A DNA stretch of 64,000 nt from Micromonospora sp. NBC_00421 (GTDB taxonomy: Bacteria; Actinomycetota; Actinomycetes; Mycobacteriales; Micromonosporaceae), in assembly GCF_036017915.1 (NCBI RefSeq), contig NZ_CP107929.1, positions 6,685,001 through 6,749,000 on the forward strand. The letters are read 5' to 3'. The notes under the pieces were generated by a model. The model ran no database searches and was not told the origin of the DNA. It worked only from the letters and a program-made list of their open reading frames with translations. Every line of letters starts with the position of its first letter. The first letter of the stretch is position 1. The translations under genes and the position numbers were made by a program. Positions 1 to 64,000 of this stretch are shown piece after piece.

Positions 1-25
1 TGGCACTCTCCTTGACGGAGTGCTA
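1..25. promoter_or_regulatory. CIRCE element 1 (HrcA operator)
   Basis: The arms TGGCACTC (1-8) and GAGTGCTA (18-25) are separated by 9 nt. This matches the CIRCE architecture TTAGCACTC-N9-GAGTGCTAA bound by the heat-shock repressor HrcA. The left end is cut by the window start. The element overlaps the -35 box of the groES promoter, so bound HrcA would block RNA polymerase. Confidence 0.85.
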
Positions 26-40
26 GCCGAGGAATAACCT
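12..40 (+). promoter_or_regulatory. groESL promoter (housekeeping sigma type)
   Basis: A -35 hexamer TTGACG (12-17) and a -10 hexamer TAACCT (35-40) are separated by exactly 17 nt. The -35 lies inside the first CIRCE and the start region runs into the second, which fits repression by HrcA at normal temperature. The predicted start near 47 leaves a leader of roughly 165 nt before groES. Confidence 0.75.
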
Positions 41-44
41 GCGA

Positions 45-71
45 TTAGCACTCTCACCCTGAGGGTGCCAG
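45..71. promoter_or_regulatory. CIRCE element 2 (imperfect)
   Basis: The left arm TTAGCACTC (45-53) is a perfect CIRCE half-site. After a 9-nt spacer the right arm GGGTGCCAG (63-71) matches GAGTGCTAA at 6 of 9 positions. Together with the first copy it brackets the promoter of the groES operon. Confidence 0.75.
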
Positions 72-213
72 CGTCCCGGGCCATCCGGTCCGGGTGCTGA
101 ACGCCAGGCGGACCGGCACCCGCGACGACGGCCCCGCCCGGTGGCATGTGGCAATTGACGCTGGTCGGACTCTCGGCCGGCAACGAAACCAAGTACCCCA
201 GGAGGGTATGCCC

Positions 214-522
214 GTGACTACCGCGACCAAGGTTGCGATCAAGCCGCTCGAGGACCGCATCGTGGTCCAGGCGAACGAGGCTGAGACCACCACGGCGTCG
301 GGCATCGTGATCCCCGACACCGCCAAGGAGAAGCCGCAGGAGGGCACCGTCCTCGCCGTCGGCCCGGGCCGGATCGACGACAAGGGCAACCGCGTGCCGC
401 TCGACGTCAAGGTCGGCGACACCGTCCTCTACTCGAAGTACGGCGGCACCGAGATCAAGTACGCCGGCGAGGAGTACCTGGTGCTCTCCGCCCGCGACGT
501 TCTCGCGGTCATCGAGAAGTAA
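214..522 (+). CDS. groES: Co-chaperonin GroES (Hsp10)
   Basis: A 102-residue ring-forming lid that caps the GroEL chamber in the cytoplasm during ATP-driven folding. The start region ([12 protein letters not shown]), the mobile-loop segment ([12 protein letters not shown]) and the C-terminal part ([15 protein letters not shown]) are typical of actinobacterial GroES. The GTG at 214 is preferred because AGGAGG (200-205) sits 8 nt upstream; the ATG at 208 would have a spacing of only 2 nt, although databases may use it (adds Met-Pro). It is first in a two-gene operon with groEL1, 72 nt downstream, and is under CIRCE/HrcA control. Confidence 0.97.
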
Positions 523-2241
<1,719 letters not shown>

Positions 2242-2258
2242 CCCGGTAGCACGCCTGT

Positions 2259-2295
2259 TCAGGGCGCATCGTCGTACGTCGGCGGTGCGCCCTGA
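2259..2295 (+). terminator. Hairpin terminator after groEL
   Basis: A perfect 10-bp stem TCAGGGCGCA / TGCGCCCTGA starts 18 nt after the groEL stop, with a 17-nt loop. There is no U-tract, which is common for actinobacterial terminators. Confidence 0.6.
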
Positions 2296-2370
2296 CGCGT
2301 CCGGGGGCAGCTGCTTACGGAACGGTGACGTGGTTGGCGGCCGGGGTGGTCGATCGACGACACTGGCCTG

Positions 2371-4068
2371 ATGAGCACCACCTCCCGTGGCTTCGCCGCG
2401 CTGGCCGGGGTCACCGCCGCCGTGGTGGCCATCGGTGTCGCCGAGCCGGTCGCCGTCCTCACCGGCCCGCGTTCCGCCCCGCTGATCGCGGTCGGCGGGG
2501 TCGTGGTCGACGTGGTCCCCGAGCCGCTCAAGCAGTTCGCCATCGACGTCTTCGGCACGTACGACAAGATCGCCTTGCTGGTCGGGACGGCGGTGCTGCT
2601 GGCGGCGTTCGCCGCCGGGATCGGCGTGCTGGCCGCGCGCCGGCTCTCCGTCGGCCTGCTGGGCATCGCGGCGTTCGCCGGCCTCGGTGCCGCCGCCGCG
2701 CTCACCCGGGCCGGCGCGGATGTCGCCGACGCCCTACCCGCGCTGGTCGGCGGGGGACTGGGCGGGCTGGTGCTCTGGGCGTTCGTGGCCGGCCCGCTGC
2801 AGCTCGACCCCTGGCCCTGGCGGCCACCCACTCCGCTGCCCACCGCCTTCCCGGCCGCCCGCCCCGAGCCGGCCCCGACGGACGAGCCGGCCCCGACGGA
2901 CGAGCCGGCCCCGACGGACGAGCCGTTTCCGGCGCGCGAGCCGACTCCGGTCCCCGAGCCGTCCCGGGCGGCCGGGCGGGAGCTCGGGGAGCCGAGTGAC
3001 CCCGAGTCCCGGCGGCGGTTCCTGCGCGGGGCCGGCCTGCTCGCCGGCACGGCGACAGTGGTGGGGCTGGGCGGGCACTGGCTCGCCGGTCGACGGGGGG
3101 TCTCGGCGGCTCGGGAGGCCGTCGCGTTGCCCACCCCGTCGGCGGTGGCGCCGGCGGTGCCGCCCGGCGCGGATCTCTCGCTGGCCCAGCTCGCCCCCTA
3201 CACCACCCCGAACGGCGGCTTCTACCGGATCGACACCGCGCTGGTGGTGCCGCAGGTCGATCCGCGGACGTGGCGGCTGCGCATCCACGGCCGGGTCCGC
3301 AACCCGATCGAGTTGACCTTCGCCGAGCTGCTCGCCCGCCCGATGGTCGAGCGGTACGTCACCCTGGCCTGTGTCTCCAACGAGGTGGGCGGGGACCTGA
3401 TCGGCAACGCCCGCTGGCTGGGCGTACCCATCAAGGAGCTGCTCGACGAGGCGGAGCCGGAGGAGGGGGCCGACCAGGTGGTCGGCCGCTCTGTCGACGG
3501 CTGGACCTGCGGCACCCCCACGGCGGTGCTGCGCGACGGCCGGGACGCCCTGCTGGCGGTGGGGATGAACGGCGAGCCGCTGCCGGTCGAGCACGGTTTC
3601 CCGGTGCGGATGGTGGTGCCCGGCCTCTACGGGTACGTGTCGGCCTGCAAGTGGGTCACCGAGCTGGAGCTGACCAGCTTCGCCGACTTCGACGCGTACT
3701 GGGTGCCGCGCGGCTGGTCGGCGCAGGGGCCGGTGAAGACGCAGTCGAGGATCGACACTCCGCGCCCGCGCAACCGGCTGACCGCCGGTGAGGTGGTGGT
3801 GGCCGGGGTGGCCTGGGCGCAGCACCGGGGGATCAGCCGGGTCGAGGTACGGGTGGACGGTGGCGGGTGGCAGGAGGCGACCCTCGCCCCGGCGGTGTCG
3901 GTGGACACCTGGGTGCAGTGGTCCTGGCGCTGGTCGGCGACCCCGGGTGAGCACACCCTCCAGGTGCGGGCCACCGACCGCGACGGCGAGACCCAGACCG
4001 CGCTGGCCGCGCCGGTGGCTCCCGACGGCGCGACCGGTTGGCACCGCGTGAAGGTCACCGTCCGCTGA
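2371..4068 (+). CDS. Membrane-anchored molybdopterin-dependent oxidoreductase (sulfite oxidase family)
   Basis: 565 residues. The N-terminal 145 residues contain about four hydrophobic membrane segments (roughly 8-31, 66-89, 93-112, 122-142). A Pro/Glu/Thr linker of about 60 residues includes three exact 18-bp repeats (2866-2919) encoding EPAPTD. At about residue 214 a twin-arginine-like segment, RRRFLRGAGLLAG, leads into another hydrophobic stretch. The C-terminal half is a SUOX-type molybdopterin domain with the probable Mo-ligating Cys334 in TLACVSNEVGG, followed by a Mo-co dimerisation (Ig-like) domain ending in HRVKVTVR. The catalytic domain is probably outside the membrane. The substrate is unknown; nitrate/sulfite-type or sulfoxide chemistry are family possibilities. 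Monocistronic by spacing. Confidence 0.85.
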   Translation: MSTTSRGFAALAGVTAAVVAIGVAEPVAVLTGPRSAPLIAVGGVVVDVVPEPLKQFAIDVFGTYDKIALLVGTAVLLAAFAAGIGVLAARRLSVGLLGIAAFAGLGAAAALTRAGADVADALPALVGGGLGGLVLWAFVAGPLQLDPWPWRPPTPLPTAFPAARPEPAPTDEPAPTDEPAPTDEPFPAREPTPVPEPSRAAGRELGEPSDPESRRRFLRGAGLLAGTATVVGLGGHWLAGRRGVSAAREAVALPTPSAVAPAVPPGADLSLAQLAPYTTPNGGFYRIDTALVVPQVDPRTWRLRIHGRVRNPIELTFAELLARPMVERYVTLACVSNEVGGDLIGNARWLGVPIKELLDEAEPEEGADQVVGRSVDGWTCGTPTAVLRDGRDALLAVGMNGEPLPVEHGFPVRMVVPGLYGYVSACKWVTELELTSFADFDAYWVPRGWSAQGPVKTQSRIDTPRPRNRLTAGEVVVAGVAWAQHRGISRVEVRVDGGGWQEATLAPAVSVDTWVQWSWRWSATPGEHTLQVRATDRDGETQTALAAPVAPDGATGWHRVKVTVR

Positions 4069-4150
4069 TTCTCCAGCACCCGTCTGTCATCAGGCATGAT
4101 CGATATGTTGATTACCGGAAATTCCACTGCGGTATCGAGGGTTGAGGCTG

Positions 4151-4164
4151 TGGGAGCGCTCCCG
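4151..4164. promoter_or_regulatory. CebR/CelR-type LacI-family operator
   Basis: TGGGAGCGCTCCCG matches 13 of 14 positions of the palindrome TGGGAGCGCTCCCA, which is bound by CelR in Thermobifida and CebR in Streptomyces, the cello-oligosaccharide-responsive repressors. It lies 85 nt before the GH62 start and is a plausible repressor site for that gene. A second inverted repeat, TGTTA-N9-TAACA, follows at 4183-4201. Confidence 0.75.
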
Positions 4165-4249
4165 TAACATACCTGACGCGACTGTTAACGTTCACCTAAC
4201 AACGACCACCACCAATGTGCAGGTCGCCATCCCGTCAGGAGGGTGTTTT

Positions 4250-5692
4250 ATGTCCAGATCCAGATCGGCCAATGTCGGCCTGGTCTCGGCCGGTGTCGCG
4301 TTGCTGGCGTCGGCGTCGATCGTCACCGCGTTGCCGGCGGGTGCCGCGGCGGCGGGTTGCTCGGTGAACTACGCCGTGTCCTCGGAGTGGGGTGGCGGTT
4401 TCGGCGCCAACGTCGCGATCACCAACCTGGGCGACGCGGTGAGCAGCTGGACGCTCACCTGGTCCTTCGGCTCCGGGCAGTCGGTGACCCAGGCGTGGAA
4501 CGCCACCGTGACGCAGAGCGGGTCGGCGGTGACCGCCAAGAACGTGAGCTACAACGGCGCGATCCCGACCAACGGCTCGGTGTCGTTCGGCTTCAACGGG
4601 GCCTGGACGTCGAGCAACCCGGTCCCGACGAGCTTCGCCCTCAACGGGGTGGCCTGCAACGGCGGCACGACGCCGACCAACCCGCCCACCACCCCGCCCA
4701 CCACCCCGCCGACGACCGCGCCTCCCACCACCCCGCCGCCGACGACGCCTCCGCCGACCACCCCGCCGCCGGGTAACTGTTCCCTGCCGTCGACGTACCG
4801 CTGGTCGTCGACCGGCCCGCTGGCGCAGCCGAAGTCCGGCTGGGCGTCACTCAAGGACTTCACCATCGCCCCCTACCAGGGCAAGCAGTTGGTGTACGCC
4901 ACCACCCACAGCAGCAGCGCCACCGGCGGCTGGGGTTCGATGAACTTCGGCCTGGTCGACAACCTCAACCAGCTCGGCTCGGCCCCCCAGAACACCATGA
5001 GCCAGAGCACCGTCGCGCCGTCGCTGTTCTACTTCGCGCCGAAGAACATCTGGGTTCTCGCCCACCAGTGGGGCGGGACGTCGTTCTCGTACCGCACGTC
5101 GACCAACCCGGCCAACGCCAACGGCTGGTCGGCCGCGCAGACCCTGTCGACCGCGAAGATCACCGACTCCGGCACCGGCGTGATCGACCAGACGATCATC
5201 GGCGACGACCAGAACATGTACCTGTTCTTCGCCGGCGACAACGGCAGGATCTACCGCCAGATCATGCCGATCGGGAACTTCCCGGGCAGCTTCGGCTCCA
5301 ACTACACGACGATCATGAGCGACACCTCGGAGAACATCTTCGAGGCGCCGCAGGTCTACAAGGTGCAGGGCCGCAACCAGTACCTGATGATCATCGAGGC
5401 CAGGACGAGCTCCTGGGAACGCTACTTCCGCTCGTTCACGGCGACCAGCCTGAGCGGCACCTGGACGCCGAACGCGACGACCTACAACAACCCGTTCGCG
5501 GGCAAGGCCAACAGCGGTGCCACCTGGACCAACGACATCAGCCACGGCGAGCTGCTGCGCACCAGCGCGGATCAGACGAACACGATCGACCCGTGCAACC
5601 TGCAGCTGCTGTACCAGGGCCGCGCCACGAACTCGGGCGGTGACTACGGCCTCCTGCCGTACCGGCCGGGTCTGCTGACCCTGCAGCGCTGA
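4250..5692 (+). CDS. Secreted CBM2 - GH62 alpha-L-arabinofuranosidase
   Basis: 480 residues, exported. The Sec signal peptide (about 1-35) ends near AGAAAAG. A family 2 cellulose/xylan-binding module (about 36-138) carries the conserved Trp residues and is bracketed by Cys residues. A Thr/Pro linker (about 140-178) follows. The rest is a GH62 catalytic domain, with the expected acidic catalytic segments [16 protein letters not shown] and [14 protein letters not shown]62 enzymes release arabinose side chains from arabinoxylan. The start ATG at 4250 follows AGGAGGG (4237-4243). Regulation is probably by a CebR/CelR-like repressor through the upstream operator. No other glycoside hydrolase gene is adjacent. 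Confidence 0.93.
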
Positions 5693-5881
5693 CGGCGTGA
5701 CGCAGGTGGGACCCCGCTGTTCCTGACTCCCGCGACCGGCGGCGTACGCCGCACCGGGTGAGCCGTAGGGCGGCTCGGGAGCGGGATCGGGTGGAATGAG
5801 GGGCGGGTCCGGTGATGCCGGGCCCGCCCCGCTCTTCGTGCGTGTCGGCCGGCCCGGCGTCGGGGCCGGGGGCCGGGGAAA

Positions 5882-5922
5882 CGACGAGGCCGCGCTCCGG
5901 AGATCGGAGTGCGGCCTCGTCG
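5882..5922 (-). terminator. Hairpin terminator after whiD
   Basis: An 18-bp stem (5882-5899 with 5905-5922, one G-U-type mismatch) and 5-nt loop lie 16 nt beyond the whiD stop. It could also stop transcription coming from the GH62 gene on the other strand. Confidence 0.7.
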
Positions 5923-5938
5923 AGGTGTGGTGGGTCGG

Positions 5939-6322
5939 TCAGGCGATCTTGCGCTGGGCCGGTACGGCGGTCTTGTGCGAAGCGCCGAGCCGGGCCTCCA
6001 TGCGGGCGATGTCCACCCGGGTCTGCCGGCGGTCGGCCAGGTCCTCCCAGCCGAGGGCGAGCAGGCGGAGCCGTTCCGACTCACTGAGGCCGCCCCAGAC
6101 GCCGTACGGCTCGCGGACCGCGAGGGCGTGGGCGGCGCACTCGGCCCGCACCGGGCAGGCCTGGCACACGGACTTGGCGCCGGACTCCCGACGCAACCGC
6201 GACGAGCCGCGCTCGCCGTCCGGGTGGAAGAACTGGGCGCTGTCCCGGCCCCGGCAGGCGCCGAGACGCTGCCAGTCCCACAGGTCGACGATGGGTCCGG
6301 GCAGTCTACGTACGTTCGACAT
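5939..6322 (-). CDS. whiD: WhiB-family iron-sulfur regulator, WhiD/WhiB3 type
   Basis: A 127-residue Wbl transcription factor. Four cysteines (C23, C53, C56, C62; pattern C-x29-C-x2-C-x5-C) would hold a 4Fe-4S cluster. They are followed by the Wbl turn GVWGGLSESER (from G74) that contacts the sigma factor. WDWQ, FFHPDGERG and REPYGVWGG resemble the WhiD/WhiB3 branch, which acts in sporulation and redox-linked control. The ATG at 6322 is chosen because GGAGGAG (6337-6331) is 8 nt away; the GTG at 6328 has a 2-nt spacing. It is divergent from bldM, the same pairing as whiD-bldM in Streptomyces. Confidence 0.92.
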   Translation of the reverse strand: MSNVRRLPGPIVDLWDWQRLGACRGRDSAQFFHPDGERGSSRLRRESGAKSVCQACPVRAECAAHALAVREPYGVWGGLSESERLRLLALGWEDLADRRQTRVDIARMEARLGASHKTAVPAQRKIA

Positions 6323-6579
6323 CAGCACCCCTCCTCCCGCGCGGCACCGCGGAGATCCTCGTTGAACCGGCGTCCGGGCTGTGGTCCGCGCTGGCGTACC
6401 CCGTTTCCGGCGTGCAGCTTCGGTACCCGAACCCCCGTGGCCTCACACGTGCTGAGATCGAAAAAGCCCGACAGCATGCGGCATATGACCCAAATGCCGG
6501 AAAAGTTCGAAGGATTGCCCGGAACCTCCTCCCCGGTGGACCCCGTCATGGTCTGCTCGTGTCCGGAGAGGAGACCACC

Positions 6580-7404
6580 GTGCGTACCGTTCTCGTATGT
6601 GTTCGGACACCGCTCGCCGCACAGCAGTTGACCAATGCGGCGGCGCGACTCGGCCTGGCTGCGGTCGTCCGGACCGCCGTCTCCGATCCCGAGGTGATGC
6701 TGCGGCTCGCCGAGCGCCCGGTCGACGTGGTGCTCGCCGACACGGCGCTCACCCGGCCGGACAGCGCCGGCTTCGTCCGCCGGGTGCTGGCCCGCGCGCC
6801 GCAGGCCGCGGTGCTGCTGCTCGGCACCGAGGAGTCGGAGGCGGCGGCGGCCACCATCAGCGCCGGGGCGCGGGGCCTGATCCAGGGCGCCGACCACGAC
6901 CTGACCAGCGCGGTGGCCAAGGCCCTGCTGCTGCTCTCCGCGCCCGGACGCCCCGCCCGGCACCGGGTCGCCGACCCTGCCCGGGACACCGCCGCGGTCG
7001 GTGCGCCACCCCGATCCACCACCGGTCGTACGCCGACAGCGGGCTGGTCACAGGCGGCGGCCGAGGGGACGCCCGGAGCGCCGTCGGTGGTGCCCGTGCA
7101 GCGCGGTGACGACGAGGTCGACGGGGAATCGGAGGCCACGGCGACCGGGACGGCCCCGGCCGGCGCGTCGCCGCGACCGGCTCCCGGCGCGCGCAGCGGT
7201 CGGACCTCCGTCGGACTGACCGAACGCGAACTCCAGGTGCTGCTCGGGATGGCCGAGGGCAAGAGTAATGCGGAGATCGGCCGGGAACTCTTCGTTTCGG
7301 AGGACACCGTCAAGACCCACGCTCGGCGGCTGTTCCGCAAGCTCGGTGCCCGGGACCGGGCGCACGCGGTGGCCGCCGGCTTCCGCGCCGGCCTGGTCAG
7401 CTGA
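6580..7404 (+). CDS. bldM: BldM-like orphan response regulator with atypical receiver
   Basis: 274 residues. A receiver-like domain (about 1-118) keeps an aspartate at the usual acceptor site (D54, VLADTAL). It lacks the acidic pair (CVRT instead of DD), the conserved Thr/Ser, and the Lys (GLIQGAD). A disordered Pro/Gly/Ala linker (about 120-205) follows. The C-terminal LuxR-type HTH (SNAEIGRELFVSEDTVKTH) is nearly identical to BldM of Streptomyces, a phosphorylation-independent regulator that works as a homodimer or with WhiI. The GTG at 6580 follows GAGAGGAG with good spacing. Divergent from whiD. The long linker is unusual against the shorter Streptomyces protein. Confidence 0.88.
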   Translation: MRTVLVCVRTPLAAQQLTNAAARLGLAAVVRTAVSDPEVMLRLAERPVDVVLADTALTRPDSAGFVRRVLARAPQAAVLLLGTEESEAAAATISAGARGLIQGADHDLTSAVAKALLLLSAPGRPARHRVADPARDTAAVGAPPRSTTGRTPTAGWSQAAAEGTPGAPSVVPVQRGDDEVDGESEATATGTAPAGASPRPAPGARSGRTSVGLTERELQVLLGMAEGKSNAEIGRELFVSEDTVKTHARRLFRKLGARDRAHAVAAGFRAGLVS

Positions 7405-7407
7405 GCG

Positions 7408-7818
7408 TCAGTCGTCCGGGTCGGCGTCGTCCCCGGAGGACTCGGTGAGCGTGTCGTGCACCCCGTCGGCGTAGCCACGGGCATAGTCCCAGGTGACGTA
7501 GTGGTCGGGGTCGGGGTCGTAGGCCGGCTCGTGCACCCGGGGGCGACCGGAGCTGAGCAGGTGACGCAGGTTGCCCCGGAGCAGGTCCCAGTCGAAGTAG
7601 TGCGGCTCGCGGCAGTCCTCGCACTCGATGACCAGCCCGCGGACCCCGATCGGGGCCAGCAGGGCCTGGTAGATCTCCAGGTCGGCCAGGTCTTCCAGCA
7701 CGTCCTGCCGCTCGACCTCGGTCAGCGGGTCGAGCGGGGCGTCGTCGACCGGGTCGTCCAGCCCCGCAGCCGGATCGGCCGGGTCGCCGTTGAACGGGTC
7801 GATGGGCTCGTCGTGCAC
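7408..7818 (-). CDS. DUF5319 family protein
   Basis: 136 residues, acidic, of unknown function. Conserved features are the N-terminal HDEPIDPFNGDP, a central EVERQDVLEDLADLE helix, a paired cysteine motif CEDC followed by REPHYFDWDLL, and RPRVHEPAYDPDPD. A gene of this family sits between bldM and guaB in many actinobacteria. It converges on bldM with only 3 nt between stop codons and is divergent from guaB. The GTG at 7818 is chosen by family alignment; the SD (GAGGGG) is unusually close, and an upstream ATG at 7875 remains possible. The CxxC pair could bind metal, but that is a guess. Confidence 0.85.
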   Translation of the reverse strand: MHDEPIDPFNGDPADPAAGLDDPVDDAPLDPLTEVERQDVLEDLADLEIYQALLAPIGVRGLVIECEDCREPHYFDWDLLRGNLRHLLSSGRPRVHEPAYDPDPDHYVTWDYARGYADGVHDTLTESSGDDADPDD

Positions 7819-7921
7819 CCCCTCACCGTAGACCCAACGCCCGCGCCACGCGTCCCCCGCCGGTCGCTGTGGCATCGCCGACCCCGGCCGGTCGCCCACG
7901 AGGGCCGCCCTGCTCAGTGGG

Positions 7922-7927
7922 TACGAT
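7922..7927 (+). promoter_or_regulatory. Possible guaB -10 box
   Basis: TACGAT fits the TAnnnT consensus and lies about 88 nt before guaB in the divergent spacer. No convincing -35 element is visible 17 nt upstream. Confidence 0.35.
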
Positions 7928-7984
7928 GAGACGACTCGCCGTCACCCCGGCGTGCGCCGGTCGCCGCGCGCGCCGCCTCGCTGA

Positions 7985-9577
<1,593 letters not shown>

Positions 9578-9608
9578 CCCACCACCCCCCAACCACCTGG
9601 AGTCCCTC

Positions 9609-10727
9609 ATGCGTGACGTGGTCGAGATCGGGCTGGGCAAGACCGCGCAGCGCGGTTACCACCTGGACGACATCGCCATCGTGCCCAGCCGGCGCACCAG
9701 GGACGTCGACGACGTCTCCACCGGCTGGCAGCTCGACGCCTACCATTTCGACATCCCCTGTGTCGGTCACCCCTCGGACGCCACCATGAGCCCCGCCTCG
9801 GCGGTGCGACTCGGCCAGCTCGGTGGTCTGGGAGTGCTCAACGTCGAAGGCCTCTGGACCCGGTACGAGAACCCGGCCAAGGTCCTGGAGGAGCTGGCCG
9901 ACCTGGGCGAGGACGCCCGCGCGACCAAGCGGCTCCAGGAGGTCTACGCCGAGCCGATCCGCCCCGACCTGATCGCCGAGCGGGTCCGCGAGCTGCGGGC
10001 GGGTGGCAGCACGGTGGCCGTCCGGGTCTCCCCGCAGCACACCCTGGCGCTGGCCCCGGTGATCCTGGACGCGGGCGTCGACATCCTGGTCATCCAGGGC
10101 ACCATCGTCTCGGCCGAGCACGTCTCGACCACCGACGAGCCGCTGAACCTCAAGGAGTTCATCGCCGACCTCGACCTCCCGGTGGTGGTCGGCGGTTGCA
10201 CCGACTACAAGACCGCGCTGCACCTGATGCGTACCGGTGCGGCCGGGGTGATCGTCGGCATCGGCGGCGACGACTGGTCGACCACCGAGTCGGTGCTCGG
10301 CATCAGGGTGCCGATGGCCACCGCGATCGCCGACGCCGCCGCGGCCCGCCGCGACTACCTCGACGAGACGGGCGGACGCTACGTCCACCTGATCGCCGAC
10401 GGTGACATGCAGACCTCCGGCGACATCGCCAAGGCGCTCGGCTGCGGCGCGGACGCGGTGATGCTCGGCGAGCCGCTGTCGCTCTGCGCGGAGGCCCCGG
10501 CCGGCGGCGCCTGGTGGCACTCGGCGGCCAGCCACCCGTCGCTGCCGCGTGGCGCGTTCGAGGTGGCGGGCGAACCGCTCGGCTCGATGGAGCGGCTGCT
10601 CTTCGGCCCGGCCGACGAGCCGGACGGCCAGCTCAACCTCTTCGGCGGGCTGCGTCGGGCGATGGCCAAGTGCGGCTACCGCGACCTGAAGGAGTTCCAG
10701 AAGGTCGGCCTGGTCCTCGACCGCTGA
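9609..10727 (+). CDS. guaB3: GuaB3-family IMPDH-related protein
   Basis: 372 residues of IMPDH/GMP reductase fold without CBS domains. It starts RDVVEIGLGKTAQRGYHLDDI, typical of GuaB3. The loop that carries the catalytic Cys in IMPDH and GMP reductase is replaced by GVIVGIGGDDWSTTESV, so the nucleophile is absent, while the phosphate-binding [21 protein letters not shown] part is kept. GuaB3 sits directly behind guaB2 in mycobacteria too. Its function there is unsettled; I recall a cyanobacterial GuaB3 reported with GMP reductase activity. Probably co-transcribed with guaB. Confidence 0.9.
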   Translation: MRDVVEIGLGKTAQRGYHLDDIAIVPSRRTRDVDDVSTGWQLDAYHFDIPCVGHPSDATMSPASAVRLGQLGGLGVLNVEGLWTRYENPAKVLEELADLGEDARATKRLQEVYAEPIRPDLIAERVRELRAGGSTVAVRVSPQHTLALAPVILDAGVDILVIQGTIVSAEHVSTTDEPLNLKEFIADLDLPVVVGGCTDYKTALHLMRTGAAGVIVGIGGDDWSTTESVLGIRVPMATAIADAAAARRDYLDETGGRYVHLIADGDMQTSGDIAKALGCGADAVMLGEPLSLCAEAPAGGAWWHSAASHPSLPRGAFEVAGEPLGSMERLLFGPADEPDGQLNLFGGLRRAMAKCGYRDLKEFQKVGLVLDR

Positions 10728-10732
10728 CCCGC

Positions 10733-10773
10733 CGCAGCGACCGGCCGGCTCCCGGGTCCGGCCGGTCGCTGCG
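10733..10773 (+). terminator. Strong hairpin terminator after guaB-guaB3
   Basis: A perfect 16-bp stem (10733-10748 with 10758-10773) and 9-nt loop begin 5 nt after the guaB3 stop. Confidence 0.8.
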
Positions 10774-10887
10774 TCCGTTACCCGCCGGGCCGTCCCGATC
10801 CGCCACCGGTCCGTCGTTCGGGGTATGTGCGGCCGGTGCTCTCGGTAGGCTGCGCGCACGGCGGGGCGGGTGAACGGGGGACACAGG

Positions 10888-12345
10888 GTGGCCATGAGCC
10901 GGAACCGGCGCGGTCTCGCGCTGCTGGTGGCCGTGGTGCTGGCCCTGGCCGGCTGTACCGCCGACCGGAGGCCGCGGGAGGAATCCCGGCCGGCCCCGAC
11001 GACCAGCCCGACCCTGGGCGCGACCACCGGCCCGGCCGGCGTCGGCGACCCGTACTTCCCGACCGCGGGCAACAGCGGTTACGACGTCGACAGGTACGCC
11101 CTCAAGGTCCGCTACGACCCGGCCACCGACGAGCTGCGCGGCACCACCACCGTGCGGGCCACCGCCACCGCCGGGCTGCCCCTGTTCCACCTCGACCTGG
11201 CTGGCCTGACGGTGCGGCGGGTGACAGTGGACGGCACGCCGGCCCGGCACGCCCGCGAGGGTGCCGAGCTGGTGATCACCCCGGCCACGCCGGTCCGAGC
11301 CGGGGCGGTCTTCACCGTCGAGGTCGACTACGACGGCCGGCCGGTGCCGCTGCGCAACGAGACGATCGGCGAGGGCGGTTGGCTGCACACCGCCGACGGA
11401 GCGGTCGCGCTCGGCCAACCCGAGTCGGCGAGCACCTGGTTCCCGGTCAACGACCACCCCTCCGACAAGGCCACCTACGACTTCGAGATCACCGTGCCGA
11501 AGGGGCTGGTCGCGGTCGCCAACGGCGTGCCGAAGGGGCAGCGTCCGGCAGCCGGCGGTGGGACCACCTGGCGCTGGTCCGAGGACGCCCCGATGGCCAG
11601 CTACCTGAGCACCGTGGTGATCGGGAAGTACCGCACCACCACCGGTGAACACCGGGGCAGACCGGTGTTCAGCGCGGTCGCCAGCACCCTGCCCCGGGGT
11701 GCCGCGGACGAGTCGATCGCCCGCACGCTGGAGGTCGCCGACCACCTGGAGAGCGTCTTCGGGCCGTACCCGTTCGGGGCGTACGGCGGGGTGGTGGTCG
11801 ACGATCCCCGGATCCGGTACGCGCTGGAGACGCAGAGCCGGCCTGTCTACTCGGCCAGCTTCTTCCGGACCGGCGAGAACACCGGGGTGGTCGCGCACGA
11901 ACTGGCCCACCAGTGGTTCGGCGACAGCGTCTCGCTGGCCCGCTGGGAGGACATCTGGCTCAACGAGGGGCTGGCCACGTACACCGAGTGGCTCTGGGCC
12001 GAACACCAGGGCCGGGACACCGCCCAGGCGGCCTTCGACACGCGGTACGCCTCGTCCAGCGACCAGGTCTGGCGGGTGCCGCCCGGAGCGCCCGGGGTGG
12101 CGAACCTGTTCAGCGATTCGGTCTACCAACGCGGCGGGATGACCGTGCACGCGCTCCGGGTGACGGTCGGCGACGACGCGTTCTTCCGGATCCTGCGGAC
12201 CTGGGTGGCGGAGAAGCGGAACGACAATGCCACCACCGCCGAGTTCGTGGCCACCGCCGAGCGGGTCTCCGGGCAGCAGCTCGACGACCTCTTCGCCGCC
12301 TGGCTGCACGGCACCGAACGACCCCCGCCGCCCACCCGCCGCTGA
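10888..12345 (+). CDS. M1-family zinc aminopeptidase lipoprotein
   Basis: 485 residues. A lipoprotein signal ends in LALAGC (lipobox), so the enzyme is anchored on the outer face of the membrane. A Pro/Thr-rich spacer leads into the M1 N-terminal beta domain and a gluzincin catalytic domain. HELAHQWFGD (from about H337) gives two zinc ligands and the catalytic Glu, and WLNEGLATYTEWLW supplies the third ligand. At this length it lacks the large C-terminal helical domain of full M1 enzymes. The GTG at 10888 follows GGGGGA (10876-10881) by 6 nt; GTG 10870 and ATG 10894 are in-frame alternatives. A possible -10 TAGGCT is at 10846-10851. It converges with the LCP gene. Confidence 0.92.
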   Translation: MAMSRNRRGLALLVAVVLALAGCTADRRPREESRPAPTTSPTLGATTGPAGVGDPYFPTAGNSGYDVDRYALKVRYDPATDELRGTTTVRATATAGLPLFHLDLAGLTVRRVTVDGTPARHAREGAELVITPATPVRAGAVFTVEVDYDGRPVPLRNETIGEGGWLHTADGAVALGQPESASTWFPVNDHPSDKATYDFEITVPKGLVAVANGVPKGQRPAAGGGTTWRWSEDAPMASYLSTVVIGKYRTTTGEHRGRPVFSAVASTLPRGAADESIARTLEVADHLESVFGPYPFGAYGGVVVDDPRIRYALETQSRPVYSASFFRTGENTGVVAHELAHQWFGDSVSLARWEDIWLNEGLATYTEWLWAEHQGRDTAQAAFDTRYASSSDQVWRVPPGAPGVANLFSDSVYQRGGMTVHALRVTVGDDAFFRILRTWVAEKRNDNATTAEFVATAERVSGQQLDDLFAAWLHGTERPPPPTRR

Positions 12346-12369
12346 CCCGTCCCAGCCCCGCCCACCCGG

Positions 12370-13494
12370 TCAGTTCTTCACCCGCAGCTCGGGGTGGGCG
12401 TCCAGATAACTCTCGGCCTTGCCGGCCTTGAGCGCCGGCAGGAAGCCCTTGCCGACGGTGGTGAGCTGCTCACCCCGGTAGCTGCTGCCCTTGCCCACCC
12501 CGTCGCCGGGCAGGCCGACCAGGGTGATCCGGTCGGCGCTCATGCCACCCAGGGCGTACGCCAGGTCGACGATGCGCGGCCCGCCCGCATAGACCAGGGT
12601 GTCGCCGAGCGCGGCCACCACCTGCTCCACCCGGTCCGGTTCACGGGCCAGGTTCCCGCCGAGGATCTTGGCGGCCAGCGCCCGGAGGAGCTGCTGCTGG
12701 TGGCGCTGCCGGGCGTAGTCGCCGCCGGCGATGTAGCGCTGCCGGGCGTAGTCGAGCGCCTGCCAGCCGTTGAGGTGCCGTTCGCCCTTCTCGTAGACCA
12801 TCTGCGGGCCGGTGTAGCCGCCGCCACCGGGGGCCGGGTCGCGGTACTTGCCGTCCGGCCTGCGGTGCAGGGAGGGGACCCGCTGGTCGACGTAGAGGTC
12901 CACCCCGCCGAGGGTGTCGACCAGCCGGTCGAAGCCGTTGAAGGTGATCACCGCACCGGCGTCGAAGCGCAGCCCGGTGTAGCCGGCGACCGTGCTGCGC
13001 AGCAGCTCGTACCCCTGGGCGGCGCTGGGGTTCTTGGGTTTGCCCGGCACCCGGCTGCCGTAGCTCATCGCGTGGGTGAGCTTCGTCCGGCCGCCCTTGT
13101 ACCCCGACTTCGGGAACGCCGGGATGTCGACCACCAGGTCGCGGGGGAGCGAGAAGAGGTACGCCCGGTCCAGCCCGGCCGGCACGTGCAGCACCAGCAC
13201 CGAGTCGCCGTGCGGCTCCCAACCGGGCACGCTGACCCGGGTGTCCACCCCGACCAGGAGCAGGTTGAGCGGGCCGGTGATGGCCGCGCCGGGTGGCGGG
13301 GTCGGGCTGGGGGTGGGGGTGGGGCTCGGCGTCGGGCTGGCGGTCGTGGCGACCGGCCCGGCCGTACGCCGTGGCCCGTCGTCGCGGACCTGCCGGGTCA
13401 CCACCAGGGCGACCACCGCCACCAGTACGACACCGACCAGGGCGGCCAGCCCCCACACCCATCGTGGGCGTCCCGTTCCGGTTTCCTGAGTCAT
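12370..13494 (-). CDS. LytR-CpsA-Psr (LCP) family cell-wall ligase
   Basis: 374 residues. A short cytoplasmic tail, one membrane anchor (about 13-35), a Thr/Pro linker, then an extracellular LCP domain. Family hallmarks are LNLLLVGVDTR, GDSVLVLHVPAGLDRAYLFSLPRDLVVDIP (Arg/Asp pyrophosphate site), the middle segment ITFNGFDRLVDTLGGVDLYVD, and HLNGWQALDYARQRYIAGGDYARQRHQQ. LCP enzymes transfer lipid-linked glycopolymers to peptidoglycan. The C-terminus (VGKGFLPALKAGKAESYLDAHPEL) is a short extension. The ATG at 13494 starts just before the anchor. Confidence 0.93.
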   Translation of the reverse strand: MTQETGTGRPRWVWGLAALVGVVLVAVVALVVTRQVRDDGPRRTAGPVATTASPTPSPTPTPSPTPPPGAAITGPLNLLLVGVDTRVSVPGWEPHGDSVLVLHVPAGLDRAYLFSLPRDLVVDIPAFPKSGYKGGRTKLTHAMSYGSRVPGKPKNPSAAQGYELLRSTVAGYTGLRFDAGAVITFNGFDRLVDTLGGVDLYVDQRVPSLHRRPDGKYRDPAPGGGGYTGPQMVYEKGERHLNGWQALDYARQRYIAGGDYARQRHQQQLLRALAAKILGGNLAREPDRVEQVVAALGDTLVYAGGPRIVDLAYALGGMSADRITLVGLPGDGVGKGSSYRGEQLTTVGKGFLPALKAGKAESYLDAHPELRVKN

Positions 13495-13624
13495 CGCTCG
13501 CCACCCCCGTCTGCACAACGCGTCGACCGGCCCCCCGGGTTGCGGGCGTCGATCGGCGACGGTGAGCATGATCGCGCGAAATCCGGCACTGGCGCGATGG
13601 CTACCCGCCGGTAATGATGCGTTC

Positions 13625-15334
13625 ATGCGGTACGACGTGCTCGTCATCGGCTCCGGCTTCGGTGGCAGCGTCACCGCGCTGCGGCTGGCCGAGAAGGGCT
13701 ACACCGTAGGGGTGCTGGAGGCGGGCCGGCGGTTCGCCGACGACGAGTTCCCGCAGACCTCCTGGCGGCTGCGCCGGTTCCTCTGGGCACCCCGGCTCGG
13801 CTGTTACGGGCTGCAACGGATCACCCTGCTCCGCCCGGCCGACCGGAAGGCCGGCGGCGGCGTGCTCGTGCTCTCCGGTGCCGGGGTGGGCGGCGGCTCC
13901 CTGGTCTACGCGAACACCCTCTACCAGCCGCCGGACGCCTTCTACACCGACCCGCAGTGGCGCGACGTCACCGACTGGCGGGCCGAACTCGCCCCTCACT
14001 ACGACCAGGCCGCACGGATGCTCGGGGTCACCACGTACCCCCGGCACACCGGCGCGGACCGGGCGATGCGGGCGGTGGCCGAGCGGATGGGGGTGGGGCA
14101 CACCTTCGGGCCCACCCCGGTGGGGGTGCACCTCGGCCGCCCCGGCGAACGGGTGGCCGACCCGTACTTCGGTGGGGCGGGGCCGGAGCGCACCGGCTGC
14201 ACGCACTGCGGGTCGTGCATGACCGGCTGCCGGCACGGTGCCAAGAACACCCTGGTCAAGAACTACCTGTGGCTTGCCGAACGGCTCGGCGCGCGGGTCC
14301 ATCCGCTGACCACGGTGACCGCCGTCCACCCGGATGCCGACGGCGGCTACCGGGTGCACACCACGCGGACCGGAGCCTGGCTGCGGCGGCGTCGCCAGGT
14401 GTTCCGGGCCGACCAGGTGGTCTTCGCGGCCGGCGCGCTCGGCACCCAGCGGCTGCTGCACGAGATGAGGCAGACCGGGGTGCTGCCCCACCTGTCGGAC
14501 CGCCTCGGCGAACTGACCCGCACCAACTCGGAGGCGATCCTCGGCGCGTCGGTCGGCCACCGGCAGGCCGGGCAACGGGGGCTCGACTTCACCGACGGGG
14601 TGGCGATCACCAGCTCGTTCCACCCCGACCCGCAGACCCACGTCGAGCCGGTCCGCTACGGCCGGGGCGCCAACGCGATGGGGCTGCTCCAGTCGTTGCT
14701 TGTCGACGGCGGCCCGCACCGGGTCCGGCGCTGGCTGGGCGGCCTCGTCCGGCACCCCCTGGTGGCCGCCCGGATGCTCTCGGTGCGCCGCTGGTCGGAG
14801 CGGACGGTGATCGCGCTGGTGATGCAGTCGGTCGACAACTCGCTTACCACCCGCTGGCAGCGGGGCCCGCTGGGCCGGCGACGGCTGGTCTCCGGCCCCG
14901 GGCACGGCGCGCCCAACCCGACCTGGATCCCGGCCGGCAACCGGGCGGTCCGGCTGCTCGCCGAGGAGATCGACGGCACCCCGGGTGGGGCGTTGACGGA
15001 GCCGTTCGACATCCCGATGACCGCGCACATCCTCGGCGGGGCGGTGATCGGTGCCACCCCGGCCGACGGGGTGATCGACCCGTGGCACCGGGTGTACGGG
15101 CATCCGGGGCTGCACGTGGTCGACGGGGCGGCGGTCTCGGCGAACCTCGGGGTGAACCCGTCGCTGACGATCACCGCGCAGGCGGAACGGGCGATGTCGT
15201 ACTGGCCGAACAAGGGCGAACCGGACCCCCGGCCGCCGCTCGGGTCGGCGTACACCCGGATGGGTGCGGTGCCGCCGCGGCACCCGGCGGTCCCGGCGGA
15301 CGCCCCCGGCGCGCTGCGTCACGGGCCGCGCTGA
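13625..15334 (+). CDS. GMC-type FAD oxidoreductase, ChoD-like
   Basis: 569 residues. The Rossmann motif GSGFGGSVTALRLAE is at the very N-terminus, then the FAD-binding GAGVGGGSLVYANTLY, a cysteine-rich CTHCGSCMTGCRHGAKNT segment, and the C-terminal GMC signature HVVDGAAVSANLGVNPS. This resembles the class I cholesterol oxidase ChoD group, and in Mycobacterium choD also lies beside guaB2-guaB3. The four clustered Cys suggest an added metal or Fe-S site as in related oxidoreductases. The true substrate may not be cholesterol. No clear SD precedes the ATG at 13625; an in-frame GTG is at 13562. Confidence 0.85.
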   Translation: MRYDVLVIGSGFGGSVTALRLAEKGYTVGVLEAGRRFADDEFPQTSWRLRRFLWAPRLGCYGLQRITLLRPADRKAGGGVLVLSGAGVGGGSLVYANTLYQPPDAFYTDPQWRDVTDWRAELAPHYDQAARMLGVTTYPRHTGADRAMRAVAERMGVGHTFGPTPVGVHLGRPGERVADPYFGGAGPERTGCTHCGSCMTGCRHGAKNTLVKNYLWLAERLGARVHPLTTVTAVHPDADGGYRVHTTRTGAWLRRRRQVFRADQVVFAAGALGTQRLLHEMRQTGVLPHLSDRLGELTRTNSEAILGASVGHRQAGQRGLDFTDGVAITSSFHPDPQTHVEPVRYGRGANAMGLLQSLLVDGGPHRVRRWLGGLVRHPLVAARMLSVRRWSERTVIALVMQSVDNSLTTRWQRGPLGRRRLVSGPGHGAPNPTWIPAGNRAVRLLAEEIDGTPGGALTEPFDIPMTAHILGGAVIGATPADGVIDPWHRVYGHPGLHVVDGAAVSANLGVNPSLTITAQAERAMSYWPNKGEPDPRPPLGSAYTRMGAVPPRHPAVPADAPGALRHGPR

Positions 15335-15388
15335 CCGGGTGCGGCGTGCCCGGGGGCGGCCCGTGCCCGGGGCGGGTGTGACTGTCGG

Positions 15389-15394
15389 TAGGAT
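15389..15394 (+). promoter_or_regulatory. -10 box of a leaderless guaA transcript
   Basis: TAGGAT ends 8 nt before the guaA ATG, which places transcription start at or next to the start codon. There is no SD in the gap, which supports a leaderless mRNA. Confidence 0.65.
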
Positions 15395-15402
15395 TTGCGC
15401 AC

Positions 15403-16959
<1,557 letters not shown>

Positions 16960-16966
16960 CCGGGGC

Positions 16967-17272
16967 TCAGCCGGCCGTCGGCGGTACCGCCGGAGGCTGA
17001 GGCTGCGGCCGGGGTGCCGGCTGCGGCGTCGTCGGGTGCGGCCAGGCCGGGGCGCCGGCCGGCTCCTCCGGCATCAGGAACCACATGACCGGGTACGCCA
17101 GGGCGGCGACACCGCCGGTGACCAGGGTCGCCACCGCGAACAACACCCGGACCAGGGTGGGGTCGACGGCGAAGTAGCGGCCGAGGCCGCTGGCGACGCC
17201 TGCCACCATCCGGTCGGTGGTCGGCCTGCGGAGCTGCTTGTACGGGGCGTGGGGGGTGCTCGTCGAGGTCAT
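16967..17272 (-). CDS. Small PspC-domain membrane protein
   Basis: 101 residues. A PspC domain (about 12-72) with the signature KQLRRPTTDRMVAGVASGLGRYFAVDPTLVRV and a transmembrane helix ending in YPVMWFLMPEEP, followed by a Pro/Gln tail. PspC proteins sit in the cytoplasmic membrane and take part in envelope-stress sensing. It converges on guaA with 7 nt between stop codons. Two further PspC domains occur at 22.5-25.6 kb. Confidence 0.9.
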   Translation of the reverse strand: MTSTSTPHAPYKQLRRPTTDRMVAGVASGLGRYFAVDPTLVRVLFAVATLVTGGVAALAYPVMWFLMPEEPAGAPAWPHPTTPQPAPRPQPQPPAVPPTAG

Positions 17273-17416
17273 GTCTCCACGGTCCGCGCCGACCGGGCCG
17301 CCGACCTCGGTGACTGCCCCGATCCCTACCCTGATCGATCCCTGAGTGGCCAGCTCTGAGTCAGGAATCCGACTCTTTTCCGCACTGGTAACGCGACCCG
17401 GGGAGAATTTGGCTCC

Positions 17417-18364
17417 GTGACCACCTTGCTGGAGCCGCTCCGCAGGATCGCGGCATATGCAGTCTGTGCAGATTCAGTCGGCCGAGTGTTGCTGGTCCGC
17501 GCATCGGAGCGCTCCGGCACCCCCGGCGTATGGTCCCTGCCCGGTGGGGCGGTCGACCACGGCGAGGACCCGAACCACACGGTCGTCCGGGAGACAGCCG
17601 CCGAGACGGGCCTCTCGGTCGCCGTCGCCGGCCTGGCGGACGTCCTGGCCGACATGCGCGCACTGCCCGAGCGGCGCATCACCATCCACACCGACCGCCT
17701 GATCTACCAGGTCTCGGTGCGTGGCGGCACCCTCACCGACCGGGTGGACCGCTCCACCGACCTGGTCCGCTGGTACACCCTCGACGAGGCGCGGGAGCTG
17801 CCGCTGCGGGCCTTCACCGCACGCGCCCTGGGGCTGCCGGCCTCCTCGGCCGACGTGGTCCCCGACGAGGCCCCCGAGTTCCCCTCCTTCTACGCCGTGC
17901 CCGGCCCGGACGGGCTGCACCGGGCGCAGCGCTTCGCCGCGTACGCGGTGGCCACCGACCCGGCGGGCCGGGTGCTGCTGACCCGGGTCTCCGACGGCTA
18001 CCCGGGCGCGGGCTGCTGGCACCTGCCCGGCGGCGGCACCGACTACGGCGAGCAGCCGGGCGCGGCACTGATCCGGGAGCTGGTCGAGGAGACCGGGCAG
18101 ACGGGTCGACTCGTCGAGCTGCTCGGGGTGGCCAGTCACCGGGACGCCGCCTCGCTCGGCCCCGAGGGCTACCCGATCGACTGGCACGGCGTACGCGCCT
18201 TCTACCGGGTGATGGTCGACCAGCCCGCCCCGCCGACGGTGACCGACGTGGGCGGCTCCACCTGTGAGGCCCGCTGGTTCGCCCGTGAGGAGCTGGGTGC
18301 CCTGCCCGCCGACCGGCTCACCGAGGTCACCGCCGAGGCGGTGCAGGCCGCCCGACTCACCTGA
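17417..18364 (+). CDS. Tandem double-Nudix hydrolase A (degenerate first box)
   Basis: 315 residues, two Nudix domains in one chain. Domain 1 (about 5-140) has GGAVDHGEDPNHTVVRETAAETGL, in which the first Glu of the metal-binding REXXEE core is Ala (RETAAE). Domain 2 (about 165-300) has GGGTDYGEQPGAALIRELVEETGQ with an intact core. Nudix enzymes hydrolyse nucleoside diphosphates linked to another moiety; no substrate can be read from the sequence. Domain 1 may be weakly active or structural. The GTG start has a GGGGAG 12 nt upstream. It is followed 81 nt later by a paralogue of the same two-domain layout. Confidence 0.88.
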   Translation: MTTLLEPLRRIAAYAVCADSVGRVLLVRASERSGTPGVWSLPGGAVDHGEDPNHTVVRETAAETGLSVAVAGLADVLADMRALPERRITIHTDRLIYQVSVRGGTLTDRVDRSTDLVRWYTLDEARELPLRAFTARALGLPASSADVVPDEAPEFPSFYAVPGPDGLHRAQRFAAYAVATDPAGRVLLTRVSDGYPGAGCWHLPGGGTDYGEQPGAALIRELVEETGQTGRLVELLGVASHRDAASLGPEGYPIDWHGVRAFYRVMVDQPAPPTVTDVGGSTCEARWFAREELGALPADRLTEVTAEAVQAARLT

Positions 18365-18445
18365 CGGTGGCTGCCCCGGTCGGTGCTCGGTCGGGCGACC
18401 GCTAGCCTCATGATCGACGGGCGGGCCGCGACGGGGGAGTGCGAC

Positions 18446-19438
18446 GTGCAGGAGCGACGGCGGATCGCGGCGTACGGCTGGGCGGTGGACGACGCCGGCC
18501 GGGTCCTGCTGGCCCGGGGGGCGGCCTCCGGCCCCTTTCCGGAGGTCTGGCGGTTGCCGGGCGGGGGCGTCCGGCATGCCGAGCATCCGGTCGACGCAGT
18601 GGTCCGCGGGTTCGCCGAGGAGACCGGGCTGGACGCCACGGTCACCGGGGTGCGCGCCGCCGTCGCCGACGTGACCCACCTCCGTGCCGGAAACTCGGAC
18701 GTGTCGGTGCACACCGACCGATTGGTGTTCGACGTCACCGTCCGGGGTGGTCGACTCCGCTCGGCGGCGGACGGGGGCGCCGACGAATTGGCCTGGTGCA
18801 CCCCGCAGGAGGCGGCGGTGTCGCCGTTGCTGCCGTTCACCGCCCGGCTGCTCGGCCTGCCGGCCGCGCCGCTTCCCGCCGACCTGCCGCAGGAACCGCC
18901 GACCGCGCCTCAGCCGCCGCCCGGGTCGGACCGGCGGCAACGGTTCGCCGCGTACGGCCTGGTCACCGACCCCGACCAGCGGGTGTTGCTCACATTGATC
19001 GCGCCCGGCTATCCGGGTGCCGGCAAGTGGCATCTGCCCGGCGGGGGTACCGATCACGGTGAGCAGCCGGTCGACGGTCTGTTACGGGAACTGGTGGAGG
19101 AGGCGGGCCAGCGGGGCCGGGTCGACCGATTGATCTTGGTCGACAATCTGCACAATCCGGTCGCAGTCGGCCCAGAGGGTCGACCACTCGACTGGCATGG
19201 AGTGCGGGTGATCTATCGGGTGCTGGTCGACGAGCCCGGCGAGGCGGTGGTGACCGAACCAGCGGGGGGATCGACGGCGAGCGCCGCCTGGTTCACGTCT
19301 TCGCAGCTCAGCGGCCTTTTGTTGACAGACGTGGCCCTGTTGGCGACCGGGGCGGCGGTCGGATGGCGGTCGCTCGACGAGCCGGTTGAGGGGCACTCCG
19401 GTAAAGTCAGGCCTGCGGTTGGCGACAAGAATGGGTGA
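18446..19438 (+). CDS. Tandem double-Nudix hydrolase B (degenerate first box)
   Basis: 330 residues, a diverged paralogue of the preceding gene. Domain 1 has [24 protein letters not shown]: the Glu after the Nudix Arg is Gly (RGFAEE), a different defect from its neighbour. Domain 2 has [24 protein letters not shown] with a complete core. The shared inter-domain phrase [21 protein letters not shown] and the post-Nudix [20 protein letters not shown] match gene A. The GTG at 18446 is chosen because GGGGGAG (18433-18439) is 6 nt upstream; earlier in-frame starts lack an SD. Substrate unknown. Confidence 0.87.
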
Positions 19439-19640
19439 TGAAGCCCGAGATGGGAATAAGGGAGCGGTTCGCGTGGTTTAAGCGGATATAGAACTACCGC
19501 CGGCAGCTATCGCCAAGCACCAGGCCCCTGTGCAATGGTGTACTCCGCTTGAACGGCTGCCGGGCCACGAAGCGGTCCGGCACGAGACAGCCGGACATCC
19601 GCCCGCACGGGCGGCCAGCCGATCCGGTGATGGAGGAAAC

Positions 19641-20645
19641 GTGCCGAGAGCCCCATGGCGCCGGCGTCGTACGACTGACAGTCCGCGCCCCGCAGGGCGT
19701 CGCTGGGCGGGCCGGTTGCGCCGCAGCAGCACATTCGCCCGCCAGGTGCTGCTGGTCCGGGTGGGTCGCCGCGACGGCGACCAGCTCAACAGCACCGACC
19801 TGGTCCTTCCGGAGCACCGTGTCGACCGCCAACGTCGCCGGTACGGTTTCGACCGTCGGGGGGTCACCCTCGACCGCGCCGAGATCGAGGCGGTCGTGCC
19901 GGTCAGCCCGGCACTCGCCCCCGCCGCGTCGGTCGACGATTCGCCGGCGACGGCGATCCCGCTGCTCCCCGGCGCGCGTACCCCGGCCCGCCGGATGAAG
20001 TTCGCGCTGGTCAACGCCTGCACCCTGGCCAGCCTGGTGCTCGGCATCAACGCCATCTTCGTGGCCATGGACGGTCATACCCGGCTCGCCGCGCTCCTGC
20101 TGATCGCCTGCGTGGTCTTCGACGGTCTCGACGGCGCGCTCGCCCGGAAGTTCGGCGTGGCCAGCCCGTTCGGTGCCCAGATGGACTCGCTTGCCGACAT
20201 GTGCTCCTTCGGCCTGGCCGCCCCGGTGGTGGTCTACGCCTCGCTGGCCGGGTCGGCCCCCACCGCCGCCGCGGCGGTCGCGGCGGCCCTCGTGGCGTCC
20301 TGCGCCGCGATCCGGCTCGCCCGGTTCAACGTCTCACCCAAGGACGGCCGGTTCTTCTGCGGCGTGCCCACCACCATGGCGGCGGCGGTGCTCGCCCTCA
20401 CCGTGGCCATCGGGCTGCCGCTGCCGGCGACCGTGCAGATCGGCGGGGTGGCGCTGCTGGCCTTCGCGATGGTGTCCAGCTTCCCCTACGCCAAGCTTGC
20501 CCGGCTGGTCAAGCTGCCGCCGTGGCTCTGGCTGGCCCCGGCCGTCGGCGCGCTTGTCGACATCCGGCTCACCTTCGCCCTCGTGGTGATGGGCTACCTG
20601 GTCAGCGGGCCGCTGCTCTGGCTGCACCAGCGTCGCACAGCCTGA
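19641..20645 (+). CDS. pssA: Phosphatidylserine synthase (CDP-diacylglycerol-serine O-phosphatidyltransferase)
   Basis: 334 residues. Makes phosphatidylserine from CDP-diacylglycerol and serine in the membrane. The CDP-alcohol phosphotransferase motif DG-x2-AR-x8-G-x3-D-x3-D is present, starting at DGLDGALARKFG and ending MDSLAD, with about seven hydrophobic segments after it. An N-terminal Arg-rich, non-membrane extension of about 115 residues precedes the first membrane segment (MKFALVNACTLASLVLG) and is not part of the core family. The GTG at 19641 follows GGAGG by 4 nt; a shorter start at the Met before the membrane domain cannot be excluded. It converges with psd, the next enzyme of the pathway. 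Confidence 0.92.
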   Translation: MPRAPWRRRRTTDSPRPAGRRWAGRLRRSSTFARQVLLVRVGRRDGDQLNSTDLVLPEHRVDRQRRRYGFDRRGVTLDRAEIEAVVPVSPALAPAASVDDSPATAIPLLPGARTPARRMKFALVNACTLASLVLGINAIFVAMDGHTRLAALLLIACVVFDGLDGALARKFGVASPFGAQMDSLADMCSFGLAAPVVVYASLAGSAPTAAAAVAAALVASCAAIRLARFNVSPKDGRFFCGVPTTMAAAVLALTVAIGLPLPATVQIGGVALLAFAMVSSFPYAKLARLVKLPPWLWLAPAVGALVDIRLTFALVVMGYLVSGPLLWLHQRRTA

Positions 20646-20662
20646 TCCGTCCGCAGCTACGC

Positions 20663-20694
20663 AACAGGGGCGCCGCGATCGCGGCGCCCCTGTT
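20663..20694. terminator. Perfect 32-bp palindrome, bidirectional terminator between pssA and psd
   Basis: The two 16-nt halves (AACAGGGGCGCCGCGA and its exact complement) form a hairpin without mismatch, 17 nt after the pssA stop and 14 nt from the psd stop. It would serve both convergent genes. Confidence 0.75.
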
Positions 20695-20708
20695 CGCGTC
20701 GGCGTCGC

Positions 20709-21956
20709 TCAGCTCCAGCGGGCGATGACCGAGGAACCGCCGACCACCTTGTCGCCGGGGCCGACCAGCGGCTCGGCGGCGTCGGCCGGCAGGTAGACGT
20801 CGGTACGGGAGCCGAACCGGATCAGCCCGAACCGTTCGCCCCGGGCCAGCAGTGCCCCCACCGGGGCCCGCTGCACGATCCGGCGGGCGATCAGCCCGGT
20901 CCGCTGTGCCACCACCACCGTGCCGTGCGCGGTGTCCAGCACCGTGTAGGCGGCGACGTTGTGCTCGGCGTCCGGCTTCATCGCGTTGACGAAGCCACCG
21001 TCGGCGACGAAGTAGTCCACCACCTTGCCGGCCACCGGCGAGCGGTTGACGTGCACGTCCAGCACCGACAGGAAGACCGCGATCCGCAGCCACTCACCGT
21101 CGCCGAACCGCTCGTCGTGCAGCCGCTGCACCGACAGCACCTGGCCGTCCGCGGCGGCGACCACCGCCGACGGGTCCTCCGGCACGTCCCGCTGCGGGTC
21201 CCGGAAGAACGCGGCCACCGGAGCGGCGGCGAGCGCCGGCACCAGCCACAGCTTCGACTTCGGCCGGACCACCCGGGCGACCGCGGCCAGGCCGAGCGCG
21301 ATGCCGGCCGCCGCCACCCCGTTCGAGTCGATGTGCATGCCCCGGGTCAGCGGCACGCTCGACGGCCGGTACGCCGGGGCGAGCTGGGCCGCCGCCGCGG
21401 GGCTGGCCGGGGTGAACCGCAGGTGGTGCACCCGGACCGGCGGGGAGTTGCGCAGCACCAGGTCGGTGCGGACGCCGTGCAGCACGCCGTGCCGGTCCAG
21501 CTCGGCGGCGGCCCCGTCGGTGCGGAACACCGGTGCGGCCACGCTCAGCACCGCGCCGTCGGCCAGGTACTTGGTGAGGCCGTCGACGGCGTCGCGGGTC
21601 TCCTCGCCGGTGCCGGTGAACGGCTCGGCGGCGATCACCAGCTCGGCAGTGTCCGCCTCGGCGAGGGAGTCGACCACCCGTACCCGGTCGGCGACCCAGC
21701 GGCCCTGGGCCGTGACGTGTTCGCGCAGCGTGGCGGCGTCGGTCGCCGGGGCCGGCACGACGGTCAACGTGTCACCCGGCAGCAGCGCGTCGATCGCCGC
21801 GGCGAGGACCGCGGCCCCGGGGGCCGCGCCCACCAGCAGGGCGGCCTTCGGGTCGTTGCGTCGGGCGAGTTCGGCGACGAGGGTACGGGCGGCACGCTCG
21901 CCGATGCGGACCGGACCGGACGGACCGGAGGGGCGCACGGCGGGGGACTGGGTCAT
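20709..21956 (-). CDS. psd: Phosphatidylserine decarboxylase with N-terminal methyltransferase-like domain
   Basis: 415 residues. The C-terminal half (about 200-415) is a short PSD proenzyme of the archaetidylserine-decarboxylase type: FFRDPQRDVP, ADGQVLSVQ, FLSVLDVHVNRSP, RIVQRAPVGALLARGERFGLIRFGS, and the self-cleavage triad GGSS near the end (Ser408 would become the pyruvoyl group). The N-terminal half (about 10-190) reads as a Rossmann/SAM-methyltransferase-like fold (LLVGAAPGAAVLAAAIDALL, LTVVPAPATDAATL, ELVIAAEP, GAVLSVAAP) without a convincing catalytic motif. PSD converts phosphatidylserine to phosphatidylethanolamine. The ATG at 21956 has AGGAG 10 nt upstream. Confidence 0.9.
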   Translation of the reverse strand: MTQSPAVRPSGPSGPVRIGERAARTLVAELARRNDPKAALLVGAAPGAAVLAAAIDALLPGDTLTVVPAPATDAATLREHVTAQGRWVADRVRVVDSLAEADTAELVIAAEPFTGTGEETRDAVDGLTKYLADGAVLSVAAPVFRTDGAAAELDRHGVLHGVRTDLVLRNSPPVRVHHLRFTPASPAAAAQLAPAYRPSSVPLTRGMHIDSNGVAAAGIALGLAAVARVVRPKSKLWLVPALAAAPVAAFFRDPQRDVPEDPSAVVAAADGQVLSVQRLHDERFGDGEWLRIAVFLSVLDVHVNRSPVAGKVVDYFVADGGFVNAMKPDAEHNVAAYTVLDTAHGTVVVAQRTGLIARRIVQRAPVGALLARGERFGLIRFGSRTDVYLPADAAEPLVGPGDKVVGGSSVIARWS

Positions 21957-22144
21957 GTCGGGCGGGCTCCTGACAGGGTAGAGACGGACGTCGCGGCGGG
22001 ACCGCCTCGGGCGCCCCGGACAGTGCACACCCGGGCCGGTGCCCTGGCGCGGCCACCGGCGGACCCGACGGTGTGGCGGTCGGACGGAGGCGGGATCTCC
22101 CCGGCCAGCATACGAGCCGCCGGACGCCGGCCGCACCGGTGCGG

Positions 22145-22519
22145 TCAGCGGGACGGCTGCGGTGGTTCCGCGCCGACGTCGTCCGGCTCTGCCGCCTCCG
22201 GGGTGCCGAGGTGCAACTCGGCGGTGTCCTGCCCGCCGATCCGCTGGTCGTCCCCGGCGGCCGGGCCGGCTGGTACACCGGTCGCCGGGCCGTTGGTCGC
22301 CGGTACGTCGGCTGGAGGTGCCTCCCGGTCCGGGGTGCGGGCCGACCGCACCGCACCGACCAGGCCGAGCAGGCCGATCAGCACCAGCGCGCCGGCCAGG
22401 AACCAACCCACCGCAGGCAGGGCCAGCCCGAGGATCTGGGCGAGCAGCCACCAGAGAGCGAGCCCCACGAAGAGCAGGCCGAAGACGAACGACACCAGGT
22501 CGGTGCGATGGACCTTCAC
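22145..22519 (-). CDS. Small two-helix membrane protein coupled to the PspC/LiaF-like gene
   Basis: 124 residues. Two hydrophobic segments (about 8-28 and 34-55) near the N-terminus are followed by a long hydrophilic Pro/Ala/Asp-rich tail. The start GTG overlaps the stop of the upstream PspC/LiaF-like gene by 4 nt (GTGA), and GGAGGTGA supplies the SD, so the two are translationally coupled. The family is unknown to me; coupling suggests a role in the same envelope-stress system. Confidence 0.8.
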   Translation of the reverse strand: MKVHRTDLVSFVFGLLFVGLALWWLLAQILGLALPAVGWFLAGALVLIGLLGLVGAVRSARTPDREAPPADVPATNGPATGVPAGPAAGDDQRIGGQDTAELHLGTPEAAEPDDVGAEPPQPSR

Positions 22520-24132
22520 CGGGTCACCTCCAGGTTGCCCGCGTTGACGTGGACGGTGAGCCGCAGCGTGCCGCCGCCGGGTCCGTCCGGGCCCAGGTCG
22601 GTGAGCTGCCGTGCCTGCCCCTCCAACCCGGAGGTACGTCGTCCGAAGACGGTGGCCTCCCCGGCCTTGACGTTGGTCACCGCGGTGACGTCCACGTTCG
22701 GCGGCACCACGATGGTGGCCTCGCCGAAGTTGACCACCACTGTGAGATCGGTGTCCTGCTTGTCGAAGTCCACCGCGCGCAGGTCCAGGGTCGCGTCGCC
22801 GAAACTGTTCTCGTAACGGTCGGCGAGCTCCCGATAGCTGGTCGGTGCCCAGGTGACCGCCCCGTCGACACCACGGACCCGGTCGTAGGACTCGGCCACG
22901 GCGGCCACCCCGAGGGCGGCGGCGGCGACCAGACCGAGGGCGATCAGCCAGCGGGCCCGGCCGAACCAGGTGCCCACCAGCAGGCCGAGCCCGATGGTGG
23001 CGAGCACCGCCGCGAAGTATCCGGCCGCGCCGATCGGGAAGACGTCCAGCAGATCCAGGATGGCTACCACGCCGACGACCATGAAGATCAGCGAGAAGGT
23101 CGCGGCACCCAGCGACGACCGCTCCTTCGGCTTCTTCGGCGGCTTGACGGGGGGCGTGGGCGGTGCCGGAGGCGGGGCTCCAACGGCGTACGGGCCGTGT
23201 GGCGCGAACGGCGGTCGGTAACCCGTACCGGGCGGTGGTGGGACGGCCACCGGTGCGGTGGTGGGCCCACCTGCCACCGGCGCGCGGGGCGGCCAGCTCG
23301 GGGCCTCCGCCCGGGTCGCGCTGATCTCCATCGGCCTGGCCGCTGGCCAGGCCGGCAGCGGGGCGGTCCGGGTCTGCGCGGGCCAGCCCGCCGGTTCCCC
23401 GGCCCGGGCCGGCGGCCACCCCGCCGGGTCACCGACCCGACCCGGCAGGAACGGTGGGGCCGGTGCGGCGGGTGCCGGCGGGGTGAACGGGGCGGGCGCC
23501 GGGTAGCCGACCGGGGGCACCGGTCCAGGCGGGGGGGCCGACCCGGGTGGAGGTCCACCCGGACCGGCGGCCGGCACACTGGAACGGCTCTCCCGGTTGA
23601 GCAGCAGTGCGCCGCCGATGAGGATGGCCGCGCCCAGCAGCACCGCCCGGAACGCGTCGGTGACGATGTACCCGAAGCTGACCGCGACCAGGATGGTCAG
23701 CACGATCACGGTGATCGGGGACATGCTCGACCGACCGCGCCCGAGCATCGACTCCAGCGGCGAGGCGCTGTCACCCTCCCCCGGGATGATCAGCCAGGCG
23801 GCCACGTACACCAGGACGCCGACCCCGCCGAAGAACCCGAGCACGGCGAGCAGTACCCGCCACAGCACCGGGTCGGTGTTGGTGGCCCGGCCGATCGCCG
23901 CGCAGACCCCGGCCAGGTAGCGGCCGTCGCGGGGCCGGACCAGGCCGTACCGTGAGGTGAAGCTGGCACCTCCGGACGGCGGGGGGTAGCCCCCGGGAGG
24001 TGGCGGCGCGTCGTCGCCCCCCGTGGGCGACGCGGGCGCCGTCGCGGTCGGCCCGGCGGCGGAACCGGGCGGCGGCGTACCATCCGGTGCCGCCACCGGG
24101 GGGTACGGCGGCGGGGCTGGGTCCTCGGTCAT
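22516..24132 (-). CDS. PspC-domain protein with LiaF-like C-terminal domain
   Basis: 538 residues. A Pro-rich N-terminus (about 1-55) is followed by a PspC domain (TSRYGLVRPRDGRYLAGVCAAIG, then a helix ending AAWLIIPGEGD), another membrane pair, a very long Pro/Ala/Gly linker, further membrane helices, and a C-terminal beta domain (about 430-538) like the LiaF/DUF2154 domain that monitors cell-wall antibiotics. It is divergent from a PspC-containing histidine kinase and its regulator, the layout of a LiaFSR-like envelope-stress system. It would act in the membrane as a modulator of the kinase. The ATG at 24132 opens the Pro-rich region. Confidence 0.88.
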   Translation of the reverse strand: MTEDPAPPPYPPVAAPDGTPPPGSAAGPTATAPASPTGGDDAPPPPGGYPPPSGGASFTSRYGLVRPRDGRYLAGVCAAIGRATNTDPVLWRVLLAVLGFFGGVGVLVYVAAWLIIPGEGDSASPLESMLGRGRSSMSPITVIVLTILVAVSFGYIVTDAFRAVLLGAAILIGGALLLNRESRSSVPAAGPGGPPPGSAPPPGPVPPVGYPAPAPFTPPAPAAPAPPFLPGRVGDPAGWPPARAGEPAGWPAQTRTAPLPAWPAARPMEISATRAEAPSWPPRAPVAGGPTTAPVAVPPPPGTGYRPPFAPHGPYAVGAPPPAPPTPPVKPPKKPKERSSLGAATFSLIFMVVGVVAILDLLDVFPIGAAGYFAAVLATIGLGLLVGTWFGRARWLIALGLVAAAALGVAAVAESYDRVRGVDGAVTWAPTSYRELADRYENSFGDATLDLRAVDFDKQDTDLTVVVNFGEATIVVPPNVDVTAVTNVKAGEATVFGRRTSGLEGQARQLTDLGPDGPGGGTLRLTVHVNAGNLEVTR

Positions 24133-24300
24133 GTCCCGATCCTGCGGCGTCACCGGGCCGAGTCGCCTCCGGAACCGACCCTGACCCCACCCTGAGATCC
24201 CGGCGGGCGGATGTCGGGGGCGTCCCCGTGGTCGGCACCGCCACGGGCGTGTGACGATCGGAGCGGCACCGCACCGCCCGGTGTCCGTCCGACACCCACC

Positions 24301-25566
24301 GTGACCAGGGAGCCTCAAATCAGCGCCGTGACCCCGCCGCCGCGCCTCTACCGGGCGCCCGAGCACCGGCTGGCCGCCGGGGTGGCCGCCGGCATCGCCG
24401 ACCACCTCGGCATCTCGGTGCTGCGGGTACGCGTCGCGTTCATGGTGCTGCTCGGCCTCAGCGGTCTCGGGCTGCTGCTGTACGCGGCGTTCTGGGCGGT
24501 GGTGCCGCTGCGCCCGGGTGACACCGCCACGCCGCCCCGGCGCGACCCCGGGCAGCTGCTGCCGTTCGTGGCGATCGGCCTCGGTGTGCTGCTGGTCCAG
24601 GTGCTGGTCTTCGACTCGGTCGGCGCGGCGGGCACCGCCGGCTGGCTGGTGGCGATCATCGCGGTCGGTGCCGGGGTGATCTGGCACCAGTCCGCGCCGG
24701 AGCGCCGCCGGCAGTGGAGCGGGTCGATGGCGGTGCCCTGGCTCGGCGCGGTGGTGGAGGAGAGCGACAGGCGGGCCTTCGTGCTCCGCTTCGCCGGGGG
24801 CGCGGTGCTGGTCGCCGTCGGCATCATCGGCGTGGCGGCTGTCTACTCCCCGGTGCAGAACCTCGACGCGGTGGTCAACGGGGTGATCTTCGCGTTGGTC
24901 GGGTTGGCCGGGGTCGGGGTGGTGGCCGCCCCGGTGCTGTGGCGCACCTGGAACCAGCTCCGCTCGGAACGGGAGGGGCGCATCCGCGAGCAGGAGCGCG
25001 CCGAGTTGGCCGCCATGGTGCACGACCAGGTGCTGCACACCCTCGCCCTGATCCAGCGCAACGCCAGCGACGTCAAGACGGTGCAGCGACTCGCCCGGGG
25101 CCAGGAGCGGTCGTTGCGCAACTGGCTCTACAAGCCCACCGCCTCGCCGACCGAGCGGTTCGCGGCGGCACTGGAACAGGCCGCCGCCGAGGTGGAGGAC
25201 ACGTTCGCGATCACCGTCGAGGCGGTGGTGGTGGGTGACCGGGAGACCGACGAACGGGTGGGTGCGCTGGTGGCGGCGGCGCGGGAGGCGATGGTCAACG
25301 CGGCCCGGCACGCCGGGGTGCAGACGGTGTCGCTCTATGCCGAGGTCGAGCCGGAGCAGGTGAGCGTCTTCGTCCGGGACCGGGGGAAGGGCTTCGACCC
25401 GGATACCGTGGAGGATCACCGGCACGGCGTCCGAGGATCGATCATCGGGCGGATGAAGCGGCACGGTGGCCGGGCGGAGATCCGTTCCGAGCCCGGGGAG
25501 GGGACGGAGGTCCGGTTGATGCTGCCGATCACCGGCACCGGCTCCACGGCGGAAAGGGACAGCTGA
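24301..25566 (+). CDS. PspC-domain sensor histidine kinase (LiaS/NarL-type)
   Basis: 421 residues. The N-terminus is itself a PspC domain (YRAPEHRLAAGVAAGIADHLGI, then FWAVVPLRPG). About four more membrane helices follow, then a HisKA_3 dimerisation domain with the phospho-accepting His241 in AAMVHDQVLHTLAL, and an ATPase domain with the N-box REAMVNAARHAG, G1 RDRGKGFDPDT and G2 GEGTEVRLMLP. Partner of the response regulator 1 nt downstream and divergent from the LiaF-like gene. The start is uncertain: GTG 24301 has no SD and may be leaderless; GTG 24328 is the in-frame alternative, with a GGGAG 15 nt upstream. Confidence 0.9.
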   Translation: MTREPQISAVTPPPRLYRAPEHRLAAGVAAGIADHLGISVLRVRVAFMVLLGLSGLGLLLYAAFWAVVPLRPGDTATPPRRDPGQLLPFVAIGLGVLLVQVLVFDSVGAAGTAGWLVAIIAVGAGVIWHQSAPERRRQWSGSMAVPWLGAVVEESDRRAFVLRFAGGAVLVAVGIIGVAAVYSPVQNLDAVVNGVIFALVGLAGVGVVAAPVLWRTWNQLRSEREGRIREQERAELAAMVHDQVLHTLALIQRNASDVKTVQRLARGQERSLRNWLYKPTASPTERFAAALEQAAAEVEDTFAITVEAVVVGDRETDERVGALVAAAREAMVNAARHAGVQTVSLYAEVEPEQVSVFVRDRGKGFDPDTVEDHRHGVRGSIIGRMKRHGGRAEIRSEPGEGTEVRLMLPITGTGSTAERDS

Positions 25567-25567
25567 G

Positions 25568-26254
25568 ATGGCGGAGCAGTCGATGGAACCGGGTTCGGAC
25601 GCCCCGGCACGGGTGGAGCGGTTGCGGGTCTTCCTCGTCGACGACCACGCCATGTTCCGGGCCGGGGTCAGGGCCGAGTTGGGCGCGCACGTCGAGGTGG
25701 TCGGGGAGGCGAGCACGGTGGCCGAGGCGGTCGCCCGGATCGCCGCGACCGGGCCGGACGTGGTGCTGCTCGACGTACACATGCCCGATGGCGGCGGGCG
25801 GGCGGTGCTGGATGCGATGCGCCGCAGCCATCCGCAGGTGAAGTTCCTGGCGCTGAGCGTGTCCGACGCCGCCGAGGACGTGATCGGGCTGATCCGGGCG
25901 GGTGCCCGGGGTTACGTCACCAAGACCATCTCCCCGGACGAGCTGACCGACGCGATCCGCCGGGTCGCCGACGGTGACGCCGTGTTCAGCCCCCGGCTGG
26001 CCGGCTTCGTGCTGGACGCCTTCGCGGCCCGGCCGGACGCCCCGGTCGCCGACCCGGAGCTGGACCAGCTCACCAACCGCGAGCGCGAGGTGCTGCGCCT
26101 GCTCGCCCGGGGGTACGCGTACAAGGAGATCGCCAAGGAGCTGTTCATCTCGATCAAGACGGTCGAGACGCACGTGTCGAACGTGCTGCGCAAGCTCCAG
26201 ATGTCCAACCGGTACGAGCTGTCCCGCTGGGCGGCGGACCGACGACTCGTGTGA
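25568..26254 (+). CDS. NarL/LuxR-family response regulator paired with the PspC kinase
   Basis: 228 residues. A complete receiver domain with the acidic pocket VDDHAMFRAG, phospho-accepting Asp69 in VVLLDVHMPDGG, and Lys in GARGYVTKTIS. The C-terminal LuxR HTH reads LTNREREVLRLLARG, then YKEIAKELFISIKTVETHVSNVLRKL. The start ATG lies 1 nt after the kinase stop and GGAAAGGGA supplies the SD, so the pair is an operon. Targets probably include the divergent PspC/LiaF-like gene; I see no defined operator. Confidence 0.94.
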   Translation: MAEQSMEPGSDAPARVERLRVFLVDDHAMFRAGVRAELGAHVEVVGEASTVAEAVARIAATGPDVVLLDVHMPDGGGRAVLDAMRRSHPQVKFLALSVSDAAEDVIGLIRAGARGYVTKTISPDELTDAIRRVADGDAVFSPRLAGFVLDAFAARPDAPVADPELDQLTNREREVLRLLARGYAYKEIAKELFISIKTVETHVSNVLRKLQMSNRYELSRWAADRRLV

Positions 26255-26443
26255 CTTCGGCCGGCCCGACCGGTCACACCCCTCATTCCGGGAAGATCAC
26301 CCCAGGGGCTGACAAGAGATCAATTCGTGTCGGATAATGCCCCGTCGCCTTCGCGCGTGCGGGTGGTGCCACGACCCCGCGGGACGGCGACGCACGCGGC
26401 CCGCCGGTAGCGGGCCACCCCTGGGGAGAGGTGCACGGAACTG

Positions 26444-27640
26444 ATGTTCGTTGAACGAGGACGACGCTGGGCGGGTCTCGCCGCGGCGTTCGTCACCGGT
26501 GGCGCGCTGGTGCTCGCCGCAGCCGGTCCGGCCACCGCCGAGCCGGCCACGAAGGGCGTGGCCCGCGCGGTGCCGGGCACCGGCGTCACGCTGAAGCTGG
26601 ACGGTCGGACGCAGAAGACCTCGGCGCTGGCCCTGGAGTTGAAGGACGGCACCGTGCCGGTCTTCTGCATCGACTTCCACACCCCGGTGGCCCGCGACGG
26701 CGAGTACGCCGAGGGCACCTGGGGTCAGTCGGAGGTGAAGAACCTCGGCCGGGTGCAGTGGGTGCTCACCCACGGCTATCCCAACGCCGACCGGGCGAAG
26801 CTGCTCGCCGCGGCCGGGGCCACCCTGCCCGGCGGGCTGCCCGACTCCCGCCGCGACACGCTGCTCTACTTCGGCACCCAGACCGCCGTCTGGCACTTCA
26901 GTGACGGCGTCGCCCTGGGTGACTGGGAGCGGGGGCTGACCGCCGCCGCCGAGTACGACGTGATCCGGCGGGTGCACGACTACCTGGTGCGCAACGCCAC
27001 CGAGCAGCCGGAGCCGAAGGCCGAGCTGAGCCTCGACCCGGCGTCCGCCACCGCGACCACCGGGGGTCGGGCCGGGCCGTTCACCGTGCACGGGCCGGCC
27101 GGGGAGATCGCGCTGAAGGTCGACGGTGGGAACGCCGTCGACGCCGAGGGCCGTCCGGTCGGCACGACCACCAACGGCGGCCGGTTCTGGCTGACCGCCA
27201 CCGCCGCCGGCCGGGTCACCGTGACCGTCTCCGCCCCGGACTCGGTCTCCTTCGGGCGGGTCTTCCTCTTCTCCGGTGGCAAGAACGCCAAGCAGAAGCT
27301 GATCCTGGGTGGGAGCACCGGCACCTCGGTCACCGCCGCGGCGGCGGCGAGCTTCGCCGCCGCCCCCGCGTCGCCGTCGCCGTCGGCCTCGCCGTCCGGG
27401 TCCCCGTCGCCGTCGCCGTCGGCCTCGCTGTCCGGGTCGCCGTCGCCGTCCAACCCGGCGGAGTCCTCGTCGGCGCCGGCCAGTCCGGCCCCGTCGACCT
27501 CGCCGGCCAGCAACGACGGCGGCCTGCCGCTGACCGGGTCGCCGATCGCGCTGGCCGCGCTGGCCGGGATGGCCCTGCTCGCCTTCGGAGCGGTGGCCGT
27601 CCTGCTGGTCCGCCGCCGCAGGGTCCGCTTCACCGCCTGA
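26444..27640 (+). CDS. LPXTG-anchored surface protein with thioester domain
   Basis: 398 residues. A Sec signal peptide (about 1-32) precedes a thioester domain (about 40-185) whose hallmark residues are present: Cys75 in VFCIDFHTPV and Gln146 in FGTQTAVWHF, which can form an internal Cys-Gln thioester able to bond covalently to host or surface amines. A beta-rich domain (about 190-285), a long Ser/Pro stalk (about 300-360), the sortase signal LPLTG, a membrane helix and a basic tail follow. Such proteins are covalently linked to peptidoglycan by sortase. Thioester adhesins are known from streptococci; the role in soil actinobacteria is not established. Confidence 0.88.
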   Translation: MFVERGRRWAGLAAAFVTGGALVLAAAGPATAEPATKGVARAVPGTGVTLKLDGRTQKTSALALELKDGTVPVFCIDFHTPVARDGEYAEGTWGQSEVKNLGRVQWVLTHGYPNADRAKLLAAAGATLPGGLPDSRRDTLLYFGTQTAVWHFSDGVALGDWERGLTAAAEYDVIRRVHDYLVRNATEQPEPKAELSLDPASATATTGGRAGPFTVHGPAGEIALKVDGGNAVDAEGRPVGTTTNGGRFWLTATAAGRVTVTVSAPDSVSFGRVFLFSGGKNAKQKLILGGSTGTSVTAAAAASFAAAPASPSPSASPSGSPSPSPSASLSGSPSPSNPAESSSAPASPAPSTSPASNDGGLPLTGSPIALAALAGMALLAFGAVAVLLVRRRRVRFTA

Positions 27641-27655
27641 CGTACGCGGTACCTT

Positions 27656-27687
27656 CCGGCCCCGGCACCCGATGGTGCCGGGGCCGG
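27656..27687 (+). terminator. Hairpin terminator after the thioester-protein gene
   Basis: A perfect 14-bp stem (27656-27669 with 27674-27687) with loop CGAT starts 15 nt after the stop codon. Confidence 0.8.
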
Positions 27688-28342
27688 CCCGGTTCTCCGG
27701 CCTTCCACCGGCGCGGGGCCGACGGTCGACGCGCCGGTGCTCCCGGCGGTCCCTCTTCCCGGCCAGGTGACCCCGCACACAGTGCGCGAGCTGGATTTCT
27801 TCGTCCGCCCGGCTGGATCCCGACGCCGCCCGGTGGAAGTCGACATCCCCCGGATGGGCAAAAACGGCCAACGCTCGGTGGACCTCGGAACGTCTCAATC
27901 GGGGTGGCGGGCAACCTCACACCGCTTGACCCGTGGTCGTGGGCCGGTCGAGCCGACTTGCTGTCTTTCCTGCTCAGAGCGGTACGACCAGGGCATCTCA
28001 TGATCTTTTCTCAAGTATCGGCAACGCGGCACCCGATTAACGGCTTGATAACGGCACCTTCACGTAATGGGCCGGTGGGTGTCACAGTTGCAGCACCTCA
28101 CCCTCGAAGCGAGGCGCCCCGCACGTCCTGCCTGCCCCGCTGCTGCACGCGCGCGTGGCCGTCGAGTCTGCGTGGCGTCGCGCGTGAGAGGTGGGGTGGC
28201 CCGGCGGATCGGTCCCCCTGGGGTGTCCCGATTTCTCTGCGGTAAACCGGTGACCTGCGAAAACGAGGTCGTCGGCGGCGTCACCCCCCATACGTGCGTG
28301 AAACCCACGACGGAACTGGCTAGAAAGAGGAGGCCCCTCGGA
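27688..28342. other. Long intergenic leader region upstream of the first oligopeptide operon
   Basis: I see no supportable gene here. AT-rich islands at about 28000-28072 (TTAACG, CTTGATAACG, GTAATGG) are candidate promoter elements, but the spacing between hexamers is poor. A GC-rich stretch at 28085-28200 could fold. No known riboswitch class was recognised. Confidence 0.4.
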
Positions 28343-29986
28343 ATGAGAGTCTCGAAGCGGGCAACCGGCGTCATCGCGGTCGGCATGGCCGCCGCGCTGG
28401 TCGCCAGCGGTTGCTCCAGCAGTGACGGCGGCGGTGAGAGCGACACCGCCGCGACTGCGGACGGTGCGATCACCATCCACGGCGTCCAGCCGCAGAACCC
28501 GCTGGTTCCGGCGAACACCACCGAGACCGGTGGCGGCAAGATCATTGACGACCTGTGGACCGGCCTGGTCGAGTACCCGAATGACGGTGGCGCCCCGCGC
28601 AACGCGTTGGCCGAGTCCATCGAGACCAAGGACTCCAAGGTCTTCACCATCAAGATCAAGAAGGGTACCAAGTTCCACGACGGTACCGAGGTCAAGGCGG
28701 AGAGCTTCGTCAAGGCCTGGAACTGGGCCGCCTACAGCCCGAACGGTGCGGCGAACGGCAGCTTCTTCGCCGACATCGCCGGCTACGACCAGGTCACCTC
28801 GGTGGACCCGGACGACGACGGCCCCAAGAAGGCGCCGGAGCCGGCCGCCAAGGACCTGTCCGGCCTGAAGGTCGTCGACGAGCAGACCTTCGAGGTCACC
28901 CTGTCCGCGCCGACCGCGGTCTTCCCGACCAAGCTCGGCTACGGCGCGTTCATGCCGCTGCCGGACGTGTTCTTCACCCAGAAGTCCGAAGAGTTCGGCA
29001 AGAAGCCGATCGGTAACGGCCCGGTGAAGTTCGTCTCCTGGGAAGACAACGTCTCGATCAAGCTGACCCGGTTCGACGACTACAACCTGCGCGACAAGGT
29101 CAAGGTCAAGGACGTCAACGTCAAGCTCTACCAGGACGAGAACGCCGCCTACGCGGACCTGCTCTCGGGCAACCTGGACTTCCTGGAGTCCATCCCCACC
29201 TCCGCGCTGGCGGGCGAGAAGTACAAGGCCGACCTCGGCTCGCGGGCGCTGAACACGGTCACCCCGACCACCGCCTTCATCGCGTTCCCGATCTACGACA
29301 AGCGCTTCCAGAACCCGAAGCTGCGTCGCGCCGTCTCGCTGTCGATCAACCGGCAGGACATCTCGGACAAGATCTTCTTCGGCACCCGCAAGCCGGCCGA
29401 CAGCTGGGCCAACCCGCTCACCCCGGGCGCCCCGGCCGGCAACTGCACCTCCTGCAAGTTCGACGCCGCGCAGGCGAAGCAGCTGCTGACCGAGGCCGGT
29501 GGCTTCACCGGTGAGATGGTCTTCTACTACAACGCCGACTCCAGCCACAAGGACTGGATGGAGGCCGTTGCCCAGCAGGTCAAGACCAACCTCGGTATCG
29601 AGGCGCGGGCCGAGGGCATCCCGACCTTCGCGGTGTTCCGCCAGGGCGTCGACGCCCACACGATGAAGGGCCCGTACCGGTCTGCCTGGCAGCAGGACTA
29701 CCCGGACATCGAGAACTGGGTGAACCCGCTCTACGTCAAGGGTGGCTCCTCCAACGACGGCCTCTACAGCAACCCCGAGGTCGACGCCGGCGCCAAGGCC
29801 GCCAGTGGCGCGCCGAGCCTGGAGGCCTCGCACCAGCAGTTCGCCGAGGTTCTCAAGAAGGTCGACGCTGACGTCCCGACCATCCCGATCTACTTCTACG
29901 GCCAGCAGTCCGGCCACTCGGAGAAGATCAAGAAGATCGAGCTGAACAACGTCGGTGAGCTGGACCTCTCCTCGGTCGAGCTCTGA
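28343..29986 (+). CDS. Oligopeptide ABC transporter, substrate-binding lipoprotein
   Basis: 547 residues. The lipobox LVASGC places it on the outer membrane face as a tethered peptide receptor. SBP_bac_5 family features include the start of the mature fold (GAITIHGVQPQNPLVPANT), FTIKIKKGTKFHDGTEVKAESFVKAW, LRRAVSLSINRQDI and the C-terminal DVPTIPIYFYGQQSG. The ATG at 28343 follows AGAGGAGG by 9 nt. It heads a five-gene operon with two permeases and two ATPases. Substrates are probably di- or oligopeptides; the family also takes other solutes. A paralogue heads the operon at 51.5-57.2 kb. Confidence 0.95.
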   Translation: MRVSKRATGVIAVGMAAALVASGCSSSDGGGESDTAATADGAITIHGVQPQNPLVPANTTETGGGKIIDDLWTGLVEYPNDGGAPRNALAESIETKDSKVFTIKIKKGTKFHDGTEVKAESFVKAWNWAAYSPNGAANGSFFADIAGYDQVTSVDPDDDGPKKAPEPAAKDLSGLKVVDEQTFEVTLSAPTAVFPTKLGYGAFMPLPDVFFTQKSEEFGKKPIGNGPVKFVSWEDNVSIKLTRFDDYNLRDKVKVKDVNVKLYQDENAAYADLLSGNLDFLESIPTSALAGEKYKADLGSRALNTVTPTTAFIAFPIYDKRFQNPKLRRAVSLSINRQDISDKIFFGTRKPADSWANPLTPGAPAGNCTSCKFDAAQAKQLLTEAGGFTGEMVFYYNADSSHKDWMEAVAQQVKTNLGIEARAEGIPTFAVFRQGVDAHTMKGPYRSAWQQDYPDIENWVNPLYVKGGSSNDGLYSNPEVDAGAKAASGAPSLEASHQQFAEVLKKVDADVPTIPIYFYGQQSGHSEKIKKIELNNVGELDLSSVEL

Positions 29987-30008
29987 TCCGTCCGCGCTGA
30001 CCCCGGGT

Positions 30009-30034
30009 CGGGCCCGCCACATCCGGCGGGCCCG
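30009..30034 (+). terminator. Intra-operon hairpin after the binding-protein gene
   Basis: A perfect 10-bp stem CGGGCCCGCC / GGCGGGCCCG with a 6-nt loop lies 23 nt after the binding-protein stop and 100 nt before the permease. It would stabilise or partly terminate the message, giving more receptor than membrane complex, as in many binding-protein operons. Confidence 0.65.
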
Positions 30035-30133
30035 GCTCGGGGCAGTTCCGCGAGCAGGGTGTCACCACATCCGCTCGCACGTTGTCACCCCGTGTCGGCC
30101 GTCCGACGCGCCCCCTGTCTGGAGGACCACCCC

Positions 30134-31060
30134 ATGGGCCGCTATCTCTTGAGACGGCTGCTCCAACTGGTGCCGGTGTTCATCGGCACCACGTTCATGA
30201 TCTACGCGCTCGTCTGGGCCGTGCCGGGCGACCCGTTCGCGGGCAAGTGTGGCGAGCGGAGATGCCCGCAGAACTACATCGACTTCATGACCGCCAAGTA
30301 CCACCTCGACGAGAACGTCTTCGTCCAGTACGCGATCTACATGCAGAACCTCCTCAAGGGCGACTTCGGGCAGACGTACAGCGGCCAGTCGATCAACGAC
30401 ATCATCGCGACGGCGTACCCCAACACGCTGAAGCTCGCCCTGGTGGCCCTGGTCATCGAGGCGGTCATCGGTCTCACCGCAGGCGTGCTCACCGGCCTGC
30501 GCCGCAACGGCTTCCTGGACAACCTGGTGCTGGTCTCCACGCTGTTCCTGATCGCGCTGCCGGTCTTCGTGGTCGGCTTCGTGCTGCAGTGGCTCTTCGG
30601 CGTGCAGTGGGGCATCGTCAAGCCGACCGTCTCCAGCGAGATGCTCCTCTCCGAATTGATCATCCCCGGCTTCGTGCTGGGCAGCGCGTCGACGGCGTAC
30701 ATCGCCCGGGTGGCACGGACGAGCATCGCCGAGAACCGGCGGGCCGACTACGTGCGTACCGCGATCGCCAAGGGTCTGCCGATGCGCCGGGTGGTCGGGG
30801 TGCACCTGCTGCGCAACTCGCTGATCCCGGTGGTCACCCTCCTCGGCACCGATCTCGGTGCCCTGATGGGCGGTGCCATCGTCACCGAGGGCATCTTCAG
30901 CATCAACGGGATCGGCCGGCAGGTCTACCGGGCGATCGTCACCAAGGAGAGCGCTACCGTTGTCTCCATCGTGGTGGTGCTGGTGCTGGTCTACCTGCTG
31001 ATGAACCTGCTGGTCGATCTGCTCTACGCCGCCCTGGACCCGAGGATCCGTTATGAGTGA
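30134..31060 (+). CDS. Oligopeptide ABC transporter permease (DppB/OppB type)
   Basis: 308 residues, about six membrane helices. The N-terminus GRYLLRRLLQLVPVFIGTTFMIYAL and the coupling-helix region ENRRADYVRTAIAKGLPMRRVVGVHLLRNSLIPV carry the EAA-type motif that contacts the ATPases. A short cysteine-containing loop (GKCGERRCPQN) is unusual and could form a disulphide. The ATG at 30134 follows GGAGG by 8 nt. It overlaps the next permease by 8 nt. Confidence 0.95.
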   Translation: MGRYLLRRLLQLVPVFIGTTFMIYALVWAVPGDPFAGKCGERRCPQNYIDFMTAKYHLDENVFVQYAIYMQNLLKGDFGQTYSGQSINDIIATAYPNTLKLALVALVIEAVIGLTAGVLTGLRRNGFLDNLVLVSTLFLIALPVFVVGFVLQWLFGVQWGIVKPTVSSEMLLSELIIPGFVLGSASTAYIARVARTSIAENRRADYVRTAIAKGLPMRRVVGVHLLRNSLIPVVTLLGTDLGALMGGAIVTEGIFSINGIGRQVYRAIVTKESATVVSIVVVLVLVYLLMNLLVDLLYAALDPRIRYE

Positions 31061-32030
31061 CCCCTCTACCGCCTCGATCGTCAGCACTCCCCGCGCCGAA
31101 CAGCCGGGCCAGATCGGTGCTCCCGCCGACGCCGGCCTGCCGGAGGGCGCCCGCAAGGAGAAGCCCCGCGGCCTGCTCGACGACGCCTGGCGCGACCTGC
31201 GCCGTAAGCCGCTGTTCTGGATCTCCGCCTTCTTCATCCTGCTGTTCGTCGTGATGGCGGCCGTCCCGTCGCTGTTCAGCTCCGGCGACGCGGTGAACGG
31301 CAGCCTCACCAACAGCCTGGGCAAGCCCTCGTCGACCGCCTGGTTCGGCTACGACGTGCAGGGCCGTGACGTCTACGCCCGGGTCATCTACGGTGCCCGC
31401 GCCTCCATCCTGGTGGCGTTGCTGTCCGTGGCCGGCACGCTGCTCTTCGGCGGACTGATGGGGGTCGTCTCCGGCTACCGCGGCGGCTGGGTGGACGCGC
31501 TGCTCTCGCGGATCGCCGACGTCTTCTTCGGCCTGCCGTTCGTGCTCGGTGCGATCGTCATCCTGACCACGTTCAACGGGTCCGGGACGAGCAACAGCAA
31601 GTGGAAGATCATGGGCCTGGTCATCGCCTCGCTGGTGCTGTTGAGCTGGCCGGTCGTGATGCGGCTGATGCGCTCCTCGGTGCTGTCCACCAAGGAGGCC
31701 GACTACATCATGGCGGCCCGGGCGCTGGGCGCGGGCAACGGGCGGATCATCCTCAAGCACCTGCTGCCGAACTGTCTGGCGCCGCTGCTGGTGTACGGGA
31801 CGATCATGGTCGGCTCCTTCATCGGCGCCGAGGCGACGCTCTCCTTCCTGGGTGTCGGCCTGAAGAGCCCGGTCGTGTCCTGGGGCATCATGATCAGTGA
31901 GGCGCAGAACTACCTCCGAGTCGCGCCCTACCTGCTCTTCTTCCCCGCCGCGTTCCTCGTCACCGCCGTGCTGAGCTTCGTCATGCTCGGTGAGGCCGTC
32001 CGCGAGGCCCTCGACCCGAAGCTCCGATAG
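31053..32030 (+). CDS. Oligopeptide ABC transporter permease (DppC/OppC type)
   Basis: 325 residues. A cytoplasmic N-terminal tail leads to LLDDAWRDLRRKPLFWISAFFILLF, the OppC N-terminal motif. The periplasmic loop contains GYDVQGRDVYARVIYGARASI, and the EAA region is DYIMAARALGAGNGRIILKHLLPN. It starts inside the end of the upstream permease gene (8-nt overlap), so translation is coupled. It is followed 10 nt later by the ATPase gene. Confidence 0.95.
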   Translation: MSDPSTASIVSTPRAEQPGQIGAPADAGLPEGARKEKPRGLLDDAWRDLRRKPLFWISAFFILLFVVMAAVPSLFSSGDAVNGSLTNSLGKPSSTAWFGYDVQGRDVYARVIYGARASILVALLSVAGTLLFGGLMGVVSGYRGGWVDALLSRIADVFFGLPFVLGAIVILTTFNGSGTSNSKWKIMGLVIASLVLLSWPVVMRLMRSSVLSTKEADYIMAARALGAGNGRIILKHLLPNCLAPLLVYGTIMVGSFIGAEATLSFLGVGLKSPVVSWGIMISEAQNYLRVAPYLLFFPAAFLVTAVLSFVMLGEAVREALDPKLR

Positions 32031-32040
32031 GGGAACTGAG

Positions 32041-33084
32041 TTGTCCGAGATTCTCGTTTCCGAGCAGTCCGCGCCCGGCGCCGACGGACCCGGCCGCCCT
32101 GCGGGCCGGCTGCTCGAGGTCGACGACCTGCGGGTGGAGTTCCGCACCCGGGACGGCGTCGCCAAGGTCATCAACGGAGTCACGTACCACGTCGACGCGG
32201 GGGAAACCCTCGCCGTGCTCGGCGAGTCCGGCTCCGGCAAGAGCGTCACCGCGCAGACCGTCATGGGCATCCTGGACATGCCGCCGGGCTTCGTCACCGG
32301 TGGTCAGGTCCGCTTCCACGGCAAGGACATGCTCACTATGTCCGCCGAGGAGCGCCGCCGCATCCGCGGCGAGGGCATCGCGATGATCTTCCAGGACTCG
32401 CTCTCCGCGTTGAACCCGGTCTTCACCGTCGGGTTCCAGATCGCCGAGCAGTTCCGGGTCCGGCGCGGGATGAGCCGCGCGGACGCCAAGAAGCGCGCGA
32501 TCGAGATGCTCGACCAGGTCAAGATCCCGAATGCCAAGGGTCGGTTCAGCAACTTCCCGCACCAGTTCTCCGGCGGTATGCGGCAGCGCGCGATGATCGC
32601 GATGTCGCTCGCGCTGGACCCGGAGGTGCTGATCGCGGACGAGCCGACCACCGCGCTGGACGTGACCGTGCAGGCCCAGATCATGGACCTGCTCGGCGAG
32701 CTCCAGCGGGAACGCCGGATGGGCATGGTCCTGATCACCCACGACCTCGGCGTGGTCGCCGACGTCGCGGACCGGATCGCGGTCATGTACGCCGGCCGGA
32801 TCGTCGAGGAAGCCGACGTCTACGACCTGTACGCCAAGCCGGCGCACCCGTACACCCACGGTCTGCTCAACTCGATCCCCCGGCTCGACGAGAAGGGGCA
32901 GGAGCTCCGGACGATCAAGGGCCTGCCACCGAACCTGATGAACATCCCGCCGGGCTGCCCGTTCAACCCGCGGTGCCCGATGGCGCAGCCGGTGTGCCGC
33001 GAGAAGCTCCCCCCGCTGCTGCAGATCCGCCCCGGCCGGGCCAGCGCCTGCCACTTCGCCGAGGAGCTGGTGAACCGTGACTGA
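32041..33084 (+). CDS. Oligopeptide ABC transporter ATP-binding protein (DppD/OppD type)
   Basis: 347 residues. Walker [14 protein letters not shown]-loop [14 protein letters not shown] signature [12 protein letters not shown], Walker [13 protein letters not shown], and switch His in [10 protein letters not shown]. The C-terminal oligo_HPY domain has [14 protein letters not shown]; in relatives such Cys can hold a 4Fe-4S cluster. The start is a TTG at 32041, supported by AGGGGAA (32029-32035) just upstream and by the absence of a better in-frame start. It overlaps the next ATPase gene by 8 nt. Confidence 0.95.
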
Positions 33085-34090
33085 GCACATCATCGAAGTC
33101 CGTGACCTGGTCAAGCACTACCCGGTCACCCGGGGCATCGTGCTCAAGAAGACGATCGGTCAGGTCAAGGCCGTCGACGGCGTCTCGTTCGAGCTGAAGG
33201 CCGGCGAGACGCTGGGGGTCGTCGGGGAGTCGGGCTGTGGCAAGTCGACGCTGAGCCGGGTCCTGATGAACCTGGAGAAGCCGACCGCCGGCACGGTGCT
33301 CTACAAGGGCCAGGACATCTCCAAGCTCTCCGGTGGCGCGCTGCGGCGGCTTCGCCGGCAGATCCAGCTGGTGATGCAGGACCCGTACACCTCGCTCAAC
33401 CCCCGGATGACAGTCGGTGACCTGATCGGTGAGCCGTTCGAGATCCACCCGGAGGTCGCCCCGAAGGGCAGCCGCCGGGACAAGGTCAGGGAACTGCTCG
33501 ACCTGGTGGGCCTCAACCCGGAGCACATCCACAGGTACCCGCACCAGTTCTCCGGTGGCCAGCGGCAGCGCATCGGCATCGCCCGCGCGCTCGCCCTGCG
33601 CCCCGAGGTGATCGTCTGCGACGAGCCGGTCTCCGCCCTGGACGTCTCGATCCAGGCCCAGGTGATGAACCTGCTGGAGAAGCTCCAGAACGAGCTGGGC
33701 CTGTCGTACGTCTTCATCGCCCACGATCTGTCCGTGGTGCGGCACCTCTCCGACCGGGTCGCGGTGATGTACCTCGGCAAGATCGTGGAGATCGGCACCG
33801 AGGACGAGATCTACGAGCGGCCGACCCACCCGTACACCCAGGCGCTGCTGTCGGCGGTGCCGGTGCCGGACCCGACGCTGCGGGACAACAAGGCGATCAT
33901 CCGGCTCACCGGTGACGTGCCCTCCCCGATCAGCCCGCCGTCGGGCTGCCGGTTCCGCACCCGGTGCTGGAAGGCGCAGGACGTCTGCGCCGAGCAGCCG
34001 CCGCTGCTGGAGATCCGTCCCGGCTCGGACCACCCGAGCGCCTGCCACTTCGCCGAGAAGCGCGAGATCGTCGCCACCCACGAGGCGTGA
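33077..34090 (+). CDS. Oligopeptide ABC transporter ATP-binding protein (DppF/OppF type)
   Basis: 337 residues. Walker [14 protein letters not shown]-loop [14 protein letters not shown], signature [15 protein letters not shown], Walker [13 protein letters not shown], and switch His [11 protein letters not shown]. The C-terminal oligo_HPY extension ends with [14 protein letters not shown]. It forms the heterodimeric motor with the preceding ATPase and is the last gene of the operon. Confidence 0.95.
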
Positions 34091-34101
34091 GACACCCCGG
34101 G

Positions 34102-34136
34102 CCGCCTGCCACCGTCTGTCCGACGGCGGCAGGCGG
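34102..34136 (+). terminator. Hairpin terminator closing the first oligopeptide operon
   Basis: CCGCCTGCC (34102-34110) pairs exactly with GGCAGGCGG (34128-34136), with an inner near-complementary ACCGTC/GACGGC extension, 11 nt after the last stop. Confidence 0.7.
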
Positions 34137-34218
34137 TTCGTCATCTCCCCACCCGGTCTGCCGCCCTGCGCCGGCCGGGTGCGCCGTGCCCGGCGCGGGT
34201 GCGGGTGCGGTGGCCGGT

Positions 34219-34587
34219 CTACAGCGGTCCGCGCCCGGCCCGCAGCAGCAGCAGCGCGAGCTGGGTGCCGTCGGCCCCCAGCTCGCTGCGGAAGCGTTCC
34301 AGGATCTCCCGTTCCCGGGAGAGCACCAGCCGGGTGCCCCCGGAGGCCATCCGGGTCACCCCGACCTCCTGGGAGAGCGCCGCGCGTTCCTGCCAGAGCG
34401 CGATGAGCGTACGGTCGATCTCGTCGATCCGTTCCCTGATCGCCACGATCCGCTCGGCCGCCGCCGTGTCACCGGTGCCGGTGCGGGCAGCAACCGCTCC
34501 GGCCGGTTCGGTTCCGGCCGGTTCGGTTCCGGCCCGGTCGTCGTGCCGCGCGGGGCCACCGCTGGACTCCACCACGTCAGTCATCAT
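34219..34587 (-). CDS. Chorismate mutase (AroQ fold)
   Basis: 122 residues. Converts chorismate to prephenate, the branch point to phenylalanine and tyrosine. The helical AroQ domain (about 43-120) shows ERIVAIRERIDEIDRTLIALWQERAALSQEVG, with the Arg and Asp of helix 1 and SREREILERFRSELG in helix 3. The first about 40 residues are a low-complexity Gly/Ala/Thr extension with an EPAGTEPAG repeat. GAGGGG 7 nt before ATG 34587 is the SD. A leader peptide rich in Tyr and Phe plus a terminator precede the gene, pointing to attenuation by aromatic amino-acid supply. Confidence 0.9.
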   Translation of the reverse strand: MMTDVVESSGGPARHDDRAGTEPAGTEPAGAVAARTGTGDTAAAERIVAIRERIDEIDRTLIALWQERAALSQEVGVTRMASGGTRLVLSREREILERFRSELGADGTQLALLLLRAGRGPL

Positions 34588-34633
34588 CGTCGTACCCCTC
34601 GGGTCTCGGGTCCGGTGCCCGGATCCCGGGACG

Positions 34634-34666
34634 AAAAAGCCCCGGGCTCTCCGAGCCCGGGGCTTT
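34634..34666 (-). terminator. Intrinsic terminator/attenuator in the chorismate mutase leader
   Basis: On the minus strand a perfect 14-bp stem (34666-34653 with 34649-34636) and a 3-nt loop are followed by a T-tract running to 34634. It lies about 47 nt before the chorismate mutase start and only 15 nt after the leader-peptide stop, the standard position for an attenuator. Confidence 0.8.
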
Positions 34667-34681
34667 CGTAGGTCCTGTCGA

Positions 34682-34747
34682 TCAGGCGCGACCCACGGCT
34701 GCCGGACTCCCGGTGCCGTAGTAAAAGTAGGACCGCCTATCGATCAC
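34682..34747 (-). CDS. Aromatic-residue leader peptide controlling chorismate mutase
   Basis: A 21-codon frame from GTG 34747 to TGA 34682. Its product has the run SYFYYG: three Tyr codons (all TAC) and one Phe codon within four consecutive positions, just after the start of the frame. GGTCCT immediately before these codons pairs exactly with AGGACC just after the stop (plus-strand 34729-34734 with 34671-34676), giving a possible pause or antiterminator stem. With the terminator that follows, this fits ribosome-mediated attenuation responding to charged tRNA-Tyr/Phe. No SD is present; a -10 box 7 nt upstream suggests a leaderless start. Confidence 0.7.
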   Translation of the reverse strand: MIDRRSYFYYGTGSPAAVGRA

Positions 34748-34754
34748 GCTGTCG

Positions 34755-34784
34755 AGTATGCCGACCGGGGGCCGGTCCGCGCAA
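34755..34784 (-). promoter_or_regulatory. Promoter of the leader peptide-chorismate mutase transcript
   Basis: On the minus strand TTGCGC (34784-34779), an 18-nt spacer and CATACT (34760-34755) lie upstream. The -10 ends 7 nt before the leader GTG, so the transcript would start at the leader peptide's first codon. Confidence 0.5.
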
Positions 34785-34839
34785 GCAGACCTCGGTTCTC
34801 CCGCACGGATGGTGCCGGGACGACCGACGGGCACCGGCG

Positions 34840-34911
34840 GCAGGGGGCCCGTCCGGCCCCGCCCGGGCGGGGTTCCACCGCACGCGGGCGGGAGCCGGAC
34901 AGGGCCCCTGC
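34840..34911 (-). terminator. Hairpin terminator after the 5'-nucleotidase gene
   Basis: Long arms (34840-34857 with 34894-34911, two imperfect pairs) enclose a second small hairpin CCCCGCCC/GGGCGGGG. The structure starts 8 nt beyond the stop of the minus-strand gene. Confidence 0.6.
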
Positions 34912-34918
34912 GTACCGG

Positions 34919-36769
34919 TCAGCCGAGGCGGGTGATGCGGTCCGCCGCGGTGGGGGCCACCGGCTCCCCGTTGCCCAGGTACGCCACCAGGGCGTCCACG
35001 TCGAAGCCGGGTGCCGTGGTCCGGCCGGCGCCGCCCGCCAGCTCGGTGAACCCGTCCCCGCCGTTGGCGAGGAAGTCGTTCGTGGTGACCCGGTAGCTGC
35101 CCGCCGGGTCGACCGGGCTCCCGTTCAGGGTCAGCGCGCTGACCCGCGAACCGGCCGCCGCGGTGCTGTCGTACGAGTAGGTCAGCCCGGCGGACGGCTG
35201 GAGGATGCGCTGGGCGGTCTGCCCGTTGAAACCGACGAACTGCTGCTCCAGCACGTTCTTGAGCTGTGCGCCGGTGAACGTCTGGGTGACCACCAGGTTG
35301 TTGAACGGCTGCACCGTGAACGCCTCGCCGTAGGTCACCTCGCCCGGCGCCTCACCACCGGTCGACGCCGCGTACGACAGGGAGGCCCGGACGCCGCCGG
35401 GGTTCATCAGCGCGAGCTGCGCCCCGTCACCCTTCGTGTACGCCAGCTGCGCGTCGGCGATCACGTCACCCATCGGGCTCTCCCCGTTGGGCCGGGCGTC
35501 CCGGACGATGTCCGCGCTGATCTTCCCGACCACCCGGTTGGCGATCGGGGCGACCGCCGTGCGGTACTTGTCGGCCAGCGCCTTCGTGCCCGCGTCCACC
35601 AGGGCCGGGTTCTTGGCGAACACGCCCCCGGTCTGCTGCCAGCTGCCGTCGGCGTTGCGCACGCCGTTCTCCACGATCACGTTCTTGGCGGTGATGCCGG
35701 TGAACCGGCCGGTACGCCGGTCCAGCGAGTAGTCGATGTCGGTGACCAGCTGCCCGTTGTTGCCGGCGCTGGTGACCACGCTCGGCCTGCCCGAGGAGTT
35801 CGGCAGCGAGCAGGAGTAGAAGCGGTGGGTGTGCCCGGAGACGACCACGCCGAACTCCGGCCGCAGGCCCTTGACGATGTCCACGATCGGGCCGGAGAAG
35901 TTGGCGCAGTCGGAGACGCCCGGGGTGGTCGGCGGCGCGGACTGGGTGCCGCCCTCGTGCACCAGCAGGACCATCGCCTTGACCCCGAAGAGCTTGAGCA
36001 GGCCACCCCACTTGTTGGCGGTCTGCACCTCGTCGGCAAAGGTGACGTCCTTGATGCCGGCCGGGTTGACGATGCCCGGGGTGCCCTCCAGGGTGACCCC
36101 GACGAAACCGACCGGCACGCCGCCGACGAACTTCACGTCGATCGGGGGCAGGATCGGCAGCTTGGTCTTCTTGTTGATGGTGTTGGCGGCGAGGTAGGTG
36201 AACTTCGCACCGGCGAAGCCGTCGCCGTCCTGGCAGCCGTCGACCGGGTGGCAGCCGCCCTTGTTGATCCGGAGCAGCTCCTTGACGCCCTCGTCGAACT
36301 CGTGGTTGCCGACCGAGCTGACGTCCAGGCCCACCTGGTCCATCAGTTCGATTGTGGGTTCGTCGTGGAACGCGGCGCTGACCAGCGGGGAGGCCCCGAT
36401 CAGGTCGCCGGCGCCGACGGTGGTGGTGACCCGACCCTCGGTCTTCGCCTCGGCACGCAGCTTCTTGAGCCAGGTGGCGAGGTATTCCACCCCGCCGGCC
36501 GGGGTGCCGTTGACGGTGGCGCCGCTGCCACCGGGTGGGTCGATCGCGCCGTGGAAGTCGTTGTAGCTGAGGAACTGACCCTTGACCTCGCCACCCGTCG
36601 CGGTGGCGTACGAGACGGCGACCGGAGCGAGGCCGGCCCCGGGGGCGGCGTCGGTCGGCTGCGTGGTGGCGCGGCCGGTGATGGGCAGGCTGGCCACGAC
36701 GGCCAGGGCGAGGGCCGGCGCGGCGAGGTGACGCAGCACGGCCCGACCGCGCGAGCGCGGTTGACTCAT
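34919..36769 (-). CDS. Secreted bifunctional metallophosphatase / 5'-nucleotidase (UshA-like)
   Basis: 616 residues. A Sec or Tat-compatible signal peptide (about 1-30; RSRGRAVLRHLAAPALALAVVASL) indicates export. The metallophosphoesterase domain (about 55-330) shows FLSYNDFHGAI, VGAGDLIGASPL, SSVGNHEFDEGVKEL and VVSGHTHRFYSC, which supply the dinuclear metal ligands. The 5'-nucleotidase C-terminal domain (about 360-590) has LMNPGGVRASL, the GEAFTVQPFNN substrate clamp and TNDFLANGGDGFTEL. It would dephosphorylate extracellular nucleotides for salvage. GGGAGAA precedes ATG 36769. Monocistronic. Confidence 0.94.
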   Translation of the reverse strand: MSQPRSRGRAVLRHLAAPALALAVVASLPITGRATTQPTDAAPGAGLAPVAVSYATATGGEVKGQFLSYNDFHGAIDPPGGSGATVNGTPAGGVEYLATWLKKLRAEAKTEGRVTTTVGAGDLIGASPLVSAAFHDEPTIELMDQVGLDVSSVGNHEFDEGVKELLRINKGGCHPVDGCQDGDGFAGAKFTYLAANTINKKTKLPILPPIDVKFVGGVPVGFVGVTLEGTPGIVNPAGIKDVTFADEVQTANKWGGLLKLFGVKAMVLLVHEGGTQSAPPTTPGVSDCANFSGPIVDIVKGLRPEFGVVVSGHTHRFYSCSLPNSSGRPSVVTSAGNNGQLVTDIDYSLDRRTGRFTGITAKNVIVENGVRNADGSWQQTGGVFAKNPALVDAGTKALADKYRTAVAPIANRVVGKISADIVRDARPNGESPMGDVIADAQLAYTKGDGAQLALMNPGGVRASLSYAASTGGEAPGEVTYGEAFTVQPFNNLVVTQTFTGAQLKNVLEQQFVGFNGQTAQRILQPSAGLTYSYDSTAAAGSRVSALTLNGSPVDPAGSYRVTTNDFLANGGDGFTELAGGAGRTTAPGFDVDALVAYLGNGEPVAPTAADRITRLG

Positions 36770-36874
36770 GGTTGTTCTCCCAAGTCGTCTTCGGGGGAGC
36801 AGGCGGGGATTTCCCGCGTCATCGTCGCGCCTCGGGGACGAAGATGCCAGTGGGGCCACCGTGACAGCTTCGTC

Positions 36875-37740
36875 TCAGTCCCGACCGACGCTCTCGTCGG
36901 GCGGCAGGAGTGCCGCTGCGCTCGGCGGATGGTGGCACTGCGGGTCGCCGAACCAGGTTTCCAACGCGGCCAGGAGATGGTGGTCACCGTCCGGGCCGAG
37001 CGCCCACGCGACATAGCCGTCCGCTCGGACGAGCAGGGCGCCGGCGGGTGGCGCCGCCCAGCCGTGCACCTGCGCGGCGAGTTTCCAGCCGAGGTTGGCC
37101 GCGTCCTGGAGCCCGAGGTGAGACCGGGCGCACCGACCGCGGGAGCACGTGGGCGGCGTCTCCGGCGAGGAACACCCGACCGCGCCGGTACGAGTCCGCG
37201 ACCCGGGCGTTCGCGGCGTACCTGCGGCGCAGCAGGTGCGGCCCGGCGGTGGTCGGCGCGGCAAGCGGTAGGTCCCGGCCGAGGACCCGGTGCAGGCTGG
37301 CGCGCACCTCCCCGATGCTGACCGGGCTCTCGGCGGCGATCGGGGGCCCGTCCCACTCGATCACCGACACCATCGACACGCCGGGGCCGTGCGGCACCAC
37401 GACGTGGGTGCCGCGTTCGGTGCGGTGCCAGGCGTACAGACCGATACGGTCCCCGTCGGGCAGCACGATCTCGGCGGTGGCGGCGTCGACCGACGATCCC
37501 GGCAGGGTGACGTGTGCGGCACGCGAGACGACGCGCGGATCGGTGGAACCGGAGAACGGAACCCCGATCCTCCGGCGCACCTCGCTGCGGGCGCCGTCGC
37601 ATCCGACGAGATATCCCGCGCGCATGTCGTAACCGCCGTCGGTGCCCTGCACCCGCACGGTCACGGCATCGTCACCCTGCCGCAGTTCGTGCAGCCGGTG
37701 CCCGCGTCGTACCTGGACGCCGAGATCGCGAGCCCTTTCC
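36875..37740 (-). pseudogene. Decayed FAD-dependent aromatic-compound monooxygenase (PHBH/RdmE type)
   Basis: The remnant reads in two frames. From about 37740 to 37150 it matches the middle of an FAD monooxygenase: GYLVGCDGARSEVRRRIGVPF, then GRVFLAGDAAHV. Near 37120-37150 the frame shifts and continues as HLGLQDAANLGWKLAAQVHGW. After that the usual helical region of more than 100 residues is missing and the thioredoxin-like tail (LLVRADGYVAWALG) follows directly. The N-terminal FAD GxGxxG domain is absent; the sequence runs upstream into tandem repeats. So there is a 5' truncation, a frameshift and an internal deletion. The original substrate class is unknown. Confidence 0.85.
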
Positions 37741-37812
37741 TGACATGAATCCCGCTCCTGACACGAACCCCGCTCCTGTCACGAATCCCGCTCCTGACAC
37801 GAACCCCGCTCT
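37741..37812. repeat. Four 18-bp tandem repeats
   Basis: Four imperfect units of TGACACGAACCCCGCTCC (37741-37758, 37759-37776, 37777-37794, 37795-37812) differ at one to three positions. They abut the broken 5' end of the monooxygenase remnant. The adjoining CCCGCTCTCTATGCGGGAGCGGG can fold as a hairpin. Confidence 0.85.
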
Positions 37813-37849
37813 CTATGCGGGAGCGGGTGAGAGGTGCCTGTTCCGCGTC

Positions 37850-37920
37850 CTTTGGAGCTGATGACGTCAACGATTCGGGGTTCCCGAGCGGTCGAGTCGG
37901 TAACGTCATCAGCTCCAAAG
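37850..37920. repeat. 18-bp inverted repeat with inner hairpin (cruciform element)
   Basis: CTTTGGAGCTGATGACGT (37850-37867) is matched exactly by its complement at 37903-37920. The 35-nt centre contains a second hairpin, TCGGG-GTT-CCCGA (37875-37887). The arms hold the palindrome-like GATGACGTC. It has the look of a dispersed palindromic intergenic element rather than a simple terminator. Confidence 0.8.
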
Positions 37921-37944
37921 CCTCTGCCGTGACGGCCGGTCCGG

Positions 37945-38064
37945 CCTCGGTTCCGGCCTCGGTTCCGGCCTCGGTTCCGGCCTCGGTTCCGGCCTCGGTT
38001 CCGGCCTCGGTTCCGGCCTCGGTTCCGGCCTCGGTTCCGGCCTCGGTTCCGGCCTCGGTTCCGG
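37945..38064. repeat. Ten perfect 12-bp tandem repeats
   Basis: CCTCGGTTCCGG is repeated ten times without change (120 bp) in non-coding DNA 230 nt upstream of pcrA. Read on the minus strand, one frame would give a Gly-Thr-Glu-Ala repeat, but no gene frame supports it. Perfect identity suggests recent slippage expansion. Confidence 0.95.
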
Positions 38065-38154
38065 CCGGACGGGGTCGGCGTGGCGCCGGTCCGGTCCGTG
38101 GCTCGGTGGTGCGGTGGGCGGAGTGCGGTGGTGGGCGGACTCCGGGTGGTGAGT

Positions 38155-38267
38155 GTGCGCTCGGCGTCCTGTCGGGCGTGCGCGGGCGGAAAGTGGTGTG
38201 CTCGGCGTCCCGTCGGGCGGCAGGCGGTGTGCTCGGCGTCCCGTCGGGCGTGCGCGGGCGGGAAGTG
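38155..38267. repeat. Three long direct repeats upstream of pcrA
   Basis: Copies at 38155-38195, 38196-38226 (shorter) and 38227-38267 share the core GCTCGGCGTCC-GTCGGGCG; the outer two are nearly identical over about 41 bp. They sit directly upstream of the pcrA promoter. Confidence 0.85.
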
Positions 38268-38281
38268 TCCGGCCGTCGGCA

Positions 38282-38287
38282 TAGACT
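38282..38287 (+). promoter_or_regulatory. Possible pcrA -10 box (leaderless or very short leader)
   Basis: TAGACT fits TAnnnT and ends 9 nt before the pcrA ATG. No SD lies between them. Confidence 0.55.
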
Positions 38288-38296
38288 CGCCGTGCG

Positions 38297-40699
38297 ATGC
38301 ATCCTCTCTTCGACATCCCCGCGTCCCCGCCCGCGCCCGAGCCCGCGTCGGTTCCGCCGCGTCGGCCCGGCCCGGCCCGCCGCCTCGACCCGCAGGAGCT
38401 GGTGGAGGGCCTGAACAGCCCGCAGCGGGACGCGGTCACCCACTCCGGCTCACCACTGTTGATCGTGGCCGGGGCCGGCTCCGGCAAGACCCGGGTGCTC
38501 ACCCACCGGATCGCCTACCTGCTCGCCGCGCGGGACGTCCACCCCGGCGAGATCATCGCGATCACCTTCACCAACAAGGCCGCCGGTGAGATGAAGGAGC
38601 GGGTGGCCCACCTGGTCGGCCCGCGCGCCCGGCTGATGTGGGTGTCGACGTTCCACTCCGCCTGCGTACGCATCCTGCGCGCCGAGCATGAGCATGCCGG
38701 TCTGAAGTCGACCTTCTCCATCTACGACGCCGACGACTCCCGTCGGTTGATGCAACTGGTCGCCCGGGAGCTGGATCTCGACCCGAAGCGCTACCCGGCC
38801 CGGGGGCTGGCCGCCCAGGTGTCCAACCTGAAGAACGAGCTGGTCGACCCGGAGGAGTTCGCCGGCCGGGCGAAGGGGCCCAACGAGCGGGCCCTGGCCG
38901 AGTCGTACACGCTCTACCAACGGCGGCTGCGCGAGGCGCACGCGTTGGACTTCGACGATCTGATCATGACGACGGTGCACCTGCTCCAGTCGCACCCGCA
39001 CGTCGCGGAGAGCTACCGTCGCCGGTTCCGGCACGTCCTGGTCGACGAGTACCAGGACACCAACCACGCGCAGTACACCCTGATCAAGGAGCTGGTCGCC
39101 GGCACCGAGGGGATCGCGCCGGCCGAGCTGTGCGTGGTCGGCGACGCCGACCAGTCGATCTACGCGTTCCGGGGTGCGACGATCCGCAACATCCTGGAGT
39201 TCGAGCGGGACTTCACCGATGCCCGGACGATCCTGCTGGAGCAGAACTACCGCTCCACCCAGACCATCCTCAACGCGGCCAACGCGGTGATCGACCGGAA
39301 CACCTCCCGCAAGCCGAAGCGGCTGTGGAGCGACGCCGGGGCGGGCGAGCAGATCGTCGGCTACGTCGCCGACACCGAGCACGCCGAGGCCGACTGGGTG
39401 GGCCGGGAGGTCGACCGGCTGGTCGACGCGGGGGAGACCCGCCCCGCCGACGTCGCCGTCTTCTACCGCACCAACGCCCAGTCCCGGGTCTTCGAGGAGG
39501 TGTTCATCCGGGTCGGCCTGCCCTACAAGGTGGTCGGCGGGGTGCGCTTCTACGAGCGCAAGGAGGTCCGTGACGCGTTGGCCTACCTGCGTGCGGTGGT
39601 CAACGACGACGACACGGTGAGCCTGCGCCGGGTGTTGAACACCCCCCGCCGGGGCATCGGTGACCGGGCCGAGGCGTGCGTCGAGGCGCTCTCCAGCCGG
39701 GACCGGATCTCCTTCGGCGCGGCGCTGCGCCGGGCCCGGGACGCGCCGGGCATCTCCACCCGGGCCGCCAACTCCATCGGCGAGTTCGTCGCGCTGCTCG
39801 ACGACGCCCGCGAACTGGCCGAGGAGGGCACTCCGGAGGACGTGCTGGAGGCGCTGCTGACCCGGTCGGGCTACCTGACCGAGCTGGAGGAGAGCCTCGA
39901 CCCGCAGGACGCCGGCCGGGTCGACAACCTCCAGGAGCTGGTCAGCGTCGCCCGGGAGTACACCGAGCGGATCGAGGCGCTGGGCGAGGACGGCGAGCGG
40001 GCCACCCTGGCCGGCTTCCTGGAGCAGGTGGCGCTGGTCGCCGACGCCGACCAGATCCCTTCCGACGACCCCGACCACCAGGGCGTGGTCACCCTGATGA
40101 CCCTGCACACCGCCAAGGGCCTGGAGTTCCCGGTGGTCTTCCTGACCGGCCTGGAGGACGGCGTCTTCCCCCATCTGCGCTCGCTGGGCGACACCCGGGA
40201 GCTGGAGGAGGAGCGCCGGCTGGCGTACGTGGGGATCACCCGGGCCCGGCAACGGCTCTACCTGTCGCGGGCGGTCACCCGCTCGGCCTGGGGGCAGCCG
40301 TCCTACAACCCGCCGTCGCGTTTCCTGGAGGAGTTACCGCCGGAGCTGGTCCGCTGGGAGCGCACCGAGGGGACGTACACCTCGTGGGCCGGTGGGGGCG
40401 GCGGCGTCGGCGGCCGTGCGGACCGCGCGTCGGGCGGTCGCGGGGGCTTCACCGGCGGTACGCCGCGGGCGGCGGAGCTGGCGAAGCGGATCGGGGTGGA
40501 CGCCAGTCGGCTGGCCACCGCCAGCGAGCTGCCACAGGGGCCGAAGGTGTCGGCCGGCGACCGGGTCAACCACCAGCGTTACGGGTTGGGCCGGGTGCTC
40601 GCGGTGGAGGGGCACGGGCCGAGTGCCCGGGCGCAGATCGACTTCGGCGACCAGACCATGTGGCTGGTGCTGCGGCACGCCCCGCTCGACAAGCTCTGA
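38297..40699 (+). CDS. pcrA: ATP-dependent 3'-5' DNA helicase PcrA/UvrD
   Basis: 800 residues, SF1A helicase for replication restart and nucleotide-excision repair. Motifs in order: Q-motif LNSPQRDAVTH, Walker A VAGAGSGKTRVLTHR, Ia ITFTNKAAGEMKER, Walker B FRHVLVDEYQDTNHAQY, III VVGDADQSIYAFRGA, IV LEQNYRSTQTILNAAN, V VTLMTLHTAKGLEFPVVF, VI EERRLAYVGITRARQRLYL. The C-terminal Tudor-like segment GDRVNHQRYGLGRVLAVEG would bind RNA polymerase. An N-terminal Pro-rich extension of about 30 residues precedes the core. Full family length. Confidence 0.97.
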   Translation: MHPLFDIPASPPAPEPASVPPRRPGPARRLDPQELVEGLNSPQRDAVTHSGSPLLIVAGAGSGKTRVLTHRIAYLLAARDVHPGEIIAITFTNKAAGEMKERVAHLVGPRARLMWVSTFHSACVRILRAEHEHAGLKSTFSIYDADDSRRLMQLVARELDLDPKRYPARGLAAQVSNLKNELVDPEEFAGRAKGPNERALAESYTLYQRRLREAHALDFDDLIMTTVHLLQSHPHVAESYRRRFRHVLVDEYQDTNHAQYTLIKELVAGTEGIAPAELCVVGDADQSIYAFRGATIRNILEFERDFTDARTILLEQNYRSTQTILNAANAVIDRNTSRKPKRLWSDAGAGEQIVGYVADTEHAEADWVGREVDRLVDAGETRPADVAVFYRTNAQSRVFEEVFIRVGLPYKVVGGVRFYERKEVRDALAYLRAVVNDDDTVSLRRVLNTPRRGIGDRAEACVEALSSRDRISFGAALRRARDAPGISTRAANSIGEFVALLDDARELAEEGTPEDVLEALLTRSGYLTELEESLDPQDAGRVDNLQELVSVAREYTERIEALGEDGERATLAGFLEQVALVADADQIPSDDPDHQGVVTLMTLHTAKGLEFPVVFLTGLEDGVFPHLRSLGDTRELEEERRLAYVGITRARQRLYLSRAVTRSAWGQPSYNPPSRFLEELPPELVRWERTEGTYTSWAGGGGGVGGRADRASGGRGGFTGGTPRAAELAKRIGVDASRLATASELPQGPKVSAGDRVNHQRYGLGRVLAVEGHGPSARAQIDFGDQTMWLVLRHAPLDKL

Positions 40700-40705
40700 G
40701 CGGTC

Positions 40706-40731
40706 GGCCCCGCCCCGGTCGGGGCGGGGCC
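40706..40731. terminator. Hairpin terminator between pcrA and the M23 gene
   Basis: A perfect 11-bp stem GGCCCCGCCCC / GGGGCGGGGCC with a 4-nt loop lies between convergent genes and serves either strand. Confidence 0.7.
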
Positions 40732-40747
40732 GTAGCAGCGGCCTGAC

Positions 40748-41656
40748 TCAGCAGGCCACGTCGATGCCCCGGGCGCGCAGGAACGGCGCCGGGTCGATCT
40801 GGTTCCACATCTGCCCCTGGTGCACCTCGAAGTGCAGGTGGGGGCCGGTGGAGTCACCTGTGGAACCCTCGTAGCCGATCACCTCGCCGACGCCGACCCG
40901 GTCGCCGACGGCGACCTTCAGGCTGCTCTGGTGGGCGTAGTGGGTCAGGTAGCCGTTGCCGTGGTCGAGGAAGACCGAGACGCCGTAGCCGTCCCCGACG
41001 TCGCCCGCCTTGACCACCGTTCCTGCCGCGGCGGCGTGGATCGGGGTGCCGGCCGGCAGGGCGAAGTCGATGCCGGCGTGCAGGGCACCCCCCCGTTGGC
41101 CGTAGCAGGAGGTGATCTCGGCTCCCGCCATGGGGATCACCCAGGACGGCTTCGGCTTCGGCTTCGGTGTGGCCGTCTTCTTCGCGACGACCTTCGGCTT
41201 CGTGGCGACCTTCGGCCTGGCGGGGGCCCTCTTCGTCGGCGCGACCGTCGGGATGGGGCTGGCGGAGGTCGGCCCGACGGTGGGGCTGACCGGGGCGGCC
41301 GGCTCCCGGGCGGACCGGTCGGCCCGGGTGGCGGCGTCGGCCCGCGCCGCGGCCTCCGACTGGGCCCGGGCGTCGAGCGCTACGGTCGCCGGCTCACCGG
41401 CGTCGCCGCCGTCGAGGGCGATCGCCGAGATCCCGGCCAGGGCCAGGGCGACCAGTGCGCCGGCACCGACGAGGGCGCGTCCACGCCGGGTCCGGCGTCG
41501 GTGCCGGATCACGGTGCCGGGCATCCCGGCGCTCCGGGCGGTACCGGCGGCGCTGTCGTGCCGGGAAGTGTCGTCGTCTCGGCAGCTGCTGTCGTCGCGG
41601 GGGGTGCTGTCGTTCCGGGATGTGTTGTCGTCCCGGCGGTGGCTGTGTTCCTGCAC
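40748..41656 (-). CDS. M23-family peptidoglycan endopeptidase (membrane-anchored)
   Basis: 302 residues. A hydrophilic, Asp/Arg/Ser-rich N-terminus of about 60 residues, one membrane segment (about 62-85), an Ala/Arg helix, a Lys/Pro linker and a C-terminal LytM domain. Zinc ligands are visible in HAGIDFALPAGTP and GPHLHFEVHQG. It would cleave peptide cross-links in the wall. A Cys is the last residue. An M23 gene follows pcrA in Streptomyces as well. GTG start with GAAGG 7 nt upstream. The N-terminal RDD(D/N)-type repeats are unusual. Confidence 0.92.
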   Translation of the reverse strand: MQEHSHRRDDNTSRNDSTPRDDSSCRDDDTSRHDSAAGTARSAGMPGTVIRHRRRTRRGRALVGAGALVALALAGISAIALDGGDAGEPATVALDARAQSEAAARADAATRADRSAREPAAPVSPTVGPTSASPIPTVAPTKRAPARPKVATKPKVVAKKTATPKPKPKPSWVIPMAGAEITSCYGQRGGALHAGIDFALPAGTPIHAAAAGTVVKAGDVGDGYGVSVFLDHGNGYLTHYAHQSSLKVAVGDRVGVGEVIGYEGSTGDSTGPHLHFEVHQGQMWNQIDPAPFLRARGIDVAC

Positions 41657-41873
41657 GGCGGACCTTCACACACTCAGGGGGTTCGGACCGGGACCATCCT
41701 GGGTGTCGAAACGGGTCGGCGACGGTGCGGGTACCGGCGGGTAGCCTCAGCCGCCCGCGACGCTGCCCGACTATGCCCCGCCCTCGGGGCGTCTGACCAG
41801 TTGTCCGATAGTGGTCGACCGTGTCCTCGGTCACACTGCGGCATGTGACGCAGCAGACATGGCCGCACGAAGA

Positions 41874-41901
41874 ACCGCCCGGATCGGCAGATCCGGGCGG
41901 T
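41874..41901 (-). terminator. Hairpin terminator after the second M23 gene
   Basis: A perfect 12-bp stem ACCGCCCGGATC / GATCCGGGCGGT with a 4-nt loop lies 21 nt past the stop; on the minus strand it is followed by TTCTTC. Confidence 0.75.
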
Positions 41902-41921
41902 CGACAGGCATTACCCAGGGG

Positions 41922-42638
41922 TCAGGAAGCGGCAGCCTCGGTGTAGTACGCCTCGACTTGCAGCTTGATGTCCACTCCGCGCTCCTGCAGCCACGGCACC
42001 GGGTCCAGAGGCTGGCCCTTGACATGGACCTCGAGGTGCAGGTGCGCGCCGTAGGAGTGGCCGGTGTTGCCGACCAGGCCGAGCTGGTCACCCGCCTTGA
42101 CCTGCTGGCCCTCGTGCACGCTCACCGCGGAGGAGTGGCCGTAGATGGCCTCGCTGCCGTCGGCGTGCTGCACGATCACCGCGTAGCCGTAGCCGCCGAA
42201 CCAGCCGGCCTTGGTGACCGTGCCGGAGTGGATGGCCACGTACGGGGTGCCCTCGGGCGCGACCAGGTCGATGCCGGTGTGCAGCTTGCCCCACCGCACG
42301 CCGTACGGGGAGTTGAAGTCGTAGCCCTGCATGGGCAGCAGCCACGGGTCCTGCTCGCTGGCCCCCGCCTCGGCATCCCGGGCATTGTCCCGGGTGGCCC
42401 GGTCGGCGGCGTCGGCACGCGCGGCGGCGTCCTGGCTGGTGATCGAGGCCTGCCGGAGCTCGTCGAGGACCGACGGGCTGACGCTCTTGGCGTCCGGCAT
42501 CGCACCCGCGCCGAGCGCGACGATGCCGGCGCCGACGAATGCGGTGGTGACCACCGCCGCGTAGCGGCTCCGCGGGGGCGTGGGTACGCGGCGACGGCCG
42601 CGATATCTATCGGGCTCAGACGACAGGCGCTGGCGCAC
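41922..42638 (-). CDS. M23-family peptidoglycan endopeptidase
   Basis: 238 residues. A basic N-terminus, a signal anchor (about 28-50), an Ala/Asp/Arg helix (about 60-95) and a LytM domain with HTGIDLVAPEGTP and GAHLHLEVHVKG as metal-binding motifs. The fold order matches the neighbouring M23 protein, so the two probably arose by duplication. GTG 42638 is chosen because GGAGGG (42649-42644) is 5 nt away. The 385-nt upstream region is long for such a gene and contains a hairpin. Confidence 0.92.
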   Translation of the reverse strand: MRQRLSSEPDRYRGRRRVPTPPRSRYAAVVTTAFVGAGIVALGAGAMPDAKSVSPSVLDELRQASITSQDAAARADAADRATRDNARDAEAGASEQDPWLLPMQGYDFNSPYGVRWGKLHTGIDLVAPEGTPYVAIHSGTVTKAGWFGGYGYAVIVQHADGSEAIYGHSSAVSVHEGQQVKAGDQLGLVGNTGHSYGAHLHLEVHVKGQPLDPVPWLQERGVDIKLQVEAYYTEAAAS

Positions 42639-43023
42639 GCACACCCTCCGTTGTCGGGGATCCGATGCCACCTCCGACCGTTCGGTGCAGTTCATCGAAC
42701 GGTCGTCGGTAGCGTCATCACCCGTCCGTGGACCTGATGACAACCGTGGACACGTTAGCCCTCCACCGCTCCCGTCACAAGCGGAAGCGCCGAACCGGCG
42801 ATTCGTTCTGTCCGTTTACGTCCATCATTGTCATAGCTCCGGCCACCGGACGGCTGTCCCCCTTCCTGCCCGTTCGTCGCGGACAGTGACCGTTCGGCGG
42901 AGGCGTCCGGCTTCCGGGTGGCCCGCCGGGAGGGTAGGGGTCCGGCCCGGGTTTTCCACACCTGCCCAGTCGGGTTACCGTTCGTTCAGCTGGTGACCGC
43001 GGAGCCGTGGAAGGTGTGCGCTG
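42639..43023. other. Divergent spacer between M23 and IcmB-like genes
   Basis: No gene is supported. It holds an inverted repeat (GACCGTTCG at 42676-42684 with CGAACGGTC at 42696-42704) near the M23 start. A comparatively AT-rich stretch around 42790-42840 (TCCGTTTACGTCCATCATTGTCATAG) is a likely promoter zone. I looked for a ydaO/c-di-AMP riboswitch, which often precedes wall hydrolases in actinobacteria, and did not recognise one. Confidence 0.4.
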
Positions 43024-43428
43024 ATGAACTCTCGTATCCGGGTAGTCGTCGCGAAGCCGGGCCTCGACGGCCACGACCGGGGTGCCAAGGTGGTGGCGCG
43101 CGCCCTGCGTGACGCCGGCATGGAGGTCATCTACACCGGTTTGCACCAGACCCCGGAGCAGATCGTCGAGACCGCCATCCAGGAGGACGCCGACGCGGTC
43201 GGCCTCTCCGTGCTCTCCGGCGCGCACATGACGCTCTTCCGCCGGGTGCTGGAGCTGCTCGCCGAGCGGGACGCGCGGGACATCGTCGTCTTCGGTGGCG
43301 GCATCATCCCCGACGCCGACCTGCCCGAGCTGGTGGAACTCGGCGTCAAGAAGATCTTCACGCCGGGCGCGACCACCCAGTCGATCGTCGAGTGGGTCCG
43401 CGCCAACGTGGCCCAGCCGGTCGCCTGA
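43024..43428 (+). CDS. Cobalamin-binding subunit of an acyl-CoA mutase (IcmB-like)
   Basis: 134 residues: a stand-alone B12-binding domain. The lower-ligand motif D-x-H-x-x-G is in [18 protein letters not shown], followed by [10 protein letters not shown] and [27 protein letters not shown]. It resembles the small subunit of isobutyryl-CoA mutase, whose gene occupies the same place in Streptomyces, or the B12 part of methylmalonyl-CoA mutase. It needs a catalytic large subunit that is not in this window. GGAAGG precedes the ATG. Proximity to sucCD links it to succinyl-CoA metabolism. Confidence 0.9.
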
Positions 43429-43530
43429 CGGTCCCGGGCGCGTCGCACCCTGTTCGTCCGCCGATGGCGGTGCGCCAGGGTGCCGCCGTTCAGTCGTGCC
43501 GCGGCCCCGGCGGCGAATCCGGGCAGGGTG

Positions 43531-43565
43531 AAGGGCCGGACGCACCCCTCACACGCCCGGCCCTT
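43531..43565 (+). terminator. Hairpin downstream of the IcmB-like gene
   Basis: AAGGGCCGGACG (43531-43542) pairs with CGCCCGGCCCTT (43554-43565), one G-U pair, about 100 nt after the stop. Confidence 0.6.
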
Positions 43566-43771
43566 CTATGCACGATGCCCCGCCGCCACCCCTCGACCGA
43601 CAGGGCATCGGCCGCTCCCGTCTTCGCGCTGACCAGCGCTCCGACATCAGACTCAACGACGCCCGTACGGTGGGGTTACGCATCACGTGGGACAACCTGT
43701 GGACGGTTCTGTGCCGTCGGCGAGTCGTCGAGGGCGCGCTGTGCATTACCGCACACCGCGCACCCGCTCGG

Positions 43772-43799
43772 TTGCCGCCGGTGCCCACCTCGCTAGGCT
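43772..43799 (+). promoter_or_regulatory. sucCD promoter
   Basis: TTGCCG (43772-43777), a 16-nt spacer and TAGGCT (43794-43799) give a housekeeping-type promoter, with a leader of about 100 nt before sucC. Confidence 0.55.
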
Positions 43800-43903
43800 G
43801 CGGCCAATGGCCTGTTTCAACTGATGACAGGCGTCAACGGAGTTTCCACAACGCTGGCGGCGGCGCGACGGCGCGCCGCAGAGACGGGACGGGACGCGCA
43901 ATC

Positions 43904-45082
43904 GTGGACCTGTACGAGTACCAGGGGCGGGACCTGTTCGAGCGGCACGGCTTGCCTGTGCTCGCCGGCGGCGTCGCCACTACCCCGGAGGAGGCCCGCG
44001 CGATCGCCGAACGCCTCGGCGGTCGGGTGGTCGTCAAGGCGCAGGTGAAGGTCGGTGGCCGAGGCAAGGCCGGCGGCGTCAAGCTGGCCGAGGGCGCCGA
44101 CGAGACGGTGGCCAGGGCCACCGACATCCTCGGCATGGACATCAAGGGTCACACCGTCCACAAGGTCATGATCACGGTGACCGCGGACGTGGCCGAGGAG
44201 TACTACTTCTCGTACCTGCTCGACCGGGCGAACCGCACCTTCCTCTGCATCGCCAGCGTCGCCGGCGGCATGGACATCGAGCAGGTCGCCGCCGACACCC
44301 CCGACAAGGTGGTCAAGGCCCCGATCGACGCGGTCGAGGGCGTGGACGAGGCGAAGGCCCGGGAGATCGTGGACGCGGCCGGTTTCCCGGCCGAGGTCGC
44401 CGACCAGGTCGTCGCGGTAGCGGTGGGGCTGTGGAAGGCGTTCGTCGCCGAGGACGCCACCCTGGTCGAGGTGAACCCGCTGGCCACGACGGGCGACGGC
44501 ACGCTCCTGCTGCTCGACGCCAAGATCACGCTGGACGAGAACGCCGGCTTCCGGCACCCGGACCACGAGGCCCTGGTCGACCAGGCCGCGGTGGACCCGC
44601 TGGAGCAGGCCGCCAAGGAGAAGGACCTCAACTACGTCAAGCTCGACGGCGAGGTCGGCATCATCGGCAACGGCGCGGGTCTGGTCATGTCCACCCTCGA
44701 CGTGGTGGCCTACGCGGGTGAGCGGCACGGCAACGTCAAGCCGGCCAACTTCCTCGACATCGGCGGTGGCGCGAGCGCCGCGGTGATGGCCAACGGTCTG
44801 GAGATCGTGCTCTCCGACCCGTCGGTGCGCAGCGTCTTCGTCAACGTCTTCGGCGGCATCACCGCCTGCGACGAGGTCGCCAACGGCATCATCCAGGCGC
44901 TGGCCCTGCTGGAGGAGCGCGGCGAGAAGGTCACCAAGCCGCTCGTCGTCCGGCTCGACGGCAACAACGCGGAGGCCGGTCGGGCGATCCTCGACGGCGC
45001 CGGGAACCCGCTGGTGCAGCGGGTCGACACCATGGACGGCGCGGCCGAGCGGGCCGCCGAGCTGGCAGCTGCGGGGGTCTGA
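43904..45082 (+). CDS. sucC: Succinyl-CoA synthetase beta subunit (ADP-forming)
   Basis: 392 residues. An ATP-grasp subunit that binds nucleotide and succinate; with SucD it interconverts succinyl-CoA and succinate in the TCA cycle. [16 protein letters not shown] is the standard N-terminus and fixes the GTG at 43904. [18 protein letters not shown] is the ATP-grasp loop, [12 protein letters not shown] the metal site, and NIFGG-type [14 protein letters not shown] the C-terminal signature. The SD is weak (GGGACG). sucD follows after 2 nt. Confidence 0.97.
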
Positions 45083-45084
45083 CG

Positions 45085-45972
45085 ATGGCGATCTGGCTGA
45101 CCAAGGAATCCAAGGTCATCGTGCAGGGGATGACCGGGTCCGAGGGTTCCAAGCACACCCGGCGGATGCTCGCCGCCGGCACCTCGGTCGTCGGTGGCGT
45201 GAACCCGCGCAAGGCCGGCACCACCGTCGACTTCGACGGCACCGAGCTGCCGGTCTTCGCCTCCGTCGCGGACGCGATGCGGGAGACCGGGGCGGACGTC
45301 ACGGTGATCTTCGTGCCGCCGCAGTTCACCAAGGGCGCGGTGATCGAGGCGATCGACGCGCAGATCCCGCTCGCCGTGGTGATCACCGAGGGCGTGCCGG
45401 TGCACGACACCGCCTCGTTCTGGGCGTACAACGTGGCCAGGGGCGAGCAGACCCGGATCATCGGGCCGAACTGCCCCGGCATCGCCTCGCCGGGCGCCTC
45501 CAACGCGGGCATCATCCCGGCCGACATCACCGGCTCCGGCCGGATCGGCCTGGTCAGCAAGAGCGGCACGCTGACCTACCAGATGATGTACGAGCTGCGC
45601 GACATCGGCTTCTCCACCTGCGTCGGCATCGGCGGTGACCCGATCATCGGGACCACCCACATCGACGCCCTGGCCGCGTTCGAGGCCGACCCGGACACCG
45701 ACGCGATCGTGATGATCGGTGAGATCGGCGGCGACGCCGAGGAGCGGGCCGCCGACTTCATCAGGGACAACGTCACCAAGCCGGTGGTCGGTTACATCGC
45801 CGGCTTCACCGCGCCCCCCGGCAAGACCATGGGGCACGCCGGCGCGATCATCTCCGGCTCGGCGGGCACCGCCGAGGCCAAGCAGCAGGCGCTGGAGGCG
45901 GTCGGCGTCAAGGTCGGCAAGACCCCGACCGAGACCGCCAGGCTGATGCGGGAGCTGATGTCCGGCCGCTGA
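45085..45972 (+). CDS. sucD: Succinyl-CoA synthetase alpha subunit
   Basis: 295 residues. A CoA-binding subunit carrying the phosphohistidine. [16 protein letters not shown] and [10 protein letters not shown] are the CoA-binding N-terminal motifs, [11 protein letters not shown] and [14 protein letters not shown] the middle, and [21 protein letters not shown] holds the active-site His. Starts 2 nt after sucC, so an obligate operon. Confidence 0.97.
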
Positions 45973-46095
45973 GCCACCGACCGTACCGCCCCTGTCACCC
46001 GGGGCCGGGCCGCCGAGCGGGCGGCTGGGTCGCCGGGCCCGGCACCGGCGGGCGACAGGACCACCGAGGGGGTCGACCGGAGACGGTCGGCCCCC

Positions 46096-46362
46096 TCAGT
46101 TGTTGTTCCAGAGCGGGTACGTCCCGCTGGCCCGCCAGATCGCGGTGCCGATGATGTTGATCACGCCGAACGCGATGGCCAGGTAGCCGAGGACCGGCGA
46201 CTGGCCGTACCGTTTGGCGTCCCGGATCGACAGATAGCCGAAGATGATGCCCAGGATGCCGCAGCAGATCAGGCCGAGGACGATGCCGAGCACCCCCCAG
46301 AGCGTGGTGCGGTCCCGCCCGGCCGCAGCCGGCGGCGGGGGCGGTGGGTACCCAGCGTTCAC
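46096..46362 (-). CDS. Small DUF4190-like membrane protein
   Basis: 88 residues. A Pro-rich N-terminus is followed by two membrane helices around a GILGIIFGYLSIRDAKRYGQSP loop with a Cys pair (LICCGILG), the layout of DUF4190 proteins. Function unknown. The GTG start has GGAGGAA close upstream. It converges on sucD and is divergent from the PerM-like gene. A larger relative is encoded at 48128-48715. Confidence 0.85.
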   Translation of the reverse strand: MNAGYPPPPPPAAAGRDRTTLWGVLGIVLGLICCGILGIIFGYLSIRDAKRYGQSPVLGYLAIAFGVINIIGTAIWRASGTYPLWNNN

Positions 46363-46518
46363 GACTTCCTCCGGACGGTCGGTGCCGCGACTTCGGTCGC
46401 GTCCCTGCGCCGAGGCTAGACCGGATCGGCGCCCGACGGCGGTGGATCACGGAACTCGCCGGGTCCGCGCGGGTCCGACGGGCAGCCACCACCGGTCCGA
46501 CGTGCCAGAGTAGAGCCG

Positions 46519-47952
46519 ATGTCCTCGAACACCCCTGATCAGCCGCGCCGTCCCGCCGGTGTCCGTGCCGGCGGTAGGCCGCCCGGTCGCGCCGGTGGCC
46601 CCCGGGTGCCCGCCCCCCGTCGGCCGGAGCAGTCCGGGCGCTCCCGGGCGCCGCTGCCGGTCGCCGCCGGGGTGGCCGCCGCGGGTGCCGCCCTCACCTC
46701 GTACCTGCCGGTGGCGGTGGTGCTCGGGGTGGCCCAGTTCAGCGAGGACGCCGGCTCGGTGGTCGGTGCGCTGCGCGCCGGGCTGGCCGGTTGGCTGCTC
46801 GGGCACGGTGTGCCGCTGCAGACCACCGCAGGCCCGCTCGGCCTCGTCCCGCTGGCGCTCGCCGCGCTCGCGTTCTGGCGGCTGGGCCGGGCCGGGGTGC
46901 ACACCAGCCGGGCGGTGGGCGCGCGCGGTGGCCGGTCACCCCGGCAGGCCGTCGCCGTCGCCGTCGCGGTCGGCACCGGGTACGCCCTGTTCGGCGTCCT
47001 GGCCGCGCTGCTGGTCGACCACGCCGGACTGCGGGTCTCCCCGGTCCGGTCCGGGGCCACCCTGTTGCTCTTCGGCACGCTGGCCGCCCTGGTCGGGGCG
47101 GTCCGCACCACCGGCGTGGCAGGACTGTTCGCCGCCCGCGCGCCGGCGGTGCTGCGCGACGGCGTCCGCACCGGCCTGGTCGCCGGTCTGCTGCTGCTCG
47201 GGGCCGGTGCCGGCGCGGCCGGGCTGGCGGTGGCGACCGGTGGGGGAGACGCCGCCGACCTGATCGGGGCCTACCGGACCGGGGTCGCCGGCCAGGCCGG
47301 CATCACCCTGGTCAGTCTGGCCTACGCGCCGAACGCCACCGTCTGGTCGACCGCCTACCTGCTCGGTCCCGGATTCGCCGTCGGCACCGACACGGCGGTG
47401 CGGCTCAGCGAGGTCTCCGTCGGGTCGCTACCGGCCGTACCACTGCTCGCCGGCCTGCCCAGCGGCCCGGTCGACGGGCTCGGGGCGGTGCTGCTGGCGG
47501 TGCCGGTGCTGGCCGGCATGACGGCGGGTTGGCTGCTCGGCCGCCGGCTGCTGCGCCCGGACGGTGACGACCGGGTCGCCGCGAGCTGGTCGGCGCTGCT
47601 CGGCCCGGCTGCCCTCGCCGGGCCGGTGGTCGGCCTGGTCGTCGGGCTCGCCGCGGCGGCCTCCGGCGGCCCGCTCGGCGGCGGCCGGCTGGCCGAGATC
47701 GGCCCGGTGCCCTGGCAGGTGGCGGCGGTGGCGACCGCGGTGGTGACGGTCGGCGCGCTGCTCGGGGCCGCCAGCGCCAAGGTCCTCGCCCGCCCGTCGT
47801 CCGGTCCCCGCCCGTCGGCCCGGTCCCGCCCGCCTGCCGACCGGTCCCGCCCGCCCGCCGACCGGTCCCGCCCGCCCGCCGACCGGCCCCGGGCGACCCT
47901 CGATCTGCCCGGTGCGTCCCAGGACAGGCCGTCCCGGCCGGTGCGTGACTGA
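46519..47952 (+). CDS. DUF6350 / PerM-like multi-pass membrane protein
   Basis: 477 residues. An Arg/Pro-rich cytoplasmic N-terminus (about 1-45) and about eight to ten membrane helices. In Mycobacterium tuberculosis perM (Rv0955) lies between sucCD and purNH as here; PerM supports cell division under stress. Features include GAYRTGVAGQAGITLVSLAYAPNATVWSTAYLLGPGF, a conserved loop of the family. The C-terminal tail carries three 7-residue repeats (DRSRPPA type; DNA repeats at about 47819-47884). The start ATG at 46519 has no good SD. Confidence 0.87.
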   Translation: MSSNTPDQPRRPAGVRAGGRPPGRAGGPRVPAPRRPEQSGRSRAPLPVAAGVAAAGAALTSYLPVAVVLGVAQFSEDAGSVVGALRAGLAGWLLGHGVPLQTTAGPLGLVPLALAALAFWRLGRAGVHTSRAVGARGGRSPRQAVAVAVAVGTGYALFGVLAALLVDHAGLRVSPVRSGATLLLFGTLAALVGAVRTTGVAGLFAARAPAVLRDGVRTGLVAGLLLLGAGAGAAGLAVATGGGDAADLIGAYRTGVAGQAGITLVSLAYAPNATVWSTAYLLGPGFAVGTDTAVRLSEVSVGSLPAVPLLAGLPSGPVDGLGAVLLAVPVLAGMTAGWLLGRRLLRPDGDDRVAASWSALLGPAALAGPVVGLVVGLAAAASGGPLGGGRLAEIGPVPWQVAAVATAVVTVGALLGAASAKVLARPSSGPRPSARSRPPADRSRPPADRSRPPADRPRATLDLPGASQDRPSRPVRD

Positions 47953-48045
47953 CCGCCCGCCCCCCGCACCGCCCGGGTCCCGGTTGCCGGTGCCCGAGCG
48001 CCGGTCCGACGTCCCCGACGCTGGCAGGTGACGGTCGCGGGCAGG

Positions 48046-48114
48046 CCGCGCACGGCGGCGGGCCGCTGCCGTGCGCGGCGAAGGGCGCCCCGGACGATGC
48101 CGGGACGCCCTTCG
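48046..48114. terminator. Twin hairpins between convergent PerM-like and DUF4190 genes
   Basis: Hairpin one pairs CCGCGCACGGC (48046-48056) with GCCGTGCGCGG (48068-48078). Hairpin two pairs CGAAGGGCG (48079-48087) with CGCCCTTCG (48106-48114) and has an inner CCCGG/CCGGG stem. They are back to back and probably terminate both strands. Confidence 0.75.
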
Positions 48115-48127
48115 ATCTCGCGCCTGG

Positions 48128-48715
48128 TCAGGGCGAGGTGGGCAGCGTGAAGGTGCCGATGAGGTTGAGGAGCACCAGCAGGATGCCGAGCCCGACCGCC
48201 ACCGCCCCGCAGATCAGGCCGGCCTTGGCCTGACCGGCGTTACCGGCCAGCCCCTGGGCCGCCTTCTGCATTCCCAGCCAGCCGGTGACCACCGCGCCGA
48301 TGCCGAGCGGGATGCCCAGGAAGGCGCAGCAGAGCAGCGGGATCGACGCGATGCCGAGGATCAACGACACCAGGCCGAGGGTGTTCTGCTGCCCCTGGGG
48401 CGCCGGGTAGCCGGCCCCCGGGTAGGAGGCCGCCGCGCCGTACGGCTGCTGCGCGTACGGGTCCTTGCCGACCGGCTGGCCGTACGGGTCTGGCTGGCCG
48501 TACGGCTGGCCCGAGGTGGGCGGAGGGCCGTACGGGTCGTGCGGCTGCTGCCCGTACTGAGGCTGCTGCCCGTACGGTGCCGCCGGCTGCTGCCCGTACG
48601 GCGCCTGCGGCGCGGCGTACGGGTCCTGCGGCTGGCCCGACACGGGCTGCTGCCCGTACGGGTCGTGCGGGGGCTGCTGGCCGTACGGGTCCTGGCCGGG
48701 GTTTCCGGGCTGCAT
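48128..48715 (-). CDS. DUF4190 membrane protein with Tyr/Gln/Pro-rich repeat domain
   Basis: 195 residues. The N-terminal about 100 residues are built from PYGQQP and DPYGQQ-type repeats, a low-complexity, disorder-prone region. The C-terminus is a two-helix DUF4190 domain (TLGLVSLILGIASIPLLCCAFLGIPLGIGAVVTGWLG) with the CC pair. Function unknown; such Pro/Gln/Tyr-rich heads are common in actinobacterial membrane proteins. It lies just downstream of the CD225-type gene on the same strand (26-nt gap), so they may be co-transcribed. Confidence 0.88.
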   Translation of the reverse strand: MQPGNPGQDPYGQQPPHDPYGQQPVSGQPQDPYAAPQAPYGQQPAAPYGQQPQYGQQPHDPYGPPPTSGQPYGQPDPYGQPVGKDPYAQQPYGAAASYPGAGYPAPQGQQNTLGLVSLILGIASIPLLCCAFLGIPLGIGAVVTGWLGMQKAAQGLAGNAGQAKAGLICGAVAVGLGILLVLLNLIGTFTLPTSP

Positions 48716-48741
48716 CTCGGGTGCTCCTCAGTCGTGGTCCG

Positions 48742-49041
48742 TCAGTAGCTGCTCGTGCTGGTGTTGCCGCCGATCGCACCCATCACACCACCGAAGATGC
48801 AGCAGAGCAGCACGATGACGAGCCAGACGGCACCGATGATGAAGGCCAGCTTCGACCACTTCTTGGACTCCCGGGCGGCGGCCTCGGCGCCCGCGTAGTC
48901 GCCCTGCTGGAGCAGCGGGTTGACCTTCGAGGCGTTGATGATGGCGGGGATCGCCAGCGGCCAGAAGAAGAAGATGGCCACGATCGACGGGGTCATGTTG
49001 TTGTTGATCGGCTGCTGCGGGTTGGGGTAGCCGGGCTGCAT
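48742..49041 (-). CDS. CD225/dispanin family small membrane protein
   Basis: 99 residues. Two membrane helices: MTPSIVAIFFFWPLAIPAII, the CD225 core SKVNPLLQQGDYAGAEAAARESKKWSK, then AFIIGAVWLVIVLLCCIFGGV. It is related in fold to the interferon-induced transmembrane proteins of animals; bacterial members are of unknown function. The start shares MQPG-NP with the DUF4190 gene downstream. Divergent from purN. Confidence 0.9.
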   Translation of the reverse strand: MQPGYPNPQQPINNNMTPSIVAIFFFWPLAIPAIINASKVNPLLQQGDYAGAEAAARESKKWSKLAFIIGAVWLVIVLLCCIFGGVMGAIGGNTSTSSY

Positions 49042-49213
49042 CGTGGTGCTCCTCGTTCACGTCGGTACGGCGTCCGTACCTGATCATTGGTAAAGGGTGC
49101 GGTGGCCGGACGTGGTCCGGCCACCGGGCGACCGGCAGCGTATCGTGCCGGGGCGACACGTGTGATCACCCGAAACGTCGCCGCCCGGCAGATGGGCGGG
49201 CCGACCTGCCCGC

Positions 49214-49219
49214 TAGGGT
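49214..49219 (+). promoter_or_regulatory. -10 box of a leaderless purN transcript
   Basis: TAGGGT ends 6 nt before the purN GTG with no SD between, consistent with leaderless initiation. Confidence 0.6.
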
Positions 49220-49225
49220 TGCCCG

Positions 49226-49846
49226 GTGTCCGAGCCCGCGTCCGTCGCCCGCCTCGTCGTCCTCGTCTCCGGCTCCGGCAGCAACCTCCAGGCGCTGCTG
49301 GACGCCGCCGCCGACCCCGGTTACCGGGCCCGGGTGGTGGCCGTCGGTGCCGACCGGGACGGCATCGCCGGCCTGGACCGGGCCGCCGCCGCCGGGGTGC
49401 CGACCTTCGTCGAGCGGGTGAAGGACCACCCCACCCGGGCGGACTGGGACGAGGCCCTCACCGCGCACGTCGCCGGGCACCGGCCCGACCTGGTCATCTC
49501 CGCCGGCTTCCTCAAGCTGGTCGGGCCGCAGTTCCTGACCGCCTTCGGCGACCGGTACCTGAACACCCACAACACCCTGCTGCCGGCGTTCCCCGGCATC
49601 CACGGTCCCCGGGACGCGCTCGCCTACGGCGTGAAGATCACCGGGGCCACCCTCTTCTTCGTCGACGCCGGGATGGACACCGGCCCGATCGTCGCGCAGG
49701 TCGCCGTGCCGGTCCGCGACGACGACGACGAGCAGACGCTCACCGAGCGCATCAAGGAAGCCGAGCGCCGCCAGCTCGTCGAGCAGGTCGGTCGGCTGGT
49801 TCGTGCAGGTTGGACGATCACCGGAAGAAAGGTCACCGTTCCGTGA
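49226..49846 (+). CDS. purN: Phosphoribosylglycinamide formyltransferase (GAR transformylase)
   Basis: 206 residues. Transfers a formyl group from 10-formyl-tetrahydrofolate to GAR in purine synthesis. The substrate motif [15 protein letters not shown] is at the N-terminus. The catalytic Asn-His region is [21 protein letters not shown] and the catalytic Asp lies in [14 protein letters not shown]. Starts at GTG 49226, probably leaderless. It overlaps purH by 4 nt (GTGA), so translation is coupled. Confidence 0.96.
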
Positions 49847-51414
49847 GTGCCACGCAGGACTCCCGCCGCCCGATCAGGCGGGCGCTGGTCAGCGTCTACG
49901 ACAAGAGTGGTCTGGTCGAGCTGGCCCGCGCGCTGCACGAGGCCGGGGTGGAGCTCGTCTCGACCGGTTCCACCGCGTCGACGATCTCCGGCGCGGGCGT
50001 GCCGGTGACCCCGGTCGAGCAGGTGACCGGTTTCCCCGAGATCCTGGACGGCCGGGTGAAGACCCTGCATCCCGGGATCCACGGCGGTCTCCTGGCCGAC
50101 CTGCGCAAGGACTCGCACGCCGCCCAGCTCGACGCGCACGGCATCGCCGGGATCGACGTCCTGGTCTCCAACCTGTACCCGTTCCAGGCCACCGTCGCCT
50201 CCGGCGCGTCGCCTGACGAGTGCGTCGAGCAGATCGACATCGGGGGGCCGGCGATGGTCCGGGCCGCCGCCAAGAACCACGCCTCGGTCGCCGTGGTGAC
50301 CGACCCGGCCGCGTACCCGGCGCTTGTCGCCGCGCTGGCCGAGGGGGGTTTCACGCTGGCCCAGCGCCGGGCGCTCGCCGCCCGCGCCTTCGCCGACATC
50401 GCCGAGTACGACGTGGCGGTCGCCGACTGGTTCGCCACCACCGCCGCCCCGGACGGCGAGGGCTGGCCGGCCTTCGCCGGGTTGGCCCTGCGCCGGCAGG
50501 CGACGCTGCGCTACGGCGAGAACCCGCACCAGGGGGCGGCCGTCTACGCCGACCCGGCCAGCCCGGCCGGGCTGGCCCAGGCCGAGCAGCTGCACGGCAA
50601 GGAGATGTCCTACAACAACTACGTCGACGCCGACGCCGCCTGGCGGGCCGCGAACGACTTCCCCGACGAGCCGGCGGTGGCGATCATCAAGCACGCCAAC
50701 CCGTGCGGCATCGCCGTCGGCACGGACGTCGCCGAGGCCCACCGCAAGGCCCACGCCTGCGACCCGGTCTCCGCCTTCGGCGGGGTGATCGCCGTCAACC
50801 GGCCGGTCTCGGTGGAGCTGGCCGGGCAGGTCGCGGAGATCTTCACCGAGGTGCTCGTGGCCCCGGGGTTCGCGCCCGGCGCTGTGGAGATCCTCCAGGG
50901 CAAGAAGAACATCCGGCTGCTGCGCGCCCCGGCCTTCCAGCCGCTGCCGGCCGAGTGGCGGCAGGTCACCGGCGGTGTCCTCGTACAGCAGCGGGACCGG
51001 ATCGACGCCGCGGGCGACGACCCGGCGAACTGGCGGCTGGCCACCGGCGAGGCGGCCGACGAGGCGACCCTGCGGGACCTGGCGCTGGCCTGGCGGGCGG
51101 TCCGCGCGGTGAAGAGCAACGCGATCCTGCTGGCCCGCGACGGCGCTTCGGTCGGGGTCGGGATGGGACAGGTGAACCGGGTCGACTCGGCCCGGCTGGC
51201 GGTCAGTCGGGCCGGTGCGGAGCGCGCCCGGGGTGCCGTCGCCGCCTCGGACGCCTTCTTCCCGTTCGCCGACGGCGTCCAGATCCTGATCGACGCCGGG
51301 GTGAAGGCGATCGTCCAGCCCGGCGGCTCGATCCGCGACGAGGACACCATCGCCGCCTGCAAGCAGGCGGGCGTCACCATGTACCTGACCGGCACCCGCC
51401 ACTTCTTCCACTGA
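49843..51414 (+). CDS. purH: Bifunctional AICAR transformylase / IMP cyclohydrolase
   Basis: 523 residues, catalysing the last two steps to IMP. The N-terminal MGS-like cyclohydrolase domain (about 10-150) has [24 protein letters not shown] and [15 protein letters not shown]. The transformylase domain includes [25 protein letters not shown] (catalytic Lys-His), and near the end [14 protein letters not shown] and TGTRHFFH. Overlaps the purN stop by 4 nt. Its product feeds GuaB encoded 40 kb away. Confidence 0.97.
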
Positions 51415-51426
51415 CGCCACCCGTGT

Positions 51427-51482
51427 TCAGCTGCGGCTGACCGGCGCGCTGCCCGCTGGGCCGGGCCGGCGGCCGCAGCTGA
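51427..51482. terminator. Hairpin between convergent purH and the second ABC operon
   Basis: TCAGCTGCGGC (51427-51437) pairs exactly with GCCGCAGCTGA (51472-51482). It lies 12 nt after purH and 6 nt after the ABC operon's last stop, so it probably serves both. Confidence 0.7.
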
Positions 51483-51488
51483 CCGGGG

Positions 51489-52535
51489 TCAGACCTCGGG
51501 CGCGGCGGGTGGTGGGGGGCGCAGCGCGGCGAAGTGGCAGGCGCTGGGGTGCGGGTCGGCGGGTCGGGGGACGGTCGGCGGGTCCTCGCGGGCGCAGATG
51601 TCCTCGGCCTTCCAGCAGCGGGTGCGGAAGTGGCAGCCGGACGGCGGGTCGGCCGGGCTGGGCACGTCACCGGTCAGCCGGATGATGCCGGCGGCGTCGC
51701 GGGCGTCCGGGTCGGGCACCGGCACCGCGGAGAGCAGCGCCTGGGTGTACGGGTGGGTGGCCCGCTCGTAGATCTCCTCCTCGGTGCCGATCTCGACGAT
51801 CCGGCCCAGGTACATCACCGCGACCCGGTCACAGATGTGCCGGACCACCGACAGGTCGTGCGCGATGAAGATGTAGGACAGCCCGAACTCGTCCTGGAGC
51901 TGCTCCAGCAGGTTGATCACCTGCGCCTGGATCGAGACGTCCAGGGCGGAGACCGGCTCGTCGCAGACGATCACCTCGGGGCGCAGGGCGAGCGCGCGGG
52001 CGATGCCGATGCGCTGCCGCTGGCCACCGGAGAACTGGTGCGGATAGCGGTTGACGTGCTCGGGGTTGAGCCCGACCACGTCCAGCAGCTCCTGCACCCG
52101 GCCGCGCTTGCTGCCCTTCGGCGCGGCGTCCGGGTGGATGTCGAACGGCTCGCCGATGATGTCGCCGACAGTCATCCGCGGGTTCAGCGAGGTGTACGGG
52201 TCCTGCATCACCATCTGCATGTTGCGGCGCAGCCGGCGCAGCTCGCCCCCGGAGGCGGAGAGCAGGTCCCGGCCCTCCAGGGTGGCCCGGCCGGAGGTCG
52301 GCGTCTCCAGTCGCATCAGCAGCCGGGCGAGGGTCGACTTGCCGCAGCCGGACTCGCCGACGATGCCGAGCGTCTCGCCCCGGTGCAGCGTGAAGCTCAC
52401 CCCGTCGACGGCCCGCACCGCGCCGACCTGTCGCCGGAAGACCACGCCCCGGGTGATCGGGAAGTGTTTGACCAGGTCTTCGACGGCGAGGATGGTCTCG
52501 CCCCGGACCTTGGCCGGGCTAGCGGGCGCGGTCAT
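51489..52535 (-). CDS. Oligopeptide ABC transporter ATP-binding protein (DppF/OppF type), second operon
   Basis: 348 residues. Walker [16 protein letters not shown]-loop [14 protein letters not shown], signature [15 protein letters not shown], Walker [13 protein letters not shown], switch [11 protein letters not shown]. The oligo_HPY tail has [14 protein letters not shown]. It is highly similar to the DppF-type protein of the first operon throughout. AGGAGGT precedes ATG 52535, and the gene overlaps the upstream ATPase by 17 nt. Last gene of the operon. Confidence 0.95.
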
Positions 52536-53556
52536 CGTGGACCTCCTGCGCGAAGTGGCACGCGCTGGTCCGGCCGTCGGCGAGGACCAGGTCGTCGGGC
52601 ACCACGTCCACACAGACCTGCCGGGCGTACGGGCAGCGGGGGTGGAACGGGCAGCCGGTGGGGATCCGCATCAGGTTCGGGGGCAGTCCCCGGATCGTGG
52701 ACAGCTCCCGGCCGCGTACGTCCAGCCGGGGAATCGAGGCCAGCAACCCCTTGGTGTACGGGTGGGCGGGCGCCCGGTACAGCGCGCGGACGTCGGCGTG
52801 CTCGACGATCCGGCCGGCGTACATCACCGCGATCCGGTCCGCGACGCCGGCCACCACGCCCAGGTCGTGGGTGATCAGGATCATCGCCATGTCGAGGTCG
52901 CGTCGCAGGTCGGCCAGCAGGTCCATGATCTGGGCCTGCACGGTGACGTCGAGGGCGGTGGTCGGCTCGTCGGCGATGAGCACCTTCGGGGCCAGCGCCA
53001 GCGCCATCGCGATCATCACGCGTTGCCGCATGCCGCCGGAGAACTGGTGCGGATGGTCGCCGAGCCGTCCGGCCGCCCCGGGAATGCGTACCAGGTCCAT
53101 CAGCTCGACGGTCCGTCGGCGGGCGTCGGCGCGGGACATCCGGTCGCGCTGCCGCAGCGTCTCGCCGATCTGCCAGCCGACCGGGAAGACCGGGTTCAAC
53201 GCGGACAGGGCGTCCTGGAAGATGATCGCGATCTCCTTGCCGCGCACCTGCCGACGCTGCTCCTCGGGCAGGGTCAGCAGGTCACGGCTCTGGTAGCGGA
53301 TCTGACCGGAACGGATCACCGCCGGTGGGGTGTCCAGGATGCCCATGATCGCCTGGGCGGTGACCGACTTGCCGGAGCCGGATTCGCCGAGCACGGCAAG
53401 GGTCTCGCCCGGGTCCAGATGGTAGGAGACCCCGTTGATCACCTTGGCCACCCCCTCGCCGGTGCGGAACTCGACGTGCAGGTCCCGTACCTCAAGCAGG
53501 TGCCCGCCGGGCGGGGTGGGTGAGGCCGGCGTGGGCCGGACCGTGGACCCGGTCAC
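52519..53556 (-). CDS. Oligopeptide ABC transporter ATP-binding protein (DppD/OppD type), second operon
   Basis: 345 residues. Walker [14 protein letters not shown]-loop [14 protein letters not shown], signature [12 protein letters not shown], Walker [13 protein letters not shown], switch [10 protein letters not shown], and oligo_HPY cysteines in [14 protein letters not shown]. The start is GTG 53556, with AGGTGG 6 nt upstream; GTG 53565 is 9 nt earlier in frame. Confidence 0.94.
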
Positions 53557-53596
53557 CGGATCCACCTCGCGCTCGCGGCCGTGGCCTGCATGACGA

Positions 53597-54553
53597 TCAC
53601 CGGAGTTTCGGGTCGAAGGCGTCGCGGATGGCGTCGCCCAGCATGATGAAGGCGAGCACTGTCAGCGCGAGGAAGGCGGACGGGACCACCAGCGGGGTCG
53701 CCGACTCACGCATGTGCACCCGGCCGGCGTCGATCTCGATGCCCCAGGAGATGGTCGGGGCCTTCAGGCCGATGCCGAGGAAGCTCAGGGTGGCCTCGGC
53801 GGCGATGAACGACCCGAGTGCGATGGTCAGTACCACGATCGCCGGGGCGAGCGCGTTGGGCAGGATGTGCCGCCACATGATCCGGCCGTCGCCCGCGCCG
53901 AGCATCCGGGCGGCGGCGACGTAGTCCTGCTCCTTGGCGGTGATGACCGAGGAGCGGACCACCCGGGCGGCGGTGGTCCAGCCGAGCACCGCCAGCACGA
54001 AGATCACCGCGAACAGCCGGACCGTGTCGCTGCTGGTGCTGACCCGCTTGAGCAGCACGATCGCGGCCAGCAGCAGCGGGATGCCGAGCACGATGTCGAT
54101 CACCCGGGAGAGCACCGCGTCGACCCACCGGCCGAAGTAGCCGGCCACCATCCCGACGACCAGCGCGATGATCCCGGTGAGCAGCGCGGAGACCGCGCCG
54201 ACCAGCAGCGAGGCGCGCGCCCCGTAGACCGCCCGGGCGTACGTGTCGCAGCCCTGGAAGTCGTACCCGAAGACGGCCCCGCCGGACGCCCCGGCGTGCT
54301 GGCGGGAGAGCACGCAGTCGCGCGGGTCGTTGGCGGTGAACAGCGACGGTACGGCGGCCATCGCGGTGACCAGCACGACCAGCACCAGGCTGAGCCAGAA
54401 GACCGGTTTGCGGCGCAGGTCGCGCCAGGCGTCCCCGGCCAGGCTGCGGGGCTTCTGCGGTACGCCCACCCGGTCGGGCGTGCCGGGCTCACCGGAGACC
54501 CCCCGCCGGGCGGCCTGGTCCTCCGTCGCCGCGACCGTCTCGAAGTCGCTCAT
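53597..54553 (-). CDS. Oligopeptide ABC transporter permease (DppC/OppC type), second operon
   Basis: 318 residues, about six membrane helices. The N-terminal cytoplasmic tail precedes LAGDAWRDLRRKPVFWLSLVLV. The first external loop has two Cys (DPRDCVLSRQ and DFQGCDTYARAVYGARASL) that may form a disulphide; the paralogue in operon 1 lacks them. The EAA region is DYVAAARMLGAGDGRIMWRHILPN. The upstream permease ends 18 nt before its start. Confidence 0.95.
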   Translation of the reverse strand: MSDFETVAATEDQAARRGVSGEPGTPDRVGVPQKPRSLAGDAWRDLRRKPVFWLSLVLVVLVTAMAAVPSLFTANDPRDCVLSRQHAGASGGAVFGYDFQGCDTYARAVYGARASLLVGAVSALLTGIIALVVGMVAGYFGRWVDAVLSRVIDIVLGIPLLLAAIVLLKRVSTSSDTVRLFAVIFVLAVLGWTTAARVVRSSVITAKEQDYVAAARMLGAGDGRIMWRHILPNALAPAIVVLTIALGSFIAAEATLSFLGIGLKAPTISWGIEIDAGRVHMRESATPLVVPSAFLALTVLAFIMLGDAIRDAFDPKLR

Positions 54554-54571
54554 GCCGGCACCTCACTGCGC

Positions 54572-55510
54572 TCACTCATAGCGGATCCTCGGATCGAGGA
54601 CGGCGTACAGGACGTCCACCACCAGGTTGGCGACGAGATAGACGACGACGAGCACGCTGACGATGCCCACCACGAGCGGGCCGTCCTCGGTGCGGATGCC
54701 CCGGAACAGGTTGAAGCCCACTCCCGGGATGTTGAACACACCCTCGGTGATGATCGCGCCGCTCATCAGGTTGCCCAGCTCGACGCCGAGGAAGGTGATC
54801 ACCGGGATCAGCGAGTTGCGCAGCACGTGCACGCCGATGATCCGCCGCCGGAGCAGGCCCTTGGACCGGGCGGTCCGTACGTAGTCGGCGCGCAGGTTCT
54901 CGGCGACCGAGGTGCGGGTCAGCCGCAGCGCGGTGGCCAGCGAGAGCGAGCCGAGCACGATGCCGGGCAGCAGCAGGGCGAACAGGTCGGGGTCGGCCCC
55001 GGCGGTGGGCGGGAAGAGCGGCCACCGGACGCCGAGCAGGTACTGGGCGAGCGGGGCCAGCACGATGGTGGGGATGCCCAGCACCAGCAGGGTCAGCACC
55101 AGCGTGGCGTTGTCGAAGAGACCGGCCCGGCGGATGCCGGCGAGTACCCCGGCGGTGACCCCGAACAGGATCGTCACGGCCATCGCGATCAGGGCCAGCT
55201 TGACGGTGACCGGCCAGGCGGCGGCGAGGATGTCCCCGATCGACCGGCCGGTCAGCGACTGGCCGAGGTCACCCTGGAGCAGGTTCTTCAGGTAGTCGAG
55301 GTAGCGGTAGAAGAAGCCGCCGACGCCGGTCCGGTCGAGGTGGAACTTCTCCGTCAGGTACGCCCGCTGGGCCGGGGTGACCGGCCGTTCGCCGGCCAGC
55401 GCCTGGATCGGGTCGCCCTGGCCGGCGAACATCAGGGCGTACACGATCAGCGTGGTCCCGAAGAAGGCGAGGACCATCTGGAGCAGACGCCGCAGAACGA
55501 AGCGGAACAT
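54572..55510 (-). CDS. Oligopeptide ABC transporter permease (DppB/OppB type), second operon
   Basis: 312 residues. The N-terminus MFRFVLRRLLQMVLAFFGTTLIVYAL fixes ATG 55510. The EAA region reads ENLRADYVRTARSKGLLRRRIIGVHVLRNSLIPV and the C-terminus ends in YAVLDPRIRYE, as in the operon-1 paralogue. It lies 120 nt after the binding-protein stop. Confidence 0.95.
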   Translation of the reverse strand: MFRFVLRRLLQMVLAFFGTTLIVYALMFAGQGDPIQALAGERPVTPAQRAYLTEKFHLDRTGVGGFFYRYLDYLKNLLQGDLGQSLTGRSIGDILAAAWPVTVKLALIAMAVTILFGVTAGVLAGIRRAGLFDNATLVLTLLVLGIPTIVLAPLAQYLLGVRWPLFPPTAGADPDLFALLLPGIVLGSLSLATALRLTRTSVAENLRADYVRTARSKGLLRRRIIGVHVLRNSLIPVITFLGVELGNLMSGAIITEGVFNIPGVGFNLFRGIRTEDGPLVVGIVSVLVVVYLVANLVVDVLYAVLDPRIRYE

Positions 55511-55630
55511 ACTGTGCAGTCTTGCCGAAAAGGGGCGAAGATGGAGGCGGGTCGGGTCACCGTCCACCGATGACCCGACCCGTCCTGCCGGCTGCGTCCG
55601 CCGACGGCCCCGTTGCCGCCGCCGTCCGGA

Positions 55631-57235
55631 CTAGCTGACCGCCTCGATCTTCAGCAGGTCGACCCGGTCGAAGAGGTCCATCTGGACGTTCTTCACCTTG
55701 GTCGAGTGCCCGAAGTTGTTCTGGCCGTAGCGCAGCGGGATCACCGGCATGTCCTTGGCCAGCAGGTCCTCCGCCGCCTGGTACTTCTTGACCGCGGCTT
55801 CCTCGTTCGGGGCCTTGGCGCCCTCGGCCAGCAGCCTGTCGAACTCGGGGTTGCTGTAGCCGTAGTAGTTCGAGGAGCCGTTCGTGCTGTACAGCGGGCC
55901 CAGGTAGTTCTCCATGGACGGGTAGTCCATCACCCAGCCCATCCGGAAAAGGCCCACCGGCTGCTTCGCCTTGACCTTGGTCAGCAGGTCGGCGAACTTG
56001 GGCTCGGCGGTGCCTACGCACTCCACGCCCAGGTTTGCCTTGAGCTGGTTGCAGGTCGCGTCGATCCAGTCCTTGTGCCCACCGTCGCCGTTGTACGACA
56101 GCTCGATCTTCTTCGGGCCGCCCGCGGCCTCGTACGTCGCCTTCGCCTTGGCCGGGTCGAACTCGCCGGCCGCGCCGATGGTGTTCTCCCGGTAGCCCGC
56201 GACCACCGGCGAGACGAACGAGCGGGCCGGCTGCTGGGAGTCCTTGAAGATCGACCTGGTGATCTCGTCCCGGTCGATCGCCATCGAGATGGCCTTGCGG
56301 ACCTCGGGGTTGCCGAACTCCTTCTGGAAGGTCGGGAAGGCCAGCACCTGGAGCGACGAGGCGGGGCTCTGCTGGAACCGGTCACCCAGGTCGGTGCCGG
56401 CGGTAGACAGGTTCTCGGTCGGGATCGTCTTGATCACGTCGAGGTTGTCCGAGAGCACGTCCGCGTACGCGGCGGTCGGCTGCTGGTAGATCCGGAACTC
56501 GACGCCGCCCACCTTCGGCTGCTCGCCGGGGAAGGCGTCGTAGCGCTCCACCTCGACCTTGGCGTCGTGCTGCCAGGAGCCCTTCATCCGGAACGGGCCC
56601 TGCCCGACCGGGGCCTGCTCGTAGCCCTCCTTCAGCACGCCGGGCCCCGAGAAGGCGGCCTTCGGCAGCGGGTAGAAGGCGGTGTAACCGAGCATCGACC
56701 TGAACTCGCTGTACGGCTCGGTCAGCGTGACGGTGAAGGTCAGGTCGTCGACCTTCTTCAGCCCGGACATCCGCTCCGCCTCCGGCTTGTCGCCCTGGAG
56801 GTCGGCGTACCCGGCGATCTTCTCGAAGAAGTAGCTGGAGTTCTGCCCGTTGGGGGCGTACGCGCCGTAGTTCCAGGCGTCGAGGTAGTTGTCGGCGGTG
56901 ACCTTCTCGCCGTTGTGGAAGGTGTAGCCGTCCTTGAGCTTGACCGTCCAGACCTTGTTGTCCGAGGAACTGACCGATTCGGCGGCCACCTCGTACGGCT
57001 TGTTGGCCTCGTCGTAGTCGACAAGCGGGCTGAACAGGGCGGCGAGCACCTGCGAACCGCTCGTCTCGTTGGTGTTGGTCGGCACCAGGTGCTGCGGCTC
57101 GGCGATCTCGATCCGCACGGCCGCGTCGGGGTCGGACTGGCCGGTTCCGCTGCCGCCGCCCGAGCCGCAGGCCGCCAGGCCCAGGGTCACCGCGAGCGGG
57201 AGAGCGGTCCAGGCAGCAAGCCTGCGCACACGCAT
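55631..57235 (-). CDS. Oligopeptide ABC transporter substrate-binding lipoprotein, second operon
   Basis: 534 residues. A lipobox LGLAAC marks a membrane-tethered receptor. Mature SBP_bac_5 features include AVRIEIAEPQHLVPTNT, WTVKLKDGYTFHNGEKVTADNYLDAW, VRKAISMAIDRDEITRS and MPVIPLRYGQNNFGHS. Similar in length and order to the operon-1 protein, yet clearly diverged, so ligand preference probably differs. GAGGAGA lies about 6 nt before ATG 57235. First gene of a five-gene operon. Confidence 0.95.
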   Translation of the reverse strand: MRVRRLAAWTALPLAVTLGLAACGSGGGSGTGQSDPDAAVRIEIAEPQHLVPTNTNETSGSQVLAALFSPLVDYDEANKPYEVAAESVSSSDNKVWTVKLKDGYTFHNGEKVTADNYLDAWNYGAYAPNGQNSSYFFEKIAGYADLQGDKPEAERMSGLKKVDDLTFTVTLTEPYSEFRSMLGYTAFYPLPKAAFSGPGVLKEGYEQAPVGQGPFRMKGSWQHDAKVEVERYDAFPGEQPKVGGVEFRIYQQPTAAYADVLSDNLDVIKTIPTENLSTAGTDLGDRFQQSPASSLQVLAFPTFQKEFGNPEVRKAISMAIDRDEITRSIFKDSQQPARSFVSPVVAGYRENTIGAAGEFDPAKAKATYEAAGGPKKIELSYNGDGGHKDWIDATCNQLKANLGVECVGTAEPKFADLLTKVKAKQPVGLFRMGWVMDYPSMENYLGPLYSTNGSSNYYGYSNPEFDRLLAEGAKAPNEEAAVKKYQAAEDLLAKDMPVIPLRYGQNNFGHSTKVKNVQMDLFDRVDLLKIEAVS

Positions 57236-57415
57236 GGGGGTCTCCTCATCTCATCACGTAGCGCAGCCGAACCCGGCGCTGGGTGACTCTGCGCAACGTC
57301 TGGCAACGGTAGGTCGGGGGCGGCCGATCGACAACGGGAGCGTTGCGAACGCATAACGGGTCACCGCCCGCGCCCTTGTCGCCAGGCGGTGCATCTGATA
57401 GAGGAAGAGGTCAAA

Positions 57416-57562
57416 ATGGCTGCTCGTCGTGGTGAGTCGAGGCCTGGCCCGGGGGCTGGTGGCCCCGGATCTACGTCTCTGGCGGGTCGCGGACCACCCG
57501 TCCGGCCCATGCCCGGTGCGACCCGGCCGTCCGGCGCGCCCGGTGGCCCGTTCTCCATTTGA
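57416..57562 (+). CDS. Possible small protein of 48 residues
   Basis: An ATG frame preceded by the purine-rich GAGGAAGAGG (57401-57410) 5 nt upstream, ending at TGA 57560-57562. The product is Gly/Pro/Arg/Ser-rich, begins MAARRGESRPG and has no recognisable domain. It lies in a 414-nt spacer between the second ABC operon and folD. Without conservation data it may be chance; the SD and the position argue for a look. Confidence 0.3.
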   Translation: MAARRGESRPGPGAGGPGSTSLAGRGPPVRPMPGATRPSGAPGGPFSI

Positions 57563-57649
57563 TTACAATCAGTGACTTACGGCACGTTACGGAAAGTCAT
57601 GCTTCCCCGTCGTCGACCCGCCGTCCGCCGGCCATGAGACGATCTGGTC

Positions 57650-58510
57650 GTGACGGCGATCATCCTGGACGGCAAGGCGACCGCGGCCGAGATCAAGGAC
57701 GAGCTGCGGGTACGGGTCAAGGCGCTGGCCGAGCGAGGTGTCACCCCCGGCCTGGGCACCGTCCTGGTCGGTGCGGACCCCGGCTCGGAGGCCTACGTCA
57801 ACGGCAAGCACCGCGACTGTGCCGAGGTGGGCATCGCCTCGATCCGCCGGGAGCTGCCCGCCGACGCCACCCAGCAGCAGCTCGACGACGTGCTCGCCGA
57901 GCTGAACGCCGACCCGGCCTGCCACGGCTACATCGTCCAGCTGCCGCTCCCGGCGCACCTGGACACCCAGCGGGCCCTGGAGATGATCGACCCCGACAAG
58001 GACGCCGACGGCCTGCACCCGGTGAACCTGGGCCGGCTGGTGCTCGGCTACGACGGCCCGCTGCCCTGCACCCCGCGCGGCATCGTCGAGCTGCTCCGTC
58101 GATACGACGTGCCGCTGCGCGGCGCCAACGTCGCCCTCGTCGGCCGGGGCAACACCGTCGGCCGCCCGCTCGGCCTGCTGCTCAACCGGCGTAGCGAGAA
58201 CGCCACCGTCACCCTCTGCCACACCGGCACCCTGGACCTCGCCGCGCACACCCGCGCCGCCGACGTCGTCGTCGTCGCCGCCGGGGTGCCCGGCCTGCTC
58301 ACCGCCGACATGGTCACCCCCGGCACCACCGTGGTGGACGTCGGCATCACCCGGGTGATCGGGGACGACGGCAAGGGGCGGTACACCGGCGACGTGGACC
58401 CGGAGGTGGCGCAGGTCGCCGGTCGGCTCGCGCCGATGCCGGGCGGCGTCGGCCCGATGACCCGGGCCATGCTGCTCACCAACGTCGTCGAACGCGCCGA
58501 GCGCGGCTGA
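57650..58510 (+). CDS. folD: Bifunctional methylene-THF dehydrogenase / methenyl-THF cyclohydrolase
   Basis: 286 residues. Makes 10-formyl-THF, the donor used by PurN and PurH. The catalytic Tyr-Lys pair lies in [12 protein letters not shown], the substrate motif in QLPLPAHLD, then [11 protein letters not shown] and the NADP-binding [12 protein letters not shown] (more often VGRS). The C-terminus [17 protein letters not shown] is canonical. GTG start with GACGAT 6 nt upstream and no SD, a leaderless candidate. Confidence 0.96.
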
Positions 58511-58523
58511 CCCGGCCGAGCGC

Positions 58524-58583
58524 GCTGATCCGGTGAGTGCGCTGATCCGGTGAGTGCGCTGATCCGGTGAGTGCGCTGATCCG
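58524..58583. repeat. 17-bp tandem repeats after folD
   Basis: GCTGATCCGGTGAGTGC occurs three times without change (58524-58540, 58541-58557, 58558-58574), followed by a partial fourth. They start 14 nt after the folD stop. Confidence 0.9.
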
Positions 58584-58797
58584 TCGGGCGCGGGGTGTCG
58601 CCGGCACGCGCTGATCCGCCCCGCTCGGTGGCGGTGCCCGCCGCCGTGGTGTCCGCCGTCCGCTTCGCCGCTCGTCGGGAACCGGGCGGTGGTGACGTTG
58701 ACCCCATCCCGGGGACGGCCGCCGCCCCTGGCCTGAACGGTCCCACGATGACTGTTACGGTCGGGAAAACCGACTGGTAGCAGGGAGTGGGACGACC

Positions 58798-59748
58798 ATG
58801 GGTAAGAAGGTCACTGTCGTCGGGGCTGGTTTCTACGGCTCCACCACCGCACAGCGCCTGGCCGAGTACGACGTCTTCGACACGGTCGTGATCACCGACA
58901 TCGTGGAGGGCAAGCCGGCGGGTCTCGCGCTGGACCTCAACCAGTCCCGCGCGGTCGAGGGCTTCGAGACCAAGGTCGTCGGCGCCACCACCGGCCCCAA
59001 CGGCGAGGGCTACGAGGCCATCGAGGGCTCGGACGTCGTGGTGATCACCGCGGGTCTGCCCCGCAAGCCGGGGATGAGCCGGATGGACCTGTTGGAGACC
59101 AACGCCAAGATCGTGCGGCAGGTCGCCGAGAACGTCGCCAAGTACGCCCCGAACGCCGTCGTCATCGTGGTGTCCAACCCCCTCGACGAGATGACCGCGC
59201 TGGCCCAGCTCGCCACCCAGTTCCCCAAGAACCGGGTGCTCGGCCAGGCCGGCATGCTGGACACCGCCCGGTTCACCAACTTCGTCGCCGAGGCCCTCGA
59301 GGTGCCGGTGAAGTCGGTGAAGACGCTGACCCTCGGTTCGCACGGCGACACGATGGTCCCGGTGCCGTCGCAGAGCACCGTCAACGGCAAGCCGCTGCGT
59401 GACGCGATGCCGGCCGAACAGATCGAGGAGTTGGTCGTCAAGACCCGCAACGGTGGCGCCGAGGTCGTCGCGCTGCTCAAGACCGGCTCGGCCTACTACG
59501 CCCCGTCCGCTGCCGCCGCGCGGATGGCCAGGGCGGTGGCCGAGGACTCCGGCGCGGTCATGCCGGTCTGCGCCTGGGTCGACGGTGAGTTCGGCATCTC
59601 CGGGGTCTACCTGGGCGTCGAGGCCGAGATCGGCGCGGAGGGCGTCAAGCGGGTCGTCGAGACCGACCTGGACGCCGACGAGCTGGCCAGCCTCAAGGAG
59701 GCCGCCGAGGCCGTCCGCGCCAAGCAGGCCGACGTAGCCAGCATGTGA
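58798..59748 (+). CDS. mdh: Malate dehydrogenase (LDH-like)
   Basis: 316 residues. NAD-dependent oxidation of malate to oxaloacetate. GAGFYGSTTAQRLAE is the nucleotide motif. GLPRKPGMSRMDLL carries the two Arg that select malate. VSNPLDEMT and the catalytic His in LGSHGDTMVPV complete the site. Length and motifs place it in the lactate dehydrogenase-like MDH clade. GGGAGTGGG precedes the ATG. Close to icd, 516 nt downstream. Confidence 0.96.
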   Translation: MGKKVTVVGAGFYGSTTAQRLAEYDVFDTVVITDIVEGKPAGLALDLNQSRAVEGFETKVVGATTGPNGEGYEAIEGSDVVVITAGLPRKPGMSRMDLLETNAKIVRQVAENVAKYAPNAVVIVVSNPLDEMTALAQLATQFPKNRVLGQAGMLDTARFTNFVAEALEVPVKSVKTLTLGSHGDTMVPVPSQSTVNGKPLRDAMPAEQIEELVVKTRNGGAEVVALLKTGSAYYAPSAAAARMARAVAEDSGAVMPVCAWVDGEFGISGVYLGVEAEIGAEGVKRVVETDLDADELASLKEAAEAVRAKQADVASM

Positions 59749-59770
59749 CAAACCCCTGAACACCGCCCGG

Positions 59771-59802
59771 AGGGGCGGGCCGGCTCCCCCCGGCCCGCCC
59801 CT
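59771..59802 (+). terminator. Hairpin terminator after mdh
   Basis: A 13-bp perfect stem AGGGGCGGGCCGG / CCGGCCCGCCCCT (59771-59783 with 59790-59802) lies 22 nt after the stop. Confidence 0.75.
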
Positions 59803-59886
59803 CTCCCGTCTCCCACCCCACCCCCCGGCCCCACCCCCCACCCGGCCCCACCCCCCGCCCGGCCCCGGCCCCGGCCCGGCCCCGGT

Positions 59887-59950
59887 CCGGTGATCAAGAG
59901 GTTTCGGTCACGCCAGAGCGAGTTTCTGACCGAAACCTCTTGATCACCGG
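59887..59950. repeat. 24-bp perfect inverted repeat (palindromic intergenic element)
   Basis: CCGGTGATCAAGAGGTTTCG followed by GTCA (59887-59910) is exactly complementary to 59927-59950, around a 16-nt centre. It is AT-richer than its surroundings. The form suggests a dispersed palindromic element; I recall similar GATCAAGAGGTTT palindromes from Micromonosporaceae but cannot verify that here. It cuts into the remnant on its right. Confidence 0.8.
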
Positions 59951-60090
59951 GGTTGGACGGGGGCGGGGGTCGCCGAGGCGGGTTCCCGCCGGTCCGGCTC
60001 GCGCCAGTGGGCGGCGTTGGCGTCGGGAAACGCCTCCGCGCGAGGTTGGAAGAACGGTCCGTCACCGTCGGTGAGGGCGGTGGCCGTGAT
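59944..60090 (-). pseudogene. N-terminal remnant of an MBL-fold hydrolase gene
   Basis: The minus strand encodes 48 residues with TALTDGDGPFFQPRAEAFPD, then HWREPDRREPAS, resembling the N-terminal segment of actinobacterial MBL-fold metallohydrolases (D-x-x-G-F-F-x-P-R-x-E-A-F-P-x-A pattern). No start codon precedes it, and the frame ends inside the 24-bp inverted repeat. The rest of the domain, including the HxHxDH motif, is absent. The identification is by eye and could be wrong. Confidence 0.4.
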
Positions 60091-60264
60091 AGACCGAGGG
60101 TACGGCTGGTCATGCTGGCAGGAATCCGCAGCGCCCCGCACGGTGATTTCCGGCCGATCGGTGCCGGCCACGGCTCCCGGGCCGAGGCCGGCTCGGTGCC
60201 GCCGACCAGTTTCCAGTACGCTCGTACTGCTTGAGCACGTGTCCCCCGAGAGGAGCGCCGGCCG

Positions 60265-61482
60265 ATGGCGAAGATCAAGGTAAACAACCCGGTCGTGGAG
60301 CTCGACGGCGACGAGATGACCCGGATCATCTGGAAGCAGATCCGGGAGCAGCTGATCCTGCCCTACCTCGACGTCGACCTGCACTACTACGACCTGTCGA
60401 TCCAGCACCGGGACGCCACCGACGACCAGGTGACCATCGACGCCGCCAACGCCATCAAGGAGCACGGCGTCGGCGTCAAGTGCGCGACCATCACCCCGGA
60501 CGAGGCCCGGGTGGAGGAGTTCGGCCTCAAGAAGATGTGGCGGTCGCCGAACGGCACCATCCGCAACATCCTCGGCGGTGTCGTCTTCCGCGAGCCGATC
60601 ATCATGTCCAACGTGCCCCGGCTGGTGCCCGGCTGGACCAAGCCGATCATCATCGGCCGGCACGCCCACGGTGACCAGTACAAGGCCACCGACTTCGTGG
60701 TGCCCGGTCCGGGCACGGTGACCATCAGTTACACCCCGGCCGACGGCGGCGCCCCGATGGAGCTGGAGGTCGCCAACTTCCCCGGCGGCGGCATCGCCAT
60801 GGGCATGTACAACTACGACGAGTCGATCCGGGACTTCGCCCGCGCCTCGTTCCGGTACGGCCTGGACCGCAACTACCCGGTCTACCTGTCCACCAAGAAC
60901 ACCATCCTCAAGGCGTACGACGGCCGGTTCAAGGACCTCTTCGCCGAGGTGTTCGAGACCGAGTTCAAGGACGAGTTCGCCGCCGCCGGCATCACCTACG
61001 AGCACCGGCTCATCGACGACATGGTCGCCGCCGCGCTCAAGTGGGAGGGCGGCTACGTCTGGGCCTGCAAGAACTACGACGGCGACGTGCAGTCCGACAC
61101 CGTCGCGCAGGGCTTCGGCTCGCTCGGCCTGATGACCTCGGTGCTGCTCTCCCCGGACGGTCGTACCGTCGAGGCGGAGGCCGCGCACGGCACGGTCACC
61201 CGGCACTACCGGCAGTACCAGAAGGGCGAGAAGACCTCGACCAACCCGATCGCCTCGATCTACGCCTGGACCCGGGGCCTGGCCCACCGGGGCAAGCTGG
61301 ACGGCACCCCGGCGGTCACCGAGTTCGCCGACACCCTGGAGCAGGTCATCGTCGACACCGTCGAGGCCGGCCAGATGACCAAGGACCTCGCACTGCTCAT
61401 CTCGCGGGACGCTCCGTGGCAGACCACCGACGAGTTCATGAACACCCTCGACGAGAACCTGGCGCGCAAGATCGGCGCCTGA
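60265..61482 (+). CDS. icd: NADP-dependent isocitrate dehydrogenase (eukaryote-like homodimeric type)
   Basis: 405 residues. Oxidative decarboxylation of isocitrate to 2-oxoglutarate with NADPH production. [14 protein letters not shown] is the N-terminal signature, [23 protein letters not shown] the substrate-binding region, [30 protein letters not shown] the Tyr/Lys/Asp metal site, and [23 protein letters not shown] the cofactor segment. This is the roughly 400-residue class shared with eukaryotic cytosolic IDH, not the monomeric 740-residue form found in many actinobacteria. GAGAGGAGC precedes the ATG. Confidence 0.96.
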
Positions 61483-61499
61483 TCCTCGCCCGTACCCAC

Positions 61500-61530
61500 G
61501 GAACCCGCCGGCAGCCCGCCGGCGGGTTCC
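61500..61530 (+). terminator. Hairpin terminator after icd
   Basis: A perfect 13-bp stem GGAACCCGCCGGC / GCCGGCGGGTTCC with a 5-nt loop lies 18 nt after the stop. Confidence 0.8.
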
Positions 61531-62428
61531 GTCGTACCGGCCGACCCACCCGGCCCCCTGACCCCACCCGGCCCCTGACCCCCTGACCCCACCCGGCCCC
61601 TGACCCCACCCGTCCCCACCCCACCCGGCATGGCCGCCCCCGCCCCTGCCCCCGGGCCCGCCCGGCATGGTCGCGCTCGATCGTGGGAAGAGTGGCATCG
61701 ATTGCCGGGGAGGCCACTTTTTCAGGATCCAGGGCGATGCCCTCCCGGAGGGCGGGGTGATCGGGTGGGCCGGCGAGGGCCGCTGCCCCCTATCGGGTGA
61801 GCGCGCGTCGCTCTCGTCACCGGGGATGGTGACAGGTCGTTGAGCGGGGTGGACGTGGTGCCAGTCGCGTCCAGGAGAGGTTGTCCGTGGTCGCCGTGGC
61901 AATGACCACCGACCGGCCAGCCTTCCCGGCTGTTCGCACAGCCAGCCGTCCCTTCCCCGCGGGGGGCCCTGTCCCGGGCCCCCCGCGCCCTGTTCCACGT
62001 TGTCCACGCCCTGCCCCGGCCCGGTCGGTGCTGTCCGCCCTGGTCGGTGCTGTCCGCCCCGGTCGGCCCGTTCCCGTCCCCGCTCCGGCCTTCTCGGTCC
62101 GGTCGGCACGGGTTCCGCAGAGTCGTCCTGACGACGCTGGGGGCCCTGCCGTGGCCGGCTGCTCCGGTCGGCCGTTCCCGCCCTCGTTCGCCGCTTCTCG
62201 GTCCGGCCGCTCCGGACGGCGTGCGGGTCGGTCCGGCCGCTCCGGACGGCGTGCGGGTCGGTCCGGCCGCTCCGGACGGCGCGCGGGTGCGCCCGGCCGG
62301 ACCGGGCAGCATGCGGGCGCGACCGGGCTACCCGGGCAGCATGCGGTGCGAGCGGGTCGGACCGGTCCGGGCCGGCTCTGGACGGCGTGCGCCCCGGCGC
62401 GGTCGGCCGGGGAGATCCGGGAGAAGGG
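61531..62428. other. Repeat-rich non-coding spacer between icd and galT
   Basis: About 900 bp with no recognisable gene on either strand; frames present are low-complexity Arg/Pro/Gly. It holds irregular CCCCTGACCCCACCCGG runs (61550-61630), a GCCCTCC-CG-GGAGGGC hairpin (about 61740-61755), an 18-bp direct repeat around TCGGTGCTGTCCGCCC (about 62024-62060), and three 30-bp repeats listed separately. A mildly AT-richer patch at about 61675-61730 could hold a promoter. Confidence 0.5.
62201..62290. repeat. Three 30-bp tandem repeats upstream-adjacent to galT 3' end
   Basis: The unit starting GTCCGGCCGCTCCGGACGGC is present at 62201-62230 and 62231-62260 (identical) and 62261-62290 (last third diverged). 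Each unit contains the internal palindrome GTCCGGCCGCTCCGGAC-like core. Confidence 0.9.
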
Positions 62429-63501
<1,073 letters not shown>

Positions 63502-63505
<4 letters not shown>

Positions 63506-64000
63506 CGCGTCGTCTCCTGCCCGGTCGCCCGGCCCGTGCCTGTCACGATCACCAATTCGCCCACTTTCTCGTCGATCACCCGGCGCGCCTCGGGGTCCAA
63601 CCGGTCGTCGCTGACCAGCACGTCGGCGGCGCCCAGGCCGACGATGGAGGAGATGCCCACGGTGCCCCACTTGGTGTGGTCGGCGAGGACGACCAGCCGG
63701 TCGGCGGCCTCCACCAGGGCCCGGTCGGTCTCCGCCTCCATCAGGTTGGGGGTGGTGAAACCGGCCCGCTCGGTGATCCCGTGGACGCCGAGGAAGAGTA
63801 GATCCAGGTGGAGCGAGCGGATGGCCTCCACTGCCAGCGGGCCGACCAACGCGGCGGACGGGGTGCGTACCCCGCCGGTCAGCACCACGGTCTGGTCGGG
63901 TCGGCCGGCGGTGTGCAGGATCTCGGCCACCGGCAGGGAGTTCGTCACCACGGTCAGCCCGGGGACGTCGACCAGCCGCCGGGCCAGCTCGGCGGTGGTG
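63502..64000 (-). CDS. DeoR/GlpR-family transcriptional regulator (partial, 5' end outside window)
   Basis: The C-terminal about 165 residues of a DeoR-type regulator; the gene continues past position 64000, so the N-terminal HTH is not seen. The sugar-phosphate-binding domain shows VVTNSLPVAEIL, VVLTGGVRTPSAALVGPLAVEAI, DLLFLGVHGI, FTTPNLMEAETDRALVEAADRLVVLADHTKWG. It overlaps galT by 4 nt. The operon position suggests control of galactose genes in response to a phosphorylated sugar; the effector is inferred only. Confidence 0.92.

Follow-up and report, generated by a model that had tools for sequence, protein, structure and literature searches.

A predicted Phe/Tyr leader-peptide attenuator before chorismate mutase, conserved across several actinobacterial families

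The window analysed here is the whole 64,000-nucleotide stretch of Micromonospora sp. NBC_00421 DNA, and positions refer to it unless the genome is named. On its minus strand, from 34784 down to 34219, lie the hexamer TTGCGC, 18 nt, the hexamer CATACT, 7 nt, a 21-codon reading frame, 15 nt, a hairpin, 48 nt and a chorismate mutase (CM) gene. The frame opens with GTG at 34747-34745 and closes with TGA at 34684-34682; the CM start ATG is at 34587, and the interval 34587-34784 has as its exact limits the CM start codon and the −35-like TTGCGC. The first-pass annotation had described a 21-codon aromatic leader frame followed, 15 nt after its stop, by a perfect 14-bp hairpin with a T-tract, and then by CM. 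All of these are present: the aromatic run SYFYY occupies 34732-34718 on the minus strand, and the hairpin lies at 34666-34636, its 14 perfect pairs leading into a tract of five Ts, of which three still belong to the stem. The features are as follows.

34779..34784, minus strand: −35-like TTGCGC, read directly and invariant in the 30 best-matching genus sequences
34755..34760, minus strand: −10-like CATACT, 7 nt 5′ of the leader GTG
34682..34747, minus strand: leader frame VIDRRSYFYYGTGSPAAVGRA, 21 codons plus TGA, read directly and kept in relatives
34718..34732, minus strand: sensor codons S-Y-F-Y-Y (TCC TAC TTT TAC TAC) with a near-invariant rare TTT, from codon counts
34695..34719, minus strand: hairpin 1:2, ACGGC-A-CCGG-GAGT-CCGG-CA-GCCGT, proposed anti-antiterminator, from folding and pair counts; it begins within the last Tyr codon
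34702..34709, minus strand: antiterminator arm 2, GAGTCCGG, from folding, covariation and ribosome-position folds
34690..34697, minus strand: apical stem 5′ arm, CGTGGGTC, from folding; weak on the wide alignment
34667..34674, minus strand: apical stem 3′ arm, GACCTACG, from folding; weak on the wide alignment
34653..34660, minus strand: antiterminator arm 3, CCGGGCTC, within the terminator 5′ arm, from folding and covariation
34636..34666, minus strand: intrinsic terminator of 14 bp with a loop of 3 and a T-tract, from folding and a terminator scan
34595..34600, minus strand: GAGGGG, candidate Shine-Dalgarno sequence of CM, read directly
34219..34587, minus strand: chorismate mutase, AroQ type, 122 aa, from Pfam, NCBIfam and the nearest structure, 2qbv

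The identity of the downstream gene was borne out by its protein, which matches Pfam CM_2 (PF01817, E 6.6e-10), lies over the cut-off of NCBIfam NF005894, and has as its nearest solved structure 2qbv, an intracellular chorismate mutase (E 2.8e-19). It is a monofunctional CM, with one match to the protein in its own genome, and it was found in all 151 genus genomes sampled. Short repeats (GGCCGGTTCGGTTCC units) at 34480-34545 of the window encode a low-complexity N-terminal part of the protein (AGTEPAGTEPAG), which differs between species.

Folding of the region gave z-scores of −4.3 (128 nt) and −4.5 (86 nt), with none of 200 shuffles equally stable, while the antiterminator stretch alone (61 nt) was unexceptional (z −1.5; 14 of 200 shuffles equally stable). 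A terminator scan of 1.1 kb returned two sites against 0.1 expected, one within the 14-bp hairpin and the other within the leader. The hairpin might be only the 3′ terminator of the upstream 5′-nucleotidase gene, or an insulating terminator, beside which the leader frame is incidental. It does have the form of an intrinsic terminator, and the upstream gene (34919-36859), a nucleotidase by NCBIfam similarity below the models' cut-offs, is on the same strand. However, a 21-nt, 86% complementary inverted repeat (34840-34911) sits right behind the nucleotidase stop, conserved promoter-like hexamers lie between that gene and the leader, the leader unit stands before CM in 40/40 family and order loci, and arm 2 covaries with arm 3, as described below. 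We therefore regard this explanation as very unlikely.

The leader was present in all 90 genus loci read upstream of CM; out of 151, these were the 30 that matched best and the 60 ranked lowest among those listed. A first regular expression missed four of these leaders, which reading confirmed: one has FYFLYG, one FYFPYG, and two carry TAT. Mean column identity among the 30 best-matching sequences was 0.74 upstream of the −35 and 0.99 across TTT and hairpin 1:2; across the terminator it was 0.93, and between the terminator and the CM start codon 0.94. A covariance model (R1) built from 33 genus leaders, with matches counted at E up to 0.001 and not all read, matched 298 of 300 family genomes, including 282/282 of good quality, and 188 of 298 order genomes; the two family genomes without a match are 69% and 77% complete. 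CM lay downstream in 40/40 R1 matches read outside the genus (25 in the family and 15 in other families), mostly high-scoring ones. R1 matched eight places in the NBC_00421 genome itself; the other seven had E values of 6.8e-6 to 0.9, one being the same hairpin read on the opposite strand and four of the remaining six being partial.

A degenerate pattern scan of named genomes found at least 120 stretches, and among the 80 matches listed 54 precede CM (tblastn). They include Amycolatopsis, Lentzea and Saccharopolyspora, which with others we take to be Pseudonocardiaceae; Blastococcus, Geodermatophilus and Modestobacter, presumably Geodermatophilaceae; what we take to be Micromonosporaceae; and one Mycobacteroides (L216). 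Matches attributed to 'Bacillus sp. AZ43' (L191, flagged unverified) and to a Melainabacteria bin (L219) also precede CM, and their sequences look actinobacterial. Among the 26 listed matches without CM, one (L203, Lentzea) is a leader at the end of a sequence; the other 25 come from many phyla, four being actinobacterial, and by reading look like chance matches.

At E up to 1e-4, a second covariance model (R2) matched 86 of 394 genomes of the class; in one large genus (f33/g132), with E up to 0.001 allowed, it matched 58 of 61. Twenty class-level R2 matches were read: 11 precede CM, six precede a DAHP-synthase-like gene and three (L316, L326, L327) neither. All 30 f33 loci hold CM, with the motif at the place examined in 29; L370 lies near a contig start. 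On these matches, the putative Phe/Tyr leader element extends beyond Micromonosporaceae, over several actinobacterial families.

For counts of leader features we pooled 185 CM leaders (90 from the genus, 40 from the family and order, and 55 from named genomes), representing 168 distinct segments. The first-pass annotation proposed that transcription starts on the leader GTG, and held that a start downstream of the frame would speak against attenuation. Such a start appears unlikely, as a [TC]ANNNT element stands 6-8 nt before the leader start in 178/185 (7 nt in 137, 6 in 40, 8 in one), a count somewhat favoured by choosing, where several starts were possible, the one with a −10-like element. 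The remaining seven leaders have, by reading, mostly related hexamers. One of the 185 leaders has a Shine-Dalgarno-like tetramer 4-14 nt ahead of its start. A consensus promoter scan found no site at threshold, so the promoter call rests on conservation. From the position of the −10-like element and the near absence of Shine-Dalgarno sequences, we infer that the leader is leaderless.

Each of the 185 leaders holds three to six F/Y codons. The first-pass annotation had suggested checking whether the leader codons are conserved, and they are: counting back from the final Tyr-Gly, 183/185 leaders have an aromatic codon at −2 and 180/185 at −1. Excluding the 55 named leaders, which were found by a pattern fixing codon −1 as aromatic, the counts are 128/130 and 125/130; the final Tyr was itself part of the search motif and proves nothing. 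F and Y codons swap in the sensor positions, and other codons are rare. W occurs in one of the 185 CM leaders (L216), and upstream of FFYG in two (L322, L323) of three family f8 leaders, which are of mycobacterial type, as is L216.

The near-fixed rare TTT is the least expected part of the element. This Phe codon is present in 184/185 leaders and makes up 219 of their 429 Phe codons, against 6 of 408 in 35 filtered ORFs of the window, the 64 kb from which the codon background was taken. TAT is rare in both sets (10/339 Tyr codons in the window ORFs and 9/462 in the leaders).

Folding from arm 2 through arm 3 gave an antiterminator, a structure that had no name in the earlier note, in which GAGUCCGG pairs with CCGGGCUC and the helix is capped by CGUGGGUC:GACCUACG. 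Arm 2 sits in hairpin 1:2 and arm 3 sits in the terminator, whose 5′ arm, the partner of GAGUCCGG, is common to both structures. We assessed these helices on A3, an alignment of 59 sequences with <93% similarity, aligned without regard to structure. The antiterminator helix was paired in 94.2% of 519 cells and had 29 two-sided cells compared with 10.8 in shuffles, none of 500 shuffles being as high; when it was slid by one to three columns there were at most four. The number of its pairs with any two-sided change was three, which was reached in 96/500 shuffles, so that by this count shuffles were not beaten. The alternative fold that the earlier note had asked for is present, and its arm 2 covaries with arm 3, inside the terminator 5′ arm.

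By reading, arms 2, 3 and 4 change jointly, being GAGTCCGG/CCGGGCTC/GAGCCCGG in Micromonosporaceae and GACTCCGG/CCGGAGTC/GACTCCGG or GACCCCGG in Pseudonocardiaceae. None of the ten outer antiterminator pairs varies within the genus, so they show no covariation there. One pair of hairpin 1:2 swaps C-G for G-C (23) or G-U (1) in 24 of the 59 A3 sequences, and single inner pairs of this hairpin are unpaired in up to 25. On the same alignment the terminator beat shuffles on cells paired (0/500) and did not beat them on its covariation score (102/500), and the apical stem was 63.6% paired, with 20 two-sided cells after a +2 slide vs 17 in register. We attribute these terminator and apical-stem statistics to misalignment through gap placement, but let the figures stand. 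An arm-by-arm motif search found no motif in 5/185 leaders and misplaced the terminator in some, so our counts rest on A3.

The first-pass annotation had instead pointed to a 6-bp pairing flanking the aromatic codons. This pairing, UAGGCG:CGCCUG, does exist in the window, but it is weak in relatives and is not the antiterminator. An ungapped pairing of at least 6 bp between the flanking regions was found in 23 of 33 genus sequences vs 33% in shuffles. The pairing is weakly supported and is not the key alternative structure.

Ribosome positions were mimicked on the 59 A3 sequences by folding with the masked part left out, and six or more pairs were counted as an antiterminator. With a ribosome stalled on the last Tyr codon (masked through arm 1) and RNA made only through arm 3, the antiterminator was predicted in 58/59. 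The terminator was predicted in 59/59 with the ribosome at the stop codon and in 58/59 for free RNA. In the f33 set, the nascent antiterminator was predicted in 29/29. With a stalled ribosome and the whole RNA at equilibrium, the predicted folds contained the terminator in 57/59 and the antiterminator in three. Since equilibrium favours the terminator whether or not a ribosome is stalled, the switch must be kinetic and co-transcriptional; on these models, the antiterminator has to form first and persist for the switch to work, which is the accepted view for trp.

Taken with the conservation of the leader and the covarying antiterminator, these predicted folds largely support the earlier interpretation, and we hold it highly probable that the element is a ribosome-mediated transcription attenuator that senses Phe/Tyr and controls CM. 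The leader, which is predicted to be translated, carries codons for the pathway products; an antiterminator and an intrinsic terminator precede the gene and are mutually exclusive in a kinetic sense, equilibrium favouring the terminator in the models; and the gene, CM by Pfam and NCBIfam, acts in the synthesis of the amino acids sensed. Transcription would start on or beside the leader GTG, and ribosomes would load without a Shine-Dalgarno sequence. When charged tRNA-Phe or tRNA-Tyr is short, the ribosome would stall on the last three aromatic codons and cover arm 1 (ACGGC), which would free arm 2 (GAGUCCGG) to pair with arm 3 (CCGGGCUC) once arm 3 is made; this pairing would block the terminator, and CM would be transcribed. 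When Phe and Tyr are plentiful, the ribosome would reach the stop codon and cover arm 2, and the 14-bp terminator would form. The CM gene thus most likely runs only when Phe/Tyr are scarce. What the analysis shows is the anatomy, its conservation and covariation, and the predicted folds; the start site, the stalling, the direction of the response and the choice of Phe or Tyr as the dominant signal are inferred.

An arrest of the ribosome by the nascent peptide, as in TnaC or Erm leaders, would make the conserved C-terminal residues the sensor, and the C-terminal peptide YYGTGSPAAVGRA is indeed nearly invariant within the genus. Between lineages, however, the frame is shifted against the RNA. 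The xCCGGCTGCC motif lies at offset 15 from TAYGG in 28/29 sequences of the f33 genus (16 in one), whereas in Micromonosporaceae TCCGG comes earlier, at an offset of 14 (by reading) relative to the final Tyr codon. L313 shows another shift, by which the leader ends in PVRLPWSCCLSH instead of PSGCHGRAA, with the same CM gene downstream. These shifts change the C-terminal peptide and keep the RNA, which argues against peptide arrest, and we find it extremely improbable. A metabolite-binding riboswitch or T-box acting on the terminator, with translation of the frame unneeded, would suit the strong conservation of nucleotides across the hairpin region (0.99 for 36 nt among the 30 best matches) but is scarcely credible, given that no Rfam family, T-box included, reached its gathering score either in the leader or in the six related loci searched, and that F and Y codons swap while aromatic identity stays, which translation explains and ligand binding does not. 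Rfam matches in the leader up to E 1 do not include the enterobacterial Phe leader family.

The genome also has a second aromatic leader, before an enzyme of the common trunk of the pathway, which serves as an internal control. A class I DAHP synthase gene (NCBIfam aroFGH) lies at 7134749-7135849 of the genome, minus strand (L331/L332), and about 180 nt upstream of it is the leader VTRSYRWFRQPAAEPVTSP, with a GTG start, a −10-like element and, by reading, a terminator-like hairpin; this leader, too, is apparently leaderless. It holds Tyr, Trp and Phe as TAT, TGG and TTT. A similar Y-W-F leader precedes DAHP synthase in 30/30 genus loci fetched, and all 30 have TAT and TTT, never TAC or TTC, in their first ten codons. 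Some genomes of other actinobacterial families have F/W/Y leaders, for example FWYG as TTT TGG TAT, before another type of DAHP synthase (L310, L312, L314, L315, L317, L318; Pfam was run on two of these six DAHP-synthase-like genes, L315 and L317). TTC and TAC also occur in the leaders of L317 and L318. The leader of the trunk enzyme, DAHP synthase, carries Trp as well, and that of the Phe/Tyr branch enzyme, CM, is with few exceptions without it. A scan for at least three F/Y/W in seven codons, over about 600 nt around the gene start, recovered the CM leader and, among the genes scanned, found another at class I DAHP synthase only; there was none at prephenate dehydratase, prephenate dehydrogenase or the larger class II DAHP synthase, a second class II place (1480339, in two pieces) having been left out.

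Because UUU is kept in 184/185 CM leaders, the 30/30 genus DAHP synthase leaders use UUU/UAU only, and the window ORFs avoid both codons, we tentatively suggest, while thinking it on balance rather unlikely, that the sensor is the rare codon and not the amino acid alone. The attenuators would then read the rate of wobble decoding, and hence tRNA charging and anticodon-loop modification, as a tuned gauge of aromatic-pathway supply common to several actinobacterial families. TTT could also serve RNA unfolding or promoter escape.

PMC11802643 describes E. coli pheL-pheA as a Phe attenuator that has a bifunctional CM-prephenate dehydratase (CM-PDT) as its target and is regulated by charged tRNA-Phe. 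As at the present locus, a leader peptide stands ahead of a gene for chorismate mutase activity; pheL-pheA differs in its bifunctional enzyme and its stated signal, Phe, whereas here the CM is monofunctional and actinobacterial and the leader has Phe and Tyr codons and is apparently leaderless. The same paper describes the C. glutamicum aroR leader, Phe-Tyr-Phe, before aroF (DAHP synthase), where Phe limitation raises transcription and Tyr limitation does not; the leader also appears in PMC4046766. Like our element, aroR is an actinobacterial Phe/Tyr leader, but its target is DAHP synthase (PMC11802643) and not CM. By target, the Y-W-F leader before class I DAHP synthase is the nearer aroR counterpart. 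In a 2014 report by Neshat, the C. glutamicum aroR is said to be leaderless, with its start codon at the transcription start.

RNA-seq of S. lividans gave eight leader peptides (leuL, trpL, ilvL and others), none assigned to Phe or Tyr, and the main text nowhere mentions chorismate, phenylalanine or tyrosine (PMC8079986). Those leaders resemble ours in being short, upstream of amino-acid genes and mostly described as leaderless, some with hairpins and U-rich stretches; several are without a typical terminator (PMC8079986). The M. tuberculosis ilvB1 leader, as described in PMC13236596, is likewise an actinobacterial uORF that carries sensor codons and is followed by an antiterminator and a terminator excluding each other; it differs in sensing branched-chain amino acids. 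A 2005 comparative study (PMC1262725) reports that it found nothing conserved at the RNA level ahead of the Phe or Tyr operons of Actinobacteria; our data contradict this with one such element, in several families and with no Rfam match at gathering score. The first-pass annotation had called a Tyr/Phe-sensing version before a monofunctional actinobacterial CM little described. For CM this agrees with our search of mainly open-access full texts, whose listed results held no report of an attenuator there. Among actinobacteria, however, C. glutamicum already has a described Phe/Tyr attenuator, aroR, on DAHP synthase (PMC11802643), so what is novel is the target gene together with the clades.

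As a mechanism this is classical, whereas the element itself is a new, widely conserved member of that kind. It puts a branch-point enzyme of aromatic amino-acid synthesis under a predicted, testable RNA switch, and the actinobacterial families concerned are known for antibiotic production. Taking the switch out might increase the yield of products derived from Phe or Tyr, and the near-fixed rare sensor codon offers a clean way to ask how codon speed sets attenuator sensitivity.

Two observations concern neighbouring sequence in the window. At 36875-37664, overlapping frames look by eye like fragments of an FAD-dependent monooxygenase spread over different frames, perhaps a gene that is broken. 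At about 37880-38100 there is a tandem repeat that gives GTEAGTEA or ASVPASVP in opposite frames, without a clear gene.
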